Shown: piece by piece, positions 1 to 64,000 of the stretch | Layout of the letters: each line of letters begins with the position of its first letter | Position numbering within the stretch: position 1 is the stretch's first letter | Origin: Exiguobacterium acetylicum | GTDB lineage: Bacteria > Bacillota > Bacilli > Exiguobacteriales > Exiguobacteriaceae | Assembly (NCBI RefSeq): GCF_022170825.1 | Contig: NZ_CP081878.1 | Span: 770,001-834,000, forward strand | DNA: 64,000 nt | Reading direction: 5' to 3' | Notes under the pieces: generated by a model | Seen by the model: only the letters and a program-made list of their open reading frames with translations | The model's database searches: none | What the model was told of the DNA's origin: nothing | Program-made: the position numbers and the translations under genes

Positions 1-26
1 AAAACGTTTCCAAAAAGTGTTACACT

Positions 27-66
27 ATCCATACGGTCGCTTTTGACTACGTATGGATTTTTTTTA
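27..66 (+). terminator. Intrinsic terminator of an upstream gene outside the window
   Basis: Perfect 9-bp stem ATCCATACG (27-35) / CGTATGGAT (50-58) followed by an uninterrupted T run. It ends transcription entering from the left edge and isolates lcfB. Bases 1-26 hold no recognisable gene. Confidence 0.8.
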
Positions 67-71
67 CGTAA

Positions 72-89
72 AAAATGAATAGTCATTCA
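72..89. promoter_or_regulatory. FadR-type operator upstream of lcfB
   Basis: The 18-mer reads AAAATGAATAGTCATTCA. It matches 16 of 18 positions of the Bacillus FadR (YsiA) consensus TGAATGAMTANTCATTCA, as I recall it. It lies just before the SD of the acyl-CoA ligase. A second copy precedes the enoyl-CoA hydratase (29470-29487), which supports a fatty-acid degradation regulon. FadR itself is not in the window. Confidence 0.7.
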
Positions 90-110
90 TTCGAAAGGGG
101 AATTTTGCTC

Positions 111-1658
111 ATGCTTGGATTGATTCAATCCGTTGAGGAAACAGCTCGAACACATCCGGACTCAACGGCGTATGTGTTTGAGGACACGCAAGTCAGCTAT
201 CGTGAGTTCGTCGAGAAGTTTCACCGGGCAGCCGGCGCGCTCGAAGCGAACGGAATTCGAAAAGGCGATCATGTCGCGCTAATTTTAGGGAATAGCCCAG
301 CATTCCTAGTGGCATATTACGCGATCATGAAACAAGGAGCTATTGCGATTCCAATCAACCCTACATACACGCCAGATGAAATCGGGTATATCCTGATGAA
401 TGGTGATGTAAAAGGGATTTTAGGAATTGCGCCACTCGTCGAAGCAGCAAAAGATCGTCTTGTTCATTTACCAAACCTTAAGATCGTCGTATCAGTTCCT
501 TACGCAGGTCAGGAAGGACCAAATGAGACGCATCAACAAGTGACGTTCATTACACTTGATCGTTGGCTCGAAATCGAGCATCCATTGACAGAAGTAACAA
601 ATGAACTGGACGACATCGCCGTCATTCTCTATACGAGTGGAACGACGGGGAAACCAAAAGGCGCGATGTTGTCGCATCGAAACCTGACATCAAATGCGCG
701 TTCAATCGGAGATTATCTACATGTATCGAGTAGCGATCGAACACTTGCTGTGTTACCGATGTTCCATGTCTTTTGTTTGACGGTCGTCGTTAATGCTTCA
801 CTTGCACATGGGGCATCGATCATCATTGCGTCTCGTTTCTCACCACAAGAGACGTTCGAGTTAGCGAAAAAAGAACATGTCACAATTTTTGCAGGCGTGC
901 CGACGATGTATAATTTCTTGCTGCAAACCGTAAAAGCTCATCCGGAATATGCGACTTACTTTGAGTCGACGCGTTTGTTCGTCTCAGGGGGAGCAAGTCT
1001 TCCGGTTCCGCTTCTTGAAGCATTCGACCGGACATTCCAGTGTCATATCCTTGAAGGATACGGTCTGTCGGAAGCGTCACCTGTTACTTGCTTTAACCCG
1101 GTCAATGGTGTCCAGAAGCCAGGCTCGATCGGAACGTCGATCGTTGATGTCGAAAATAAAGTCGTCGACGAACTCGGACAAGAATTACCGGATGGTCAGG
1201 TCGGAGAATTGATCGTTCGTGGTCCGAACGTCATGACGGGTTATTACAAGATGCCTGAAGAATCGCAAGCGACGCTACGCGATGGCTGGTTGTATACGGG
1301 TGATTTAGCACGTCGAGATGAGGATGGCTATTTTTATATCGTAGATCGGAAAAAAGATATGATCATCGTTGGTGGTTATAACGTCTACCCACGTGAAGTC
1401 GAAGAAGTGCTCTATCAGCATCCGAACGTCATCGAAGCAGCGGTCATCGGCATACCGGACGAAGAGATGGGAGAGGCCGTCAAAGCGTTCGTCGTCGCTC
1501 GTGAGACGATGACGGAAGAGGAGGCACAGACGTTCTGTGCCACATCACTTGCCAAGTATAAATGTCCGACACAGATTGAGTTCATCGAACAATTACCTCG
1601 TAATACGACGGGTAAGATTTTACGCACCGTGTTGAAAAAGCAACCGACGAATTCATAA
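111..1658 (+). CDS. lcfB: Long-chain fatty-acid-CoA ligase, LcfB type
   Basis: ATP-dependent activation of fatty acids to acyl-CoA through an acyl-adenylate, the entry step of beta-oxidation. ANL superfamily. Visible motifs are the P-loop-like YTSGTTGKPKGAM (about residue 177), the acceptor-binding stretch LEGYGLSEASPVTCFNP, the GWLYTGDLARRDEDGYF signature, and the C-terminal lysine in PRNTTGKILR. Segments such as FHVFCLTV and DRKKDMIIVGGYNVYPREVEEVL resemble B. subtilis LcfB closely, and 515 aa fits LcfB (about 513). The ATG at 111 follows AAAGGGGA at good spacing; an in-frame ATG at 75 lies inside the FadR operator and has no SD. Probably induced by long-chain acyl-CoA through FadR. Confidence 0.93.
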   Translation: MLGLIQSVEETARTHPDSTAYVFEDTQVSYREFVEKFHRAAGALEANGIRKGDHVALILGNSPAFLVAYYAIMKQGAIAIPINPTYTPDEIGYILMNGDVKGILGIAPLVEAAKDRLVHLPNLKIVVSVPYAGQEGPNETHQQVTFITLDRWLEIEHPLTEVTNELDDIAVILYTSGTTGKPKGAMLSHRNLTSNARSIGDYLHVSSSDRTLAVLPMFHVFCLTVVVNASLAHGASIIIASRFSPQETFELAKKEHVTIFAGVPTMYNFLLQTVKAHPEYATYFESTRLFVSGGASLPVPLLEAFDRTFQCHILEGYGLSEASPVTCFNPVNGVQKPGSIGTSIVDVENKVVDELGQELPDGQVGELIVRGPNVMTGYYKMPEESQATLRDGWLYTGDLARRDEDGYFYIVDRKKDMIIVGGYNVYPREVEEVLYQHPNVIEAAVIGIPDEEMGEAVKAFVVARETMTEEEAQTFCATSLAKYKCPTQIEFIEQLPRNTTGKILRTVLKKQPTNS

Positions 1659-1664
1659 GTGTCT

Positions 1665-1695
1665 AAAGAACTTCAGGTTTCTGAAGTTCTTTTTC
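1665..1695 (+). terminator. Terminator after lcfB
   Basis: Perfect stem AAAGAACTTCAG (1665-1676) / CTGAAGTTCTTT (1681-1692) with a 4-nt loop and T-rich tail. It separates lcfB from mgsA. Confidence 0.8.
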
Positions 1696-1724
1696 TGTGC
1701 ATAGACAAGAAGGAGGAGATGCAG

Positions 1725-2159
1725 ATGAACATCGCTTTGATTGCGCATGATGAAAAAAAAGATGAGATGATGGGCTTTACTCGAGCTTATGCAGAGTTTT
1801 TCAAGAAAAATACATTGTATGCGACGGGAACGACCGGACAACGAATCATGGAAGCAACAGATCTGCATGTCCATCGCTGTAAATCAGGTCCACTTGGCGG
1901 CGATCAGGAAATCGGAGCACTTGTAGCACAAGGAAAGATCGATATCGTGATTTTTTTACGTGATCCGCTGACAGCGCAACCCCATGAACCGGATGTCTCG
2001 GCGTTGATTCGGTTATGCGATGTGTATGACCTACCGCTCGCAACGAATGTCGGGACAGCTGAAATTTTAATTAATGGGCTCGAACAAGGACAATTCGATT
2101 GGAAGGAAATTATTCGAAAACGTCATGAACTGGAACAAAAAAAGTTTTTAGACGATTAA
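1725..2159 (+). CDS. mgsA: Methylglyoxal synthase
   Basis: Converts dihydroxyacetone phosphate to methylglyoxal and phosphate, a bypass that relieves sugar-phosphate build-up. The 144-aa protein has the family pattern: [12 protein letters not shown] start, the GTTG loop, the [10 protein letters not shown] phosphate-binding segment, and the [14 protein letters not shown] segment. Length agrees with the family (about 137-150 aa). I chose ATG 1725 because AGGAGG (1711-1716) lies 8 nt upstream; the ATG at 1719 is too close to that SD. Cytosolic. It is a single-gene unit after the lcfB terminator; an inverted repeat follows at 2165. Confidence 0.95.
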
Positions 2160-2164
2160 TTTTG

Positions 2165-2179
2165 TGAGAACGCTTCTCA
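2165..2179. promoter_or_regulatory. Short inverted repeat after mgsA (weak terminator or Fur-like half-matching box)
   Basis: TGAGAA-CGC-TTCTCA, a 6-bp dyad followed by TTTTCGTTT. It could be a weak terminator of mgsA. It also loosely resembles a 7-1-7 Fur box, about 35 bases before the better box at 2214. I cannot decide between these. Confidence 0.35.
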
Positions 2180-2213
2180 TTTTCGTTTGAGCATGCTATA
2201 GTCAGTTTGAGGA

Positions 2214-2228
2214 TGATACTGATTATCA
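2214..2228. promoter_or_regulatory. Fur box candidate
   Basis: TGATACTGATTATCA matches the Gram-positive 7-1-7 Fur box TGATAATNATTATCA at 13 of 14 defined positions. It lies about 28 bases before the small membrane-protein gene at 2256 and close to promoter-like sequences (TTGAGC at 2187, TATAGT at 2197). Binding would be expected to repress the small gene when iron is plentiful. The Fur assignment rests on sequence match only. Confidence 0.6.
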
Positions 2229-2255
2229 ATTGCGATGGAAAAGGTGGCGAAGAAA

Positions 2256-2411
2256 ATGGAGATTCTATTAATGACGGGTGTAACGGTATTGTTAGGAGGC
2301 GGCGTTGGATTTTTGACGCACGTCGTAAAAATGGAACGGCGTCAACAGGCAACACCTGTGACTTCAAAGAACGAGCAAGTAGCGTATCCAGCGCTCCGTC
2401 TCGTCAAATAA
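2256..2411 (+). CDS. Small membrane protein of unknown function, possibly iron-regulated
   Basis: 51 aa, starting MEILLMTGVTVLLGGGVGFL, then a charged, polar tail ending RLVK. The first 24 residues form one hydrophobic, glycine-rich segment, so a membrane protein with a cytoplasmic tail is likely. AAGGTGG (2241-2247) precedes the ATG by 8 nt, and a strong terminator follows at 2431, so it is a self-contained unit. A Fur-like box lies upstream. I do not recognise a family, and it does not resemble the B. subtilis Fur-regulated small proteins FbpA-C as I know them. Confidence 0.65.
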   Translation: MEILLMTGVTVLLGGGVGFLTHVVKMERRQQATPVTSKNEQVAYPALRLVK

Positions 2412-2430
2412 TAGAAAATTTATGACTTCG

Positions 2431-2464
2431 CCTTTCTTTTCTTTTGAAAAGAAAGGTTTTTTTT
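2431..2464 (+). terminator. Terminator after the small gene
   Basis: Perfect 11-bp stem CCTTTCTTTTC / GAAAAGAAAGG with TTTT loop and eight T residues. Confidence 0.9.
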
Positions 2465-2546
2465 AAATTATTATCCACTCTCCCATAATTTTGCGGAATT
2501 CCTTTGATACACTGAAACAAAGCACATTAGTCGAGGAGTGAGAGCC

Positions 2547-3209
2547 ATGCATACAATCTATTTGGTTGATGATGAAGTGAACTTGAATCGTGTACTCGTG
2601 AAGTACTTGGAGCAAGAAGGATGGCAAGTTAAATCGTTTACGTCTGGTGAGGCAGCAGCCTCTGCCATCGTAGAGAAGCCGGATTTATGGATTTTAGATA
2701 TCATGCTACCGGATATGGATGGTTTTCAATTGATTAAACGAATCAAAGCGCATGATGAAACGACACCTGTCATTTTCATCTCGGCTCGTGATGAAGATAT
2801 CGATAAGATTATCGGTCTCGAAATGGGTTCAGACGATTATATCGCGAAGCCTTTTCTTCCCCGTGAACTCGTCATTCGTGTCAAAAAAATCTTGGCACGT
2901 ACGTATGCGACACCGAAAAGTGGTGTCATTCAATACGGGGATTATATGATTTACCCTGAGAAACGCATCATCGAGGAAAATGGTCAAGAAATCGATCTAA
3001 CATCGAAAGAGTACGATTTGTTGATTTTATTTGCGACACAGATCGGAACGCCGATGTCTCGCGAGCAGATTCTCGTCAGTGTCTGGGGTGACGATTATTT
3101 TGGTTCGGACCGCGTCGTCGATGATCTTGTCCGTCGTGTCCGCAAAAAATTATCGAAACTGGAACTCGAAACGATTTACGGCATCGGCTATCGCCTGGTG
3201 TCTGCATGA
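2547..3209 (+). CDS. cssR: Response regulator CssR (secretion stress)
   Basis: OmpR-family DNA-binding regulator of 220 aa: receiver domain with acidic pocket D8/D9 and phospho-acceptor D51 (LWILDIMLPD), K in IAKPF, then a C-terminal winged helix ending YGIGYRLVS. Resemblance to B. subtilis CssR is high across both domains (TIYLVDDE start, WILDIMLPD, DDYIAKPFLPRELVIRV, DDYFGSDRVVDDLVRRVRKK). In Bacillus, CssRS senses misfolded secreted protein and induces the quality proteases HtrA/HtrB. The ATG at 2547 has GAGGAG 8 nt upstream; a GTG at 2538 sits in the SD itself. It overlaps the kinase start by 4 bases, so the pair is translationally coupled. Confidence 0.9.
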   Translation: MHTIYLVDDEVNLNRVLVKYLEQEGWQVKSFTSGEAAASAIVEKPDLWILDIMLPDMDGFQLIKRIKAHDETTPVIFISARDEDIDKIIGLEMGSDDYIAKPFLPRELVIRVKKILARTYATPKSGVIQYGDYMIYPEKRIIEENGQEIDLTSKEYDLLILFATQIGTPMSREQILVSVWGDDYFGSDRVVDDLVRRVRKKLSKLELETIYGIGYRLVSA

Positions 3210-4588
3210 AAAATCGCAGTCTCGGATTTCAGATTTGGGCGATGTTTCTGCTCGTCATCGTCACATTATCTGCAGTCATTCTCCTTGTCATCCGCTCATC
3301 GATCGGAAATTTCATCGATGAACAAGTCTATGCGACGCTCGAGAATAGTGAGGTCTTCTTCTCGAAGGATGCCTCTGTCATCGAGATGCTACAAGATAAC
3401 CCGATTGAATTCGATCGTCGGAAACAAGAATCCCGTTCCGTTAATATTCTTCTCCTTTCAAAAAACGGAAAACTGTATTACGGTGGGGCACCACAACAAC
3501 TGATCAATCAGATGTATCGTGACGCGATTGATCAAAAAACGATCACGGCGAAATATACGACACGTCTTGATAAAGAAGATGTCTATTATAGTATTCGTAA
3601 AATGGAAGAAAGCGGCGAAACCTACTATCGTGTCTCTTACGTCTGGGACGCGTATCGACAAGAACTGATTACACAACTGTTTTCAAAAATCGGCTTCGTC
3701 GTCATCATTGGTAGTATTTTTACGTTATTCATTGCCTTCTGGTTAGCGCGTCGTCTGACGCATCCGCTCGTCGAAATCGAGAGAGCAGTCGGAAAAATCG
3801 CGGCTCAAAAGTGGGATACACCACTACCGCTCGATCGTGGGGATGAGATTGGTCGACTGGCACGATCCGTCGATGCGATGCGGATGGATCTTGAAAAACA
3901 AGATAAGGCCCAAAAATCATTACTTCAAAACATTTCGCACGATTTAAAGACACCAATCATGGTCATCCGAAGTTATGCTCAGTCCATCTCAGACGGTATT
4001 TATCCTGACGGTGATTTAACCGGATCCGTATCAGTCATCGATGAGGAGGCGGAACGATTAGAGAAAAAAGTCGCGGCACTTCTTTACGTCACGAAGCTCG
4101 ACTATTTTGAACTCGATCGTTCGACGTGGGACAACGTCGATATTGATCGAATGATCCATCTGTTGCAAAATCGATTTTCTGGAACGAGGTCACTCGAATG
4201 GCATGTCAGTGGAGAAGCTGGGATCGTTCTTGGGGAAGGCGAACAATTACGTGTTGCGCTTGAAAATGTCATGGATAATGCGATTCGTTATGCCGAAACA
4301 CGGATTGATATCCGATTGTCTGGAACAGCAGATCACGTTCACATCGAAATTGAAAATGATGGTCCGCCGCTTGATGCCTCTTCACCACTGTTCCATCAAT
4401 TTTCACGGGGCAAGGAAGGGAAGTTTGGGCTCGGTCTCTATATCGTCAAACGGATCGTCGAACGTCATGACGGAACGGTAGCGATTGAGAATCGGTCTGC
4501 GGGAAATGGAGTCGGGAAAGTTTGTGTGATTTTTAATTTCCCGCGTCATTTCATTGATCAAGAGGAAAAAAAGACGGAAGAATTTTAA
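3206..4588 (+). CDS. cssS: Sensor histidine kinase CssS
   Basis: 460-aa membrane kinase. TM1 at about residues 8-30, an extracellular sensor domain of about 125 aa, TM2 at about 157-177, HAMP, HisKA with H245 in LQNISHDLKTPIMVIR, and an HATPase domain with the N box (NVMDNAIRYAE) and a glycine box (FGLGLYIVKRIVERH). The stretch around the histidine and the DGIYPDGDL segment match B. subtilis CssS closely, as does the FQIW start. The ATG overlaps the cssR stop. It should phosphorylate CssR on secretion or heat stress; the substantial secretome here (tethered amylase, lipoproteins) gives it a context. Confidence 0.9.
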   Translation: MKNRSLGFQIWAMFLLVIVTLSAVILLVIRSSIGNFIDEQVYATLENSEVFFSKDASVIEMLQDNPIEFDRRKQESRSVNILLLSKNGKLYYGGAPQQLINQMYRDAIDQKTITAKYTTRLDKEDVYYSIRKMEESGETYYRVSYVWDAYRQELITQLFSKIGFVVIIGSIFTLFIAFWLARRLTHPLVEIERAVGKIAAQKWDTPLPLDRGDEIGRLARSVDAMRMDLEKQDKAQKSLLQNISHDLKTPIMVIRSYAQSISDGIYPDGDLTGSVSVIDEEAERLEKKVAALLYVTKLDYFELDRSTWDNVDIDRMIHLLQNRFSGTRSLEWHVSGEAGIVLGEGEQLRVALENVMDNAIRYAETRIDIRLSGTADHVHIEIENDGPPLDASSPLFHQFSRGKEGKFGLGLYIVKRIVERHDGTVAIENRSAGNGVGKVCVIFNFPRHFIDQEEKKTEEF

Positions 4589-4616
4589 AAACGGGATCTT
4601 AGGATCTCGTTTTTTT
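4588..4616 (+). terminator. Terminator of cssRS
   Basis: Stem AACGGGATC / GATCTCGTT (one G-U pair) with TTAG loop and seven T residues. Confidence 0.8.
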
Positions 4617-4663
4617 CATTAGGAAATAATGGAGAGCACCATGCAGAATAAACTTCAATTTGA

Positions 4664-4669
4664 TATAAC
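4664..4669 (+). promoter_or_regulatory. Extended -10 candidate for comK
   Basis: TATAAC preceded by TGA (TGN extended -10). No good -35 is visible. It is placed about 35 bases before the comK start. A second TATAAT at 4673 is too close to the SD to serve. Confidence 0.35.
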
Positions 4670-4698
4670 GAATATAATTCAGGAAGGGAGTGAAGGAT

Positions 4699-5172
4699 AT
4701 GTCTTACCCGATCACGGAAGAAACGTTAGCCTTGATCCCGCAATATGGTCAGTACGGTGAGCCACAGACACTTGTCATCAAGGAGCATTCTGAAAGTATT
4801 TTAGAGGGACATCCAATTAAGTTGATCGAAGAGTCCTGCTTGTATTTTGGGTCGTCGATGCGTGGAAGAATCGAAGCAGCACGGCATATTCTTGGTCCGA
4901 ATCGAAAAACACCTGTTTTAGTAGATTGGCAGGCGCAAACGATTTTCTTTCCGACGACGGCAAAAGAAAAAGCGGAGTGCATTTGGATTAATTTTAAACA
5001 GATGAAGACTGTTCAGAAGAAATCCGGTAAAGTACAGGTGGAATTCCAGACTGGTCAATGCATTGACACGGATGCCTCTGCGTACAGCATCGAACGACAA
5101 CGCATTAAAACACTCGAGTTGGCGTATGAAATGCAACGTCGTTTTCAGGTACCTGAGTTTAAGAATCGATGA
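4699..5172 (+). CDS. comK: Competence transcription factor ComK
   Basis: Master activator of DNA-uptake genes. The 157-aa protein carries the ComK core: a CLYFGSSMRGR motif (compare CRFFGSSYAGR in B. subtilis), then PVLVD...IFFPT and ECIWINF. It is about 35 residues shorter than the B. subtilis protein, mainly at the C-terminus, where ComK is bound by MecA, so turnover may differ. Late competence genes comEA and comEC are at 54.2-57 kb. GGGAG (4686-4690) precedes the ATG by 8 nt; a GTG at 4690 overlaps that SD. A short reading frame with its own SD (4641-4760) overlaps the start in another frame. Confidence 0.85.
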   Translation: MSYPITEETLALIPQYGQYGEPQTLVIKEHSESILEGHPIKLIEESCLYFGSSMRGRIEAARHILGPNRKTPVLVDWQAQTIFFPTTAKEKAECIWINFKQMKTVQKKSGKVQVEFQTGQCIDTDASAYSIERQRIKTLELAYEMQRRFQVPEFKNR

Positions 5173-5235
5173 AAAGTGGAAACACATAACAGGAATCTTA
5201 CTTACGTAAGGAGAAACAGTAGAGAGAGAAATCAT

Positions 5236-5272
5236 AGGGAGGTGAAGCGGTAACTTTTACCGCGACACGATG
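5236..5272 (+). promoter_or_regulatory. SD and start codon separated by a perfect hairpin
   Basis: SD AGGGAGGTG (5236-5244), hairpin GCGGTAA-CTT-TTACCGC (5247-5263), start ATG 5270. Linear spacing is about 25 nt, too long. If the hairpin folds out, 8 nt remain, the usual optimum. No other in-frame start lies between the in-frame stop at 5243 and 5270. Confidence 0.6.
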
Positions 5273-5677
5273 AATGAATCATACGAATGGTTAAATCGCC
5301 GGAAATTACAGCCTGGATTTGGTGCGACTGGAGGCAGACGCTTTATCAGTTCCCGCATCGTGCGTCCGGAAAATACACCGGGTAAACGAATTAAAGGAAT
5401 TAAGCGAGCGCGACAACTGGTCGTTGATGATGCTGGCAATCGTCGTTGGGTCACGAAACGGATCGTCGTGACAGATGCTGCGAAACACGTCACGATGAAT
5501 CGTCGGACATCAATCGCTTTGAAAGAGACGAATAAGTCGCGTCTCGAACAAGTCAAACAAAAACTCGCATCGAATAAAAAAGTCTTATTCCCAATCTTGG
5601 CAGCAACAGGGATCGCTGTTGCTGGTGGTGTGTTGGCTTACGTCCTTCGTCGCAAGAAAAAGCAATCCGAGCAATAA
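5270..5677 (+). CDS. Unknown basic protein with a C-terminal membrane anchor
   Basis: 135 aa, no family recognised. Residues 1-100 are strongly basic and polar with a glycine-rich QPGFGATGGRR stretch near residue 16. One hydrophobic segment at about residues 104-126 (VLFPILAATGIAVAGGVLAY) is followed by RRKKKQSEQ, so the protein is probably tail-anchored with both ends cytoplasmic-like. It is the last gene before a terminator and follows comK by 97 bases. The start is the only one available in frame, and its SD is bridged by a hairpin (5247-5263). Charge suggests nucleic acid or phospholipid contact, which is only a guess. Confidence 0.7.
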   Translation: MNESYEWLNRRKLQPGFGATGGRRFISSRIVRPENTPGKRIKGIKRARQLVVDDAGNRRWVTKRIVVTDAAKHVTMNRRTSIALKETNKSRLEQVKQKLASNKKVLFPILAATGIAVAGGVLAYVLRRKKKQSEQ

Positions 5678-5715
5678 AAAAGAAGCCGTTCTCCCTTAGG
5701 AGTGCGGCTTCTTCT
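5678..5715 (-). terminator. Terminator shared by convergent genes
   Basis: AGAAGCCG (5681-5688) / CGGCTTCT (5705-5712) with an inner CTCC/GGAG helix. The minus-strand product ends in a run of T, so it mainly serves the gene at 5721; it may also stop the plus gene. Confidence 0.7.
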
Positions 5716-5720
5716 ATGCA

Positions 5721-6062
5721 TTAAAGGAATCGTTTTCGTAAAGAAGTCGAGAGTGCTTTTTCTGCGATTTCTTCTAGTTCCGTCAAGTTCGTCGGATCAA
5801 AGCTATCATTATAGAAACGACCTACGAAGTCTACACGATCGTAATCAAGTTCCTTGAAGATCAGATGTTTGTGATCGTCATAAAAAACGACACGATAGTA
5901 ATCAGATCCACGTTCAAGTGTGACGAGACCTTTGATATGGTCTAACTTTTTTTGTTCCTCCGTTTGTTCTTCTTCGAGTGTATCGTCCTGGTTCGTCGAT
6001 GCTTCTGCTTGCTCGATCGCATTCTTTACGAGTTCCGGTCGTTGTTCTTGTTCTTCCGTCAT
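5721..6062 (-). CDS. Unknown acidic cytoplasmic protein
   Basis: 113 aa, family not recognised. Residues 1-40 are glutamate/glutamine rich and probably disordered or coiled; residues 42-113 look like a small alpha/beta domain with alternating hydrophobics (YYRVVFYDDHKHLIFKELDY). No signal peptide or membrane segment. GGAGGCG lies 7 nt before the ATG. It is 60 bases downstream of the truncated haemoglobin gene on the same strand, with no terminator seen between, so they probably share a transcript. Confidence 0.7.
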   Translation of the reverse strand: MTEEQEQRPELVKNAIEQAEASTNQDDTLEEEQTEEQKKLDHIKGLVTLERGSDYYRVVFYDDHKHLIFKELDYDRVDFVGRFYNDSFDPTNLTELEEIAEKALSTSLRKRFL

Positions 6063-6122
6063 GTTTTATCGCCTCCATTTATTATTTTACATGGAATTGG
6101 ACAGATGAGAAAGGAAAATCCC

Positions 6123-6500
6123 TCAATCCATCTGGTGTGCTTCACAAACGCGCAACACATTCATCGCGCCAATCCGTAGTCGCTCCATGAGTTGTCCTCG
6201 TGCCTCTTCATTTGGAATCGCCTCGACGGAAGCGACTTCCATCAGTTCTAACCAGCGAATGGCGTGCTCTTCATGAATCGGTAATAGACGATGAATCATT
6301 GCTAAACTCGTTGGTTCTTGATTCGGATTGCGGGGACCACCCGTCAACTGGGTCAAAAAAGAGAGTTGTGCTTGTTCGACACGGTGTCGATCATCAGGGA
6401 ACAACGGACGCAACAATGAATCGTGGTAGACTTGATGATAGAACGAATGAATCAAGGATGCGAGGACTTGCTCGCCTCCAAGCGTTTCATAGAGTGACAT
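6123..6500 (-). CDS. Truncated haemoglobin (2-on-2 globin), YjbI-like
   Basis: 125-aa haem protein for O2/NO binding and detoxification. It has the group II features: SLYETLGGEQVLASLIHSFY start, a PLFP segment, the FLTQLTGGP motif, and MIHRLLPI containing the likely proximal histidine. It resembles B. subtilis YjbI, although there yjbI sits by spx/yjbH and not by addAB. The SD before the ATG is weak, so the start is less certain than for other genes. A TGC-TATAAT promoter lies just upstream on the minus strand. Confidence 0.85.
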   Translation of the reverse strand: MSLYETLGGEQVLASLIHSFYHQVYHDSLLRPLFPDDRHRVEQAQLSFLTQLTGGPRNPNQEPTSLAMIHRLLPIHEEHAIRWLELMEVASVEAIPNEEARGQLMERLRIGAMNVLRVCEAHQMD

Positions 6501-6534
6501 GAATCATCGCCAACTTTACATAAGATTTGTCCTG

Positions 6535-6543
6535 ATTATAGCA
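6535..6543 (-). promoter_or_regulatory. Extended -10 promoter of the globin gene
   Basis: On the minus strand TGC-TATAAT, a consensus -10 with TGN extension, about 35 bases before the globin ATG. No strong -35. Confidence 0.6.
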
Positions 6544-6636
6544 AATGTAGATGGAAAAGACATTCATCGAAAACAGTACATTTGTTCCTGTTTGTGCGAT
6601 ACTAGATGTAGATAAAACGAAGAGGAGGTTTTCTTG

Positions 6637-9600
6637 ATGAACCATATGCACATTGGGCGTGCCGGTAGCGGAAAAACGACACAGTTGATCGAGCGCGTCG
6701 TACAAGAACTCGAGCAACGACCACTCGGTGAGAAGATGTATTTTATCGTTCCCGATCAGATGTCATTTGAAATGGAGCGTCGGATTGCGACGGACGAACG
6801 GATTGCCGGTCTTGTTCGTCTTGAGGTCATGAGTTTACGTCGGTTTGCGTTTCATATTTTACGCGATTACGGAAATCAAGCCATTCCCTTTCTTGATGAG
6901 ACGGGAACGCAGTTGTTACTCCGACAGGTCGTCGAGGAATCAGAAGACGAACTGAAAATCTTTAAACGAACAAAAAATATGCCGGGATTTTTCCAAGGAC
7001 TCGATGAACTGATCGCATCATTTAAACGTTCGTTAATTGAACCAGATATGTTGCGTCAAGTAAGTGATCGCTCTCTCGAACGATCACCAAAATTGAACGA
7101 TCTCGCTTTGATTTATGAACGTTTCACGGATCGAATTATGAATAAAGCACTCCATGCAGACGACTACTACACGACGTTACTGACGCTACTTCCTAAAGCA
7201 CGACTGCATCAAGCGACGATCATCGTTGATGGATTTTACGAGTTTTCGCTTCAGGAACAGCAAGTATTGCTTGCCTTAATGCAACAAGTAAGTGAGATGC
7301 ACATCAGTTTTACGATGGACGCAACGGATCCGTATGCGAAGCAAACCTCTTTTGGCGTTTCTCAGCGGTGCTACATGCAATTGGTTGGTCAAATGCAAGA
7401 ACAATCGATTCCATACGAAGAAGTATTGTATGATCAGCCGGTCAAGTTCCGCTCTGACGGTCTACGGCATTTGGAGCAGGCATTGTTAAAGCCAGGATAT
7501 CCATCTGTCGATCACGACGTCGATGGCTTTCAAATGACAGCTGCGGTCAATCGTCAAGTCGAAGCAGAGGCAGCTGTTCGAAAGGCCATTCAACTCGTTC
7601 GGAAAAAAGGATATCGATTCCATGAAATGGCATTTGTCGTGCGGCATCTCGAGCCTTATGCGGATCATTTGGAACGAGCTTTTCAAATGTATGATATCCC
7701 GTATTTCTTAGATCAACGTGAGTCGATGGTACACCATCCGCTCGTTGATCTGATTCAATCTGCGTTAGACATCGTAACGTCAGGATACCGAGAGGAGACG
7801 GTATTTCGTTTGCTTAAAACGGAGCTATTATCAATTCCAGCAGAAGATGCTCGTCTAGCGCTCGATCGTTTCGAGACGTTCGTGCTTGAACGAGGAATTA
7901 AAGGATCGATGTGGCAACAACCATGGCAATTAAAGCGGCGCTTAGCAGAAGAAGTTCGCTTGACGGAAGAGGAACTCGCACAAGAAGAAGAGTTGAACCG
8001 GTTACGAACGTTCGTAGTCGATGTGATTGAACCATTGCACCGTCGATTAAAGCAGGCGAAGACGATGAGCGCCTATACGAAAGGTCTCTATCAATTCCTT
8101 GAAGAACAAAAAATTGCAGAACGTTTGATGGAGTGGCGTAAGCAAGCACTAGAGCAAGATCTGCTTCTTGCTGCTCGAGAGCATGATCAAGTATATGAAG
8201 CGATGCTTCACCTATTTGAACAGTTGGAAGCTGCTGCACCAGAGCATACGCTACCGACAGATCTGTTCGTTCAAATGGTCGAGACAGGACTTGAAAGCCT
8301 TCGTTTTGCGCTTGTTCCTCCATCGCTCGATCAAGTCATCGCGACAGACTATGTCCGCGGACGGCTCCAACGGGTGAAAGTCGTCTTTTTACTTGGCGCA
8401 AACGATGGATTGATTCCATTTGTTCAAGATCAATCGAAGTTACTGTCTGAAAATGATCATGACTTTTTACACGAACATGGCATTCCGGTTGGAAAAGCGT
8501 CCCTCGACGTGTTTGATGATGAGCTGTTTTATCTTTATCAAGGGATGATGGCTCCAAGCGAAGCATTGTATGTCAGTTATGCACTTGTCGACGAAGAAGG
8601 AAAGGCGCTTCAGCCTGCAGCCATCACGAAACAATTAAAGCGACAACTGTTGCTTGATCGTCCGATTAAGACACATTTTGCAGAGGCAGGCGAACATGCA
8701 CCGCAAGAACAACTCGATTTCGTGACGAGTCCAGATCGCGCGGCTGCAGCGACAGCAATCGAACTCCGCCGTCTTCAACGCCGTTATCCGATTCAGCCGA
8801 TTTGGTTCGAAGTATACAATACGCTTCTTGAGAACGGTCAGGGTCGTGAACGGATGGGACTATTCTCGAGTGCATTGTTCTATCAAAATCAAGCAGAAGC
8901 CTTACCAGAAGGGTTAGCGCATCGTTTATACGGTGATTCGCTACAAGCGAGTGTTTCACGTTTTGAAACGTATAATGCCTGCTCGTATAAGCATTTTGCG
9001 CGGTATGGTCTTCGTTTACGCGAGCGGAAGCTGTATAAATTCGAAGCACCGGACATCGGGAATTTGTTCCATGGTGCACTAAATGATCTTTCACTCAGCA
9101 TTAAGGCTTCTGGACGACAATGGCGAGAGCTCGACGGTGAGACGTGTGGAACACTTGCAAAGGAAGCTGTCGAGAAGGTGACACCGGAAATTCAGAACGC
9201 GATTTTAATGAGTTCGAGTCGGTTCGGATATATCAAGAAAAAATTGACGGATGTTGTGGAGCAAACAGCGAAAATGCTCGTTGAACAAGCAAAACGAACC
9301 GATTTTGAACCTGACTTATTCGAAATCAGTTTTGGTAATGCAACGTTCCCACCATTACGCTTTACGTTACCGGACGGAACGGAAATTGAATTCACAGGTC
9401 GGATCGACCGGATTGATCAGGCAACGATCGGTGATCAGTTATACGTTCGAATCATCGACTACAAGTCAAGTGCCCGAGGCCTGGACTTCGCGGAAATCTA
9501 TTATGGACTCGCCATTCAAATGTTGCTTTATTTGAAGACAGTCGTAGAACAGTCAGAATTACTTTATCAACAGCAGGCAAAACCAGCTGGTGCATTGTAT

Positions 9601-10068
9601 TTCCACGTCAAGAATCCGATGTTACGGGGCGATTTATCTGCTGACGAAGAAGAGCGCAATCGACTGTTACTCGAGTCCTATCAAATGCAAGGCGTCATCC
9701 TAGAGAATGACGAAGTACTACGAGCGATGGATCACATTGCGTACGACGAACGAAAAAAATCACCGCTCGTCAAAGTGACGTTTACGAAAAATGGACTCCA
9801 TAAGACACAAACGAAAGGTGTCGTCCAAGAGGAAGATTTATCGGCATTGATGAATCATGCGTGGGAAGCGCTAAAAGAGAGCAGTCAGGATATTTATGAC
9901 GGAGATATTGCGATCAATCCATTTGATTATCAGGAGCGGACACCATGTAGTTTTTGTGAGTATCGCTCAGTGTGTCAATTCGATGAATCACTCGGTAATC
10001 ACTATCGCCCATTAAAACCGATGTCTGAAAAAGAAGTACTGGAACGGCTGAAGGAGGAAGAAGAATGA
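6637..10068 (+). CDS. addB: ATP-dependent helicase/deoxyribonuclease subunit B
   Basis: Subunit of the AddAB helicase-nuclease that resects double-strand breaks up to a Chi site for RecA loading. 1143 aa, usual for AddB (about 1160). The N-terminal Walker A is GRAGSGKTTQ (about residues 6-15). The C-terminal nuclease domain includes IDYKSSARGLDFAEIYYGLAIQ. Four iron-sulfur cysteines are visible: one in YNACSYKHF (about 781) and three in CSFCEYRSVC (from about 1104). GAGGAGG precedes the ATG by 8 nt; a TTG at 6634 is less likely. It overlaps addA by 4 bases (ATGA). Confidence 0.96.
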   Translation: MNHMHIGRAGSGKTTQLIERVVQELEQRPLGEKMYFIVPDQMSFEMERRIATDERIAGLVRLEVMSLRRFAFHILRDYGNQAIPFLDETGTQLLLRQVVEESEDELKIFKRTKNMPGFFQGLDELIASFKRSLIEPDMLRQVSDRSLERSPKLNDLALIYERFTDRIMNKALHADDYYTTLLTLLPKARLHQATIIVDGFYEFSLQEQQVLLALMQQVSEMHISFTMDATDPYAKQTSFGVSQRCYMQLVGQMQEQSIPYEEVLYDQPVKFRSDGLRHLEQALLKPGYPSVDHDVDGFQMTAAVNRQVEAEAAVRKAIQLVRKKGYRFHEMAFVVRHLEPYADHLERAFQMYDIPYFLDQRESMVHHPLVDLIQSALDIVTSGYREETVFRLLKTELLSIPAEDARLALDRFETFVLERGIKGSMWQQPWQLKRRLAEEVRLTEEELAQEEELNRLRTFVVDVIEPLHRRLKQAKTMSAYTKGLYQFLEEQKIAERLMEWRKQALEQDLLLAAREHDQVYEAMLHLFEQLEAAAPEHTLPTDLFVQMVETGLESLRFALVPPSLDQVIATDYVRGRLQRVKVVFLLGANDGLIPFVQDQSKLLSENDHDFLHEHGIPVGKASLDVFDDELFYLYQGMMAPSEALYVSYALVDEEGKALQPAAITKQLKRQLLLDRPIKTHFAEAGEHAPQEQLDFVTSPDRAAAATAIELRRLQRRYPIQPIWFEVYNTLLENGQGRERMGLFSSALFYQNQAEALPEGLAHRLYGDSLQASVSRFETYNACSYKHFARYGLRLRERKLYKFEAPDIGNLFHGALNDLSLSIKASGRQWRELDGETCGTLAKEAVEKVTPEIQNAILMSSSRFGYIKKKLTDVVEQTAKMLVEQAKRTDFEPDLFEISFGNATFPPLRFTLPDGTEIEFTGRIDRIDQATIGDQLYVRIIDYKSSARGLDFAEIYYGLAIQMLLYLKTVVEQSELLYQQQAKPAGALYFHVKNPMLRGDLSADEEERNRLLLESYQMQGVILENDEVLRAMDHIAYDERKKSPLVKVTFTKNGLHKTQTKGVVQEEDLSALMNHAWEALKESSQDIYDGDIAINPFDYQERTPCSFCEYRSVCQFDESLGNHYRPLKPMSEKEVLERLKEEEE

Positions 10069-13000
10069 GTGTACGTTGGACGGAAGAACAACAACAAGCC
10101 ATTTCAGCAAGAGGTGGACATATCTTAGTCTCAGCGGCAGCAGGGTCAGGGAAGACAGCCGTCCTGGTCGAGCGACTGACGCAACGATTGATTGATCCTG
10201 AAGATGAGTTATCGGCAGACCGGATTCTTGTTGCTACCTTTACGAATGCAGCAGCACGTGAGATGAAGACGCGGGTCATCGAGGTCATGGACCAACGTAT
10301 CAAAGAGGCACCGGACGATTTGTATTTAAAAAAGCAACGTCAATTGATGAACCGGGCACAAATCACGACGATTCATTCGTTCTGTTTATCGATTCTACGC
10401 GAGAACTATTATCGAATTGGTCTGGATCCGGCGTTTCGAATTGCTGATGAATCCGAACTACTATTATTACAAGACGATGTCTTAGAAGCAGTCTTCGAGT
10501 CCTTTTATGCCTCTGAGGATCCAGGGTTCTATGATTTGATCGATAGTTATACGTCGGATCGGGATGATCAAGCGATGCTGTCACTGATTTCGAATCTCTA
10601 TCGCTTTTCTCGTTCCTTACCGGACCCGGAAGCCTTTTATGCACATTTAATCAGTCAGTACGATCAGCCGATTGACCCGGATGATTCTCCACTGATGCAG
10701 CGACTGGTCGAATTAGAATGGGAAAGCCTCTCGAATTTATTAGGGCGTTACCGAGAACTGGCGTTTGAGCTGGAGCAATCTGGCTACGCGGAAATGGGAA
10801 ACATGATGCGACAGGACATCGCTCCCTTTACTTTACTTGAGACGTCAGCACGTCAATGGTCAATGGTGGCGTTTGCTTTTCAAGCATTAGAATTTGGTCG
10901 CTGGAAGAGTCCGCGCGGAGATGAAGGAATTAAACCGTTTCAAACCGAGCGGACACGACTTGTAGCAGAGTTTAAGAAAATGAAAGAACTATTCGTTCAA
11001 AAAACAGGCGTCGATTATTTGGAGGACTTACGGTCTCAGCTCCGACATGTGGAAACGATCGTCACACTTGTCCGTCAATTCGCAAGCGATTATCTCGAAG
11101 CGAAACAACAACGTGGGATCGTCGATTTTTCGGATTTGGAACATTTTGCACTAGAGATTTTGACGGAAGAAGATCAACCGTCCGATGTGGCTAAGCTTCT
11201 CAAAGAACGATTCGTTGAGGTTCTCGTCGATGAATATCAAGATACGAACGAAGTCCAGGAACGGATCATTCAATTGGTCTCGAAAACAGATGAGGCGACA
11301 GGGAATTTATTCATGGTTGGTGATGTCAAACAATCGATTTATAAATTTCGTCATGCCGAACCGGGATTGTTCCTTGAGAAGTTCAAACGATTCCAGCAGA
11401 CCGACGTTGGAACACGCATTGATCTAACCAAAAACTTCCGAAGTCGTCTTGAGGTGCTGGATGGAACGAATCAAATCTTCCGCCAAGTCATGGATGAGAC
11501 GGTTGGCGAAATTGATTACGATGAAGCGGCACACCTTCGACTCGGGAATCTGAGTTATCTAGAATCGGAGCAAGTGGCGCCGGAGTTGTTATTGATTGAT
11601 CCGCTTGATAGTGAAAAGGAAGAGGTGGAAGCACGAGCGATTGCGACGCGAATTCTAGAACTCGTTGATTCAAAGCACCCACATCTCATCTATGATGCGA
11701 AAGCAAACCGATTCCGGACCTGTGAATATCGTGACATCGTCGTCTTGGCACGTTCTCGCGGCAAGCGCGTTCAGGCACTCGTTGAAGTACTCGAACAGTA
11801 TGAGATTCCTGTCTATGCGGATACGACGGGTGGATATTTCCAAGCGACGGAAATTCAAATCATGATGGCATTACTCAAAACAATCGATAATCCACTCCAA
11901 GACATCCCGTTCGCGAGTCTGCTCCGATCTCCGATTTTCGGTGTGGCAGATCGCGATCTAGGTCGGATTCGAGCTAAACAAAAAGAAGGCAGCTTTTACG
12001 AGGCTGCGTTAGCAATGGCGACAGAAGAGTCAGCGCTCGGTATCCGGATGGATGAAATCATCCGTCAAATCCAAGCATGGCGAACAGAAGCACGGGGAAG
12101 TGCACTTCCTGCCTTCATTCGGTCGCTCTTTGATCAAACTGGATATTTTGAATACGTCGGTTGCCTTGCCGGAGGGAGAAGTCGACAAGCGAACTTAAGT
12201 GCCCTGTACGAGCGAGCAAAGCAGTATGAGACGTCCGGTTATCGTGGACTGTATCGTTTTCTTCGTTTGATCAATCGATTGATTGAACGAGGAGAAGATT
12301 TTGCAGAGGCACGCTCACTCGGAGAAGATGAGGACGTCGTTCGAATCATGACAATCCACCAATCAAAAGGACTCGAGTTCCCAGTGACGATCGTCAGCCA
12401 ATTGACGAAGCAATTTAACAAACAGGATCAACTACAGGCGATTCAGTTGCATAAGACGTATGGTATTGCGCTGGATGCGATTGATCCGATTCGTCGTTTG
12501 CGATCTGGGACACTCCTAAAAGAAGTCATTCGCCGGGAAATGGATCGAGAGATGAAGGCTGAAGAGATGCGCGTCTTGTATGTGGCGATGACGCGAGCGA
12601 AGGAAAAATTAATTCTTGTCGGGACTGTCAAGGATCTAGAAGATCAAATGGCTAATTGGCAGATGACGCCGCCGGATGAAGTTTTGCTACCTGAAAATGA
12701 CCGACGCCAAGCGAAAAGTTATGCGGAATGGGTTGTTCCGGCAGTTTTACGCAGTAGCTTATTGCGCCCGGATGAGACGGATTGGTCCATTCGTGTGATG
12801 TCGTTAGAAGAATTAGCACCGTATCAAGAAATTTCAACACTTGTGGAGCAGCTTGAGCATGTCCAACAGCTTGAAAAAATTGATGTACCAGTCAATTCTC
12901 AAGTGAAGGAATTTGTCGAATCGGCATTTGCGTATCAGTATCCACACCTACTTGCGACGGAAACGGCAGCGAAGCAGACTGTTACGGAACTCAAGCGTGC

Positions 13001-13616
13001 GGAACAGCTCGAGCGTGCAGCGTTTGAAACGACATATCGCCAGACGACGTATTATCGAACGCCACAATTCCTCGGACCTGTTCTCAGTGGGGCGGAACGA
13101 GGAACGGTCTTACACTTAGCGATGCAATTGTATGAACCGGACGAAGCGATTGCGCAACAAATTGATCAATGGGAAGCGACTGAGCGGATTACACCAATCG
13201 AAGCGACGACGATGCGGGAAGCAACAGCGCAATTACAAGGATTCCTCGATTCAGAAATCGGGCAACTGTTCTGTGAACGATTGCGGACGAACCAAGTCTA
13301 TCGAGAGTTGCCGTTTACGTATAAAATCGAAGCGTCACGTTTTCGGAAAGACTGGACGGGACCGTCGGATGATGCCGTCATGCAGGGGATCGTCGATTGT
13401 TTGATTCAGGATGGAGAATCGTATATTCTACTAGACTATAAATCAGATCAAATCGTTACGACGGAAATTGGACAGACACCTGCTGACATGTTACGGGAAC
13501 GGTATGCGACTCAGTTGAATCTGTATCAAGAAGCATTAGAAGCGATTCTGCATATTCAAATTTCACGTAAAGTCATCTATGCGTTTGCTTTAAACGAAAC
13601 GATCGATTTATTTTGA
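10065..13616 (+). CDS. addA: ATP-dependent helicase/nuclease subunit A
   Basis: UvrD-type helicase plus RecB-family nuclease, 1183 aa. Visible: Walker A AAAGSGKTAVLVERL (about residues 24-38), motif II EVLVDEYQDTN, motif VI VLYVAMTRAKEKLILVG, and the C-terminal nuclease motif YILLDYKSDQI. It pairs with AddB to process broken DNA ends; the same complex protects or processes DNA taken up during transformation, relevant to comK/comE here. The start overlaps the addB stop, so the two are coupled. A strong terminator follows. Confidence 0.97.
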   Translation: MSVRWTEEQQQAISARGGHILVSAAAGSGKTAVLVERLTQRLIDPEDELSADRILVATFTNAAAREMKTRVIEVMDQRIKEAPDDLYLKKQRQLMNRAQITTIHSFCLSILRENYYRIGLDPAFRIADESELLLLQDDVLEAVFESFYASEDPGFYDLIDSYTSDRDDQAMLSLISNLYRFSRSLPDPEAFYAHLISQYDQPIDPDDSPLMQRLVELEWESLSNLLGRYRELAFELEQSGYAEMGNMMRQDIAPFTLLETSARQWSMVAFAFQALEFGRWKSPRGDEGIKPFQTERTRLVAEFKKMKELFVQKTGVDYLEDLRSQLRHVETIVTLVRQFASDYLEAKQQRGIVDFSDLEHFALEILTEEDQPSDVAKLLKERFVEVLVDEYQDTNEVQERIIQLVSKTDEATGNLFMVGDVKQSIYKFRHAEPGLFLEKFKRFQQTDVGTRIDLTKNFRSRLEVLDGTNQIFRQVMDETVGEIDYDEAAHLRLGNLSYLESEQVAPELLLIDPLDSEKEEVEARAIATRILELVDSKHPHLIYDAKANRFRTCEYRDIVVLARSRGKRVQALVEVLEQYEIPVYADTTGGYFQATEIQIMMALLKTIDNPLQDIPFASLLRSPIFGVADRDLGRIRAKQKEGSFYEAALAMATEESALGIRMDEIIRQIQAWRTEARGSALPAFIRSLFDQTGYFEYVGCLAGGRSRQANLSALYERAKQYETSGYRGLYRFLRLINRLIERGEDFAEARSLGEDEDVVRIMTIHQSKGLEFPVTIVSQLTKQFNKQDQLQAIQLHKTYGIALDAIDPIRRLRSGTLLKEVIRREMDREMKAEEMRVLYVAMTRAKEKLILVGTVKDLEDQMANWQMTPPDEVLLPENDRRQAKSYAEWVVPAVLRSSLLRPDETDWSIRVMSLEELAPYQEISTLVEQLEHVQQLEKIDVPVNSQVKEFVESAFAYQYPHLLATETAAKQTVTELKRAEQLERAAFETTYRQTTYYRTPQFLGPVLSGAERGTVLHLAMQLYEPDEAIAQQIDQWEATERITPIEATTMREATAQLQGFLDSEIGQLFCERLRTNQVYRELPFTYKIEASRFRKDWTGPSDDAVMQGIVDCLIQDGESYILLDYKSDQIVTTEIGQTPADMLRERYATQLNLYQEALEAILHIQISRKVIYAFALNETIDLF

Positions 13617-13637
13617 TTTATCATTGCTACTATCGAG

Positions 13638-13683
13638 ACCTCCTTCGTCTTCCTACTTAAGGTAGAGACGAAGGAGGTTTTAG
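13638..13683 (+). terminator. Terminator of addBA
   Basis: Perfect 13-bp stem ACCTCCTTCGTCT (13638-13650) / AGACGAAGGAGGT (13666-13678), then TTT. The tail is short, but stem strength is high. Confidence 0.8.
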
Positions 13684-13822
13684 TATAGGTCGAAAGAGGG
13701 ATGAGGAATAAGGAGGTAAAATCAGTTTATAGAGTGATTTCCGTTTCTTATTGTGAAGGAACTGTGTAAAATAAAGAAGATATGTCACTTTGATGGTGGA
13801 TAATTTTGGGAGGTTTTAATAG

Positions 13823-14200
13823 ATGGCACGCATTTTATTAGCGGAAGACGAAGATGTCTTACGAATGTTGGTACTCGATACACTAGAAGATGAAGGATAT
13901 ACGATTGATGAAGCGACTGACGGAGACGAGGCGTATCAAAAGATCATGAACGCAGAGTACGACCTCGTTTTGCTCGATTATATGATGCCTGGGATGACAG
14001 GAATTGAAGTCATCGAGAAAGTGCGACAACATCCGGATAAGCAACATTTGAAAATCATGATGCTGACGGCTAAGAGCCAACAATCAGATCGAGAACGGGC
14101 AGAAGAAATTGGTGCGAACTATTTCTTCTCAAAGCCATTTAGTCCTCTAGAACTGATTGATGTCGTGGGAGGAATACTGAGTGATCACCAAGTGGATTAA
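13823..14200 (+). CDS. Receiver-only response regulator
   Basis: 125-aa CheY-like domain with no output domain: acidic residues D9/E10, phospho-acceptor D52 (VLLDYMMPG), T in MLTAK, and K in FSKPFSPLEL. Such proteins act by protein contact or as phosphorelay intermediates. It overlaps the kinase gene by 20 bases, so the kinase is its probable partner. TTGGGAGG precedes the ATG. Not clearly CheY or Spo0F by sequence, and no chemotaxis genes are nearby. Confidence 0.9.
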   Translation: MARILLAEDEDVLRMLVLDTLEDEGYTIDEATDGDEAYQKIMNAEYDLVLLDYMMPGMTGIEVIEKVRQHPDKQHLKIMMLTAKSQQSDRERAEEIGANYFFSKPFSPLELIDVVGGILSDHQVD

Positions 14201-16724
14201 TCGAAAAATCGGACGCCAACTCATGGCATCCTTTTATGTCGTATTAGCTACATTGATGATTTCATCATTGATCGTCTACAACTATACCGATACGAAATTG
14301 CAGGCGACACGAGCGAAATTAGAAGATATTCGTGATCGAAGTGCACGTGCCGGTGCTTTATGGGAAGAATGGCAGGATGTCCAGTTCAACATGCGTGGAT
14401 ACGCCTTGATGGGAAATGGAGAATTGTACAATCAAGTCATGGCCCAACAAGACAAGATTGATCAACAGACAGAATGGTTCGAAAAAAATGCTATCTACGA
14501 TCAAGGAAAGGCATTCGCCCAGTCCTCGAGAGAATTGTATGAGTATTATTTCGATGCTATCTTGCCGCTGATTCAATCCTATGTCCAAGCGAAAGAGTCA
14601 GGAGACGTCACAGAATCCTTCTTAAAAGGAACAACGCTTGCTGATTTACCGCTCGGTCAGCAATTATTAGCTGAAGGTCAGATTCAGTTAGATGCTCAAG
14701 GAAATATTGATGTACTGTCAGAAATCAATAAAAGTGAGTTAGCGCTTGGTGGCTATCGTGAATTTTTAGAAGATTGGGCACAGCGGACGAGTGACCAGTT
14801 GGAGCGAGAAATCCGGACAACGCAGCTGATTTGGTTAGCGAACATCGTCGTTTTGCTTGCCGTCTTGATTTTCTTTATCTATCCGTTCATTCGCCGGATT
14901 ACGATGGAGTTGCTATCTCTCGTCAAAAATAGTCAACGACTTGCAAATGGTGAGGATGTTTCGAGCGTAAAGGTGCCAAATCGTAAAGATGAAATCGGTA
15001 TTCTCGCGTTATCCTTTAATCAAATGGCAAGTTCAATTTCTGAGAACAAACAACACTTATTAGCGAAAAATGAAGAATTACAGGCACAACAGGAAGAACT
15101 ACAGGCCCAGCAAGAAGAACTTCAAGCCCAGCAAGAAGAGCTCGAAGAAGCACTCGAGCTGACGATGCGCAATGAGCAACATCTCCAGTATCGTAATGAT
15201 TTGACGGAGACATTAGCGGCACGTGAATCGTTGACCGCCTATCCTGAAATCATCGAGAAGCTCGTTACGATCACGGATTCGGAGATCGGTGCATTAGTGT
15301 TCGTGGATGAAGAAGATAGTTATTCTGTCGTCACTTACGGGATGACGGATGAACTGGCAGAGCAGTTGCTCCAAAATGATGCGTCACTGCTAAAACGAGC
15401 CGAATCGCTTAAGACACCAGTTCATTCTTCTAAACAAGTCGCAAGCAATCATCCATTACCGTATCCGTACTATATGTACGAAACGGCTGTGCCGATTCTC
15501 GATCCAACGGCAGATGATATCATCGCGTACATCTACTTAGTTCGTTACCGCGATCAGTTCACGAACGAACAGATGCGTGATGTCATGTCCTTCTCCCGTC
15601 AATTATCGCTATCGCTTCTACGGATGCGATTGTTTGACGAGATGACGAAAGAAAAGGCGAAGACGGAGCGAATTCTCGATTCGATTCGAGAGGCCGTCAT
15701 CTATCTTGAACCGGGTAAAGAAGAGGTCTTCGTCAATCGACCATTATACGACTTATTCCCGGAATTACGCTTTGGTGTTCAAACTGAACAGGAGACATTG
15801 CAAACGTGCTTAGAAGTCATTCGATCCGTCGTCGATGAACCGGAAGTCTTCAGTCGATACGTTGATTCAGTTCTGCGTGGAGAATTACCGACGGATAGTT
15901 TACAGTTTTCGATTCGAAACGAAACGGTATTCATTCAATTTTATGTCGAGGTGATCCAGATCCATCACGTGCATAAAGGAACGATGCTCGTCATGCGTGA
16001 TGTGACGAAAGAGACGGAAATGGATCGCTTAAAATCAGAACTTGTTTCAACCGTATCGCATGAACTTCGGACACCACTCTCCTCGATTTACGGTTTTACA
16101 GAGCTCATGCTCAATCGAGATATCGAAGAGTCGCGCCAAGACCGATATTTACGAACGATTCATTCTGAGACGGAACGTCTTGCGAATCTCGTCAACGATT
16201 TCTTAGACGTTCAGCGCATGGAGTCAGGGACACAATCATATAAAAAAGCATCCGTGAACATCTATACGATTGCTGAAGAAACGACACAGTTTTATGCAGC
16301 TTCGACACAGGCCCATCAGATTACATTCCGTCACGAGGGAAATCAGTTACCTATCATTGAAGCAGATGAAGAAAAAATTAGACAGTTGCTCAATAATTTA
16401 TTGAATAATGCGGTGAAATATTCACCATCTGGCGGTGCGATCGATGTCGTACTGACGACATCACTTGATCAAGTCATTCTTCAAGTTCGAGATGAGGGAA
16501 TCGGGATTCCAGAACAATCGCTCAGTCGTCTTTTTGAAAAATTCTACCGCGTTGATAATTCGGATAGTCGGAAGATTGGTGGTACCGGTCTAGGTCTAGC
16601 CATCTGTAAGGAAATCGTCACCGGTCATGGTGGAGACATTCACGTGGAATCGGTCGTCAGGGAAGGTAGTCTCTTCACTGTCAAATTTCCACTTGTCCAG
16701 TCTACACATGTGACAATCTCCTGA
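14181..16724 (+). CDS. Multidomain sensor histidine kinase
   Basis: 847 aa. TM1 at about residues 15-34, a helical extracellular region of about 180 aa that resembles CHASE3-type sensors, TM2 at about 215-235, HAMP, a coiled coil made of ELQAQQE heptads (about 299-320), a GAF-like domain (about 340-480), a PAS-like segment (about 490-600), HisKA with H627 in STVSHELRTPLS, and HATPase with NNLLNNAVKYSP and GGTGLGLAICKEIV. The GTG start has GGGAGG 8 nt upstream and overlaps the receiver gene. Signal unknown. An early catch-all sensor for stress is possible, but I cannot name the ligand. Confidence 0.92.
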   Translation: MITKWINRKIGRQLMASFYVVLATLMISSLIVYNYTDTKLQATRAKLEDIRDRSARAGALWEEWQDVQFNMRGYALMGNGELYNQVMAQQDKIDQQTEWFEKNAIYDQGKAFAQSSRELYEYYFDAILPLIQSYVQAKESGDVTESFLKGTTLADLPLGQQLLAEGQIQLDAQGNIDVLSEINKSELALGGYREFLEDWAQRTSDQLEREIRTTQLIWLANIVVLLAVLIFFIYPFIRRITMELLSLVKNSQRLANGEDVSSVKVPNRKDEIGILALSFNQMASSISENKQHLLAKNEELQAQQEELQAQQEELQAQQEELEEALELTMRNEQHLQYRNDLTETLAARESLTAYPEIIEKLVTITDSEIGALVFVDEEDSYSVVTYGMTDELAEQLLQNDASLLKRAESLKTPVHSSKQVASNHPLPYPYYMYETAVPILDPTADDIIAYIYLVRYRDQFTNEQMRDVMSFSRQLSLSLLRMRLFDEMTKEKAKTERILDSIREAVIYLEPGKEEVFVNRPLYDLFPELRFGVQTEQETLQTCLEVIRSVVDEPEVFSRYVDSVLRGELPTDSLQFSIRNETVFIQFYVEVIQIHHVHKGTMLVMRDVTKETEMDRLKSELVSTVSHELRTPLSSIYGFTELMLNRDIEESRQDRYLRTIHSETERLANLVNDFLDVQRMESGTQSYKKASVNIYTIAEETTQFYAASTQAHQITFRHEGNQLPIIEADEEKIRQLLNNLLNNAVKYSPSGGAIDVVLTTSLDQVILQVRDEGIGIPEQSLSRLFEKFYRVDNSDSRKIGGTGLGLAICKEIVTGHGGDIHVESVVREGSLFTVKFPLVQSTHVTIS
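15075..15137 (+). repeat. Three tandem 21-bp repeats coding ELQAQQE
   Basis: Three consecutive in-frame copies of a 21-bp unit, with a partial fourth, code heptads of a coiled coil between the HAMP and GAF regions. Codons vary at third positions (tta, cta, ctt for Leu), so the repeat is old or under protein-level selection. Copy number could vary between strains by slippage. Confidence 0.85.
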
Positions 16725-16808
16725 AAAAACCATATATCAACAAAATAAGACTAGGTGTTCGTCCTAAAATCAGATACGATGAAATAGGAAAAGAAAGGAG
16801 GAAATGAA

Positions 16809-17189
16809 ATGCCAATCACAGCATTCGTTCACACACACGTCTTACTTTGGGTACTTTTATTGGTTACGTTCTTCGTCGCATTTTCAATGTACAAGAACAA
16901 CAAGAAAGCCGCAAAAGGCATTCATATGGCGTTCCGTCTTTTGCTTTTATTGACGTTCGCAACAGGTCTTTATCTGTACATCAAAATCATGGGGATGTCT
17001 GAAAATCCAGACCCACTCTACCATGCGAAGATCACACTCGGATTATTGTCGCTCATTTTCGGAGAGTTGACACTCGTTCGGCTTAAAAAAGGAAAAGCCT
17101 ATTCCGGTTTCGTCATCGGATTCATCGTGCTCGTCCTCGTTACCGTATTCCTCGGTTATTCACTCCCATACGGCATGAAATTCTTCTAA
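16809..17189 (+). CDS. YisL-family membrane protein (DUF1516)
   Basis: 126 aa with four predicted membrane helices (about residues 8-25, 40-60, 70-88, 98-120). It matches the B. subtilis YisL pattern, with histidines near the N-terminus, an ITLGLLSLIFGEL segment and a closing LVTVFLGYSLPYGMKFF. Function unknown for the family. AAAGGAGG lies 8 nt before the ATG, and a terminator follows, so it is monocistronic. Confidence 0.85.
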   Translation: MPITAFVHTHVLLWVLLLVTFFVAFSMYKNNKKAAKGIHMAFRLLLLLTFATGLYLYIKIMGMSENPDPLYHAKITLGLLSLIFGELTLVRLKKGKAYSGFVIGFIVLVLVTVFLGYSLPYGMKFF

Positions 17190-17203
17190 GTTCATGCGAA
17201 ATC

Positions 17204-17245
17204 AAAGAGTCCTTTTCGACCTCATAGGTGGAAAGGACTCTTTTT
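17204..17245 (+). terminator. Terminator of the yisL-like gene
   Basis: AAAGAGTCCTTT (17204-17215) / AAAGGACTCTTT (17232-17243), perfect 12 bp, T run. Confidence 0.9.
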
Positions 17246-17328
17246 GTCATGTCTGTTAGTAATTTTTGTTTACAAGTGGTTGTTATTTGGGAAAAGGGAT
17301 GTATTACACAGTAGAGAGGGGAACGCTT

Positions 17329-18327
17329 GTGGCACAGTTGAAGGAATGGACGAAAGTTTTTCGGGCACGAAAATGGATGAAACGTGCAGAACCGGTGTTA
17401 CCACTTTGGCATGGATATATCGGTTATAAATATGGATTATTCGATGCTCTTCAAACGGGAGCGACACAAGCAGAGGCACAGCTACGGATGCAACGTCCGC
17501 TGACACAGGAAGCGTTATCCCGATGGTTCGAAGTCGGCGTCGCAGTCGGTCACTTGAAGAAAAAAGATTTGCGCTATACGGCGACGCGCCATGTTCTCCC
17601 AGAACTCTCTCAATCAGACGACCGTAGTATCGGATTTATGTTGTCCGAAATGATGGAGTTACATTTACCAGCGCTATTCTCTTATCCTCAGTTTTTAGAA
17701 GAGGGACAACAGAAGACTTTTAATGGAGAGGAACATGGAGACATCGTAGCTGAAACTTCAGCTCTTGTTGAAACGGTCGCTTTCCCAGCCGTACGCCATA
17801 TCATTCGGAGTCGTAATCTAACATCACTTCTCGACATCGGTTGCGCTTACGGTGGATATCTCCGCAAAATTCATGAGGCATTGCCTGACTTGCGACTTGC
17901 CGGAATTGATATCGAAGAGTCAGTCATTGCGGAAGCGAAGCGACGCGATACAAGTGGTGAAATCGATTTCGTAGTCGGGGATATTAAAACATTCGATGTC
18001 AAAGAGACCTATGACGGCGTCATGATGAATAATATTTTGTACTACTTCCCGCAACCGGAACGTCTTGCGCTACTAGAAGGAGTACGTCGTTTCGTCAAGG
18101 ATGATGGAACAGTCATTCTCGTTACACCATTACGAGACAGTTCACATGGCGCACCATTCTCGGCAGCATTTAATGCATTTATGACGTTGCATGAGAATTT
18201 GTATCCGTTACCGAGTAAGGAAGAATTGAAAGAGGATTTATCGAAAGCTGGGTTTGAAAACATTTCGATCACACCGTTCCTAAAAGAAGGTGCCTGGTAT
18301 ATCGTCACTGCAAACGCCACTTCCTAA
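17329..18327 (+). CDS. SAM-dependent methyltransferase next to the carotenoid cluster
   Basis: 332 aa. The N-terminal 100 residues look like the helical/winged dimerisation domain of O-methyltransferases. The Rossmann domain starts at about 170, with SAM motif I LLDIGCAYGGYLRKI, an acidic loop GIDIEESV and a DGVMMNNILYYF segment. The GTG at 17329 is preceded by GAGGGGA; an in-frame ATG 21 codons earlier has no SD. Substrate unknown. It sits directly upstream of the crt genes but is separated from them by a terminator, so a role in carotenoid carboxyl methylation is only a hypothesis. Confidence 0.8.
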   Translation: MAQLKEWTKVFRARKWMKRAEPVLPLWHGYIGYKYGLFDALQTGATQAEAQLRMQRPLTQEALSRWFEVGVAVGHLKKKDLRYTATRHVLPELSQSDDRSIGFMLSEMMELHLPALFSYPQFLEEGQQKTFNGEEHGDIVAETSALVETVAFPAVRHIIRSRNLTSLLDIGCAYGGYLRKIHEALPDLRLAGIDIEESVIAEAKRRDTSGEIDFVVGDIKTFDVKETYDGVMMNNILYYFPQPERLALLEGVRRFVKDDGTVILVTPLRDSSHGAPFSAAFNAFMTLHENLYPLPSKEELKEDLSKAGFENISITPFLKEGAWYIVTANATS

Positions 18328-18345
18328 GCGAAGTCTGGCGTTTTT
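18312..18345 (+). terminator. Terminator overlapping the methyltransferase stop codon
   Basis: AAACGCCA (18312-18319) / TGGCGTTT (18336-18343) with inner ACTTC/GAAGT pairs and a five-T tail. The stop codon is in the loop. Confidence 0.8.
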
Positions 18346-18367
18346 ACAGTTAGAAGACAGTTTAAAT

Positions 18368-18397
18368 TTGTCGCTTTTACTATGTGCTTAGTATAAT
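18368..18397 (+). promoter_or_regulatory. Promoter of the crt plus-strand operon
   Basis: TTGTCG (18368-18373), 18-bp spacer, perfect TATAAT (18392-18397). The SD AGGAGA and the GTG start follow about 25-40 bases later. Confidence 0.65.
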
Positions 18398-18433
18398 AGT
18401 TGAAACGATGAGAGATAAAAAGGAGAGATTTGG

Positions 18434-19924
18434 GTGAAGCGACGCGTAGCAGTGATAGGTGCAGGACCTGGGGGACTTGCATGTGCCTTGTTATTAGCAG
18501 GAAAAGGAGTAGACGTCACCGTTTACGAAAAACAAACGCAAGTCGGTGGACGAACTTCTGCCGTCAAGCTAGGTGACTACACGTTTGATCGAGGACCAAC
18601 ATTCCTTAATATGCCGCATATTTTAGAAAATGTTTTTCGAGAAGCTGGTCTTCGGTTAGAAGACTATCTAGATCTAAAGGCACTTGATCCAATGTATACG
18701 CTCTATTTTAAAGGCGGGACGGAGCATTTCACGATGACGACGGACCGGGACCGGATGAAAGAGACGATTGAGCAACACTTTCCTGGAAACGGAGAGGGGT
18801 ACGATCGATTCATGGCAGAGCAAGCGCTTAAGCTTGGCAAACTGATGCCGATTTTACAAACACGTCACGATCGACTGACGGATTACTTATCACCGCGTGT
18901 CTTAACGGCGCTTCCGCGTCTTTCACTCGGACGATCGCTCTATGACGTGTTATCCGATTACTTCACGAGCGAAGAACTGAAGTATGCCTTCACGTTCCAA
19001 GCGAAGTATTTAGGGATGTCAGCTTGGGAATGTCCGGGTGGTTTTTCTATCTTGTCTTACATGGAACATGCTTACGGCGTCCACCATCCGATTGGTGGGA
19101 TGCATCAAGTACCGCTTGCGATGCAACGCGCGATTGAAGAGCTCGGTGGAACCGTACAGTTAGGTGCGGGTATCAAACAATTGATCTTAAACGGGAAAGC
19201 CGTCGAAGGGGTCATCCTCGAGTCAGGTCAGCATGAGTTATTCGATGAAGTCATCATCGGCGCTGATTTTGCACATGCGATGAATCATCTTGTGCCGGAA
19301 GGTGTGTTGAAAAAATGGTCCCGACCAAAAATTGATCGTAAAAAATTCTCGTGTTCGACGTTCATGTTATACCTTGGCGTCAACCGAACGTTCGATGCAC
19401 CGCATCATACAATTTACTTCGCAGAAGATTATGAGAAAAACGTTCGTGAGATGACACAGACTTTAGAATTATCGGATGATTTTTCATTCTATGTTCAAAA
19501 TCCATCCGTCCTTGACCCGACGCTAGCACCTGAAGGCAAGTCTGCTATGTACGTCTTAGTGCCAGTGCCGAACAATTACTCCGAACTCGATTGGTCGATC
19601 GAAGGACCAAAACTACGCCGTCGTGTCCTTGACGCACTTGAGACGCGTTCGCCGTATCAAGGGATTGAGGCGGCGATCGAAGTCGAAGAGATGTTCACAC
19701 CGGATGACTGGGAAGCGATGGGGATTCATCAAGGGGCAACATTTAATCTCGGTCATCAGTTAACGCAAATGATGTATTTCCGACCGCACAACAAGTTCGA
19801 AGAGCTCGATCACTTGTATCTGGTCGGAGGAGGCACACATCCGGGGAGCGGCTTACCGACGATTTTCGAATCCGCTCGTATCACAGCAGAACTCGTGCTC
19901 AAAAAAGAAGGGGTGCGGACATGA
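18434..19924 (+). CDS. CrtI/CrtN-family carotenoid desaturase (copy 1)
   Basis: FAD-dependent amine-oxidase fold, 496 aa. Dinucleotide-binding motif VAVIGAGPGGLACALLLAG at residues 5-23, then YEKQTQVGGRTSA and FDRGPTFLNMP; the C-terminal FAD motif is LYLVGGGTHPGSGLPTIFES. With crtM nearby, the substrate is expected to be the C30 chain 4,4'-diapophytoene or a partly desaturated product. S. aureus CrtN is the closest family model I can recall, but two CrtN-like copies lie side by side and I cannot assign steps. The GTG start has AAGGAGAG at 7 nt. Stop overlaps the next gene (ATGA). Confidence 0.85.
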   Translation: MKRRVAVIGAGPGGLACALLLAGKGVDVTVYEKQTQVGGRTSAVKLGDYTFDRGPTFLNMPHILENVFREAGLRLEDYLDLKALDPMYTLYFKGGTEHFTMTTDRDRMKETIEQHFPGNGEGYDRFMAEQALKLGKLMPILQTRHDRLTDYLSPRVLTALPRLSLGRSLYDVLSDYFTSEELKYAFTFQAKYLGMSAWECPGGFSILSYMEHAYGVHHPIGGMHQVPLAMQRAIEELGGTVQLGAGIKQLILNGKAVEGVILESGQHELFDEVIIGADFAHAMNHLVPEGVLKKWSRPKIDRKKFSCSTFMLYLGVNRTFDAPHHTIYFAEDYEKNVREMTQTLELSDDFSFYVQNPSVLDPTLAPEGKSAMYVLVPVPNNYSELDWSIEGPKLRRRVLDALETRSPYQGIEAAIEVEEMFTPDDWEAMGIHQGATFNLGHQLTQMMYFRPHNKFEELDHLYLVGGGTHPGSGLPTIFESARITAELVLKKEGVRT

Positions 19925-21402
19925 AGATAGGATTCGTAGGAGCGGGTGTTGGAACGTTGCATGCAGCACTTTTGCTGACGTCACGACACCCTGGAGTGGA
20001 GATTACGATTTTTGAAAAAGAATCACGCGTCGGTGGACGATTACAATCCGTCGATTTTGAATCGGGTGGACGAATCGATGAAGGACCGACGATCGTCTTA
20101 ATGCCAGGTAAGTTAAAAGAGCAATTGGCAGAAGCAGGTGTGACAGGAGTAGAACTTGAGCGGGTCGATCCACTATATGATCTTCATTTTGACGATGGTA
20201 CCGTTGTTACGAAAGTAGCCGATATCGTGGATCAAGCGATCGCGATTGAACGTCAATTCGGTGAAGGTCGTGGATTTTATGAATTCATGCATCAAAAAGA
20301 AAAGGATTATGAGACGAGTGTATCGAAATTTTTAGAACGCGGATATCATCGTAAAACGGAGTTGTTGCATCCAGAAATGATGCGTCCATTATTACAGATG
20401 CATGCTTTAGAGACTGCACATGAACATTTGAAGCGTTATTTCAAAAGTAAATATTTACGGATGGCATATAGCTTCCCGACATTCTATATCGGTGGGAACC
20501 CCTATACGACACCATCAATCTATGGTTTAATTCCGTACCGGGAACAAGCAGAAGGTGTCTGGTATGTAAAAGGCGGCTATTTTTCGCTTGCTGAGCGTAT
20601 GCGTGACACGTTGATCGAGCGCGGTGTTCGATTCGTGTTTGAAGCACCAGTCGAACGAATCGTCGTCGATCGAGGACAGGCAAAGGAAATCGTCTTACAA
20701 AATGGGACGCATGAAGCATTCGATCAAATCGTACTAAACGGTGAGTTTCCATTGATGGAACGTCTTGTGGAAGGTAAAAAACCAAAAACGTATGCTCCTT
20801 CAGGCGGAACGCTATTGCTGTATTTCAAAATGAAGGGGAAAGTCGATTTACCGGTGCATCGATTCTTGATGCCAAATGATTTAGAACCCCTCATGACAAA
20901 CATCTTTAAAAAAGGACGTTTACCAGATCATCCGGCAGTATACCTATTCCATCCGAGTCAGATTGACTCTAGTTTGACAGGGACTGAGGATAGCGTCGTC
21001 TACTCATTGATACCTTCTCCGCGTGGTTACGGTGTAGAAGATTATGAAAATGTTGGCTTCATCGAGACTGTACTTGAAAAAATTGAGCATCATCATCCGG
21101 GATTCCGGGAAAAGATACAAGAAATGAAAATTCGTACACCGAATGATGCGCAGGCCTTTGGATTATACCAAGGAGGTAGTTTTGGGATTGCTCCGACGAT
21201 TCGTCAATCGGCTGCCTTAAAGACACAAGCAAAACCGTATCCTGATATTGATCGACTGTATGCCGTTGGTGCATCGGTACACCCGTGTGGAGGGGTACCA
21301 GTCGTCATGATGGGCGCAACGATACTCGTAGACCGAATGGAACAAGAGATGGGGTGGAAACATGAATTCAGTGACGATCCAGAACGCGTATATCAAATGT
21401 GA
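19921..21402 (+). CDS. CrtI/CrtN-family carotenoid desaturase (copy 2)
   Basis: 493 aa, second copy coupled to the first by a 4-base overlap. N-terminal FAD motif IGFVGAGVGTLHAALLL (the second glycine region is slightly unusual: GVGTLH where GxGGL is typical), then FEKESRVGGRLQSV and DEGPTIVLMP. C-terminal motif LYAVGASVHPCGGVPVVMMGA, where PCGG replaces the common PGGG/PGSG. A YIGGNPYTTPSIYGLIPY segment resembles CrtN. May share or divide the desaturation steps with copy 1, possibly as a heterodimer. Function beyond the family is inferred. Confidence 0.83.
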   Translation: MKIGFVGAGVGTLHAALLLTSRHPGVEITIFEKESRVGGRLQSVDFESGGRIDEGPTIVLMPGKLKEQLAEAGVTGVELERVDPLYDLHFDDGTVVTKVADIVDQAIAIERQFGEGRGFYEFMHQKEKDYETSVSKFLERGYHRKTELLHPEMMRPLLQMHALETAHEHLKRYFKSKYLRMAYSFPTFYIGGNPYTTPSIYGLIPYREQAEGVWYVKGGYFSLAERMRDTLIERGVRFVFEAPVERIVVDRGQAKEIVLQNGTHEAFDQIVLNGEFPLMERLVEGKKPKTYAPSGGTLLLYFKMKGKVDLPVHRFLMPNDLEPLMTNIFKKGRLPDHPAVYLFHPSQIDSSLTGTEDSVVYSLIPSPRGYGVEDYENVGFIETVLEKIEHHHPGFREKIQEMKIRTPNDAQAFGLYQGGSFGIAPTIRQSAALKTQAKPYPDIDRLYAVGASVHPCGGVPVVMMGATILVDRMEQEMGWKHEFSDDPERVYQM

Positions 21403-22195
21403 GGAAGTCATTCAGTCCGGATCTAAGACGTTCTATAAAGCCTTTTCACTCTTACCAAAAGCAGATCGACAAGCGGTTTATGCCATCTATACATTTTGCC
21501 GATTCCTCGACGATACCGTCGATGAATCGGAGACACCAAAAGAAAGCTTGATGGCTTTCTTAGATGAATTCAAACGTTTCCGTGATGGAGAAGTACTCGA
21601 TAAGCCATTGTGGATCGCGTTAGCAGATGTGTTTGAACGCTATGAAATGGATGAGACGCCGTTCCTCGAACTTGCGGAAGGCATGCGTTGGGATATCGAG
21701 AAGAATCGCTATCAGACGCTCGAAGAGACGGAGCAATACAGCTATTACGTAGCGAGTACCGTCGGTTTGATGTTATTACCGATTCTTGCGCCGCAACAAC
21801 CAGATCTTCGAAAATCTGCGATTGATCTTGGAATTGCGATGCAACTGACGAATATTTTACGTGATGTCGGTGAAGATGCCAAACGTGGTCGTATCTACTT
21901 ACCACATTCTTGGATGGAAACGTACGGTGTCACATCGGAATCGTTACTCGCGGGTCATCCTTCGGGAGACTTCATTGGACTCTGGGAAGAGGTCGCACTT
22001 CGAGCGGAGCATCTGTACGATGCTGCGATTCCATCGTTTGAACGATATCCACGTGAGAGCCGGCGTGCTTTAAAAGCTGCTGCATTCCTATATCGCGGCA
22101 TTCTTGATGCAGCGCGGGACAATCACTATGATGTCTTTACGAAACGTGCTTATGTCAGCCGTTGGCAAAAAATGAAGTTACTCGCAACGATTTAA
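21362..22195 (+). CDS. crtM: 4,4'-diapophytoene (dehydrosqualene) synthase
   Basis: Condenses two farnesyl diphosphates to the C30 carotenoid precursor. 277 aa, the usual length. Both Asp-rich Mg sites are visible: DDTVDE (about residues 50-55) and DVGEDAKRGRIYLP (from about 168), with TNILRD between. It overlaps the upstream desaturase by 41 bases; ATG 21362 has GGGGTGG just upstream and leaves the conserved N-terminus intact. Last gene of the plus arm. A C40 phytoene synthase cannot be excluded by sequence alone, but the CrtN/CrtP-type partners favour C30. Confidence 0.88.
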   Translation: MNSVTIQNAYIKCEEVIQSGSKTFYKAFSLLPKADRQAVYAIYTFCRFLDDTVDESETPKESLMAFLDEFKRFRDGEVLDKPLWIALADVFERYEMDETPFLELAEGMRWDIEKNRYQTLEETEQYSYYVASTVGLMLLPILAPQQPDLRKSAIDLGIAMQLTNILRDVGEDAKRGRIYLPHSWMETYGVTSESLLAGHPSGDFIGLWEEVALRAEHLYDAAIPSFERYPRESRRALKAAAFLYRGILDAARDNHYDVFTKRAYVSRWQKMKLLATI

Positions 22196-22199
22196 TATC

Positions 22200-22251
22200 A
22201 GACCATAGAAAAAAGACCTCGGCGGGGACCAAGGTCTTTTTTCTATGGTCT
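22200..22251. terminator. 20-bp perfect bidirectional terminator between the two crt arms
   Basis: Left arm 22200-22219 and right arm 22232-22251 are perfectly complementary over 20 bp, including a six-A/six-T block. It can terminate crtM on plus. On minus it would end the candidate small RNA or the crtP-like transcript. The minus-strand loop contains UCCCCG, the motif found in the loops of the neighbouring hairpins. Confidence 0.9.
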
Positions 22252-22554
22252 GAGACCGGGGAGTCTCAGATTACTTCTACACCAGAGCGAACATCTAGAC
22301 TACGAGATAGGTCTGTTTCGACCACGGGGATGGTCTTTTCTTTATCGAGCTATCTGTGGTCCATTCGGATGAGACGATCTAAGGGGGAACGTCGTAAGTC
22401 ATGCGAATGGACACACGATGAGTCACGTGATGAAATGGGTGGGTCCCATTTGATTCCGCTGGTTAGAAAAAGTAAGTTCTTAAACGCTCTTGACTCGGGG
22501 AAGTCACCTTGCGCTTGATTGAGGATGTGGGGTCAATCACTACCTCTTGAACTC
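22200..22554 (-). ncRNA. Candidate small RNA with repeated C-rich hairpin loops
   Basis: Non-coding stretch with no plausible gene. Read on minus: stem-loops TGATTGA/TCAATCA (22539-22516, loop with CCCC); TGACT-UCCCCG-AGTCA (22506-22491); AAATGGG/CCCATTT (22451-22433, loop ACCCA); CCATTCG/CGAATGG (22410-22361) enclosing a loop with UUCCCCCUU; GACCA-UCCCCG-TGGTC (22335-22320); TCTGAGAC-UCCCCG-GTCTCAGA (22270-22249); then the 20-bp terminator. Stems differ but loops repeat, a sign of selection on RNA structure. Candidate promoter: TTGTAC (22589-22584), 17 bp, TGA-TACGAT (22566-22561). It could alternatively be the 3' UTR of the crtP-like gene, or, on plus, an array of GGGGA loops. The 5' end is approximate. 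Confidence 0.6.
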
Positions 22555-22560
22555 GAAGTA

Positions 22561-22589
22561 ATCGTATCAAATCTTAGTTGTCCGTACAA
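22561..22589 (-). promoter_or_regulatory. Candidate promoter of the hairpin RNA
   Basis: Minus strand TTGTAC, spacer of 17, TACGAT with TGA extension. Hexamers are only partial matches to consensus; spacing and extended -10 are correct. Confidence 0.4.
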
Positions 22590-22616
22590 GTGATTGATAT
22601 GCAATTCACATAACGT

Positions 22617-24089
22617 TCACAGGGTAGCAGCGACAGCAGATACAATTCGTTCACTTGCTAGTTTTCCTGAAAGCGTCACCATTGGGCTACCGCCACCAGG
22701 ATGCGTCGATCCACCGGCAAAAAACAAATTGTGTACATTCTTTGAACGGTTGCTAGGACGGAGGAAAGACGAGCGTATGCCATTGGAAGACAAGCCATAT
22801 AAAGAACCGTGATAAGCAAAGAAGGTTTGTTCGATATCCTGTGGTGTGACACGTTGTTCGAAGACGACATCAGACGAAATATCAATTCCAAATGACTGGA
22901 GTCGTTGATTGATGAGTTGGTCATACGTATCAAAATCAATCGCATTTCCAGTATCCGTTGCCGGCGCATTGACGAGTACGAATAAATTGTCACCCGCTTG
23001 TCCCATTTCCGGTGCTGTAACAGAAGAATTTGAAATATAGATCGTCGGTTCCTCCGCGTAACGTTTTTCATCAAATAGTGCCTTGAACTCTGCTTCATAA
23101 TCAGAAGAGAAGAAGACGTTATGATGGGCGAGTCCTTCGATACGCCGCGAAAGACCAATACAGCGGACGTAAGCAGAAATCGAAGGTTCGACTTGTGCAG
23201 GTGTTGGGTTTTTAAAGTCCGGTCGTACGGTTTCTGAGATGAGACGCGGATATTGTGTCAACAAATCACCATTCATGACGACAAAATCAACAGGTAGATA
23301 CTCTAAATGATTCAATTCAATTTCCGTTGCTTGTCCATCGACGACTTCGATCTGCGTCACCTCATCTCCGAGTCGGAAGACGACGCCGAGTTCTTTTGCA
23401 CGTCGGGCGAACCCTTCTGCGATTGCTGTATTGCCGCCGTTCGTGAAATAAACACCATCGTTCAGCTCTAAATGAGCGATTAAACTGAAAGTAGCTGGCG
23501 TTTGATATGGACTACTACCGATATACGTAGCGTAACGATCAAGGGCTTGAATCAACCCTTTGTCCCTAAAATAATGTTTATGAAGGCTATGGAGACTCTG
23601 AAATGGATGCACTTTCAACATGTCTCGCCAAAGAGAAGGGCGGACAAACGAATCGATATTCGTAAAGAATTGTCGTTTCGCGATCGTATGCAACTTTGAC
23701 ACTTCCTCTTGATAACCTGTAATATCGTTTTTCGCCAACTGACCGTTTGTAAAGCGATCTACTTCCGTTCGCATCGCTTCGCGTCCAGACGAAAAAGTTA
23801 AGGTGCGTCCGTCTGAAAAGTGATTGACCGTATGGCGCTCGAGTTTCGTAAACGTAAAGTATTCATCGGGATCCGCGCCAGATTCGAGGATGACCGACTG
23901 AAAGACTTCCGGCATTGTAATCGTGTTCGGACCAAAATCGAACCGGTGTCCTTCCGTAACGATTGGCATCATCTTGCCACCAATATGTGTATTGCGCTCG
24001 ATGACCGTAACGCGGAACCCTTTTGCTGCTAATGAAATGGCAGCACTGAGCCCACCGAGACCGGCTCCGATGACAGCGATATGTTTCAT
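22617..24089 (-). CDS. crtP: CrtP/CrtNb-like C30 carotenoid oxidase
   Basis: 490-aa FAD enzyme of the CrtI family. The N-terminal motif is IAVIGAGLGGLSAAISLA, then ERNTHIGGKM and FDFGPNTITMP. Segments YIGSSPYQTPATFSL, LAHHNVFFSSDY, PTIYISNSS and HPGGGSPMVTLSGKLAS resemble S. aureus CrtP (diaponeurosporene oxidase) more than CrtN. It would oxidise a terminal methyl group of the C30 chain toward aldehyde or acid. AAGGAGG lies 10 nt before the ATG. First part of a minus-strand arm read after the glycosyltransferase gene (16-base gap). The precise oxidation product is inferred. Confidence 0.75.
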   Translation of the reverse strand: MKHIAVIGAGLGGLSAAISLAAKGFRVTVIERNTHIGGKMMPIVTEGHRFDFGPNTITMPEVFQSVILESGADPDEYFTFTKLERHTVNHFSDGRTLTFSSGREAMRTEVDRFTNGQLAKNDITGYQEEVSKLHTIAKRQFFTNIDSFVRPSLWRDMLKVHPFQSLHSLHKHYFRDKGLIQALDRYATYIGSSPYQTPATFSLIAHLELNDGVYFTNGGNTAIAEGFARRAKELGVVFRLGDEVTQIEVVDGQATEIELNHLEYLPVDFVVMNGDLLTQYPRLISETVRPDFKNPTPAQVEPSISAYVRCIGLSRRIEGLAHHNVFFSSDYEAEFKALFDEKRYAEEPTIYISNSSVTAPEMGQAGDNLFVLVNAPATDTGNAIDFDTYDQLINQRLQSFGIDISSDVVFEQRVTPQDIEQTFFAYHGSLYGLSSNGIRSSFLRPSNRSKNVHNLFFAGGSTHPGGGSPMVTLSGKLASERIVSAVAATL

Positions 24090-24104
24090 GGTACTGATTC
24101 CTCC

Positions 24105-25181
24105 TTATGAATAGGTCCTACCCTTCCAAGTGATTTCCCGTTTCCTGAAGCTTCGAATCATCGCACTTGCTAACAAGACGACATACAGGAGTGTCGCCAG
24201 CGGATGGAGCCACCAAACATGTCGAATCCGCGCAGCAAGATCAATCCGGAATCGAGCTAAGTAAAGAAGGATCAGTGCGCCACCCATCTGCCAGGAAGGT
24301 TGAAGGATCAGATAAGGTAGAACACTTGCTTGAACTAGGTAAAAAAGTAGAAAGTATAATCCGACGACGTAAGAATCGTTCATTCCACGAAAGACATTCT
24401 TTAAAAAACCTTGCCAGACTTCTTCGTTCGTTGCGTACATATCACAAGAGACTGCTGGAGCCACTTCAACGAGCGTCGTCGTCAATCCGTGTCGTTTAAA
24501 CGTACGACAAAGTTCCAAGTCGTCAACGAGAGCGGATTGAATACTTTCATGTCCACCGACTTGTTCATACGCCTGTCGCTCGACGAGGACGACCATTCCG
24601 TTAGCAGCAGCAAACGCTGGATGTTTCACCTTGCGAAAAGGAATCGGGAGATGCTGTGCAATGAGAACATGTTGCATCGGAATCAGACATTTCCCGAGAA
24701 ACGTCGGTACAGGAAATGATGGGAAACCGGAAAGAAACACAGCTCGTTCTGCTCGTAATGTTCCGTACAATCGACGAATCGCATCAGGTTTTAAAGTAAC
24801 GTCCGCATCAAGAAATAACAGATGATCTTCCGTCGTTCGTTGCGCAAGCTGATGGCACGCATGAACCTTTCCGGCCCAGTCTTCCGGTAAAGGAAGACCG
24901 TCAATCATCGTAAAACGGTCGTCTTGACCAATTCGTTCTATCAGTAACTCACGTGTTCGATCGGTCGATCGGTCTTCATATAAGTAGACGTGCATTCCTT
25001 GTGTCAGTGCGGGTTCTAGTGCGTTTAATAATTTTTGTACATTGCGCTCTTCGTTACGTAAGGGGATGCAGATTGCTAGACTATCTGGTTGAACAGGGTC
25101 CGCCAATCGTGGTAAGAAAGCTAAATTGACCCATGTATAGAGACAGACAGCTAGAGCGAAGAAAAGAAAGAACCAACTCAT
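24105..25181 (-). CDS. Membrane glycosyltransferase of carotenoid modification (CrtQ-like)
   Basis: 358-aa GT2-type enzyme: N-terminal membrane anchor (about residues 2-20), catalytic domain starting at SLAICIPLRNEERN with a DADVTL DxD-type motif, a PEDWAGKVHACHQ segment, and two or three C-terminal membrane helices. Likely adds a sugar to the oxidised or hydroxylated carotenoid end. The start at 25181 makes an ATGA overlap with the acyltransferase stop, which implies coupling; an earlier in-frame start would lie deep in that gene. Resemblance to S. aureus CrtQ is in family and context, not in detail. Confidence 0.8.
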   Translation of the reverse strand: MSWFFLFFALAVCLYTWVNLAFLPRLADPVQPDSLAICIPLRNEERNVQKLLNALEPALTQGMHVYLYEDRSTDRTRELLIERIGQDDRFTMIDGLPLPEDWAGKVHACHQLAQRTTEDHLLFLDADVTLKPDAIRRLYGTLRAERAVFLSGFPSFPVPTFLGKCLIPMQHVLIAQHLPIPFRKVKHPAFAAANGMVVLVERQAYEQVGGHESIQSALVDDLELCRTFKRHGLTTTLVEVAPAVSCDMYATNEEVWQGFLKNVFRGMNDSYVVGLYFLLFYLVQASVLPYLILQPSWQMGGALILLYLARFRIDLAARIRHVWWLHPLATLLYVVLLASAMIRSFRKREITWKGRTYS

Positions 25182-25879
25182 GAGCGGAGTGCCCGTAACC
25201 AGCGCTCCGTTCGAGCGGGGAGTGGCTCCCTTCGTGTCGTAACACAACGATATAGATCAGTGCGTTCTGCGATTGCATCCGATCGAATGTCGTCGTAAAG
25301 GGCAGTTAGCTCAGCTGTCAGACGTTTTGCCTGATCACTCGAGCGTTCGTTAGGCACAGGGTAAAAGCGTCGCGTCCGGATATAGACATCCGGTTGCTGT
25401 TCATGTCCATAGGAATAATAAAAGGCGACAAGAGACACGTGATCTGTATGACGCGTTAAATGTGTCGCGCCACTCGCTAAGCGAAGTGGACGTTCCTCTT
25501 GATGGCGCTCCTCACCTTGAGGAAACATCCAGACGCTACTACCATTTAGTAGTTGTTCCTTTGCATAATGGAGACTTGTCTTAATATCAGCGAATGATGT
25601 CCGATCAACAGAGAATGCTCCTAAGCGTGAGAAGAATGGAAAGCGAGCAAGTCCCGCCTTATCAATCATGACGTATGGATCCTGGCGGAAACAGGTCTGA
25701 TCCAAATGGAATAAAATCATGCCATCCCACCAAGAAGCATGGGTGGCAAGCATAAGTCCTGGAAGCGGCAAATCGTCTGCACGATACAAAACACGATGAA
25801 AGTGACGACGGATCAAGGCGTGATTCACATACGTATGAAATACGGACTCAGCTAATTTGCTTTTGTTTGCTTCTTTCAA
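25178..25879 (-). CDS. PlsC-type acyltransferase of the carotenoid cluster
   Basis: 233 aa. It contains the HX4D acyltransferase motif in ATHASWWDGM, a second block FPFFSRLGAFSVDR and FPQGEE, as in 1-acylglycerol-3-phosphate acyltransferases. By position it probably acylates the sugar of the glycosyl-carotenoid, replacing S. aureus CrtO, to which it shows no clear likeness. The start is TTG with GAGGGG 6 nt upstream; it overlaps the hydratase gene by 32 bases and the glycosyltransferase by 4. A housekeeping phospholipid role is less likely here. Confidence 0.78.
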   Translation of the reverse strand: MKEANKSKLAESVFHTYVNHALIRRHFHRVLYRADDLPLPGLMLATHASWWDGMILFHLDQTCFRQDPYVMIDKAGLARFPFFSRLGAFSVDRTSFADIKTSLHYAKEQLLNGSSVWMFPQGEERHQEERPLRLASGATHLTRHTDHVSLVAFYYSYGHEQQPDVYIRTRRFYPVPNERSSDQAKRLTAELTALYDDIRSDAIAERTDLYRCVTTRREPLPARTERWLRALRS

Positions 25880-26603
25880 CGATAACCCCTCGTTTCACAA
25901 TGAAATAGATGATGAATGCACTTAAGCTGATCAAAGTGACGCCATAGAGACCGGCAACCCCTGCCGTTACACCAAATAAAGTGTGTAACATCAAGAAAAG
26001 ATATTGGTTGTTTTGCTCGAGTGCGGCGTCCGTCGCTCTTACTTGATAACGATGGATGAAAATTGAAAAAACGAGCGCTGTTCCGTACCACCCGAAGAAG
26101 TTTTGAGTCGGAATATCGTAATACCAGCCACCGTCTTGCCAGAGCCAATACGACTTGACATTGGCAGCGACGGGGTCGATCGCTAAATCGAGCCAGACGG
26201 CAAATAACGGTACGAGAATCAGCGTACTATAACGAAACGAGAACAGTCGAGAGAAGGCGAGACTCGCCCCCATGACAGAAAGCCATGCTGCGCCGATCGT
26301 AATCGGTACACCGAGTAATTGAACCCCAAAATCAGACTCATAACGATACGTTCCGAACGGCCAACCGGTATGAACACCAATCGATTCGATGATGATCGAA
26401 CCAAAGAAGATGAATGGGATGACGAGACGTCCTTTTGGTAAGACGTGCCAAAAGTAGAGTGCTGCGTATAAGCCGGAAGCAAATAGAAAGACGGCATTTG
26501 CCCATTCGAGCCAAGGGGGCAGTAAAGAAAAACCGACTAGGATCAAACCGATGGTGAACCAGATCGAGAAAAAAATCCAAAGACGTTTATGAAACTGTTC
26601 CAT
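25848..26603 (-). CDS. CruF-like carotenoid 1,2-hydratase family membrane protein
   Basis: 251 aa, about seven membrane helices. It has the DUF422/CruF hallmarks: ESIGVHTGWPFGTYRYE, LGVPITIGAAWL, DLAIDPVAA and YYDIPTQNFFGWYG. The family adds water across the terminal double bond of acyclic carotenoids, giving a tertiary hydroxyl that can be glycosylated. I place the start at 26603 (MEQFHK) because GGAGG is 10-11 nt upstream; an ATG three codons earlier abuts the SD. First gene of the minus crt arm. Confidence 0.8.
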   Translation of the reverse strand: MEQFHKRLWIFFSIWFTIGLILVGFSLLPPWLEWANAVFLFASGLYAALYFWHVLPKGRLVIPFIFFGSIIIESIGVHTGWPFGTYRYESDFGVQLLGVPITIGAAWLSVMGASLAFSRLFSFRYSTLILVPLFAVWLDLAIDPVAANVKSYWLWQDGGWYYDIPTQNFFGWYGTALVFSIFIHRYQVRATDAALEQNNQYLFLMLHTLFGVTAGVAGLYGVTLISLSAFIIYFIVKRGVIVERSKQKQIS

Positions 26604-26642
26604 GCGTGACATTCCTCCATTTCAAAGATAGCTTCTGTCATA

Positions 26643-26651
26643 AGTATACCC
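26643..26651 (-). promoter_or_regulatory. -10-like element upstream of the minus crt arm
   Basis: Minus strand GGGTATACT: contains TATACT (sigma-A-like) and GGGTAT (sigma-B-like -10). No convincing -35 for either at proper spacing. Confidence 0.3.
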
Positions 26652-26690
26652 ATATATCTTAAAAACGAGCGAGGCAGAAGCGGTCTAATT

Positions 26691-26732
26691 AAAAAAGTGG
26701 TCTAGCTTCTCATGAGAGGAACTAGACCACTT
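26691..26732 (-). terminator. Terminator of pssA
   Basis: AAGTGGTCTAG / CTAGACCACTT, perfect 11 bp; on minus it is followed by six T. Confidence 0.85.
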
Positions 26733-26739
26733 GAAATCA

Positions 26740-27447
26740 TCATCCGTTTGAATGTTGTTTTTGTTTCTTCTTTTTAATGAAAGAGAAGAGAAGAAACGCG
26801 ATATACAACGGAACAGCAACGAACCAAAACGTTGACCACTCATTGTTACGGGCAATCATGACGTACGTTACGTACAGTAGCGTAAATGTAATGACGAATG
26901 TATGACGTGGAACGGGAATGTCTTTGAAGCTTGGAATCTTAACGCGACTGACCATCAAGAAAGCAAGACCTGTGAAGACGAGTGGTACCATCAAATCATT
27001 CATTCGTCCACTGAACAAGGTGACGACGGCAAGAATACCCCCAGCAGCCGTAATCGGTACGCCAGAAAAATAGGCGGAAGCGACATTCGTTGCCGATAAA
27101 TTAAACCGGGCAAGACGAAAGGCACCGAACAGTGGGAACAAAGCTGAAATCAGTAAACCAATTTCTCCGAATTCATAAAAATACGTATAATAGGCCATCA
27201 TGGCTGGTGCGACACCAAATGTTACGATATCTGCCAATGAGTCCAGTTCTTTTCCGAAGTCGCCTGCCACACCAAGCATACGAGCTAGACGTCCATCAAG
27301 ACTATCAAGCATCATCGCAATGACGATCAGTAAGGTGGCATTTTGAAAATCACCTTTTGCTGCCATGACGATAGCTAAAAAACCACAATACAGATTTCCG
27401 AACGTAAATAGATTGGGTATTGAATTACGAACACGATCTTTCCACAA
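26740..27447 (-). CDS. pssA: CDP-diacylglycerol-serine O-phosphatidyltransferase
   Basis: Makes phosphatidylserine from CDP-diacylglycerol and serine in the membrane. 235 aa, six or seven helices. The CDP-alcohol phosphotransferase signature D-G-x2-A-R-x8-G-x3-D-x3-D is visible in LDSLDGRLARMLG and KELDSLAD. The TTG at 27447 is chosen: CCTCCT complement gives AGGAGG 7 nt upstream, and the protein then begins like Bacillus PssA. Its product is the substrate of psd, which lies 19 kb away at 46.6 kb, so the phosphatidylethanolamine pathway is split into two loci here. Confidence 0.92.
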   Translation of the reverse strand: MWKDRVRNSIPNLFTFGNLYCGFLAIVMAAKGDFQNATLLIVIAMMLDSLDGRLARMLGVAGDFGKELDSLADIVTFGVAPAMMAYYTYFYEFGEIGLLISALFPLFGAFRLARFNLSATNVASAYFSGVPITAAGGILAVVTLFSGRMNDLMVPLVFTGLAFLMVSRVKIPSFKDIPVPRHTFVITFTLLYVTYVMIARNNEWSTFWFVAVPLYIAFLLFSFIKKKKQKQHSNG

Positions 27448-27507
27448 AATGATTCCTCCTGCCACTTCATCGATACTACTCATCATATCATAGTTAGGAG
27501 GTGGAAT

Positions 27508-27975
27508 TCAGCCGTTCGTAAAGAGAATCCCTTGAGTAAAAGCTAAAAAATCATGAGGGCTCAACCGAACTTGATGTCCACGCTTGCCGGCGGATAGGAT
27601 GATGAATGATTCATGGGTAGCACGATCCGATAGGAGGACCGGAAAGTTCTTTTTGGCACCGATGGCGGAGACGCCACCTCGAACATAACCAGTCAATCCT
27701 TCTAAGTCTTTCATCGGAACGAGTGCGACTTTTTTCGAATGCAATGCTTTAGCCGCTGCTTTTAGAGAGAGTTCTTCTTCCCCCGAAATGACGACGAAGG
27801 CATATTTATTTTCGACCATTTTCAAAACAAGGGTTTTAAAAATGGTCGAAAGGGGGTAATTAATCTTTCTAGCGACGGCTTCAGCAGATAAATCTTCGAG
27901 ATCAACAGGGTAAGTGAGAGATTCAAAGTCAATCTTAGACTGCTTCAGAAGCCTCTCGACGTTCGTTTTGCTCAT
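27508..27975 (-). CDS. ybaK: Cys-tRNA(Pro)/aminoacyl-tRNA deacylase, YbaK/EbsC family
   Basis: 155-aa editing domain that hydrolyses mischarged Cys-tRNA(Pro). Visible: IFKTLVLK around the conserved lysine, FVVISGEEELSLKAAA, and YVRGGVSAIGAKK with the family GGVSP-like loop (here GGVSA, the usual proline being alanine). GGAGAAACAC precedes the ATG. It overlaps the MATE exporter gene by 41 bases, so the two are co-expressed. Confidence 0.9.
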   Translation of the reverse strand: MSKTNVERLLKQSKIDFESLTYPVDLEDLSAEAVARKINYPLSTIFKTLVLKMVENKYAFVVISGEEELSLKAAAKALHSKKVALVPMKDLEGLTGYVRGGVSAIGAKKNFPVLLSDRATHESFIILSAGKRGHQVRLSPHDFLAFTQGILFTNG

Positions 27976-29317
27976 GTGTTTCTCCTTTGACGAGTGAGTA
28001 TTGGACCCATTTCCGTCCGTGCCAACGTTTCATGGCGAAAATGCCACGGAACCATTCGTCAGCAGAGAAGGCAATCCAGATTCCGAGTAAACCAAGACCA
28101 AAACCGAGACCAAGCGTATAACTTAGGACGACCGCGATTCCCCACATTGATAAAATACCGATCGCGACAGGGAAACGAACATCTCCTGCTGATTTAAGAG
28201 TTCCCATCAGTACGATATTCATTGCACGTCCTGGTTCAAGAATGACACTTGCCCAGAGTAGTGGGATACCGATTGCAATGATTTCAGGACTCGATGTGAA
28301 CACAGATAAAATCGAAGAACCGAATGAAGCAAGAGCAACGGCAGAGATGAAGCTGGCGAAGACTGCGATTTTCAATGTCTTCACAGCACGTCCATATGCT
28401 TGTTCAAATTGTTGTGCACCTACCTGACGCGCGACTAGAAGTTGTGTTCCTTGCGCGATCGCAAGCGTAAATAGGAAACAAAGCATCGTGATGTTTGATA
28501 CGTAGACGCGTGCCGACAATGCCGCTTCACCGATTGTTGCGATGAAGCCAGTGATGATGAGTTGAGAAAACTGATACGAAATCCCTTCACCTGCAGATGG
28601 AATTCCGATGTTCATGATCCGTTTCACATCTTCACGGTTGAAATGAATCAAATCTTTTACTGTAAAACGTAAAGAAAGTTTGCGGTAAACGACAAAGAAC
28701 AAGACAAGGACAGCAATTGTCCGAGCAATGACGATCGACCAAGCGACACCGGCAACACCGAGAACAGGAATGCCGAAAAGTCCAAGAACAGCGATGACGT
28801 TACCAAAAGCACTAACAAAATTCATGAGTAGCGTGACGTACATAGCATTTTTAGTGAATCCATGACTCCGGAGAATCGCACCGAGTGTCAATGAGATTGC
28901 TTCTAAGAAGAGAAAGAGACCAACAATCTTAATGAACGTTTCGCCATAGACGAGTGTCTCTCCTTCTAATGAGAAAAATCCAAGGAGCTGTCTTCCGAAC
29001 AACACGACGGTCAGAGAAACGATCAGACCAGTGTACAAATTAATCGCAAAAGCAGAACGAGCCGTTTGACGAGCGTTTTGCGTTTTTTTAGCACCGAGGT
29101 ACTGACCGATGATGATCGTTGCACCGACCGAGGTGATGTTAAATAGAATAATGAAGATGTTCAAAATTTGATTGGATACACCAACTGCCGCAGCAGCGCT
29201 ATCTGAGTAATAACTTAAAATCAACGTTGCAATGATCCCGAGGCTCATATGCAATGCGATTTCAATGAATAGTGGCCACGTAATGTGGAATAAGCTTGGT
29301 TGCTTGACTGTTTTCAT
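27935..29317 (-). CDS. MATE-family multidrug exporter
   Basis: 460 aa, twelve predicted membrane helices in two MatE repeats (about residues 10-220 and 235-440), cation-coupled efflux of drugs or metabolites. Conserved features include VGVSNQ near residue 45 and GQYLGAKK at the first-half loop. The C-terminal tail is hydrophilic (GETHEQNERREASEAV). AAAGGGGA precedes the ATG by 11 nt. Substrate unknown. Confidence 0.9.
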   Translation of the reverse strand: MKTVKQPSLFHITWPLFIEIALHMSLGIIATLILSYYSDSAAAAVGVSNQILNIFIILFNITSVGATIIIGQYLGAKKTQNARQTARSAFAINLYTGLIVSLTVVLFGRQLLGFFSLEGETLVYGETFIKIVGLFLFLEAISLTLGAILRSHGFTKNAMYVTLLMNFVSAFGNVIAVLGLFGIPVLGVAGVAWSIVIARTIAVLVLFFVVYRKLSLRFTVKDLIHFNREDVKRIMNIGIPSAGEGISYQFSQLIITGFIATIGEAALSARVYVSNITMLCFLFTLAIAQGTQLLVARQVGAQQFEQAYGRAVKTLKIAVFASFISAVALASFGSSILSVFTSSPEIIAIGIPLLWASVILEPGRAMNIVLMGTLKSAGDVRFPVAIGILSMWGIAVVLSYTLGLGFGLGLLGIWIAFSADEWFRGIFAMKRWHGRKWVQYSLVKGETHEQNERREASEAV

Positions 29318-29469
29318 AAATAAATCCCCTTTGTTTCATAAAACGAATAGTGTTTCTTTATCTTTTTGAAACTATACGCCTTCGATTTTCATAATGAAAG
29401 AGGCTTTTTTGTCTTTCATTAAAAAAAAAGAGATTTAAAAGGATTTTCATAAAATATCACGAATACATC

Positions 29470-29487
29470 ATAATGAACAATCATTCA
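29470..29487. promoter_or_regulatory. FadR-type operator upstream of the enoyl-CoA hydratase gene
   Basis: ATAATGAACAATCATTCA: the right half TCATTCA is exact and the left half is AATGA. About 15 of 18 positions agree with the FadR consensus. Overlaps a likely -10 (CATAAT at 29469), the position expected for repression. Partner of the box at 72-89. Confidence 0.65.
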
Positions 29488-29510
29488 TTTTTAAAAGGTA
29501 GGGGAATCCG

Positions 29511-30284
29511 ATGAAACGAGAAATGACTTATGTCGTCAAGGATCAGGTTGCAACACTCACCCTTGCTCGACCAAAACAACTGAATGCCTTAACCTCGAAC
29601 TTATTAGAAGAACTCGCAGACGCCTTAGAAGAAGCGAATCAGGATGAGGAAGTACGTGTCATCGTTCTGACAGGGGAAGGACGAGGCTTTTGTGCAGGGC
29701 AAGACTTAAAGACGGTTTTACCTGAACTCGATCACGGTGAATATCTCCAGCAGTACTATCATCCGGTCGTTCGTGCGTTAGCTAAATCGAAAAAACCAAC
29801 AATTGCTGCCATCAATGGTGTGGCAGCAGGTGCTGGTTTATCCTTGACGCTGGCTTGTGATTTTCGCTTAGTCCATGCGGAAGCGAAATTATCACTCGGT
29901 TTCATCAATATTGGTCTTGTCCCAGATGCAGGTGCGCCGTATTTCTTGCCTCGTTTAATCGGAGCCGCCAAAGCAACGGAGCTTGCGTTACTCGGGGATA
30001 CGATTTCAGCAGAAGAAGCCGTTTCGCTCAATCTTGCGACACGAAGCATCGAATCAGAGCAATTTGTAGAAGAGGTCACAGCTTTTGCTCGTCAACTTGC
30101 GGATCGTCCGACGAAGGTGATTGGATATATCAAACAACTTCAAGCCGCGAGCTATGAAAATAACTTAGAAGAGATGCTTGCTCAAGAAATCATCTACCAG
30201 TCACGTGCAGGAAAGACAGAAGATCATCGTCATGCAGTGGAATCGTTTATTGAAAAAAAGCGTCCTGTTTTTGTCGGTCGATGA
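29511..30284 (+). CDS. Enoyl-CoA hydratase/isomerase
   Basis: 257-aa crotonase-fold protein acting on 2-enoyl-CoA in beta-oxidation or a related acyl-CoA pathway. Oxyanion-hole segments GRGFCAGQDLK and AINGVAAGAGLSLTLACD are clear; the catalytic Glu pair region is less typical (LGFINIGLVPDAGAPYFLPRLIG carries one acidic residue). This pattern occurs in PaaG-type isomerases as well as hydratases. SD AGGGGAA then ATG 29511. Single-gene unit between the FadR-type box and a terminator. Confidence 0.88.
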   Translation: MKREMTYVVKDQVATLTLARPKQLNALTSNLLEELADALEEANQDEEVRVIVLTGEGRGFCAGQDLKTVLPELDHGEYLQQYYHPVVRALAKSKKPTIAAINGVAAGAGLSLTLACDFRLVHAEAKLSLGFINIGLVPDAGAPYFLPRLIGAAKATELALLGDTISAEEAVSLNLATRSIESEQFVEEVTAFARQLADRPTKVIGYIKQLQAASYENNLEEMLAQEIIYQSRAGKTEDHRHAVESFIEKKRPVFVGR

Positions 30285-30304
30285 ACCAATCACATCTATA
30301 GAAG

Positions 30305-30343
30305 AAAGACGTCGGAATCGCACTATGCGCCGACGTCTTTTTT
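30305..30343 (+). terminator. Terminator after the enoyl-CoA hydratase gene
   Basis: AAAGACGTCGG (30305-30315) / CCGACGTCTTT (30330-30340), inner CGCA/TGCG, six T. It overlaps the stop of the convergent antiporter gene by 2 bases. Confidence 0.9.
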
Positions 30344-31493
30344 ACTTCAATTTCTTTTTGATTTTTCGTGCGGTAGCGTGTGTACGATCCGTTAAGGCAG
30401 TAGAAATACGAAATAGTAGAATTCCGAGAAAAGCGGAAACAAAAATGTAAATTCCGGTTAGTGTCACGAATGCGCCACTGGCGAGCGTAATGAAAAGAAT
30501 TGAAAATTCACCACGTGGACCAAGGCAAAAGCCAGATTCGATTGCGTGATAATTCGAGAGACCAAATGATTTTCCCCCGAAGTAACCGACGAGAAATTTG
30601 GAGAGGACACCCCAAATGACAAGTGCAAAGAAAAATAGATCAATCGGTAATCCGTCAGTCAACTCGAACGACATTCCGAATGTGATGAAGAACAATGGTA
30701 ACAATAAATCTTGGAACGGAGTAACTAATCGTCTAAGGTAACGGGTTTCATCAAGCTCGGTCAACAAAATACCGATGATGAAAGCACCGAGTACTTCCGA
30801 TAGTCCAAATAAAATACCGATTCCTGAAAACAACAAGATCAAGCCGATGATCCCGATGCCGGCATCGGGATGTCGATAGAGTGAATCAACGAGACGTTTT
30901 CGTCTTCGGATGAATAACGTCATGATTATTAATGCAGTAAAAAAGAAGACAAATCCGATAAAGATGATGCTGATCTTCGCAACGGAAAATGTTTCAGTTC
31001 CTAAAACGAATGGTGCAGTTGTCAGCAGGATGGGTGCCATTAAATCTTCAAATACGAGTAGGGACAGCACGAAGCGATTCACGTCTTGATGTTTGTCCGG
31101 TTCGCGATCGAGCAATCGGGCAGAAATCGAAGAGCTCGTTGCATATAAAACACAACCAATCAAAAATGACTCAGCGATGGAAAAACCGAATGATAGGGTC
31201 AATAAAATGGTTCCACCGAAGGAAAGTATGATATCAATGATGCCCGCTTTCCAAATCGAACGTAGTTGAATGAGTAAATCCGCAACCGAAAATTTTAGAC
31301 CGAGTAAAAAGAATAAAACGATGATGCCCGCTTCGCCACCGAGCTTCAGAGCTTCTGGTGGATCATAGTATAGTCCAAGAACGATTCCGATGAGGATGAA
31401 GGCCAGAATACTCGGAATATGGAACCGCTCACTCAAATAACTGATCGTAAACAAGCCGATGAGGATGAGACCGGCGTAAAAGAAAATTTCCAT
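30342..31493 (-). CDS. CPA2-family cation:proton antiporter
   Basis: 383 aa, about 11-13 membrane helices, Na+/H+ exchanger fold. Conserved elements: LAFILIGIVLG near the start, FLLGLKFS, the SLLVFEDLMAPILL segment carrying the E-D pair of helix 5, and ESGFCLGPRGEFSIL. No TrkA-type regulatory domain is attached, as in Bacillus YhaU, which needs a separate YhaT; no such gene is adjacent. The SD lies inside a small hairpin (31494-31507), so translation may be controlled. Ion specificity unknown. Confidence 0.88.
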   Translation of the reverse strand: MEIFFYAGLILIGLFTISYLSERFHIPSILAFILIGIVLGLYYDPPEALKLGGEAGIIVLFFLLGLKFSVADLLIQLRSIWKAGIIDIILSFGGTILLTLSFGFSIAESFLIGCVLYATSSSISARLLDREPDKHQDVNRFVLSLLVFEDLMAPILLTTAPFVLGTETFSVAKISIIFIGFVFFFTALIIMTLFIRRRKRLVDSLYRHPDAGIGIIGLILLFSGIGILFGLSEVLGAFIIGILLTELDETRYLRRLVTPFQDLLLPLFFITFGMSFELTDGLPIDLFFFALVIWGVLSKFLVGYFGGKSFGLSNYHAIESGFCLGPRGEFSILFITLASGAFVTLTGIYIFVSAFLGILLFRISTALTDRTHATARKIKKKLK

Positions 31494-31510
31494 GGAGGAT
31501 GTCCTCCTTT
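31494..31510 (-). promoter_or_regulatory. Hairpin that can hide the SD of the antiporter gene
   Basis: Minus strand: SD AAAGGAGG, then ACAT, then CCTCC, then the ATG. GGAGG (31507-31503) and CCTCC (31498-31494) can pair fully with a 4-nt loop, covering the SD just before the start codon. Confidence 0.5.
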
Positions 31511-31574
31511 CTGTACCCTATACCCTAATTTGCTGACATTCATTAACTCGTTTCTATCCTGTAAAACGGATACA

Positions 31575-31627
31575 GAAAAAAGCCTGGACACAAACTTCTC
31601 TATTAGAAGGTAAGTGTACAGGCTTTT
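31575..31627 (-). terminator. Terminator of the neopullulanase-type gene
   Basis: AAAAGCCTG(GACAC) paired with (GTGTA)CAGGCTTTT; six T on the minus strand. Confidence 0.75.
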
Positions 31628-31633
31628 AGATGG

Positions 31634-33421
31634 TTATAAAACTTGAACGATGGTTCCCGTGTAAGCAGGGAGTGAGACGTCAAGCGTCTGCTGATGTGTA
31701 TTCGTCAATAAATCGAGTCCACGACCGGCTTGTGGAGCAGTCAAGGAGACGGCAACATCTGAATTGTTAAAGTAGATGTAATACAATCCGTCCTGACTCA
31801 TACGGCGCATGATGATCGTATTCGTCTCGTCATTTGCATGAACAAACGAGATATGTCCTTCGTTCGCAAGTGTTTTGTGTTGCTTGCGAAGTTGCAACAA
31901 GTGTCGCGTATAGGCGAATAACTCTTGATCCTGCTCTTCTGGATCCCATGGCATACATTTCCGGCAGCCTGGATCTTGATCTCCATCGAGACCGATTTCA
32001 TCACCATAATAGATGACGGGACTACCCGAGAACGTCAACATCGATAACAAGAGAAGACGAAGCTTCTGTTTGTTATTTCCAGCACGCGTCAACGCACGTG
32101 GTGTATCGTGTGAACCGATCAAATTAAAAGTCACTTCATTGACATTCATCGTGTTTGAGAACAATACGTGTGACATATCGTTCGCATACGAGGTTGCTTT
32201 AGTCTTATCTAAGGCAAAGAAGTTCAAGGCAGCATTCGTAAATGGATAGTTCATGACGGCGTCAAACTGGTCACCGAGCAACCATTCCTGTGAGTCATGC
32301 CAAATTTCACCAAGGATATACGTGTCAGGGTTTACTTCCTTGACGACTTGACGGAAATCACGCCAAAATGCGTGATCGACCTCATTGGCGACGTCGAGTC
32401 GCCAGCCATCGATTCCAAATTCTTCGACCCAATAACGAGCAACATGAAGTAAGTATGACTTTACTTCATCGTTCTCAGTATTGAATTTTGGCATCTCAGG
32501 TACGAAAGCAAATGTATCGTAGTTCGGTAGCGGCTCGGTCACGAGTGGGAAATCGCGCAGATGGAACCATTCTTTATAGGTTGAATGGCTACCATGTTCA
32601 CGAATATCAGCAAAAGCTTTATGGTGGAAGCCAGCGTGATTAAAGACCGCGTCCAGCATGATGCGAATGCCATGTGCATGTAACAAATCGACCATTTCTT
32701 TGAATTTTTCTTTCGTACCGAATTGTGGATCAATTTCTAAGTAATCAATCGTATCGTATTTATGATTCGATTTTGCTAAGAAAATCGGACAGAAGTAAAT
32801 TCCAGTGATGCCAAGCTCAACGAGGTAGTCGATATGGTCGATGACACCTTGAAAATCTCCACCGAAAAGATTCGTCGTCGTCGGTGCTGTACTGTTCCAT
32901 GGAAGCGTACCGGCAGGGTCGTTCGTCGTATCACCATTTGCGAAGCGATCCGGGAAAATTTGATACCAGACCGTATCCTGGACCCAATCGGGTGCAGAGA
33001 ATACATCGACTGCGTTAAGGAAAGGAACACAGAAATAATAACCTGTATCATCAAGTGGTTTTTCATCGAACCAGCCACGTTCCGTAAACACTAGACTCGT
33101 CGCACCGTCATGGAGACGGAAACCGTACCGTAGACGACGGAAGGGAGGAACGACATCGATGAACCAATAATCATATAATTCATCTGAGCCACTTCGCTTC
33201 ATCGGTGTTTCGAATGTATTCCAGTAGTTAGATTTCGAAGGATCGAAGTTCCAATCGGCAGCATCTGGGTTTTCAGTATGCCAATCATATGGGTCACCCC
33301 AAATCAGGTCGACGCGATCAACGTCATTTTTTTTCGTTTGTAAACGGATGTGGATCGTTCGCTCGTCATATTTATAGACGAAGGGAGACATCGCACGGTG
33401 GAACACAGCTTCTTTAAACAT
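31634..33421 (-). CDS. GH13 neopullulanase/cyclomaltodextrinase/maltogenic amylase
   Basis: 595-aa intracellular enzyme that hydrolyses cyclodextrins, pullulan or maltodextrins. N-terminal CBM34-like domain (about 1-125), then the TIM barrel. GH13 regions: DAVFNHAG (I), GWRLDVANEV with the nucleophile Asp (II), GEIWHD with the acid Glu (III), IGSHDTPR (IV). No signal peptide. The ATG at 33421 has AAGGAG 8 nt upstream; a GTG three codons earlier sits closer to the SD. It is divergent from malE and shares a 450-bp regulatory region with it. Confidence 0.92.
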   Translation of the reverse strand: MFKEAVFHRAMSPFVYKYDERTIHIRLQTKKNDVDRVDLIWGDPYDWHTENPDAADWNFDPSKSNYWNTFETPMKRSGSDELYDYWFIDVVPPFRRLRYGFRLHDGATSLVFTERGWFDEKPLDDTGYYFCVPFLNAVDVFSAPDWVQDTVWYQIFPDRFANGDTTNDPAGTLPWNSTAPTTTNLFGGDFQGVIDHIDYLVELGITGIYFCPIFLAKSNHKYDTIDYLEIDPQFGTKEKFKEMVDLLHAHGIRIMLDAVFNHAGFHHKAFADIREHGSHSTYKEWFHLRDFPLVTEPLPNYDTFAFVPEMPKFNTENDEVKSYLLHVARYWVEEFGIDGWRLDVANEVDHAFWRDFRQVVKEVNPDTYILGEIWHDSQEWLLGDQFDAVMNYPFTNAALNFFALDKTKATSYANDMSHVLFSNTMNVNEVTFNLIGSHDTPRALTRAGNNKQKLRLLLLSMLTFSGSPVIYYGDEIGLDGDQDPGCRKCMPWDPEEQDQELFAYTRHLLQLRKQHKTLANEGHISFVHANDETNTIIMRRMSQDGLYYIYFNNSDVAVSLTAPQAGRGLDLLTNTHQQTLDVSLPAYTGTIVQVL

Positions 33422-33437
33422 GGCAGTCACTCCTTAA

Positions 33438-33451
33438 CGCAATCGCTTGCA
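33438..33451. promoter_or_regulatory. LacI-type operator in the leader of the neopullulanase-type gene
   Basis: CGCAATCGCTTGCA, an imperfect dyad around a central CG, like the other maltose-locus operators. Lies between the gene's promoter and its start. Confidence 0.5.
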
Positions 33452-33476
33452 TTGTATTGATTATGTCTTCGACCTA

Positions 33477-33505
33477 AGAATAGTAAAGCGCTTTCTTAAA
33501 GTCAA
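33477..33505 (-). promoter_or_regulatory. Promoter of the neopullulanase-type gene
   Basis: Minus strand TTGACT (33505-33500), 17 bp, TATTCT (33482-33477). The spacer contains the dyad AAAGCGCTTT, a partial cre-like sequence. Confidence 0.7.
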
Positions 33506-33552
33506 TTACAATCCCGTGAAATCAAGGATTCCTGATAAAAGTCGAGAGTATA

Positions 33553-33568
33553 ATGCAATCGTTTGCAT
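33553..33568. promoter_or_regulatory. LacI-type operator in the malE/neopullulanase intergenic region
   Basis: ATGCAATCGTTTGCAT, a near-perfect dyad around CG, matching the TGCAAACGNTTGCA-like pattern repeated in this locus. Likely target of the LacI-family regulator at 39032. Confidence 0.6.
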
Positions 33569-33590
33569 AATGTTGTGCAAAAGATAAAAA

Positions 33591-33604
33591 TGAAAACGTT
33601 TTCT
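33591..33604. promoter_or_regulatory. cre site candidate (CcpA)
   Basis: TGAAAACGTTTTCT matches 13 of 14 positions of TGWAANCGNTNWCA. It lies 95 bases upstream of the malE -35, so it may act on either divergent unit. Confidence 0.65.
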
Positions 33605-33698
33605 TTTTATGCACTTATTCTCTCTAGCATTTGATTCAAATAATGAAATCAGAAATAAAAAGTTTTTGAAATGTAAGAAAATAATTGAATAAAAGGAC

Positions 33699-33726
33699 TT
33701 GTCAAAAGGATTTTAGATTGTATAAT
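33699..33726 (+). promoter_or_regulatory. malE promoter
   Basis: TTGTCA (33699-33704), 16 bp, TATAAT (33721-33726). Followed by two operators, so initiation or early elongation can be blocked. The leader also holds a 6-bp hairpin ACAACC/GGTTGT at 33767-33782. Confidence 0.8.
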
Positions 33727-33741
33727 AAAAATGTAAAGGTG

Positions 33742-33757
33742 ATGCAAACGTTTTCAT
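33742..33757. promoter_or_regulatory. Operator just downstream of the malE start site
   Basis: ATGCAAACGTTTTCAT. Fits both the cre pattern and the local LacI-type pattern. About 10 bases after the expected transcription start. Confidence 0.65.
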
Positions 33758-33808
33758 AAAACGCTTACAACCACTCGGTTGTTATCATGAGAAAATGGTT
33801 GTGCCTTT

Positions 33809-33825
33809 ATGCAAACGTTGTGCAT
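33809..33825. promoter_or_regulatory. Second malE leader operator
   Basis: ATGCAAACGTTGTGCAT: two TGCA-containing halves around the AACGTT core, with one extra base. About 45 bases before the malE start. Confidence 0.55.
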
Positions 33826-33870
33826 TAAAACTTATCATTCATAAGTTAACTTGGGGAGGAAATTTCAATC

Positions 33871-35133
33871 ATGGAAATGAAAAAATTCGTAGCAGGTCTT
33901 TCGGTATCTGTCATGGCAATCGGTGCTCTTGCAGCTTGTGGCGGTGGATCAGACTCTGAGTCATCATCTTCAGAATCAGGTAGCAAAAAACCATCTAAAA
34001 TCGTCATCTGGGAAGATACTGACAAAGCTGAAACAACTAAAGCGGCAGCTAAAGCATTCGAAGAAAAAGAAGGCGTCAAAGTCGAAGTCAAAGAAGTCAA
34101 GATGACGGATCAGCAAAAGAAAGTAGCACTTGACGGACCAGCAGGTAAGGGACCAGATATTATGCTTCTTCCTCACGACCAAATCGGAACAGTCGTTGAC
34201 CAAGGTTTGATCGCTGAACTCAAAGACGGCGAAAAAGCACTTGAACCATTCATCGATACTGCAAAATCGGCAGTTACATTTGACGGTAAAGTCTACGGAT
34301 ATCCGAAAGCAGTTGAAACACCAATCCTCCTTTTCAATAAAGATGAATTAAAAGAAGCACCAACTTCAATGGATGACCTATACAAACTTTCTACTGAAAA
34401 GAAAAAAGATGGTCAGTACGGTTTCCTCGCACTTTGGGATAACTTCTACTTCGCACACGGTCCAATTGGTGGATACGGTGGTTATGTCTTCAAAGACAAC
34501 GGTGGCAAATTGGATCCAGCGGATATCGGCTTGAACAATGAAGGCGCAGTCGAAGGTATGGATTACATCGGTAAATGGTACAAAGAAGGTCTCTTCCCGA
34601 AAGGTCTCATCGGTGGTGGCGGTGGTCAAGCCATGGACCAACTCTTCGGTGATAAAAAAGCAGCAGCTGTCATGAACGGTCCTTGGGCTGTTGCAGGATA
34701 TAAAGAAAAAGGCATCAACCTCGGAGCGTCTGAGCTTCCGAAACTTCCAAACGGTGAGCCGATCAAAACATTCGTTGGTGTAAAAACATACGCGATTTCA
34801 GCATACTCAGAGAATGCAGAGTGGGCTGAGAAGTTCTTGGCATCACTCACAGGTGAAGAAAACGCTAAGACAATGTTCGAAAAATACAACGAGATCCCAC
34901 CGGTTACTGCTCTTCAAGAAGATTCAACAATCAAGGATAACGAAGTCGCAGCAGCAGTCTTCGCACAAGCGAAAAACGGTGTACCAATGCCGAACATCGC
35001 TGAGATGGGTCAAGTTTGGGAACCAATGGCAGCAGCACTTCAGCTTGTTGCAACGAACAAACAAGACGCACAAAAATCAGCTGATGATGCTGTCAAACAA
35101 ATCAAGCAACAAATCGAAGCAAACAATCAATAA
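33871..35133 (+). CDS. malE: Maltodextrin ABC transporter, substrate-binding lipoprotein
   Basis: 420-aa secreted lipoprotein: signal peptide with lipobox LAAC at about residues 20-23, then a Gly/Ser linker, then a family 1 solute-binding domain (KIVIWEDTDKA, GKGPDIMLLPHD, GYPKAVETPILLFNKDEL, GPWAVAGYKEKGINLG). It captures maltose or maltodextrins outside the membrane for MalFG. GGGAGG lies about 10 nt before the ATG. First gene of malEFG-amylase. Codon use is strongly biased (many GTC, AAA, GAA), as expected for a highly expressed gene. The ATPase (MsmX type) is not in the window. Confidence 0.93.
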   Translation: MEMKKFVAGLSVSVMAIGALAACGGGSDSESSSSESGSKKPSKIVIWEDTDKAETTKAAAKAFEEKEGVKVEVKEVKMTDQQKKVALDGPAGKGPDIMLLPHDQIGTVVDQGLIAELKDGEKALEPFIDTAKSAVTFDGKVYGYPKAVETPILLFNKDELKEAPTSMDDLYKLSTEKKKDGQYGFLALWDNFYFAHGPIGGYGGYVFKDNGGKLDPADIGLNNEGAVEGMDYIGKWYKEGLFPKGLIGGGGGQAMDQLFGDKKAAAVMNGPWAVAGYKEKGINLGASELPKLPNGEPIKTFVGVKTYAISAYSENAEWAEKFLASLTGEENAKTMFEKYNEIPPVTALQEDSTIKDNEVAAAVFAQAKNGVPMPNIAEMGQVWEPMAAALQLVATNKQDAQKSADDAVKQIKQQIEANNQ

Positions 35134-35174
35134 GCGTAAGTGGAACGCGTGAATCCATGACAAAGAGATAAAGA

Positions 35175-35198
35175 GAGGGGGATCTTTGATTCCCCCTC
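35175..35198 (+). other. Stem-loop between malE and malF
   Basis: GAGGGGGA (35175-35182) / TCCCCCTC (35191-35198), perfect 8 bp, 8-nt loop, no T run. Probably an mRNA stabiliser or partial terminator that lets malE be made in excess over malF. The function is inferred. Confidence 0.6.
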
Positions 35199-35259
35199 AT
35201 CTTTATGGTTGGAAGAGAAGCCTGAGGTCAGACATGACCTTTGGAAAGGAGAACGGACG

Positions 35260-36615
35260 ATGGCTGCGATTGCAACACCACACCCTACGAATCCAACGCC
35301 TGAAAAAAAGACGAACCACCGCACGATTGCGGCGCTGATGTCGATCATTCCAGGAGTGGGACAACTATACAATAAACAATTCCTTAAAGGCGCGACGTTT
35401 TTTGTCGTCGTACTTTCATATTTCCTCGTCAATTTTGAATTGTTCTTTAAAGGAGCCGGAAATGGTCCTGGGGATCGCGGAGCGATCTGGGGCTTGATTA
35501 CACTCGGTGAGGTACCAGGCGTAAGAGGGGATCACTCGATCTTTCTAATGGTCGAGGGCATCATTGCCTTGCTTTTACTTATCTTTGGTATCGCCATTTA
35601 CGTCTGGAACTTTATCGATGCGTATCGAATCGGTAAGTTACGTGACATGAACCTCGAAGTACCGTCTTTGAAGATGCAACTACGGAACTTCCGCGATAAC
35701 GGTTTCCCGTACGCGATGTTGATTCCTTCGTTAGTACTTTTAGTGTTCACGGTCGTCTTACCGTTGATCTTTACTTTCTTGATTGCCTTTACGAACTATA
35801 AATTCAACAACTCACCACCAGCAAAGTTAGTCGAATGGATTGGGATTCAAAACTTCTTGAACATTTTCACGGTCGATATTTTCCGCGATACGTTCGTTAG
35901 CGTTCTTGGTTGGACGCTTGTCTGGACAGTCGCTTCAACGACAGGAGTCATCGCGATCGGGATTGGACTTGCTGTCTTACTGAATCAAAAAGGACTCAAA
36001 GGGAAACGATTCTTCCGTTCGATTTTGATTCTTTCATGGGCAGTACCAGCTTTCATCACAATCTTGATTTTCCGCTCGATGTTCAATGAAACATTTGGTG
36101 TCTTCAATACGACATTACTACCAGCGATTGGTCTTAATAATGGTATCGAGTGGATGACGGATCCGACGTATACGAAACTCGCATTAATCGGCATTCAGTG
36201 GTGGTTAGGCTTCCCGTACATCATGACGCTGACGACGGGGATCTTACAGTCGATTCCTGAAGATCTTTATGAGGCTGCAACAATCGATGGGGCAACTTCG
36301 GGTGAGAAATTCCGCTTAATCACGTTGCCGATGATTTTGTTTGCAACGGCACCAATCTTGATCACACAGTATACGTTCAACTTCAATAACTTTAATATCA
36401 TTTATCTCTTCAACAACGGTGGTCCGGCAGTACCTGGACAATCGGCTGGCGGAACGGATATCTTGATTTCATGGATTTACAAATTGTCACTCGGCTCGAA
36501 CCCGCAGTATGGATTTGCGGCAGCCATCACGCTTGTGTTGTCGTTCTTCATCATGACGATTGCCGTCATTCAGTTCAAGCGTTCAAAATCATTTAAAGAT
36601 GAGGATATGATCTAA
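35260..36615 (+). CDS. malF: Maltodextrin ABC transporter permease MalF
   Basis: 451 aa. The cytoplasmic N-terminus and the first two helices (about residues 20-130) form an extra module before the six-helix permease core. The EAA loop that docks the ATPase reads EAATIDGATSGEKFRLITLP. AAAGGAG lies 8 nt before the ATG at 35260; longer in-frame starts run through the malE-malF hairpin region and have no SD. Partner of MalG, which starts one base after its stop. Confidence 0.93.
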   Translation: MAAIATPHPTNPTPEKKTNHRTIAALMSIIPGVGQLYNKQFLKGATFFVVVLSYFLVNFELFFKGAGNGPGDRGAIWGLITLGEVPGVRGDHSIFLMVEGIIALLLLIFGIAIYVWNFIDAYRIGKLRDMNLEVPSLKMQLRNFRDNGFPYAMLIPSLVLLVFTVVLPLIFTFLIAFTNYKFNNSPPAKLVEWIGIQNFLNIFTVDIFRDTFVSVLGWTLVWTVASTTGVIAIGIGLAVLLNQKGLKGKRFFRSILILSWAVPAFITILIFRSMFNETFGVFNTTLLPAIGLNNGIEWMTDPTYTKLALIGIQWWLGFPYIMTLTTGILQSIPEDLYEAATIDGATSGEKFRLITLPMILFATAPILITQYTFNFNNFNIIYLFNNGGPAVPGQSAGGTDILISWIYKLSLGSNPQYGFAAAITLVLSFFIMTIAVIQFKRSKSFKDEDMI

Positions 36616-36616
36616 T

Positions 36617-37450
36617 ATGAGAAAACAAAACCGAATCAACATGGCGTTGTCATATCTCATTTTGACGATCGCCTCCATCATTATCGTTTATCCACTCCTT
36701 TGGGTCGTGGGTACTTCACTCAACCCAGGGAAAAGCATTACATCGGATATTTTCCCAAGTAATCCGACCTTGATTCACTATTTCGATTTGTTTGATCCAG
36801 CAAAAACGGATTATAGCATGTGGTACTTGAACACGATTAAGATCGCCGTCATTACGATGGTCGTCTCCGTCGCCTTGATTACGTTAACAGGATACATTTT
36901 TTCACGTTATCGTTTCGTCGGTCGGAAAAACTCACTGATCTTGTTCCTCGTCTTGCAAATGGTCCCACAATTCGTTGCGATCATTGCGATTTATGTCCTG
37001 CTTAATATGTTAGAATTGTTTGATACGCATCTGGCGCTCATCCTACTCTACTCGGGTGGTGCGATTCCGATGAATACGTATCTTGCTAAAGGGTATTTTG
37101 ATACAATTCCAAAAGAACTCGATGAGGCAGCACGGATGGATGGTGCTGGTCACTTACGAATCTTCTGGCAAATCATCTTACCGCTCGCAAAACCGATGGT
37201 CGCCGTCATCGCGTTGTTCAACTTCATGGCGCCATTCAACGACTTCATCTTAGCATCGCTTGTCCTGCGTTCTCCTGAGAAACAGACGCTTGCGGTCGGG
37301 TTGTATAACATGGTGTCGGAGCAATTCGACAATAACTTCACGTTATTTGCGGCAGGTGCCGTATTATCAGCAGTTCCAATCGTTCTTCTCTTCTTCGCAT
37401 TCCAGCGCTTCTTCGTGTCTGGTTTGACAGCTGGTGGAACGAAAGGATAA
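36617..37450 (+). CDS. malG: Maltodextrin ABC transporter permease MalG
   Basis: 277 aa, six membrane helices, EAA loop EAARMDGAGHLRIFWQIILP and the C-terminal FQRFFVSGLTAGGTKG typical of MalG. Forms the translocation pore with MalF. GAGGAT of the malF end serves as SD about 10 nt before the ATG. Followed after 22 bases by the amylase gene. Confidence 0.94.
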   Translation: MRKQNRINMALSYLILTIASIIIVYPLLWVVGTSLNPGKSITSDIFPSNPTLIHYFDLFDPAKTDYSMWYLNTIKIAVITMVVSVALITLTGYIFSRYRFVGRKNSLILFLVLQMVPQFVAIIAIYVLLNMLELFDTHLALILLYSGGAIPMNTYLAKGYFDTIPKELDEAARMDGAGHLRIFWQIILPLAKPMVAVIALFNFMAPFNDFILASLVLRSPEKQTLAVGLYNMVSEQFDNNFTLFAAGAVLSAVPIVLLFFAFQRFFVSGLTAGGTKG

Positions 37451-37472
37451 TCATAAGGGGGAAATCAGCGGC

Positions 37473-38996
37473 ATGAGACGAGGCATAATGCTTCTCCTCT
37501 TGCCGCTTCTCTTGTCTATCGGAGTTCAACCGATGACCGGAGAAGCAGCAAGTTGGGAAAAAGAACGGATGTACTTCATCATGGTCGATCGGTTCGAAAA
37601 TGGTGATCCGAGCAATGATAAAGAGGCGGACCCTGAAAATCCGAAAGCCTTCCAAGGTGGGGATTTAGCAGGGGTGACGAAACGTCTTGATTACATCAAG
37701 GAAAAAGGCTTCACTTCGATTTGGTTGACGCCAATTTTCAAGAACCGTCCGAACGGCTATCATGGATATTGGACAGATGAGTATTACGAGATTGATCCGC
37801 ACTTCGGAACAAAAGAAGAGTTCAAGCGTCTCGTCAAAGAAGCACATGAGCGGGATATCAAGGTCGTCCTCGATCTTGTCGTCAATCATTTAGGACCGAA
37901 CCATCCGATGGTCAAAGAAAAACCGGACTGGTTCCATAAAAATCAACCAATCATGAACTGGAATAATGCATCGGAAGTTGAAAATAATTGGTTGTTCGAT
38001 TTACCAGACTTCAATACAGAAAATCCGGAAGTCGTGAATTACTTAGTCGATGTTGCGAACTACTGGGTCGATGAAACGGGTATAGACGGTTATCGACTTG
38101 ATACGGTTCGCCATGTGCCAGCCGCATTTTGGAAAACATTCATTCCGGCAGTCAAGGAAAAGCACCCAGACTTATTCCTGTTAGCAGAAGTCTTTGATGG
38201 CGATCCACGAAAAATCGCGTCTTATTCAAAATTAGGTTTTGATTCCGTGACGAACTTCCCGTTTTATTATGGCGTGAAGGATCAATTTGCTCGGAAAAAT
38301 GGCTCGGCGGAAGAGCTTGATTCAGTTTATAATCGAGATACTACGTTTAATCCGAGTGCTAAGGGACTTGCCACCTTCATTGACAATCATGATGTTAAAC
38401 GTTTCATCACGGAAGCGAAGATTGGTGGGGCAGAGGAAGAGGAGCGTCAGTTACGATTAGCGCTGTTCGCACTTTATGCTGCACCGGGTATGCCAATCGT
38501 CTATCAAGGGACAGAAATCGCGATGCCAGGCGGTGAGGATCCTGGAAACCGGATGATGATGACATTTGATCAAAACAAGAAGATGCAACAGTATGTCAAG
38601 ACGTTGAATGAGATGCGAGAGGACTACCCAGCGTTTGCAACAGGGAAGCAACGCTTGATTGCAAAGACCGATCATATGGCAGTCTACTCACGGGAGACAA
38701 AACAACAACAAGTCGTTTACGCCATCAATCTGGGAGAGAAAAAAACGAGCTTACGCGTATCTGCGAAAGAAATCGGTGATGATCAGCGACTAAGAGGACT
38801 TTTGTTCTCAGACTTAGTACGTCAAGATGGTGACGCCTATGAAGTTACGCTCGATGCAAATAGCGCAAATGGCTATGTCATTGAAAAATCACAAGTCAAC
38901 TGGTGGTCGATCATCGCAATTGGTGCAATTGCGCCAATTTTAGCGCTCGTTCTTCTTCTCGTTCACCGTAAACGCATGCAACGTCAAACAAAATAA
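37473..38996 (+). CDS. Extracellular alpha-amylase with C-terminal membrane anchor
   Basis: 507 aa. Signal peptide at residues 1-27 (MRRGIMLLLLPLLLSIGVQP, cleavage near GEAAS). GH13 barrel with DLVVNHLG (I), GYRLDTVRHV (II, nucleophile Asp), LAEVFDG (III, acid Glu) and FIDNHDVKR (IV). After a beta-domain, a single C-terminal helix (WWSIIAIGAIAPILALVLLL) is followed by HRKRMQRQTK, so the enzyme should stay on the outer membrane face and feed MalE. The ATG at 37473 has AAGGGGGAA upstream. Last gene of the mal operon before the regulator. Confidence 0.9.
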   Translation: MRRGIMLLLLPLLLSIGVQPMTGEAASWEKERMYFIMVDRFENGDPSNDKEADPENPKAFQGGDLAGVTKRLDYIKEKGFTSIWLTPIFKNRPNGYHGYWTDEYYEIDPHFGTKEEFKRLVKEAHERDIKVVLDLVVNHLGPNHPMVKEKPDWFHKNQPIMNWNNASEVENNWLFDLPDFNTENPEVVNYLVDVANYWVDETGIDGYRLDTVRHVPAAFWKTFIPAVKEKHPDLFLLAEVFDGDPRKIASYSKLGFDSVTNFPFYYGVKDQFARKNGSAEELDSVYNRDTTFNPSAKGLATFIDNHDVKRFITEAKIGGAEEEERQLRLALFALYAAPGMPIVYQGTEIAMPGGEDPGNRMMMTFDQNKKMQQYVKTLNEMREDYPAFATGKQRLIAKTDHMAVYSRETKQQQVVYAINLGEKKTSLRVSAKEIGDDQRLRGLLFSDLVRQDGDAYEVTLDANSANGYVIEKSQVNWWSIIAIGAIAPILALVLLLVHRKRMQRQTK

Positions 38997-39031
38997 AATA
39001 CTCAAGTAGGGGAAATGGTGAGGTGAAGGGG

Positions 39032-40063
39032 ATGCAGGTAACAATCAAGGATGTAGCACGGGAAGCGAATGTCGCACCCTCGACGGTATCACGCGTCATT
39101 GCGAACAGTTCACGGATCAGTCAAAAGACAAAAGAACGTGTTCGACAAGCGATGGATGAACTTGGATATTATCCAAATGTTCATGCACGCAGTCTAGCGA
39201 ATCGGACGACACAGGCAATCGGTCTCGTCATGCCAAGTGCTGCAACAAAAACGCTTCAAAATCCATTCTTTTCGGAAGTCCTCCGAGGAATTAGTACAAA
39301 AGCGCACCAAAATGGTTATTCACTCTATATGACGACAGGTGTTTCAGAGGAAGAAGTGTATGAAGGTGTCGTCTCGATGGTTCAGGGTCGTCGCGTCGAT
39401 GGTGTCGTCGTTCTTTATTCACGTACGGATGATAAAGTCGTCCAGTTTCTACAAGACTCGAAGTTTCCGTTCGTCGTTGTCGGAAAACCATTCAGTGATT
39501 CATCGCACGTTACGTATGTTGATACGGACAATTATCTAGCAGGACGTGAAGTGACAAAATATCTACATCAACTTGGACACGAGTGCATTGCATTCGTTGG
39601 AGGAGCGCAGGACCTAGCCGTGACACAAGAACGTGTTGGTGGGTACAAGACAGCTCTGATGGAAGAGGGCATTCCGATTCACGAGTCATACATCGTCAGC
39701 GCACCGTTCATGACGACAGGTGGTGCCGAAGCGGTTAAACGATTGATGTCACTTGAACATCCACCGACTGCCGTCGTTGTCAGTGACGACATGATGGCAC
39801 TTGGTGTCATGAGTACGCTCAATGAGATGGGCATCAGTGTGCCGGATCAAATGGCCGTCGTCAGTTTCAATAACTTGTTTATCGCAGAGTTCTCAAGTCC
39901 ACCGTTGACTTCTGTTGAAATCAATATCTTTGGACTTGGTTTTGAAGCGACGAATTGTCTAATTGAACAAATCAACGAAGATGCGACACCTTATGGGAAA
40001 CGCGTCATCGTTCCGCATTATCTCGTTGTCCGTCAGTCGTGTGGTGGGAAATCTGAAGCATGA
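39032..40063 (+). CDS. malR: LacI-family transcriptional regulator of the maltose locus
   Basis: 343 aa: N-terminal helix-turn-helix (TIKDVAREANVAPSTVSRVIAN, shown here as 2 parts TIKDVAREANVAPS and TVSRVIAN), hinge NVHARSLAN, and a periplasmic-binding-like sensor domain. The context and the operators TGCAAACGNTTGCA-like at the locus suggest a MalR repressor released by maltose or maltodextrin. ATG 39032 has GAGGTG at 8 nt; GTG 39023 is an alternative three codons upstream. Transcribed in the same direction as the amylase, 35 bases after it. Confidence 0.85.
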   Translation: MQVTIKDVAREANVAPSTVSRVIANSSRISQKTKERVRQAMDELGYYPNVHARSLANRTTQAIGLVMPSAATKTLQNPFFSEVLRGISTKAHQNGYSLYMTTGVSEEEVYEGVVSMVQGRRVDGVVVLYSRTDDKVVQFLQDSKFPFVVVGKPFSDSSHVTYVDTDNYLAGREVTKYLHQLGHECIAFVGGAQDLAVTQERVGGYKTALMEEGIPIHESYIVSAPFMTTGGAEAVKRLMSLEHPPTAVVVSDDMMALGVMSTLNEMGISVPDQMAVVSFNNLFIAEFSSPPLTSVEINIFGLGFEATNCLIEQINEDATPYGKRVIVPHYLVVRQSCGGKSEA

Positions 40064-40068
40064 AACAG

Positions 40069-40111
40069 AAGTCTATTTTTAAGCCGGTTGGTTTGAAAAT
40101 AGGCTTTTTTT
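40069..40111 (+). terminator. Terminator of the mal operon/malR
   Basis: AAGTCTATTTTTAA pairs with TTGAAAATAGGCTT (wobbles included), then seven T. Confidence 0.75.
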
Positions 40112-40174
40112 GATTCAACGCGACATCTATTTCTAGTAAAAGGAAGCGGTTGCAGAAAAAGAAATTTATTTTCG

Positions 40175-40211
40175 TGCAAACGATTGCATTGAAGCTTTTT
40201 ATGTGTACAAT
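40175..40211 (+). promoter_or_regulatory. Promoter and operator of the GH65 gene
   Basis: Operator TGCAAACGATTGCA (40175-40188), overlapping -35 TTGCAT (40184-40189); 16-bp spacer; -10 TACAAT (40206-40211). Binding would block polymerase directly. AAACGCTTACA further down (40232) also occurs in the malE leader (33759). Confidence 0.7.
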
Positions 40212-40291
40212 AAAGAATGTAGAGTATAGATGAAACGCTTACATGATCAGGGGTAACCGACATGCGTAGCATAAAAAGGAGCGACTTGACG

Positions 40292-42592
40292 ATGAAACGA
40301 CTTTTTGAGGTCAATGAGTGGAAAATTACAGAGCTTGGTTTTCATCCAGAAGATAATCGATTGGCAGAATCGATGACATCGATCGGAAACGGTCATATGG
40401 GAATGCGCGGGACGTTTGAAGAAGAATACACAGGGGACACGCATCAAGGCATGTATGTCGCAGGTGTTTACTATCCAGATAAGACACGTGTCGGCTGGTG
40501 GAAAAACGGTTATCCAGAGTATTTCGCGAAAGTACTCAATGCTGTTAACATCATGGGTTTGAAAGTATCTGTCAACGGAAAAGCTGTTGATTTGAATACG
40601 TGGGAAGTCGTTGACTTTAAACGTGAACTTGATATGCAACACGGTGTGTTGACGCGGGCAATGTTGTTGAAGCATGGAGAAGAAGAGATAAAAGTTGAAT
40701 CCAAACGTTTCTTCTCGATCGTCGATAAAGAAATCGCTGCCTTGCAATATACGGTGACACCTGTCAATTTTGAAGCAGAAATCATCATTGAATCGTATCT
40801 CGATGCGGATGTTGAAAATGAAGACTCGAACTATGATGAGAAGTTCTGGCTTCCTGTCGAACACGGAATTGAAGAACGGTTCGGTTATGTGACATCAAAA
40901 ACGAAAAAGCTCGATTGGCATGTGACGGCAGCGATGATCACGGATGTCGAAGGCGCACGGTGTGAAGTCGTCGATGGCAATACGCAGTACGTCGCGAATC
41001 GTTTCACGAAACAAGCTGCAGTAGGTGAAGGAGTCACAGTCGAAAAATTCGTCGCACTCGTAACGAATCGTGATCATGAAATTGATGCGTTACTGGAGCA
41101 AGCGATGAAACGTGTTCACGTCGCATTCGAATCAGGCTTTGAACCATTGCTTGCGACACATGAAGCAGCTTGGTTGCACCACTGGGAAGAAGCGGACGTG
41201 AAGATTGAAGGTGATGTCGAGGCACAGCAAGGGATTCGTTTCAACATCTTCCATATGTTCCAGACCTACACAGGCGAAGATTCACGCTTGAACATCGGTC
41301 CAAAAGGATTCACGGGCGAAAAGTATGGTGGTGCGACGTATTGGGATACAGAAGCGTACTGTTTGAACTTCTACCTTGCGACGTCGAAACCGGAAGTGGC
41401 TTGGAATTTACTCAAGTATCGTCACAATCAATTGCCGCAAGCGAAAGAAAATGCGGATAAGAATGTCGGCATGAAAGGTGCCCTTTATCCGATGGTAACG
41501 ATGAACGGAGAAGAGTGCCACAATGAGTGGGAAATCACACATGAAGAAATTCACCGCAACGGCGCAATCGCACATGCGATTTATAATTACACGAACTACA
41601 CGGGAGACACATCGTACCTCGGACAATACGGATTCGAAGTGTTAGTTGAGATTGCTCGTTACTGGGCAAGTCGTGTCAATTACGTGCCACATAAAGATGT
41701 CTACATGATTCTTGGCGTGACGGGACCAAATGAATATGAGAATAACGTCAACAACAATTGGTATACGAATCTGATTGCGGCATGGTGTCTCGAATATACA
41801 CAGACCGTTCACCGTCATTTAGCACAAGAAGAGCCAGAACGTCTGCAAAAACTGATGCATCAATTAGCGTTGACAGATGAGGAACTCGCAAAATGGGCGG
41901 ATATCGATGCGAAGATGTATTATCCAAAAGATGAGGCAGCCCCTGGTATCTTCATGCAACAAGATGGCTTCATGGATAAGGAACAAATCCTAGTCGCTGA
42001 ACTTGATCCGAAGCATCTCCCGTTGAACCAAAATTGGTCTTGGGACCGGATCCTTCGTTCTGTCTTCATCAAACAGGCGGATGTCTTACAAGGTCTTTAC
42101 TTCTTGACGGATCGTTTCAGTCTAGGAGAGAAAAAAGCAAACTTCGATTTCTATGAACCACGTACGGTTCACGAATCATCATTATCACCATGTATCTATT
42201 CGATTATCGCAGCAGAAGTTGGCTATGAGGAAAAAGCGGTCGAATTGTATCAACGTTCGGCGCGACTTGATCTTGACAACTACAACAACGACACAGAAGA
42301 TGGGTTGCATATCACGTCGATGGTTGGATCGTGGATGTCGATCGTTCACGGGTTCGCTGGGTTACGAGTAGCAAATGATACGCTATCCTTTAAACCGATG
42401 TTGCCAAAAGGATGGACGAGCTATACATTCCGGATGCAATGGCGCGGTCATCATATCCAGGTCCACGTGCAGCCGAATGCCGTCGAAATCGCTCAAACAG
42501 AAGGCGAGGCATTTAGCCTAAACGTCCACGGAACGACTGTAGAAGTTCCAGCAGGAGGACAGATTACGGTTCCTGCTTCAATGACAGTGTAA
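40292..42592 (+). CDS. GH65 glycoside phosphorylase, probably maltose phosphorylase
   Basis: 766 aa, the size of maltose phosphorylases. It splits maltose with phosphate to beta-glucose-1-phosphate and glucose in the cytoplasm. Domains: N-terminal beta-sandwich (about 1-270), linker, (alpha/alpha)6 barrel, C-terminal beta-sheet. The catalytic acid is E481 in VTGPNEYENNVNNNWYTN. Kojibiose or trehalose phosphorylase are possible by fold, but the mal context favours maltose. AAAAGGAG lies 10 nt before the ATG; an ATG 10 codons upstream has no SD. A beta-phosphoglucomutase, the usual partner, is not in the window. Confidence 0.88.
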   Translation: MKRLFEVNEWKITELGFHPEDNRLAESMTSIGNGHMGMRGTFEEEYTGDTHQGMYVAGVYYPDKTRVGWWKNGYPEYFAKVLNAVNIMGLKVSVNGKAVDLNTWEVVDFKRELDMQHGVLTRAMLLKHGEEEIKVESKRFFSIVDKEIAALQYTVTPVNFEAEIIIESYLDADVENEDSNYDEKFWLPVEHGIEERFGYVTSKTKKLDWHVTAAMITDVEGARCEVVDGNTQYVANRFTKQAAVGEGVTVEKFVALVTNRDHEIDALLEQAMKRVHVAFESGFEPLLATHEAAWLHHWEEADVKIEGDVEAQQGIRFNIFHMFQTYTGEDSRLNIGPKGFTGEKYGGATYWDTEAYCLNFYLATSKPEVAWNLLKYRHNQLPQAKENADKNVGMKGALYPMVTMNGEECHNEWEITHEEIHRNGAIAHAIYNYTNYTGDTSYLGQYGFEVLVEIARYWASRVNYVPHKDVYMILGVTGPNEYENNVNNNWYTNLIAAWCLEYTQTVHRHLAQEEPERLQKLMHQLALTDEELAKWADIDAKMYYPKDEAAPGIFMQQDGFMDKEQILVAELDPKHLPLNQNWSWDRILRSVFIKQADVLQGLYFLTDRFSLGEKKANFDFYEPRTVHESSLSPCIYSIIAAEVGYEEKAVELYQRSARLDLDNYNNDTEDGLHITSMVGSWMSIVHGFAGLRVANDTLSFKPMLPKGWTSYTFRMQWRGHHIQVHVQPNAVEIAQTEGEAFSLNVHGTTVEVPAGGQITVPASMTV

Positions 42593-42600
42593 GAAAGATA

Positions 42601-42633
42601 AAAAGAACCGATTTTTTAGTCGGTTCTTTTTTT
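42601..42633 (+). terminator. Terminator of the GH65 gene
   Basis: AAAAGAACCGA / TCGGTTCTTTT, perfect 11 bp, long T run. Confidence 0.9.
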
Positions 42634-42780
42634 GTGTGTAACCAGAATCAAGACACCTTTGTCACAAATGAAAACGCCATCATGAAAAAGAACATCAATC
42701 TTTGGAAATCTTGACTATCCGATGACATTTGAATGTGCTAAAGTGTTTCAAGATAGTTATGAATGAGAGGAGAACGGCGT

Positions 42781-43632
42781 GTGACAGCAGTAGTAAAGGA
42801 AAGTATGTTAAAAGTGATCGTGGCTTCGATTGGAGGATTCGTCATCGCCGTCGCCATGAACTGGTTTTTGATTCCAAGTGGTGTTTATTCGACTGGATTT
42901 ACAGGACTTGCCCAAATCTTGACGCAAGTCCTTCAAAATACAGCATTTGCGTTTGGTGAAAATGTTTGGTTCTTAGCGTTGAACATTCCTCTGATCGTAC
43001 TCGCATGGATCATGCTAGGTCGGAGTTTTACAATCATTACGTTAGTCTCGGTTTTAGCAACGACGATTTTCATTGGTTTGATTCCTCAATATGCTGTCAT
43101 ACCTGGTGACCAAACACTGAACGCAGTGTTCGGAGGGGTCTTGCTTGCGATCGGTACAGGGATCACGATCAAGTTTGGTGCTTCGACAGGTGGATTTGAC
43201 ATCGTGGCTTTGATCTTCGCCCGTTTCTCCGATCGTAGCGTCGGATTGTACCTGTTCGTCTTGAACTTCTTGATCGCTTTGTTAGCAGGCGCATTGTTCG
43301 GTTGGTCGACTGCTTTGTATACGATCGTCTTCATCTATGTGACGTCTAAGGTCGTCGATGAGATCCATACAAGCAATCAGCGTTTGACGATTTTCATCGT
43401 CACGAATCATGCGGATGACATCACGACTGCGCTGCACCAGCATATCATTCGCGGAATCACGCAGATTCCTTCAATTGGTACGTATTCACGAGCTGAAAAA
43501 GCGACGCTGATGATGGTCATCGAGCGTCACGAATTGCGGGATATCGAACGAATTTGTCGGGATGCAGATGAAACAGTCTTCATCAACGTCGTCGCGACGG
43601 ATTCAGTCGTTGGATATTTCCGAAAAGGATAA
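42781..43632 (+). CDS. YitT-family membrane protein (DUF161/DUF2179)
   Basis: 283 aa: five or six membrane helices (about residues 10-190), then a cytoplasmic DUF2179 domain of about 90 aa (RLTIFIVTNHADDITTAL, GITQIPSIGTYSRAEKATLM). The IPSGVYSTGFTGLAQIL and GASTGGFDIVALIF repeats are typical of the family. Function not established. The GTG start is chosen for AGAGGAG 8 nt upstream; an ATG six codons earlier overlaps that SD. Confidence 0.9.
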   Translation: MTAVVKESMLKVIVASIGGFVIAVAMNWFLIPSGVYSTGFTGLAQILTQVLQNTAFAFGENVWFLALNIPLIVLAWIMLGRSFTIITLVSVLATTIFIGLIPQYAVIPGDQTLNAVFGGVLLAIGTGITIKFGASTGGFDIVALIFARFSDRSVGLYLFVLNFLIALLAGALFGWSTALYTIVFIYVTSKVVDEIHTSNQRLTIFIVTNHADDITTALHQHIIRGITQIPSIGTYSRAEKATLMMVIERHELRDIERICRDADETVFINVVATDSVVGYFRKG

Positions 43633-43634
43633 TG

Positions 43635-43673
43635 AAAAGCACTTGCTCTGCGAAATGCAGGCAAGTGCTTTTT
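43635..43673. terminator. Bidirectional terminator
   Basis: AAAAGCACTTGC / GCAAGTGCTTTT with inner CTGC/GCAG; serves the convergent YitT and HAD genes. Confidence 0.85.
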
Positions 43674-43679
43674 CGTTCT

Positions 43680-44489
43680 TCAAGCGAGTCCTAATACGTG
43701 TCTCAAGTAGTAAGCAATCCCGTCGTCCTCGTTTCGCTTTGTTGTACCGTTCGCGAGATGTTTTAGCGCAGGAATTGCATTTCCCATCGCGACTCCATGA
43801 CCCGCATACTCAATCATCTCTAGGTCGTTTTCCTCGTCACCGAAAGCGACGATTTGTTTTGAGTCGATGCCGAGGTGGCGCGCGATATGTGCGAGTCCGA
43901 CTGCTTTGCTTGTCCCTTTTCGCATCACTTCGACCATGAATTCAGGTTTCACCCATTGGCGATTGAGAACGGTTTCGGCATGGACACCGGATAGTTCGGA
44001 GCGAATCTCATCAACATGTTCACCCTTCGCATGAATCAGAAGAGAAGTTGGCTCGTGAAGAAGCACCTTGCGTAAATCACCAGTTGTAACAGATAAAGCG
44101 TGATCGGTATAAAATTCATAGATACCGACTGGGTCATATTGAAAATAGACATGATCCGTGACTTCACAGACAATATTTTGTGTCTTTGTTTCAGCGACGG
44201 ATTCCAAAATATGTTGAACAGTCTTTAATGGAATCGGATGATGCTGCACTTCGAAGTGGGCATCTTGCGGGTGGTGGACGAGACCTCCATTAAAATTAAC
44301 GATTGGTGTCGTCAAGCCAAGCTGTTCATAGTATTTTCGGGCATGACGAAATGGTCGTCCTGTTGCGATGACGACTTCGTGACCGTTCGCACGTGCGCGC
44401 TGAAGTGCACTGATGTTCGCAGCACTGATTGTTTTATCATCTTTTAAAAGGGTGCCGTCGAGATCGACAGCAATTAAGTGACGGGTCAT
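43680..44489 (-). CDS. Cof-type HAD-IIB hydrolase
   Basis: 269-aa phosphatase of the YidA/YwpJ group. HAD motifs: IAVDLDGTLLKDD (I, nucleophile Asp), VIATGRP (II), the conserved lysine in RKGTSKAVGL (III), and VAFGDEENDLEMIEYAG (IV). Substrate probably sugar phosphates or flavin nucleotides; not specified by sequence. GGAGG precedes ATG 44489; 15 upstream in-frame codons lack an SD. Confidence 0.9.
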   Translation of the reverse strand: MTRHLIAVDLDGTLLKDDKTISAANISALQRARANGHEVVIATGRPFRHARKYYEQLGLTTPIVNFNGGLVHHPQDAHFEVQHHPIPLKTVQHILESVAETKTQNIVCEVTDHVYFQYDPVGIYEFYTDHALSVTTGDLRKVLLHEPTSLLIHAKGEHVDEIRSELSGVHAETVLNRQWVKPEFMVEVMRKGTSKAVGLAHIARHLGIDSKQIVAFGDEENDLEMIEYAGHGVAMGNAIPALKHLANGTTKRNEDDGIAYYLRHVLGLA

Positions 44490-44631
44490 GATGAAATCCT
44501 CCGCTTTCTTTTCGTTAATTCTACTGTAGCACATGAAGTGATCGTCCTTTGTATGAAACGATTAAGTTTTTCAAGTAAAAGAAAGCGCTTGAAAAAATTA
44601 GAGAAAGGCTGTTGCTTGGATTAAAAAATGG

Positions 44632-44637
44632 TATACT
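44632..44637 (+). promoter_or_regulatory. Extended -10 of the DUF2929 gene
   Basis: TGG-TATACT, about 50 bases before the start. A cre-like dyad GAAAGCGCTTGA lies at 44581-44592, about 40 bases upstream; its match to the cre consensus is partial. Confidence 0.5.
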
Positions 44638-44687
44638 ACAAATCGTAGGACAACACTATAGTACGTTATGGAAACGGAGGGGAAATC

Positions 44688-44882
44688 ATGCGTTTTCTCG
44701 TTACATTCTTTTGGTCGTTCTTACTCGTGAACACAGCTGTGTTCATCGTATCAGCGGTTGATGCAGTACCGTATAGCTTCGGATTCGCGACAGCGATGTC
44801 TGTCGTCACTTCACTTGTCGTCTTCGCACTCGATGCCGTCAATGAAGATTTAGGTCTTGGTCAAGGGACTAAGGCAGAATAA
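44688..44882 (+). CDS. YjzD-like small membrane protein (DUF2929)
   Basis: 64 aa, two membrane helices (about residues 3-25 and 31-50) and a short acidic tail. The start MRFLVTFFWSFLL and SAVDAVPYSFGFATAMSVV follow the pattern of B. subtilis YjzD. Function unknown. GGAGGGGA is upstream of the ATG, and it is flanked by its own promoter and terminator. Confidence 0.85.
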   Translation: MRFLVTFFWSFLLVNTAVFIVSAVDAVPYSFGFATAMSVVTSLVVFALDAVNEDLGLGQGTKAE

Positions 44883-44883
44883 G

Positions 44884-44925
44884 AAAAAGCGAGATGTCGT
44901 CATAAGGACGATAGGCTCGCTTTTT
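44884..44925 (+). terminator. Terminator of the DUF2929 gene
   Basis: AAAAAGCGAG / CTCGCTTTTT with inner CGTC/GACG. Confidence 0.9.
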
Positions 44926-44945
44926 GTCTTAAGGAGGAAAAATCA

Positions 44946-46079
44946 ATGATTGTCATCGAACAAGTCTTGTGGCAGCAAACGCCTCAAAATATTTACATAG
45001 CAGGAAATCAGATTATCGGGATTGGTTCCTACACGATCGATCAAGCACTGATCACGCAACGGATCGATGGTCGCGGCAAACGGTTAGTACCGGGATTCAT
45101 TGACGGACATCTACATCCGATCGGTGGGGGTGGAGAAGGTGGTTTCGCCACAAGAACGGCACCGTTGACTGTTCGAGACATATTCGAAGGTGGTGTCACG
45201 ACGGTCGTTGGATTACTCGGAACGGATGGTTGGACACGAACGGGAATCGATCTACTGGCACATATACGAGGATATGCTGCATCTGGTATCCGCCCCTTTC
45301 TATTAAGCGGAAGTTATATGGTTCCACCGGTCTTCCTGACGCAATCGACAGGACATGATATCGTCCTCATCAATGAAGTGATCGGTATCGGGGAAATTGC
45401 CATCAATGATCACCGATCGACACAACCGACAGCCCATGAACTCGCACGATTAGCCTCAGAAGCGCGAATTGCCGGAATGGTCAAAGGAGTGTCGGGAACG
45501 ATGAACGTCCATATCGGAGACGGGAAACAAGAGCTCGATCTGTTACATGAGGTGATGGATACGACAGACCTGCCAATCGGACAATTCCTGCCGACGCATA
45601 TCAATCGAAGTGAACGAATCTTTGAAGCTGGACTCGCGTGGGCGAAACGAGGGGGACGGATTGATTTCACGACGTGTACGACGGAAAGCTTCATTGCAGA
45701 AGGCGAGATTCCAGCAGGTGAGGCAGTTGCTCGTGCTCTGGCAGAAGGAATTCGACTCGAGCAGATTACGATGTCGAGCGATGCTGGCGCCAGTCTTCCA
45801 GCGTTTGACGATGCAGGTCGACTAGTCCGGATCGACACAGGAAAACCGTCTTCTTTGATGCAAGCCGTACGCGATGCGGTGACGCATGGTGTTGATTTCG
45901 ATAGCGCGATAGCGACGATCACGCGACATGTCGCAGATGCTTATGGTGTCACAGGTGGTCAGATAGCGGTCGGAGAACGAGCTGATCTGTTACTGATTGA
46001 TGACGCTTTGCAAATCGATACGATTCTTGCGAATGGTCATGCTATAATGGTTCAGAAAAAATGGCTAATACCAGAATGA
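44946..46079 (+). CDS. iadA: Isoaspartyl (beta-aspartyl) dipeptidase
   Basis: 377-aa amidohydrolase-fold metallopeptidase that removes isoaspartyl residues from dipeptides formed by protein ageing. Metal ligands visible: GHLHP (about residue 55), E in GEIAINDHRS, H in PTHINRSE, and D in MSSDAGASLP. The central residue that bridges the two zinc ions (often carboxylated Lys or Glu) appears as the E of GEIAI. AAGGAGG lies 8 nt before the ATG. Followed by a thioredoxin-like gene after 13 bases, so probably one transcript. Confidence 0.92.
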   Translation: MIVIEQVLWQQTPQNIYIAGNQIIGIGSYTIDQALITQRIDGRGKRLVPGFIDGHLHPIGGGGEGGFATRTAPLTVRDIFEGGVTTVVGLLGTDGWTRTGIDLLAHIRGYAASGIRPFLLSGSYMVPPVFLTQSTGHDIVLINEVIGIGEIAINDHRSTQPTAHELARLASEARIAGMVKGVSGTMNVHIGDGKQELDLLHEVMDTTDLPIGQFLPTHINRSERIFEAGLAWAKRGGRIDFTTCTTESFIAEGEIPAGEAVARALAEGIRLEQITMSSDAGASLPAFDDAGRLVRIDTGKPSSLMQAVRDAVTHGVDFDSAIATITRHVADAYGVTGGQIAVGERADLLLIDDALQIDTILANGHAIMVQKKWLIPE

Positions 46080-46092
46080 CGGAGGGATAGAC

Positions 46093-46581
46093 GTGTCAAA
46101 GAAATCGAAACGAAAAAATACGAAAAAACCGCAATCCAAGGCGAATTGGATTACAGCGGGAGTCATTGCCTTGATCGTATTGATTGGGGGATTACTGCTT
46201 GTCTTTACGGACCGAGAAGATTCCGCATCAAAGAATGGCAATTTAACGGCTACACAAGTCGCAGATAAAGTGAAATCTGGCGATGAATTCTATACGTATT
46301 TCTATCAAACGGGTTGTTCCCACTGTGAAAAAGTAAAACCATACCTCGTACCGCTCGGTGAAAAACAAGATATTCCATTCGAACAGATTGATCTTGCTGT
46401 TGAACAATCGGCTTGGGATACGTTTGGCATTGAAGGAACACCAACTGTCGTTCACTTTAAGGACGGTAAGGAAGTCGGACGGGTAGCAGGAGAGCAAACG
46501 GAAGACAGCTATAAAGAGTTCTTCGCTGGAAAAGACGTAAAGGACTCAAAAGAAGAATCATCTGGTGATCTCAATGATTAA
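46093..46581 (+). CDS. Membrane-anchored thioredoxin-like protein
   Basis: 162 aa. Basic N-terminus, one membrane helix (about residues 18-38), then an extracytoplasmic thioredoxin fold with active site CSHC in YQTGCSHCEKVKPYL (about residue 76), and the cis-Pro segment GIEGTPTVVHF. Probably a thiol-disulfide oxidoreductase or redox chaperone on the outer face. The tail is acidic. GTG start with GGAGG 7 nt upstream. It overlaps psd by 8 bases. Confidence 0.88.
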   Translation: MSKKSKRKNTKKPQSKANWITAGVIALIVLIGGLLLVFTDREDSASKNGNLTATQVADKVKSGDEFYTYFYQTGCSHCEKVKPYLVPLGEKQDIPFEQIDLAVEQSAWDTFGIEGTPTVVHFKDGKEVGRVAGEQTEDSYKEFFAGKDVKDSKEESSGDLND

Positions 46582-47353
46582 AAAATGGTTCTACTCTCGT
46601 GTGTTCGAATTAAATGGACACCCGCTTGTTGCCAAACAACTGAAACGTTTTGCGATGAGCCGTATCAGTCGTCCGTTCATTCGTCCGTTCGTTCAGGCAT
46701 ATGATTTAAATATGGCAGAAGCGACTCGGAGCCTTGAGGAGTATTCGAGTTTACATGACGTCTTTGTTCGTCATGTCAAACCAGAAATGCGACCGATCGA
46801 TCAAGCAGAAGGCGCATTCGTTAGTCCTTGTGACGGTGTATTGTCTGTCGTTGACGATTTGACTGCTGATAGTCGCTTTACCGTCAAAGGACAATCGTAT
46901 ACAGTATCAGAATTACTCGGTTCCCATCATGAAGCACAGCAATACGTTGGGGGGCGTGTGATGATCTTTTATCTAAGTCCGCAAAACTATCACCGTGTCC
47001 ACGTTCCAATGGATGGGACGGTTCGGACGAGTTATACACTCGGACGCGATTCGGCACCGGTGAATGAGATTGGTTTGACGCATGCACTTCGTCCATTGAC
47101 ACGGAACTATCGTCGTGTGACGCGTATCGTCCAAGGAAAACATGCTTTAGAACATGTCATGGTCGGTGCACTGAACGTCAACTCGATTGTTCGCACGAAC
47201 GAAGCAAAAGATCTTCGACGCGGTGACGAGTTCGGTTACTTCTCATTCGGTTCAACAGTTGTACTGATTTGTCCGAAAGATGCATTGACCTTAGATACCC
47301 AAGCGATTGGACCAGTTTTAATGGGGCAACGCCTCGGACAATGGCATTCATGA
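46574..47353 (+). CDS. psd: Phosphatidylserine decarboxylase
   Basis: Pyruvoyl enzyme converting phosphatidylserine to phosphatidylethanolamine, downstream of PssA. 259 aa. The self-cleavage site that yields the pyruvoyl subunit is the GS of FGSTVVLI near the C-terminus. Other family blocks: SPCDGVLS, FYLSPQNYHRVHVPMDG and EHVMVGALNVNSI. ATG 46574 overlaps the thioredoxin-like gene; a GTG three codons earlier is possible. SD is weak (GGTGA), in line with coupling to the upstream gene. Confidence 0.92.
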   Translation: MIKKWFYSRVFELNGHPLVAKQLKRFAMSRISRPFIRPFVQAYDLNMAEATRSLEEYSSLHDVFVRHVKPEMRPIDQAEGAFVSPCDGVLSVVDDLTADSRFTVKGQSYTVSELLGSHHEAQQYVGGRVMIFYLSPQNYHRVHVPMDGTVRTSYTLGRDSAPVNEIGLTHALRPLTRNYRRVTRIVQGKHALEHVMVGALNVNSIVRTNEAKDLRRGDEFGYFSFGSTVVLICPKDALTLDTQAIGPVLMGQRLGQWHS

Positions 47354-47357
47354 GAGC

Positions 47358-47380
47358 GAGACGCCCGTTTTGGGCGTCTC
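47358..47380 (+). terminator. Hairpin after psd
   Basis: GAGACGCCC / GGGCGTCTC, 9 bp, 5-nt loop. Tail CTTACGTTTA is poor in T, so it may be a weak terminator. Confidence 0.6.
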
Positions 47381-47404
47381 CTTACGTTTAGGGAGGAATG
47401 AATC

Positions 47405-48754
47405 ATGCCGGCATTGGCATTAGCAGAAATCGGAAGCACGCAGGTCCAGACGTATATCGCACTCATCATCTTTTTAGTGACCTATGGCTTCATCATCAGT
47501 GAAAAAGTAAGTCGAGCAATCGTTGCCTTACTTGGAGCGCTCGCGATGGTCATCATCGGCATCGTGGATCTCGAGACTGCATTATTTGAATACATCGAGT
47601 GGGGAACGATCGTCTTGTTGATTGGAATGATGATTCTCGTCACGATTGCCAATCAATCTGGATTGTTCGAATACATTGCGATTCGTGCGGCGAAGACGAC
47701 AAAAGGAGACCCAATCAAGGTACTGATTCTATTGTCTGCCTTGACGGCACTTGGTTCTGCCTTCCTTGATAATGTCACGACCGTTTTACTAATCGTTCCA
47801 ATCACGTTTTCGATTACGAAAATACTTAAGATTGCGCCGTTTCCGTTCTTACTGGCGGAAGTTTTGTTCGCGAATATCGGTGGAACGGCGACATTGATCG
47901 GTGATCCCCCGAACATCATGATCGGTGCAGCGAATCCACACTTGACGTTTAACGCCTTCTTATGGAATCTCGCACCGATCATTCTCATTATCACGATTGT
48001 GACGATTGGTATTCTCTATTTTGTCTTCCGGAAGCAACTACACGTCGAAGCAGAAGATCGCCAAAAATTGATGGAAATCGACGAAAAGAGTTATATCGTT
48101 AGTCGAAAATTGGTTACGCGGAGTAGTATCGTTCTCATCAGTACGATTGCGTTGTTCGTACTCCACCCGATTCTTGACCGGATTGGGTTGCATCTTGAAG
48201 CACCAGCCATCGCGATTCTTGGAGCGACGGTTCTGATGGTGCTAACAATCGAAAACGATCATCAGCTCGAGGGCATTTTTGCTCGGATTGAATGGACGAC
48301 GATTTTCTTCTTCGCCGGATTGTTCGTGCTCGTCGGTGGAATTCAAGAAGCGGGTATCATTCGCTATCTCGCTGAAAAGACGATTGACCTGACAGGTGGC
48401 GACATTCAGACGACGGCAACGGCTGTCCTATGGTTGTCAGGCATTTCCAGTGCGACGATCGATAACATTCCGTTCGTTGCAACGATGATTCCGCTCATCA
48501 ATGATGTAGCTGCTGGAATCGGATTATCTCCTGCAGATGCGAAAGTGGATGTCTTATGGTGGTCGCTCGCACTTGGTGCATGTCTTGGAGGGAACGGAAC
48601 ACTCATCGGTGCGTCAGCGAACGTCATCGTTGCTGGTCTCGCAACACGACAAGGCGAAAAATTCACCTATATGCGCTTTTTAATTTACGGAGCACCGATT
48701 ACAATCGTGACGTTGATTTTATCACAACTCTATCTATGGATTCGCTATTATTAA
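47405..48754 (+). CDS. ArsB/NhaD-superfamily ion permease
   Basis: 449 aa, 10-12 membrane helices in two halves. Family hallmarks: SAFLDNVTTVLLIVPIT and the matching second-half SSATIDNIPFVATMIPLI, NIGGTATLIGDPPNIMIG and GACLGGNGTLIGASANVIV. Such inverted repeats with D-N-x-T/P and G-x-P/A-x-N occur in arsenite, Na+/H+ and P-protein-type carriers. Without arsR/arsC nearby, arsenite is unlikely; substrate unknown. GGGAGG lies about 9 nt before the ATG. Confidence 0.9.
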   Translation: MPALALAEIGSTQVQTYIALIIFLVTYGFIISEKVSRAIVALLGALAMVIIGIVDLETALFEYIEWGTIVLLIGMMILVTIANQSGLFEYIAIRAAKTTKGDPIKVLILLSALTALGSAFLDNVTTVLLIVPITFSITKILKIAPFPFLLAEVLFANIGGTATLIGDPPNIMIGAANPHLTFNAFLWNLAPIILIITIVTIGILYFVFRKQLHVEAEDRQKLMEIDEKSYIVSRKLVTRSSIVLISTIALFVLHPILDRIGLHLEAPAIAILGATVLMVLTIENDHQLEGIFARIEWTTIFFFAGLFVLVGGIQEAGIIRYLAEKTIDLTGGDIQTTATAVLWLSGISSATIDNIPFVATMIPLINDVAAGIGLSPADAKVDVLWWSLALGACLGGNGTLIGASANVIVAGLATRQGEKFTYMRFLIYGAPITIVTLILSQLYLWIRYY

Positions 48755-48786
48755 GAAAACGGGAGGTCCGCCTTCCGTTTTCTTTT
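48752..48786 (+). terminator. Terminator of the permease gene
   Basis: AGAAAACGG / CCGTTTTCT with inner GGAGG/CCTTCC pairing; overlaps the stop codon. Confidence 0.8.
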
Positions 48787-48814
48787 GTGCGTCGCTCTTA
48801 CTATCTGATTGTGC

Positions 48815-48820
48815 TATAAT
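48815..48820 (+). promoter_or_regulatory. Promoter of the yqeG operon
   Basis: TGC-TATAAT extended -10, about 75 bases before yqeG; no strong -35. Confidence 0.6.
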
Positions 48821-48890
48821 CGAACGATAAGAGCATAACTGTTTCTTAAACTTAACTATAGAGCTAGACCATTATCTGGAGGTTTTATTC

Positions 48891-49475
48891 TTGTTCAAAC
48901 GACTTTATCCGAAACATTTCGTGGCTTCGATCTACGATATCGACCTTGAAATGCTCAAACGAAACGGTGTCAAAGCCATTTTGACCGATCTTGATAATAC
49001 GCTCGTCGCATGGAATATCGCAGATGCTCCAGACGAATTGGTTGCTTGGCTGGATATGGTGAATAATCAATATGGTTTCGACGTCATCATCGTATCGAAC
49101 AACAATGGAGATCGCGTCAAGAAGTTCGCGGATCCACTCGGACTGCACTATATTGCGCCGGCTCGAAAACCGTTACCTATCGGTTTTAAGCGAGCCCTAA
49201 CGGAATTCGGGTATCACGCGAAAGAAGTCGTCTTCTTAGGAGATCAACTCTTCACGGATGTACTCGGTGCAAACTCCGTTGGAATCGAAGTCATCCATGT
49301 TCAACCCGTCGTTAAGACGGACGGTGTCGTCACGAAATTCAATCGCCTGATGGAACGTGTCATTTTCCGCCGGATGAAACGCAAAGGAATCTATAAGTTG
49401 ACACAACGCGTCAAAGAAGATCCTTCAGCGCTTGAACATCCGATCGAAACACTTCGTCAGGATAAGCAACAATAA
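48891..49475 (+). CDS. yqeG: YqeG-family HAD phosphatase
   Basis: 194 aa. HAD-IIIA phosphatase: nucleophile motif ILTDLDNTLVAWN, motif II IIVSNNN, lysine in ARKPLPIGFKRAL, motif IV VVFLGDQLFTDVLGAN. Resembles phosphatidylglycerophosphatase-type HAD enzymes; the true substrate in Bacillus is not firmly settled. TTG start with GGAGG 8 nt upstream. Heads the conserved ribosome/NAD/competence gene run. Confidence 0.92.
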   Translation: MFKRLYPKHFVASIYDIDLEMLKRNGVKAILTDLDNTLVAWNIADAPDELVAWLDMVNNQYGFDVIIVSNNNGDRVKKFADPLGLHYIAPARKPLPIGFKRALTEFGYHAKEVVFLGDQLFTDVLGANSVGIEVIHVQPVVKTDGVVTKFNRLMERVIFRRMKRKGIYKLTQRVKEDPSALEHPIETLRQDKQQ

Positions 49476-49618
49476 CCCTGTCAGATCGGTAGATGAAAGG
49501 GAAGGCAGCAGTCGCAACATGTACGGCGAGAGGTCGGAAGTTACGCTCTTGGAGTAGCGAGCAGGGCGCTACGGTGAAAAGAGAAGGGGCATCGTTCCCG
49601 CATGCGGCTCAACATAAT
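49476..49618 (+). other. Structured leader between yqeG and yqeH
   Basis: 143 bases where Bacillus has almost none. Folds visible: TCGC/GCGA (49512-49529 area); CTCTT (49546-49550)/AAGAG (49579-49583) enclosing a perfect 6-bp hairpin GTAGCG (49554-49559)/CGCTAC (49567-49572). The frame is open in phase with yqeH back to 49493, so this could be an N-terminal extension, but the translation looks unlike protein and the conserved YqeH start is at 49619. No known riboswitch signature recognised. Confidence 0.45.
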
Positions 49619-50728
49619 ATGATCGAAGAAATCCACTGCGCTGGTTGTGGTGTCGCCATTCAAACGGAAGACACAAAAGCACCAGGATACGCACCTAAAT
49701 CTGCACTTGACCGTGAAATGGTCATTTGCCAACGTTGCTTTAAATTAAAGCACTACAATCAAATTCAAGATGTATCATTATCGGACGATGATTTCGTTAA
49801 AATCTTAGACGGAATCGGTCAAAAAGATGCACTTGTCGTTAAAATCGTCGATATCTTCGATTTTAATGGAAGCTGGTTACCAGGGTTACATCGGTTCGTT
49901 GGTAAAAACGATGTATTACTCGTTGGGAACAAAGCTGATTTATTACCGAAGTCACTCAACCCGAATCGCCTCATGAACTGGATGCGTCAAGCATCCAAAG
50001 AACTCGGATTACGTCCAGTTGACGTTCATTTGATCAGTGCGAAAAAAGGTCATGGTGTTGATGAACTCGCTGAAAAAATCGACTATTATCGTAAAGGGCG
50101 CGATGTCTACGTCGTCGGTTGTACGAATGTCGGAAAATCGACATTGATCAACCAAGTCATCAAACGTTTTGGTGAAGAGGATGAAGCTGTCATCACAGTC
50201 AGTCACTTCCCGGGAACAACACTTGATTTGATTGATATCCCACTCGACGATAACTGTAACCTGTATGATACACCGGGAATCATCAATCATCATCAGATGG
50301 CTCACTATGTTGATGCGAAGGACTTGAAATTGATCACACCGAAAAAAGAGATCAAACCACAAGTCTTCCAAATCCATCCGCAACAGACACTCTTCTTTGG
50401 AGGTCTTGCACGATTGGACTATATGGAAGGGAACAAGCGTTCATTCGTCATCTACATGTCGAACGAATTGAAAGTTCACCGGACGAAGCTTGAAAAGGCA
50501 GACGATTTATATGCGAACCACAACGGTGAGCTGTTGTCTCCACCAAACGAAAAGACGCGTGAGATGCTACCGCCGCTCGTTCGTCATGAATTCAGCCTCC
50601 GCGACAACATGAAGACGGATATCGTCTTCAGTGGACTCGGTTGGGTTGCAGTTCATGGAAAAGGTGGACGTGTCGCTGCTTATGCCCCAAAAGGTGTCGC
50701 TGTATCTTTACGTGAGGCGCTCGTCTGA
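49619..50728 (+). CDS. yqeH: Circularly permuted GTPase YqeH (30S assembly)
   Basis: 369 aa from the conserved start MIEEIHCAGCGV. N-terminal zinc finger CAGC...CQRC, then a permuted GTPase domain: G4 NKAD precedes G1 GCTNVGKST and G3 DTPG. C-terminal domain VFSGLGWVAVHG. Needed for 30S subunit maturation. No SD is within 15 nt of ATG 49619; in-frame GTG 49574 or ATG 49493 are alternatives, so the start is unsure. Stop overlaps the aroE start by one base (TGATG). Confidence 0.92.
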   Translation: MIEEIHCAGCGVAIQTEDTKAPGYAPKSALDREMVICQRCFKLKHYNQIQDVSLSDDDFVKILDGIGQKDALVVKIVDIFDFNGSWLPGLHRFVGKNDVLLVGNKADLLPKSLNPNRLMNWMRQASKELGLRPVDVHLISAKKGHGVDELAEKIDYYRKGRDVYVVGCTNVGKSTLINQVIKRFGEEDEAVITVSHFPGTTLDLIDIPLDDNCNLYDTPGIINHHQMAHYVDAKDLKLITPKKEIKPQVFQIHPQQTLFFGGLARLDYMEGNKRSFVIYMSNELKVHRTKLEKADDLYANHNGELLSPPNEKTREMLPPLVRHEFSLRDNMKTDIVFSGLGWVAVHGKGGRVAAYAPKGVAVSLREALV

Positions 50729-51516
50729 TGCGCTTTGCCGTCATCGGTCACCCGATTGCCCATTCACTTTCACCTGAGCTGCATACAGCTTGGCTGAGAG
50801 CGGCTGGGCTTTTCGGCTGTTATGACCTCATCGATGTAACAGAGCAAGAATTGCCGCAGATCATTACGAAATTACGCACACGTCAGCTGGACGGGATCAA
50901 TGTGACGATTCCGCATAAGACAGCGATCATTCCGTATCTGGATCGATTGGAACCAGCAGCTCAAAAAGCAGGAGCCGTGAACACGGTGTACCGTAAAGAT
51001 GGGCAGTTGATTGGTGCGAATACGGATGGGATTGGATTCGTTCGTGCATTAACGGCGCGTCGTCCATCATTTAAAAAGACACTCGTTCTTGGTGCGGGTG
51101 GTGCAGCGCGAGGCATCATTGCTGCTTTGCCTGGAGATGTGACGATTACGAATCGGACACAGGAACGCTCCGAGACAGTTGCTGCTGAATTTGGAGCACA
51201 TGTTCTGCCTTGGCAAGAAACCTTTGATTTAACAAGTTACGACGTCATCATTAATACGACTTCTGTCGGGATGGCACCACATGTCGAAGCACGTCCGATC
51301 GAATTGACCGAGACGCACGCCTTAATTTGTGATATTATTTATCGACCGACGCCGACCCGTCTATTGCATGAAGCGACCGAAAAAGGTCTCGACACACTTG
51401 ACGGCGTCCCGATGTTCGTCTTACAAGCGGCTGAAGCATTTGAACGCTTCACCGGAAAAGCACCTGACCTCGCACTTGGCGAGCAGGTGATACGAAAGCA
51501 ATTGGAGGAATTTTAA
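50728..51516 (+). CDS. aroE: Shikimate dehydrogenase
   Basis: 262 aa; NADPH-dependent reduction of 3-dehydroshikimate to shikimate in the aromatic pathway. Substrate site GHPIAHSLSP and NVTIPHK with the catalytic Lys; NTDGIGF; NADP site LVLGAGGAARGI and NRTQERSE. TGATG overlap with yqeH gives coupling. Confidence 0.95.
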   Translation: MRFAVIGHPIAHSLSPELHTAWLRAAGLFGCYDLIDVTEQELPQIITKLRTRQLDGINVTIPHKTAIIPYLDRLEPAAQKAGAVNTVYRKDGQLIGANTDGIGFVRALTARRPSFKKTLVLGAGGAARGIIAALPGDVTITNRTQERSETVAAEFGAHVLPWQETFDLTSYDVIINTTSVGMAPHVEARPIELTETHALICDIIYRPTPTRLLHEATEKGLDTLDGVPMFVLQAAEAFERFTGKAPDLALGEQVIRKQLEEF

Positions 51517-51518
51517 TC

Positions 51519-51812
51519 ATGTTAACAGGTAAACAAAAACGTTTTTTACGCGCGACAGCTCACGATTTAAACCCGATTTTCCAAGTCGGTAAAAATGGAG
51601 TCGGAGAAGCAATGTGTGCTGATTTGATGGATGCGCTCGAAAAACGGGAACTCTTAAAAGTACAAGTATTACAAAATTGCGCAGATGCACCGAAGGATGT
51701 TGCACAAGAACTCGTCGCAGGAACGAATGCTGAACTCGTTCAAGTCATCGGAAAAGTCATCGTTCTCTATAAAGAATCTAAAGAAAATAAAACGCTCGAA
51801 TTGCCACGATGA
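51519..51812 (+). CDS. yhbY: CRM-domain RNA-binding protein YhbY/YqeI
   Basis: 97 aa, single CRM domain with the pattern LTGKQKRFLRATAHDLNP, FQVGKNGV and the GxxG-type loop (GKNG). Binds pre-50S/rRNA in relatives. Its SD GGAGG lies in the aroE end. The stop overlaps nadD by 4 bases. Confidence 0.92.
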   Translation: MLTGKQKRFLRATAHDLNPIFQVGKNGVGEAMCADLMDALEKRELLKVQVLQNCADAPKDVAQELVAGTNAELVQVIGKVIVLYKESKENKTLELPR

Positions 51813-52378
51813 AAATCGGACTGATGGGCGGAACGTTCGATCCTCCGCATATCGGTCATCTCCTGATTGCCGAACAAGCGCAGGAACAACTCGAACTCGA
51901 TGCGGTCTGGTTCGTACCAGCGAATGTGCCACCGCATAAACAACGTACTGTCACAGAAGCATCAAAGCGTCTACGTCTTGTAGAAGAAGCGATTGCATTA
52001 AATCCGACTTTTTCTGTCTCAGCAATTGAGTTTGAACGAGAAGAGCCTTCCTATACGTATGATACGATTCGTGCACTCAAGCACCGGTACCCAGAGCATG
52101 AGTTTCTGTTTCTGATCGGCGCAGATTCATTGGTTAGTCTCGATACGTGGTACCAAGCAGAACGGTTATACGAGGAAGTCGTCTTTGGTGCCGTCGCTCG
52201 ACCGGGAAGTCGGTATCTGATTCCGCATGGTGCCCATGTGAAAGCGGTTGATATGCCATTGCTAGAAATTTCTTCGACAGATATCCGGCAACGGGTCGCG
52301 CGCGGACGGAGCATTCGCTACCTTGTACCGGAAGCCGTTCGACAACGGATTGAGGAGTGGAATCTATATGCGCCTTGA
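51809..52378 (+). CDS. nadD: Nicotinate-nucleotide adenylyltransferase
   Basis: 189 aa; makes deamido-NAD from nicotinate mononucleotide and ATP. Nucleotidyltransferase signature GGTFDPPHIGHLLIAEQA (residues 6-23, with the (T/H)xGH motif) and SSTDIRQRV near the C-terminus. ATGA overlap with yhbY. Confidence 0.96.
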   Translation: MKIGLMGGTFDPPHIGHLLIAEQAQEQLELDAVWFVPANVPPHKQRTVTEASKRLRLVEEAIALNPTFSVSAIEFEREEPSYTYDTIRALKHRYPEHEFLFLIGADSLVSLDTWYQAERLYEEVVFGAVARPGSRYLIPHGAHVKAVDMPLLEISSTDIRQRVARGRSIRYLVPEAVRQRIEEWNLYAP

Positions 52379-52943
52379 AGAAGCACGTCAAATCATCGAA
52401 AACACGTTGCCTGAGCGGCGATATGTGCACACGCTAGGTGTCGTCGAGACAGCGCGACATTTGGCTCTTAAATATGGTGTTGACGAAGAAGAAGCAACAC
52501 TTGCTGCCATGCTCCATGATTATGCGAAATACCGCGATACGAATGAGATGCGTTCGATTGCCGTTGAGTTAGATCAACGTGTTTTACTCGATTATGATGA
52601 CGAACTGCTTCATGCGCCAGTGGGTGCGGAGCTTGTCCGTCGAGAACTTGGTCTTGATTCGGACGTGATCTATCAGGCCATCGCGAACCATACGACAGGT
52701 GCGCCGGGTATGCCGTTGCTTGACCAAATCATCTTCGTCGCGGATGCGATTGAACCGAATCGCAGTTATCCCGGTGTCGAAGTGCTTCGCGAAGTAGCGG
52801 AGCAGGATTTGACGGACGCTGTCATCGCGACACTCAGTCAAACGATTCATTTTTTATGTAAGAAACAAGCTATCATCTTTCCGCGAACGATTGAGACCTA
52901 TAATGCCTTCGTCGCGGCCAAACGAAAGGGGACCGTCCTATGA
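52368..52943 (+). CDS. yqeK: YqeK-family HD-domain phosphohydrolase
   Basis: 191 aa. HD-domain ligands H in RRYVHTLGV, HD in MLHDYAKY and H in AIANHTTG. YqeK proteins hydrolyse Ap4A to ADP, as established for the family. GAGGAG about 10 nt before ATG 52368, which overlaps the nadD end by 11 bases. Confidence 0.93.
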   Translation: MRLEEARQIIENTLPERRYVHTLGVVETARHLALKYGVDEEEATLAAMLHDYAKYRDTNEMRSIAVELDQRVLLDYDDELLHAPVGAELVRRELGLDSDVIYQAIANHTTGAPGMPLLDQIIFVADAIEPNRSYPGVEVLREVAEQDLTDAVIATLSQTIHFLCKKQAIIFPRTIETYNAFVAAKRKGTVL

Positions 52944-53287
52944 CAGTCGAACAAGAATTACAATTAATCGTAAATGCTATCGACGATAAGCGTGCTGAAG
53001 ATATCGTCGTCCTAAATATGTCAAGCATCTCACCTGTTGCTGACTATTTCGTGATCTGTGAAGGAAATTCAGAAAAACAAGTACAGGCAATCGCACGTGA
53101 ACTCAAAGAAATCGCGCACGAAAATAATCTACCAATCAAACGCCTCGAAGGATTCGATGCAGCACGTTGGGTACTAGCGGATCTTGAAAACGTCGTCGTT
53201 CACGTCTTCCACCGCGACGATCGTGATTACTACAACCTTGAAAAACTCTGGGCAGATGCTCCAAAGGTTGAAGTCGAGGTCAACTAA
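52940..53287 (+). CDS. rsfS: Ribosomal silencing factor RsfS
   Basis: 115 aa; binds ribosomal protein uL14 and prevents subunit joining in starved cells. Core motifs: DIVVLNMSSISPVADYFVICEGNS (in part: VADYFVICEGNS) and GWVL-like ARWVLADLENVVVHVFH. ATG overlaps the yqeK stop; its own stop overlaps yqeM (TAATG). Confidence 0.95.
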   Translation: MTVEQELQLIVNAIDDKRAEDIVVLNMSSISPVADYFVICEGNSEKQVQAIARELKEIAHENNLPIKRLEGFDAARWVLADLENVVVHVFHRDDRDYYNLEKLWADAPKVEVEVN

Positions 53288-54015
53288 TGGCATACGAACA
53301 GTTCGCCTACATCTACGATGAATTGATGCAGGACGTCCCGTACGATCAATGGGTCGACTGGGTTAAAGCATACGTTCCGACTGGAAGTACGATTGCTGAT
53401 ATCGGTTGTGGAACGGGTACGGCGACGCTTGCGTTAGCGGAACATTATGAGATGCTCGGGATCGATTTATCGGAAGAGATGCTTGAAGTCGCGCAAGAAA
53501 AAGCGATGGAAGAAGGATTGAGCATTCAATTCTGGGCGCAAGACATGCGTGAAATCGAACTACCGACACCTGTCGATGCCGTGACGATCTTATGCGACTC
53601 CTTGAACTATCTTCGGGCGGAAGAAGATGTCAAACAGACGTTTACGCACGTAGCAGCGATCCTCAAAGATGGTGGACGTCTCTTATTCGATACACATTCT
53701 CCTTACAAGATGGAGACGTTGTTCAATGGAAAGACGTACGCTACACATGCGGAACAAAGTTCGTACATCTGGTTCGCGGACCCAGGAGAGACCCCTCTTT
53801 CTGTCGTCCATGAACTGACGTTTTTCATCGAGGAAGAAGACGGTCGCTATGAGCGTGTTGATGAAACACATCATCAGCGGACGTATCCTCCGGCACAATA
53901 TGTGACCTGGTTACGCGAAGCCGGATTCCGAGTGCTCGCTGTCACAGGTGACTTTGGACCGGGTGCGCCTTCTGAAACAGCTGAACGAATTTTCTTCGTC
54001 GCTGAAAAAATGTAA
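53287..54015 (+). CDS. yqeM: SAM-dependent methyltransferase YqeM
   Basis: 242 aa, class I methyltransferase. Motif I IADIGCGTGTATLALA, motif II region GIDLSEEMLEVA, then CDSLNYL. Conserved in this gene run in Bacillales; substrate not established. Start overlaps the rsfS stop. A strong terminator follows, so the yqeG-yqeM run ends here and comEA starts its own unit. Confidence 0.92.
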   Translation: MAYEQFAYIYDELMQDVPYDQWVDWVKAYVPTGSTIADIGCGTGTATLALAEHYEMLGIDLSEEMLEVAQEKAMEEGLSIQFWAQDMREIELPTPVDAVTILCDSLNYLRAEEDVKQTFTHVAAILKDGGRLLFDTHSPYKMETLFNGKTYATHAEQSSYIWFADPGETPLSVVHELTFFIEEEDGRYERVDETHHQRTYPPAQYVTWLREAGFRVLAVTGDFGPGAPSETAERIFFVAEKM

Positions 54016-54025
54016 AAGTGATCTC

Positions 54026-54080
54026 ATCCGTCTTTTTTAAGCGATACACATTCGTGTTGCTTGAAGAAGACGGATTTTTT
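54026..54080 (+). terminator. Terminator of the yqeG-yqeM run
   Basis: 17-nt arms 54026-54042 and 54059-54075 pair with a few wobbles/mismatches, inner ACAC/GTGT, then six T. Bases 54081-54243 hold no gene I can support. Confidence 0.85.
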
Positions 54081-54243
54081 GTTCGTGAAACAGATGTTAA
54101 TTCAAAATAACGGTATGGATGATATGACTTTCATTCGACATAACACCACAGTGTCGTGCTGTAAAGAGTGGTTAGTGCGCATTCCTTCGTTTCCTGAAGT
54201 CCGTAGCGACCTGTTAGAGTCGTGGGAAAAGGAGGGATTCGTC

Positions 54244-54852
54244 TTGACCGTTCCACGTTTACAACAGATCGCAGGTCTCGTCGTCGTCCTGCTACTCATC
54301 ATTCTATTGTTCGTGCCACTACCCTCTTGTTCGAAAGAAGCAATGGTCGATCAACCATCTTTAACGGACAAACAACAAGAAGCAAAAGCAGAGCCGGCAG
54401 AAAAAGACACCTCGATTCGCGATAAACTCATCATGGTCGATGTAAAAGGGGCGGTAGAAGCACCTGGACCCTATCAATTCCACCTCGGTGATCGAGTGAA
54501 AGATGCAATCGAAAAAGCAAAGGCGACGGAAAAAGCCGATATTCGACAAATGAATCTTGCGGCACGCCTAGTTGATGGACAGGAAGTCATCGTTCCAGTA
54601 AAAAAAGGAAAAAATCAGCCAAAATCAACGAAACGCTCAAAAGCAGAGGCACCTAAAGGATTGATTGATCTTAATGCGGCAACAGCAGAGCAATTGATGG
54701 AGGTTCCGGGGATTGGTCCTGCTAAAGCGGAAGCAATATTAGCTTATCGTGAGGAGAAGGGAGGATTTGCGACGTACGAATCACTTGGAGAAGTGAAGGG
54801 GTTCGGGGAAAAGACGTTAGAGTCGCTTAAATCCTACCTGATTGTCTACTGA
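54244..54852 (+). CDS. comEA: Competence protein ComEA, DNA receptor
   Basis: 202 aa. One N-terminal membrane helix (about residues 7-28), SLBB domain (IMVDVKGAVEAPGPYQF), basic linker, and C-terminal helix-hairpin-helix DNA-binding repeats (LIDLNAATAEQLMEVPGIG, GLGEKT-like KGFGEKTLES). It binds incoming DNA and hands it to ComEC. I chose TTG 54244 for its perfect AAGGAGG at 8 nt; the frame is open further upstream but that would run through the terminator at 54026-54080. Length then equals B. subtilis ComEA (205). Expected to be ComK-dependent, though I saw no clear ComK box. Confidence 0.93.
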   Translation: MTVPRLQQIAGLVVVLLLIILLFVPLPSCSKEAMVDQPSLTDKQQEAKAEPAEKDTSIRDKLIMVDVKGAVEAPGPYQFHLGDRVKDAIEKAKATEKADIRQMNLAARLVDGQEVIVPVKKGKNQPKSTKRSKAEAPKGLIDLNAATAEQLMEVPGIGPAKAEAILAYREEKGGFATYESLGEVKGFGEKTLESLKSYLIVY

Positions 54853-57014
54853 TGCCGCTTCATGCGCTGTTCATCCTCTTATTGATTGTCGCAATCAAAG
54901 AATCGATCTGGTGGTTAGTGTTCCTCATGATTTTCTCTGTCATGAAGTCATGGTCTTTTTCAATCAATCGTTTCTTCTTTTTGCTCATTCTGAGTTGTCT
55001 GTTCATCGGAATGGGACATTTGTCACCTGAACCGCATGCCGTTTCTTCTGTTGATATCCTATCGGGAAAGCGTAACGGGGATCGCATCCGTTATGAGGCA
55101 AAAAGCAACGGTCAACCCGTCTTGTTGACAGCGACGGTCGCAGAAGATGAGACGGGATATGAACGAATCGGTCACTCCTGTCGCGTAAAGACCGAACCGC
55201 TCGATATCCGGCAACAATCGAATGCAGGCGGCTTTGACGAACAGCAATTCATGCATACGCATCGTTACGGTGGAAAGTGGGAAATCCGTTCGTTTGAATC
55301 CTGTCATCCGACACCAGGTTATGCGGCTGAAGGGAGACGGGTGCGCGAAGCTTGGTTGACGCGGATTGAAGGATTGCTACCACAAAAACAAGCATTCTAT
55401 GTCGAAGCACTTGTATTTGGTGAGGATCGATTAATGGATCAAGTGACGCTCGAACGGTTTAAGAAATTCGGTTTATTACATGCAATCGTCATCTCAGGAT
55501 CACACATCGCTTTTTTGATTCTCAGTCTGTTGTATGTCTTACGCAAAATCAGAATCACTAAAGAAAAACGGCTCGACGCCGTTCTTCTCTTACTGCCGAT
55601 TTACGGATGGTTGACGGAGTGGAGTCCTCCTGTCACACGCGCCGTTCTTGTTGCGATGATTCTTTTATTCAGTCGTCGTTTCCACAAACCGTTGGATCCG
55701 GTGGAGGTCATTGCGGGAGTTGCGGCTTTTCAATTAGCGATTCAACCGACTGTGATTTATGATATCGGGTTTCAATTGACAGTCGGATTGACATTGTTTC
55801 TTGTACTGTCGAGACGACTAATGGGTTCGGTTCGTCGTCCTTGGAACTGGCTACTTATCAGTGCTTGGGCGCAATTCGGCACTCTTTTATTTTTACAAGG
55901 CATTGAGCAAACGACTGTTTCAATTTGGTCGCCATTGTTGAACCTATTGATTGGTGGCTGGATTGAATGGGTGATTCTACCGGGATCGTTCATTCTTGCG
56001 ATGATTCCTTTTTTACCAATCAGCTCGACGTTTCAAACAATACATCAACACGCGATTCAGTGGATGGATCAAGCGTTACGACTAGCTGAGCATTTACCAT
56101 TGGCAGTGGTTGCTGTTCCGGCATTTTCTTCCATCATCTTGACGTGTATCGTTACTGGAACTGGTCTTGCGTGGTTCATCGCTGAGCGAAGATGGTGGGG
56201 TCATCTCATTCCGATCATCCTTTTGCTGACGGCATGGGGCTATACAGAATGGCGTGCACCTGATCAAATTACGTTTTTAGATGTTGGTCAAGGTGACAGC
56301 ATCGTACTTGAAAAAGCAGGAGAGACATTCGTAGTGGATACTGGTGGTGTTTATCAACAGTCGACACATCCACTAATGCGTCCGTTCGATCCAGGTAGTC
56401 ATATCGTCGCTCCGTTTTTGTTCACACGAGGCGAAGCAAAAATCGATGGTCTCATCGTGACGCATGCTGATCATGACCACGTGGGGGGACTACTCGGGTT
56501 ACTGCGTCAAGTTCGCGTAAAAACAGTTTATTTAGGTACGTATGACAACACGGATGACAAACGACGTGCGTTAATTCACTCAATCGAAGCAACAGGAACA
56601 AACGTCCAATTCATCAAGAGTGGGGACATGATTCGTCCTTGGTTACAAGTACTTGCGCCGACTGAACGAGAAGAAGAAGAAAACGATCGATCCGTCGTGT
56701 TACAAGCGCAGATTGCAGAGCAACGTGTCCTACTGACAGGCGATGCCGGAGTAGCAATTGAGGATAAGTTAAGTATTGGTCCGGTCGATATTTTAAAAGC
56801 AGGTCATCATGGATCAAACACGTCAACTGGCGAAGAACTCTTGCAAAAGACGAATCCGAAGATCGTCATCTTGTCGGTCGGACAAAAAAACCGGTACGGT
56901 CATCCGCATCCGGACGTGCTCGAGCGAATCGGAACAGAACGAATCGTCTTTCGGACGGATCAAGACGGGAGTATAACTTGTTCTTCAGCGGGCTGTGAAC
57001 CTATGATAAAATAA
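54852..57014 (+). CDS. comEC: Competence protein ComEC, DNA uptake channel
   Basis: 720 aa. N-terminal membrane and OB-like region, the Competence domain with about eight helices (GLLHAIVISGSHIAFLI near residue 210), then a C-terminal metallo-beta-lactamase-like domain with THADHDHVGG (about residue 537), a probable nuclease for the non-transforming strand. Follows comEA directly with TGATG overlap; comEB, which lies between them in B. subtilis, is absent. Confidence 0.95.
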   Translation: MPLHALFILLLIVAIKESIWWLVFLMIFSVMKSWSFSINRFFFLLILSCLFIGMGHLSPEPHAVSSVDILSGKRNGDRIRYEAKSNGQPVLLTATVAEDETGYERIGHSCRVKTEPLDIRQQSNAGGFDEQQFMHTHRYGGKWEIRSFESCHPTPGYAAEGRRVREAWLTRIEGLLPQKQAFYVEALVFGEDRLMDQVTLERFKKFGLLHAIVISGSHIAFLILSLLYVLRKIRITKEKRLDAVLLLLPIYGWLTEWSPPVTRAVLVAMILLFSRRFHKPLDPVEVIAGVAAFQLAIQPTVIYDIGFQLTVGLTLFLVLSRRLMGSVRRPWNWLLISAWAQFGTLLFLQGIEQTTVSIWSPLLNLLIGGWIEWVILPGSFILAMIPFLPISSTFQTIHQHAIQWMDQALRLAEHLPLAVVAVPAFSSIILTCIVTGTGLAWFIAERRWWGHLIPIILLLTAWGYTEWRAPDQITFLDVGQGDSIVLEKAGETFVVDTGGVYQQSTHPLMRPFDPGSHIVAPFLFTRGEAKIDGLIVTHADHDHVGGLLGLLRQVRVKTVYLGTYDNTDDKRRALIHSIEATGTNVQFIKSGDMIRPWLQVLAPTEREEEENDRSVVLQAQIAEQRVLLTGDAGVAIEDKLSIGPVDILKAGHHGSNTSTGEELLQKTNPKIVILSVGQKNRYGHPHPDVLERIGTERIVFRTDQDGSITCSSAGCEPMIK

Positions 57015-57016
57015 AA

Positions 57017-57045
57017 AAACAGCAACCCCCCAAGGTTGCTGTTTT
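57017..57045. terminator. Bidirectional terminator between comEC and yqzM
   Basis: AAACAGCAACC / GGTTGCTGTTT, perfect 11 bp, 6-nt loop, A run left and T run right. Confidence 0.9.
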
Positions 57046-57050
57046 ACTGA

Positions 57051-57212
57051 TTATAGACTTAAGAACTTAATTGCGACACCGATGATGAACAAGACTGCGA
57101 AGAAGCCGAATGATGCACCAAAACCAACGGCAGAGTCGAGCGCATCGTTGCGTTTTGATTGAATATCGTTCTCGAACGCGTTTTCACTTGGTGGGCGTAC
57201 TGAATGTGCCAT
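57051..57212 (-). CDS. yqzM: YqzM-like small membrane protein
   Basis: 53 aa, too short for routine ORF lists. Contains NAFENDIQSKRNDALDSAVGF and one membrane helix SFGFFAVLFIIGVAIKFL; B. subtilis YqzM (44 aa) has nearly the same core and the same place between comEC and holA on the opposite strand. Function unknown. SD AAGGGGGAA lies about 7 nt before the ATG. Confidence 0.88.
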   Translation of the reverse strand: MAHSVRPPSENAFENDIQSKRNDALDSAVGFGASFGFFAVLFIIGVAIKFLSL

Positions 57213-57312
57213 GCTGCATTCCCCCTTAATAGATTCCGCTTCTAGTATAGCGGAATAAAAGAGGATTATCTATGATGAAGTTAAGAACAAACTGTGAAAT
57301 GTGGTGGGAATG

Positions 57313-58314
57313 ATGAAAACTCCTTGGCTCGTCAACGGAAAATTAGCGAATTTATACTTATTATATGGAACCGAACGACACTTGTTAGAAGAATGGGAAC
57401 GTGAAATCGTAAAAGCGGCTCTACCGGACGGAGAGCGGTTTGATTATATGAAAATTGATTTGAACGATCAACCGCTCGACGCGGTGCTGGATGAAGCGGA
57501 GACCGTGCCATTCTTAAGTGACTACCGTGTCGTCGTTGCAAAACCAGCAACGTTTCTGACCGGTGCAAAAGATAAAAAACAACATAACCTCGAGCGCCTA
57601 GCGGACTATGTCATGCAACCAGCAGATTACGCGGTCGTCGTCTTGATCGTCGAAGCTGAAAAACTCGATGAACGAAAAACCGTCGTCAAACGATTGAAAG
57701 AGCGGGCGACGGTGCTTGAGGCGAAAAAACCGACGACTGAAGAGCTGTTCCACTTCGTTCTAGATGCGGTCAATGATAAAGGATACCGGATGGAACGTCC
57801 GGCGATCGAGCGTCTGATTTTCCTGACTGCTGAGATGTGGGGGACATTAGCGCACGAACTGGAGAAGTTGATGTTATTTGCGGGGGATCGACCGACGATT
57901 GAAATCGAGGATGTCGATTTGCTTGTTCCGCGGACATTAGAGGATAACGTCTTTCAATTAACGGATTACTTGATGAAACGTCAACTCGAACCGGCGATCC
58001 GTTTGATTCGTGACCTTGAGAAACAAGGACAAGAAGTGTTGGCACTTCTTGGACTGATGGCACGTCAATACCGGATGATGCTGTTGTCGAAACGATTAGC
58101 GGAGCAAGGGTACGGAGAACGACAAATCGCATCAAAAGTTGGTGCTCATCCGTATGCAATCAAATTGGCCTTGCAGTCTGCGAAGCGTTTTACCTTTGCA
58201 CAGCTCGAGCAAGCACTCGTTGCCATTACGACGACGGATGAAGGCATGAAAACAGGACGCGGTGATAAGAAGATTTTATTTGATGCGTTGATTGTTCGTT
58301 TAGCGACGTTATAA
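57313..58314 (+). CDS. holA: DNA polymerase III delta subunit
   Basis: 333 aa; opens the beta clamp within the clamp loader. Features: NLYLLYGTERHLLEEW near the start, VVVAKPATFL, and a C-terminal collar domain with LLGLMARQYRMMLLSK. The start is uncertain among GTG 57301, ATG 57310 and ATG 57313; I use 57313 for the better distance to GGTGGGA. Position between yqzM and rpsT is as in Bacillus. Confidence 0.92.
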   Translation: MKTPWLVNGKLANLYLLYGTERHLLEEWEREIVKAALPDGERFDYMKIDLNDQPLDAVLDEAETVPFLSDYRVVVAKPATFLTGAKDKKQHNLERLADYVMQPADYAVVVLIVEAEKLDERKTVVKRLKERATVLEAKKPTTEELFHFVLDAVNDKGYRMERPAIERLIFLTAEMWGTLAHELEKLMLFAGDRPTIEIEDVDLLVPRTLEDNVFQLTDYLMKRQLEPAIRLIRDLEKQGQEVLALLGLMARQYRMMLLSKRLAEQGYGERQIASKVGAHPYAIKLALQSAKRFTFAQLEQALVAITTTDEGMKTGRGDKKILFDALIVRLATL

Positions 58315-58330
58315 GAGGAGGAAATCAATC

Positions 58331-58771
58331 ATGAAAGTTCAGCTCATTACAGCAGAAGAAGTCATCCCTCTACGGCATGAAGTGTTGCGTCCCCATCAAC
58401 CACGTGAAGCGTGCATCTACCCAGACGATGCGCTTGCATCGACATTCCATCTTGGTGGAATAAAAGAGCATCAAGTCGTCGCGATTGGTAGCTTTTCTGA
58501 ACAATCACATGAACAAGCGCCAGGAGCGACGTATCAGCTTCGTGGAATGGCGTCGAGTGAACAAGTACGTGGTGAAGGGTACGGTCGGGCATTGATTGAA
58601 GAAGCCCGTCGAGTCTTACAGGAAAGACGAGTCGCTGCGTGGTGGTGTAACGCTCGCGTCACGGCACTTCCTTTTTATGAGCGTCTTGGACTAGAGCGCG
58701 TAGGAGAACCTTTCATGATCGAAGGAATCGGTCTTCATTATGTAATGATCGATCGTCTGAATGACAATTAA
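58331..58771 (+). CDS. GNAT-family N-acetyltransferase
   Basis: 146 aa. Acetyl-CoA motif A: YQLRGMASSEQVRGEGYGRAL (split here as YQLRGMASSEQ and VRGEGYGRALIEEAR), the Q/RxxGxG/A pattern being R-G-E-G-Y-G. Substrate unknown. Strong SD GAGGAGG. It lies 16 bases after holA, an insertion relative to B. subtilis. Confidence 0.9.
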   Translation: MKVQLITAEEVIPLRHEVLRPHQPREACIYPDDALASTFHLGGIKEHQVVAIGSFSEQSHEQAPGATYQLRGMASSEQVRGEGYGRALIEEARRVLQERRVAAWWCNARVTALPFYERLGLERVGEPFMIEGIGLHYVMIDRLNDN

Positions 58772-58777
58772 TATGAC

Positions 58778-58826
58778 AAATGGCGGAAGAGAGAATCGTA
58801 TCGAACGATTCCTTCTTCCGCCATTT
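58778..58826 (+). terminator. Long hairpin after the GNAT gene
   Basis: AAATGGCGGAAGA (58778-58790) / TCTTCCGCCATTT (58814-58826), with inner GAATCGT/ACGATTC. No T run after TTTC, so termination on plus is uncertain. Confidence 0.7.
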
Positions 58827-58836
58827 CAGATCATAT

Positions 58837-58871
58837 AAAAAATCGCCACCGGAGATACCTCCTAGTGGCGA
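58837..58871 (-). terminator. Terminator of rpsT
   Basis: TCGCCAC / GTGGCGA with inner GGAG/CTCC; six T on minus. Confidence 0.9.
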
Positions 58872-58897
58872 CCCATCACCGTATTCTTCGGAAAGAA

Positions 58898-59158
58898 TTA
58901 AAGTGCGTTTACGAGTTTAGCGAGACGTGATTTGTCACGACCAGCTTTGTTGCTGTGGATGAGACCTTTAGCAGCAGCTTTGTCGATTTTTTTAGAAGCT
59001 GTAGCGAAAGCAAGGACCGCTTGGTCTTTGTTACCTTCAGCTGCGAAAGTTTCGACTGCTTTAATCGCTGAACGCATTGCCGATTTACGTTGTACGTTAG
59101 CGACGCGGCGTTTTTCAGCTGTTTTAACGCGTTTGATTGCTGATTTAATGTTAGCCAT
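58898..59158 (-). CDS. rpsT: 30S ribosomal protein S20
   Basis: 86 aa, lysine/alanine-rich three-helix protein that binds 16S r[21 protein letters not shown] start, [18 protein letters not shown] near the end. GGAGGTG precedes ATG 59158. Opposite strand to its neighbours, as in Bacillus, but gpr and spoIIP that follow there are missing. Confidence 0.97.
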
Positions 59159-59236
59159 GGATGATTCACCTCCAATAAAACTCATTCGAGATTTATATTC
59201 GCATATCTGCAGTTATCGTTCAACAGAACAAACACA

Positions 59237-59265
59237 ATTGTAGCAAACGTTTTTCTTAAAAGCAA
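59237..59265 (-). promoter_or_regulatory. rpsT promoter
   Basis: Minus strand TTGCTT, 17 bp, TACAAT. The leader is about 70 nt. Confidence 0.7.
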
Positions 59266-59341
59266 TACGACGTCTAGGGAATCTTCACATTTTGTTTTTC
59301 GGGTAAAACAAAACGAGATAGTACAGTGAAGCGCTTTTTGG

Positions 59342-59347
59342 TATAAT
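59342..59347 (+). promoter_or_regulatory. lepA promoter (-10)
   Basis: TGG-TATAAT extended -10, about 45 bases before lepA. Confidence 0.6.
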
Positions 59348-59390
59348 GAACCGTATGTACGTTTGAAAATAAGGTAAGGTGACTCTAAAC

Positions 59391-61214
59391 ATGACGAATG
59401 AAGACCGTTTAAAGCGGCAGAAGAGTATTCGTAACTTCTCGATCATTGCCCATATCGATCACGGGAAGTCGACACTCGCTGACCGAATTTTAGAAAAAAC
59501 TGGCGCGTTGACATCGCGCGAAATGAAAGACCAGACACTTGATGCCATGGATCTCGAACGTGAGCGTGGAATCACGATTAAACTGAATGCTGTTCAATTG
59601 AAGTATACAGCAAAAGATGGGGAAGACTACATTCTTCACCTCATTGATACACCGGGACACGTCGACTTCACATATGAAGTCTCGCGTTCACTTGCAGCTT
59701 GTGAAGGAGCTGTCCTCGTCGTCGATGCGGCGCAAGGAATCGAAGCGCAGACGCTTGCGAACGTTTACTTAGCACTCGACAACGATCTCGAAATCCTTCC
59801 GATCATTAACAAAATCGATTTGCCTTCTGCAGACGTTGAACGCGTCCGTCAAGAAATCGAAGATGTCATCGGGCTCGATGCGTCTGAAGCCGTTCCGACA
59901 TCTGCGAAGGCCGGAATCGGAATCGAAGAAATTTTAGAACAAATCGTCGAGAAAGTACCAGCTCCGACCGGTGATCCATCTGCACCGCTTGAAGCATTGA
60001 TTTTCGACTCTTACTATGATGCTTATCGTGGTGTCGTTGCATCGATTCGAGTCGTCAACGGAACAGTTAAGGTTGGCGATAAGATCCGGATGATGTCAAC
60101 AGGTAAGGATTTTGAAGTCCTTGAACTCGCTGTCGCAACACCAAAACCGTTACGTCAGCAAGAATTGACGGTCGGTGATGTTGGAACGTTGTCGGCTTCG
60201 ATCAAAACGGTTGGCGATGTGCGTGTCGGGGATACGATCACGCTTGCGAAACAGCCGGCTGCTGAAGCACTGCCAGGTTACCGGAAAATGAATCCGATGG
60301 TGTACTGTGGACTCTATCCAATCGATGCTGCGAAGTACAACGATCTACGAGAAGCGCTTGAAAAACTACAACTCAGTGATGCGGCCCTTGAATTCGAACC
60401 AGAGACTTCACAAGCACTCGGATTCGGATTCCGTTGTGGATTCCTCGGGATGCTCCATATGGAGATCATTCAGGAGCGGATCGAACGTGAGTTCAACATC
60501 GATATGATCACGACGGCACCGTCCGTTATCTATCACGTGACGACGACAGCAGGTGAAGTCTTGCACGTCGATAACCCATCGAAGATGCCGGATCAGCAAA
60601 AAGTTGAATTCATCGAAGAGCCGTTCGTTAAGGCTGCTGTCATGACACCGAATGATTACGTTGGTGCGATCATGGAGTTGTGTCAGAAGAAACGCGGAAC
60701 ATTCGTCGATATGCAATACATCGATACGACACGTGTCAAAATCACGTATGAGTTACCGTTATCTGAGATCGTCTACGACTTCTTCGATCAGTTGAAATCA
60801 AGTACGAAAGGCTATGCGTCACTTGATTATGAATTGATTGGCTATCAACAGTCGCGTCTTGTCAAGATGGACATCCTACTCAACAACGAGAACGTCGATG
60901 CGCTCAGCTTCATCGTTCACCGTGACTTCGCGTACGAACGCGGGAAAGTCATCGTTGATAAGTTGAAGGAATTGATTCCGCGGATGCAGTTCGAAGTACC
61001 GATCCAGGCTGCTGTCGGAACGAAGATCGTCGCGCGTTCGACGATCAAGGCATTACGGAAGAACGTTCTTGCGAAATGTTACGGGGGAGATATCTCTCGG
61101 AAACGGAAGTTGCTCGAGAAGCAAAAAGAAGGTAAGAAACGCATGAAGATGGTAGGCTCAGTAGAGGTACCGCAAGAAGCCTTCATGTCCGTTCTATCCA
61201 TGGACGAAGATTAA
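59391..61214 (+). CDS. lepA: Elongation factor 4
   Basis: 607-aa translational GTPase. G1 [10 protein letters not shown], switch I RGITIK, G3 DTPGHVDF, G4 NKIDLPSA; domains II, III, V like EF-G, and the LepA-specific C-terminal domain ending [20 protein letters not shown] 59391 has AAGGTG about 10 nt upstream; GTG 59379 is a weaker alternative. Confidence 0.96.
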
Positions 61215-61221
61215 ACAGGTG

Positions 61222-61245
61222 GGGGGCGCTTGCGTCCCCTTTTTG
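61222..61245 (+). terminator. Terminator of lepA
   Basis: GGGGGCG-CTTG-CGTCCCC with one G-U pair, five T. Confidence 0.8.
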
Positions 61246-61272
61246 GTTTTTATAGAGAAAGGATGAGGCGAA

Positions 61273-62418
61273 ATGGGAATACGCGCCGCATATGTCCACA
61301 TCCCTTTTTGTGAACATATTTGTTATTACTGTGATTTCAATAAAGTCTTTTTAAAGAATCAGCCCGTCGATGAATATCTCGATGCACTCGAACGCGAAAT
61401 CGAACTGACGCTGAAACAATACCCGACGGATTATCTCGAGACGATTTTCGTCGGTGGCGGCACACCGACCGCTTTGAATGAACCGCAGATGCAACGTTTA
61501 ATGGAAATCATTCAGAAGCATTTGTTACCACTAACAGGTGACGATTTAGAGTACACGGTCGAGTCGAACCCGGATGGTGTATCAGAAGAGAAACTCGATA
61601 TCATGAAGGCGGGTGGCGTCAACCGCGTCAGTTTTGGTGTCCAGTCATTTGATGACGGATTGCTCGAACGCATCGGTCGGACGCACCGGGAAGCAAAAGT
61701 CGCGCAGACGCTCGACGCAGCAGCGAAACGGTTTGATAACATCTCCGTCGACTTGATGTTCGGGTTACCGAATCAGACGCTCGATCAGGTCCGCTACGAC
61801 GTCACGCGGGCACTTCAACTGCCGATTACACATATCTCATCTTATTCATTGATCTTAGAACCGCATACAGTCTTTGCGATTCAAGAGCGAAAAGGAAAGC
61901 TACCACTGCCGACGCAAGATCTCGAGGCAGAGATGTATCAAGTAATGATCGAAACGATAGAAGCGGGTGGATATGCGCAGTATGAGATCTCGAACTTCGC
62001 GGAAGCTGGTAAAGAGAGTCGGCATAATCGTGTCTACTGGGAAAATGATGAATACTACGGGTTCGGTGCAGGCTCACACAGCTACATCAATCAGACACGT
62101 CGTGCGAACATCGCACCGATTCCGCATTATATTAAAGCGGAAGGGTTACCGGTTCGAAAAGAGACGCCGTTGACGAACGTCGAGCGGATGGAAGAAGAGA
62201 TGTTCCTTGGACTTCGAATGAAGGACGGCGTATCACTCGAACGTTTCCGAGCGAAGTATGGAGTAGCATTTGAAGATGTCTTTGGTGACGTCATGAAACG
62301 GTTGTTGCCAAACGGTCTTGTCGAACAAACGGAGACACATATTCGTTTGACGCCAGCCGGAATTCCGCTAGCGAATGAAGTCTTCGCAGAGTTTATTGGT
62401 GAAGCGCAGGTTCAATGA
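61273..62418 (+). CDS. hemW: Radical SAM haem chaperone HemW
   Basis: 381 aa. Radical SAM cluster CEHICYYC (CxxxCxxC, about residues 13-20), glycine-rich FVGGGTPT, and the C-terminal HemN_C domain. HemW proteins bind and deliver haem; they were often named coproporphyrinogen III oxidase, but lack the HemN N-terminal region. AAAGGATGAGG precedes the ATG. Order lepA-hemW-hrcA as in Bacillus. Confidence 0.92.
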   Translation: MGIRAAYVHIPFCEHICYYCDFNKVFLKNQPVDEYLDALEREIELTLKQYPTDYLETIFVGGGTPTALNEPQMQRLMEIIQKHLLPLTGDDLEYTVESNPDGVSEEKLDIMKAGGVNRVSFGVQSFDDGLLERIGRTHREAKVAQTLDAAAKRFDNISVDLMFGLPNQTLDQVRYDVTRALQLPITHISSYSLILEPHTVFAIQERKGKLPLPTQDLEAEMYQVMIETIEAGGYAQYEISNFAEAGKESRHNRVYWENDEYYGFGAGSHSYINQTRRANIAPIPHYIKAEGLPVRKETPLTNVERMEEEMFLGLRMKDGVSLERFRAKYGVAFEDVFGDVMKRLLPNGLVEQTETHIRLTPAGIPLANEVFAEFIGEAQVQ

Positions 62419-62456
62419 GTCTTAAATCATTGAAAAGAAAAAGGACTGACTTAAAT

Positions 62457-62613
62457 AAGAATGACTCGTCTTTTCACGCCCTTTCCTCAGGCGAAACACA
62501 AGACCCGCTTTCCTGCTTCATTTAAGCAGGAAAGCGGGTCTTGTTTGTCTCTAACAGCGCAAAAATGCACTTTTTCCTGTAGGAGTGACGTGTGACGAGT
62601 CATTCTTTTTTTG
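62457..62613 (+). repeat. Nested palindromic element downstream of hemW
   Basis: Outer 14-bp perfect inverted repeat AAGAATGACTCGTC (62457-62470) / GACGAGTCATTCTT (62594-62607), followed by a T run. Inside: CGCC/GGCG, and a perfect 21-bp hairpin, arms 62498-62518 and 62524-62544, loop CATTT. It may terminate hemW transcription on plus. Terminal repeats and no coding content could also suit a small miniature element, but no target duplication is visible. Confidence 0.65.
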
Positions 62614-62636
62614 TTAGAACTAGGACGTGACAGTCC

Positions 62637-62817
62637 GTACTCGACTCCTAAAGGAAAAGAAAGCTTTCGTCAGGGATGGGTAAGACCCGACAGATCGCAT
62701 TGGATGCGAAGTGTCGCGACTTACCTCCCGTCTTTTAAAAGCGAGTATGACAGAAACGTTCATTGCTAAAACAGAATCTAAATCAGAATATCAGTCCATG
62801 TTTCCGTCATTTTTTTG
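62637..62817 (+). ncRNA. Candidate structured RNA ending in a terminator
   Basis: Helices read inward: TACTCG (62638)/CGAGTA (62742); AAAAG (62655)/CTTTT (62732); GGGA (62673)/TCCC (62726); GGTAAG (62679)/CTTACC (62720); CGACA (62688)/TGTCG (62712); TCGCAT-TGG-ATGCGA (62695-62709). Then ATGACAGAAAC (62747-62757) pairs with GTTTCCGTCAT (62800-62810) with one mismatch and is followed by eight T. No promoter is obvious, so it may belong to a longer transcript. It overlaps the 3' end of the small gene on minus. Confidence 0.5.
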
Positions 62818-62902
62818 ATTTCCTTAAAAAATAAGCAGTCGTTCCGATGACCGCGATGAACAGCCAGACAAAGACTCCTGCCATTGCCAATAATTCAATC
62901 AT
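62807..62902 (-). CDS. 31-residue hydrophobic peptide
   Basis: MIELLAMAGVFVWLFIAVIG followed by TTAYFLRKSKK: one membrane helix and a basic tail. AAAGG is 9 nt before this ATG; an ATG three codons earlier (62911) abuts the SD. Its promoter (TTGAAC-17-TACAGT) is well placed. It is divergent from hrcA and convergent with the structured RNA, whose terminator covers its last codon. Size and composition recall Bacillus type I toxins (BsrG/TxpA class), but a harmless small membrane protein is equally possible. Confidence 0.55.
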   Translation of the reverse strand: MIELLAMAGVFVWLFIAVIGTTAYFLRKSKK

Positions 62903-62930
62903 CCGATTCATCCTTTCTGTTCTTTGTTTC

Positions 62931-62959
62931 ACTGTATCGTAGAATGGGAAACTGTTCAA
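62931..62959 (-). promoter_or_regulatory. Promoter of the hydrophobic peptide gene
   Basis: Minus strand TTGAAC (62959-62954), 17 bp, TACAGT (62936-62931). Confidence 0.55.
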
Positions 62960-62976
62960 AGGGTCACGCAATTCGG

Positions 62977-63005
62977 TTGACATCGGACGGACAATTCCTT
63001 ATAGT
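62977..63005 (+). promoter_or_regulatory. hrcA promoter
   Basis: TTGACA (consensus -35), 17 bp, TATAGT. Start point is expected near 63012, just before CIRCE. Confidence 0.9.
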
Positions 63006-63016
63006 AAAAGATGTAA

Positions 63017-63043
63017 TTAGCACTCGTTAAAAGTGAGTGCTAA
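63017..63043. promoter_or_regulatory. CIRCE operator
   Basis: Perfect TTAGCACTC-N9-GAGTGCTAA, the HrcA binding site. It makes hrcA and the following chaperone genes (outside the window) autoregulated by heat through HrcA/GroE. Confidence 0.97.
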
Positions 63044-63064
63044 CAAAATAAGGTGGTGAAGAAG

Positions 63065-64000
63065 GTGCTGACGGATCGTCAATTGTTGATTTTACGTGCA
63101 ATCGTCGATGATTACATCAAGACTGCTCAACCCGTCGGCTCACGGACGCTCTCGAAAAGAGACGACGTGACGTTCAGTTCCGCGACCATTCGTAACGAGA
63201 TGGCGGACCTCGAAGAGATGGGTCTGATTGAAAAGCCACACACTTCCGCAGGTCGGATTCCTTCCGAACTCGGATACCGTTTTTATGTCGACCATCTGAT
63301 TCGTCCGGAAAGCATCACACCAAAAGAAGCACAGGCATTGAAATCACTCTTTGCCCATTCCGTGAATGAGAATGATCGGTTGATTCGGCACACAGCAGAC
63401 CTGTTGAGCGATTTAACCCATTACACGACGCTTGTACTTGGACCAAAAGAAGAAGGGCAACGTCTGCATCATCTGGAATTGATTCCTCTTGCCGAGGGTC
63501 GTGTCGTCATCGTTCTCGTCACCGAGACGGGACATGTCGAACACAAGACGTTGCAATTGAATCAAGCGTTATCCCAGGAAGCAGCGAGCCGGCTGATGGA
63601 ACGTCTGAACCAGACGTTACGCGGTACGCCGCTCTCAGCCTTACGCAGTCGATTGCTTGAAGAGATTCGCCGATTCCGTTCGGAGCACTCTGAACAGACG
63701 GTCTTGCTCTCAAAAGCACTTGATCTCGTCTTGACGGATCAAGAGGAGCGACCGTTCATCTATTTGGGCGGGAAAGCCAACATGTTCGATCAGCCCGAAT
63801 TTCAGGACGTTGCAAAACTACGACCGGTGCTCGAGTTGATCGAACAACAAGAAGCCGTTCTCGATTTTCTACGACCAAATCTTGATAATCAAATCTTGAT
63901 TACGATCGGTAGCGAGAACAACGTCGATGCATTAAAAGATTGTAGCGTCATCCGAGCTCACTATTCGGTCGACGGTGTCTCGATCGGAACACTTGCATTG
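63065..64000 (+). CDS. hrcA: Heat-inducible transcription repressor HrcA (partial, runs off the window)
   Basis: 312 codons are present without a stop; the C-terminus lies beyond 64000. N-terminal winged helix: [49 protein letters not shown], then [19 protein letters not shown] start with AGGTGGTG 6 nt upstream and CIRCE before it. In Bacillus grpE-dnaK-dnaJ follow. Confidence 0.95.

Follow-up and report, generated by a model that had tools for sequence, protein, structure and literature searches.

The terminator hairpin of Staphylococcus aureus RNAIII has a C-rich loop, LhrC of Listeria, an RNA shorter than the one of about 350 nt described here, contacts the Shine-Dalgarno (SD) sequence, and FsrA and IsrR are likewise C-rich, FsrA being iron-sparing as IsrR is. 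According to the available part of PMC2837412, C-rich loops of RNAIII bind coa mRNA at its ribosome-binding site and at a loop within the coding sequence, and further S. aureus RNAs carry an unpaired UCCC signature. The two-component systems ResDE in B. subtilis and SrrAB in S. aureus control the C-rich RNAs RoxS and RsaE, respectively; RoxS depends on ResD and has a conserved 8-nt element around −65 and four C-rich regions, and sucCD is a target common to both (PMC4409812, available part). LhrC possesses UCCC motifs and is controlled by the LisRK two-component system (PMC4132741, in part), and IsrR acts against iron-containing, TCA-related proteins (PMC11257911, in part).

Between two convergent carotenoid genes of Exiguobacterium acetylicum we found what is apparently an undescribed, lineage-wide structured RNA of the minus strand. 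Coordinates refer to the window, the whole 64,000-nt stretch of DNA that was analysed, which comes from genome G000. In the ORF list of the window, the interval 22196-22616 is the gap between the two genes. We take both flanking genes to be carotenoid (crt) genes, and the first 300 residues of the CrtN/CrtI-like product match Pfam Amino_oxidase/NAD_binding_8. The locus contains the following features.

21362-22195, plus strand: CrtM/CrtB-like coding sequence (ORF list), convergent neighbour, outside the RNA
22617-24089, minus strand: CrtN/CrtI-like coding sequence (ORF list), upstream neighbour, outside the RNA, stop codon at 22617
22605-22621, minus strand: direct repeat TGTGAA-CGTTA-TGTGAA with an 11-bp period, overlapping the crt stop codon
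22561-22589, minus strand: promoter-like TTGTAC-N17-TACGAT
22209-22557, minus strand: RNA of about 350 nt with a conserved 5' block, a terminator and inferred ends; covariance model R1 matches at 22208-22557 (G000:C1:792208-792557:−)

The initial annotation had proposed a transcript of this length; the conserved 5' end lies near 22557, a few bases past the limit it had drawn.

Rfam 15 at gathering scores gave no match in the 64-kb window, in line with the earlier remark that no described family with this exact repeat was known to its author, and a permissive search of the window returned matches at chance level only (lowest E = 1.3, His_leader, 18.7 of 49 bits). The RsaE/RoxS model (RF01820) did not match in the window. 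In the one genome searched, that of the window, its best score was 40.2 bits, short of the 79-bit cut-off, at another place (C2:155354); this stretch lacks UCCC and was judged a chance match, not a true RsaE. Likenesses to RsaE/RoxS, as far as the available part of PMC4409812 describes them, are C-rich SD-pairing regions, redox two-component control (proposed here) and sucCD as a target (a candidate here). The new RNA does have a C-rich loop that is complementary to the ribosome-binding sites of sucC and sucD. The RsaE/RoxS model, however, has 112 positions, in contrast to the greater length of the new RNA, whose multibranched scaffold presents six or seven loops. RNAIII is the closest known system in build: in both RNAs several hairpins, the terminator included, have C-rich loops. 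Unlike RNAIII, which encodes delta-haemolysin, the new RNA has no coding region, no Rfam match and another gene neighbourhood. LhrC resembles it in UCCC motifs and in two-component control, proposed for the new RNA (PMC4132741, in part), but is multicopy, whereas the new RNA has one strong full-length copy per genome. The new RNA is therefore not a member of RsaE, RNAIII or LhrC, because the score is not reached, there is no coding region and there is one copy, respectively. Like FsrA and IsrR, it would be aimed at TCA-related proteins; however, the FsrA model scores at chance level in the window (15.4 bits against 80, E 1.4), and the new RNA has no Fur-like element kept across both genera. 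The best reading is a new sRNA family specific to this lineage, resembling RNAIII in build and RoxS in function. Of the literature on small and noncoding RNAs of Exiguobacterium, PMC10837837 and PMC4247613 give predicted sRNA counts and, in the parts covered, do not describe this RNA.

The elements of the predicted fold are listed below.

22471-22557, minus strand: 5' domain (RNAalifold), closing helix GAGUUC/GAACUU enclosing two hairpins; source of model R2
22521-22546, minus strand: SL1, loop AUUGACCCC, predicted fold
22491-22506, minus strand: SL2, UGACU-UCCCCG-AGUCA (DNA stem TGACT/AGTCA)
22433-22451, minus strand: SL3, ACCC loop, two-sided changes at 3/4 consensus pairs
22373-22393, minus strand: SL4, GACG-UUCCCCCUUAGAU-CGUC, proposed main target-pairing loop
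22320-22335, minus strand: SL5, GACCA-UCCCCG-UGGUC (DNA stem GACCA/TGGTC), stem variable, loop constant
22249-22270, minus strand: SL6, UCUGAGAC-UCCCCG-GUCUCAGA (DNA stem TCTGAGAC/GTCTCAGA), two-sided changes at 3/8 pairs
22200-22251, minus strand: SL7, the terminator, loop UCCCCG, long A/U-flanked stem, in this genus able to act both ways

Three hairpins with unrelated stems, and the terminator in addition, had been noted to share one hexaloop, and this was borne out. On the minus strand UCCCCG is common to four hairpins with unrelated stems of at least 5 bp (SL2, SL5, SL6 and SL7), whereas the maximum for any one hexaloop in 5000 dinucleotide shuffles (stem 5) was two, and 0/5000 reached four. 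Three more C-loop hairpins reported at the same time are present too, with loops CCCC (22529-22532), CCC (in 22433-22451) and CCCCC (22383-22387). The terminator stem, given then as 20 bp, is actually longer. The C runs of all seven loops are predicted to be unpaired (mean p 0.75-1.0).

The locus was found by DNA search in 19/19 genomes of the genus Exiguobacterium, and a search with the most diverged genus copy matched 0/19 genomes of the sister genus. By contrast, the covariance model R1, built from 16 distinct genus sequences, detected one strong full-length copy in each of 38/38 Exiguobacteraceae genomes, the whole order sample examined, with E-values of 1e-15 to 1e-22 in the sister genus. 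Model R2, covering only the 5' domain, recovers the same locus in all 38, with weak scores in some (E as high as 0.022 in the sister genus). With stricter filters, a search of 398 genomes of the class returned no full-length R1 match in the 360 Bacilli genomes outside the family; these filters also missed three of the 38 family genomes (G019-G021) that were detected under looser ones. Matches to terminator-sized pieces in 7/360 non-family genomes (22.7-27.3 bits) were judged to be generic terminators and not a wider spread. Extra R1 matches within the family are fragmentary or low-scoring; most are the palindromic terminator reversed (G003, G012, 31-36 bits), and neither a 65-base piece in G035 (31.8 bits) nor a 13.8-bit match in G021 was judged a second copy. 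When a pattern bracketing SL4 was searched against contigs representing 84,980 species, one genome each, all 25 matching records came from Exiguobacterium. Both crt genes flank the RNA in all six genomes with flanks listed (G000, G005, G018, G020, G023, G028). A mobile or repeated element was rejected: the sole second DNA match in the window's own genome is the terminator of the RNA read backwards, and the crt flanks are constant in those six genomes.

Alignments of the two genera were examined for compensatory change. In the alignment of this genus (A2, 16 sequences) 98.6% of cells pair and two-sided changes occur at 12/71 pairs; the corresponding values for the sister genus (A5, 19 sequences) are 99.5% and 9/103. 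The covariation score exceeded 500/500 shuffles and all slid controls, which were clearly lower, in both alignments; both consensus structures were predicted from the alignments being tested, and related sequences can outscore shuffles through kinship alone, even when unstructured. Further pair types in A2 were no more numerous than in shuffles, 400/500 of which reached the same count. The helices of the 5' domain in this genus rest on prediction, because the sequence there hardly varies. SL5 has a two-sided change at one of its four consensus pairs, and the remaining three are broken in a single sequence (L020), because its loop, one C longer, shifts the alignment.

Between the genera, stems covary or are swapped and the C loops are retained. 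SL2 becomes GGCU-UCCCCG-AGCC with its loop unchanged, SL3 becomes CGAG-UUUCCCCA-CUCG and SL4 becomes GAUG-UUCCCCCUUAGUC-CAUC. SL6 is replaced by an unlike 12-bp stem with loop UUCCCCG, the terminator reads UUUUGG-UCCCCCG-CCAAAA followed by U7-8 without an A-tract, and another hairpin takes the place of SL1. The SL4 loop, the largest, contains UUCCCCCUUAG in 38/38 loci. Six or seven hairpins bearing loops of CCCC or longer were counted in 35/35 distinct RNAs, and a sister-genus RNA (L081) has a fold z of −10.17, its MFE and centroid structures being alike. The initial annotation had read constant loops on changing stems as selection on RNA, and had named a covariance search and loss of loop identity in relatives as tests. 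The reading is upheld by C loops that are kept while stems change with compensation in the 35 distinct sequences; the RNA itself is present in all 38 genomes. A conserved sense ORF (at least 15 codons with an SD-like stretch) was found in none of these sequences, and isolated ones in 4/35; a dual-function, peptide-coding RNA was rejected on this absence.

The strand was addressed by fold and terminators. The MFE z of the whole region, from shuffle comparison, is −8.68 on the minus strand versus −3.67 on the plus strand. In 15/19 sister-genus loci, L081 among them, the opposite strand has its own terminator-like site ahead of the RNA. Together with the missing A-tract of the sister-genus terminator, these sites favour the minus strand, as had been suggested from the single sequence. 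We accord next to no probability to the opposite proposal, also raised there, of a plus-strand sponge for CsrA/RsmA with GGGGA loops: CGGGGA loops do occur on the plus strand of the window, but in this genus a two-way terminator separates the hairpins from the plus-strand crt gene, separate terminator-like sites precede them in the sister genus, and the plus fold is the weaker. RsmY/Z and CsrB/C carry GGA loops on the transcribed strand, whereas the inferred transcribed strand has CCCC loops here. The terminator scan of the window did not list the minus-strand terminator, we judge because the U run is absorbed into its long stem; the scan of L081 does list it. From terminator anatomy, the nearly invariant upstream block described below and the lack of a conserved sense ORF, it is most likely that a minus-strand RNA without coding function is produced.

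A promoter TTGTAC-17-TACGAT had been assigned upstream. Both hexamers are identical in 19/19 genus loci; they agree with only 7/12 sigma-70 consensus positions, and the promoter scan of the window does not list them. The scan of L020 lists neither promoter nor terminator, and that of L081 lists TCGACA-17-TATCAT (10/12) at the corresponding place. The block of about 60 nt between the crt stop codon and the RNA is nearly invariant in 19/19 genus loci. This block, with its promoter-like hexamers, bears on an alternative in which the RNA would be no more than a structured 3' UTR belonging to the crt operon upstream, with a cis effect on stability and possibly with processing into an sRNA. The RNA does follow directly after the crt stop codon on the same strand, and no minus-strand terminator is listed between them, by a scan that also misses SL7. 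Against this, the block is nearly invariant, the spacing of the direct repeat is preserved in the sister genus and loop identity has no obvious explanation in cis; we regard a mere 3' UTR as very unlikely. Over the −35 region, some sister-genus genomes (L081 at 1466-1479, and others) have a perfect 14-bp palindrome, ACTTGTCGACAAGT, at whose position this genus reads ACTTGT-ACGG-ACAACT; a second regulator, perhaps a repressor, may possibly bind there.

The direct repeat is present as TGTGAA-N5-TGTGAA in 19/19 loci of this genus (one with a single spacer base changed) and as TWTGAA-CATTT-TGTGAA in 19/19 of the sister genus, so that a TGTGAA-type repeat occurs in 38/38 overall. The shared RNA start, (T/A)TCGAGTTCAA, is 47 nt away in all 19 genus loci; in the sister genus the spacing is 48 nt in 18 loci and 47 in one. 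The repeat thus lies at about −48 to −67, a position that depends on the inferred start. It is likely to be a site for an OmpR-family response regulator, for which we propose ResD; no published ResD consensus to match it was found in the literature searched. A resABCDE operon exists in this genome (ResB by Pfam, the others by gene order), where we take ResA, ResC, ResD and ResE to be what their order and character suggest. The repeat pattern occurs at 15 places in five genomes versus three for a reversed control, four of the 15 being the RNA itself; the repeat of the RNA in G028 (TATGAA) falls outside the pattern. TKTGAA-N5-TGTGAA lies upstream of what we take to be pta, a CoA-disulfide reductase-like gene and a cytochrome c-like gene beside an rpoD-like gene (L123, L131, L133), and these might possibly form a redox regulon. 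One further place lies upstream of a presumed alanine-symporter-like gene, and the rest are inside genes or beside unrelated ones. These places support ResD control weakly.

Candidate targets were sought through SD pairing. The SL4 loop UUCCCCCUUAG is complementary to the SD variant TAAGGGGGA. In five genomes of both genera, TAAGGGGGA-N4-12-ATG occurs at 22-40 places per genome versus 6-10 for the reversed pattern. This GGGGG-type SD is frequent in Exiguobacteraceae, as judged from the five genomes, and matches the anti-SD less well than the full consensus does. Both sucC and sucD are TAAGGGGGA genes in all five, and TAAGGGGGA precedes both in 30/30 genomes read, out of 38 with sucC. The idea of SD pairing, first drawn from known UCCC-loop RNAs, gains sucCD as a candidate target because the SL4 loop is complementary to these SD sequences. 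A second GGGG lies just upstream in sucC, giving the tandem AAAGGGG-NN-TAAGGGGGA.

Other TAAGGGGGA genes in G000 are icd, 2-oxoacid dehydrogenase E2, ETF-alpha-like, atpC, CoxB-like and one that we take, from a generic family match, to be NDH-2-like. The test set comprises 33 genes in G000 (one place without an ORF and one self-match excluded), 21 of 22 places in G028 and 22 of 23 non-self places in G023; the genes of G018 and G005 were read in part, and among genes read etfA appears in four of five genomes. As a control, genes with TAAGGAGGA were used (54 in G000, leaving out three contig 2 places, and 36 of 43 places in G028). Proteins were compared as their first 300 residues at most, with mixed NCBIfam and Pfam labels for the test set and Pfam labels for the control; 4/33 test genes (L137, L185, L186, L197) and 10/54 control genes had no family match. 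TCA, 2-oxoacid, respiratory and ATP-synthase functions, classes chosen post hoc, make up 8/33 test genes against 1/54 control genes in G000 (p = 0.0015), or 7/33 against 1/54 when the NDH-2-like gene is left out (p = 0.004). With sucCD counted once and a control flavodoxin counted as respiratory, p is 0.012 with and 0.048 without that gene. Sharing between genera (G000 and G028) was not above control, with three orthologues for TAAGGGGGA (33 and 21 genes read) against six for TAAGGAGGA (54 and 36). SD variants thus appear to be conserved in general, because the control is shared no less.

Predicted duplexes, in which loop constraint is ignored and the anti-SD is the sequence as we presume it to be, amount to −17.0 to −20.4 kcal/mol for SL4 with the sucC and sucD sites versus −10.2 to −10.9 for the anti-SD. 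With a GGAGG site both are at about −11, and the full consensus SD favours the anti-SD (−19.3 versus −9.0 for SL4). Target choice is weakly constrained, because UCCC loops fit almost any G-rich SD.

Two other kinds of RNA would present C-rich loops. An iron-sparing sRNA of the FsrA/IsrR type, controlled by Fur and keeping iron-rich enzymes of the TCA cycle and of respiration from being translated, fits a C-rich, SD-pairing RNA whose candidates include TCA, respiratory, catalase and (as we take it to be) SodA genes. In the sister genus TGATAAYATCRT, which resembles part of a Fur box, lies over the −10. That element is not retained in this genus, which has TGATACGAT, whereas the TGTGAA-type repeat is kept in both, and the leading targets sucC, sucD, etfA and atpC presumably do not encode iron proteins; we consider this explanation improbable. 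Equally improbable is a protein sponge or scaffold whose U-CCCC-G loops titrate an RNA-binding protein, such as one with a KH domain, much as RsmY and RsmZ titrate CsrA through GGA loops. Its architecture would be that seen here, with six or seven loops that resemble one another while their stems are unrelated, and with a loop uniformity in excess of what antisense pairing needs. However, SL4 retains a long target-like loop beyond CCCC, complementarity to the sucC and sucD sites holds in all 30 genomes read, and we know of no protein with U-CCCC-G loop specificity.

From sequence, then, this lineage-wide C-rich RNA most likely regulates central metabolism by blocking SD sequences. As a full mechanism we think it probable, though well short of certain, that this is a trans-acting sRNA with its own minus-strand promoter and terminator and with ResD-type induction, whose C loops block G-rich SD sequences of sucC, sucD and other TCA and respiratory genes. 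It would be transcribed from that promoter and ended by that terminator, and its multibranched scaffold would present six or seven hairpin loops with CCC to CCCCC. These loops would pair with G-rich SD sequences and so block ribosome entry, the SL4 loop fitting TAAGGGGGA sites best and sucC and sucD, with other TCA-cycle and respiratory genes, being the leading targets. A ResD-type response regulator would probably induce the RNA upon respiration failure, and the RNA may fill the job that RsaE/RoxS has in staphylococci and Bacillus through an RNAIII-like multi-loop build. More tentatively, and with considerable doubt on our part, an undescribed family could have taken over the RsaE/RoxS role in Exiguobacteraceae multivalently, with like loops gripping several GGGG tracts of one leader, or several mRNAs, and with GGGGG SD sequences marking the regulon. 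A multivalent grip on one leader is invited by the tandem G tracts of sucC.

The locus provides a highly structured bacterial RNA without an Rfam match, found from raw sequence, in all genomes of the order examined. If the proposed mechanism is true, the use of a C-rich sRNA to shut down succinyl-CoA synthetase evolved two times, on scaffolds unrelated to each other, and the logic of an SD-variant regulon becomes testable, genes with GGGGG instead of GGAGG being readable as a target list. The many like loops also offer a clean system for why some sRNAs bear redundant seed loops. The sucC leader is apparently only about 30 nt, and an element that we take to be cre-like, AGACAGCGCTTYCA, lies just upstream of its −10 (TACAAT) (L165-L169); catabolite control and the RNA could thus act on the same leader. 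Elsewhere in the window, an ORF that we take to be sensor-kinase-like (14181-16724, plus strand) contains tandem QAQQEEL coiled-coil repeats (QEELQAQQEELQAQQEEL).
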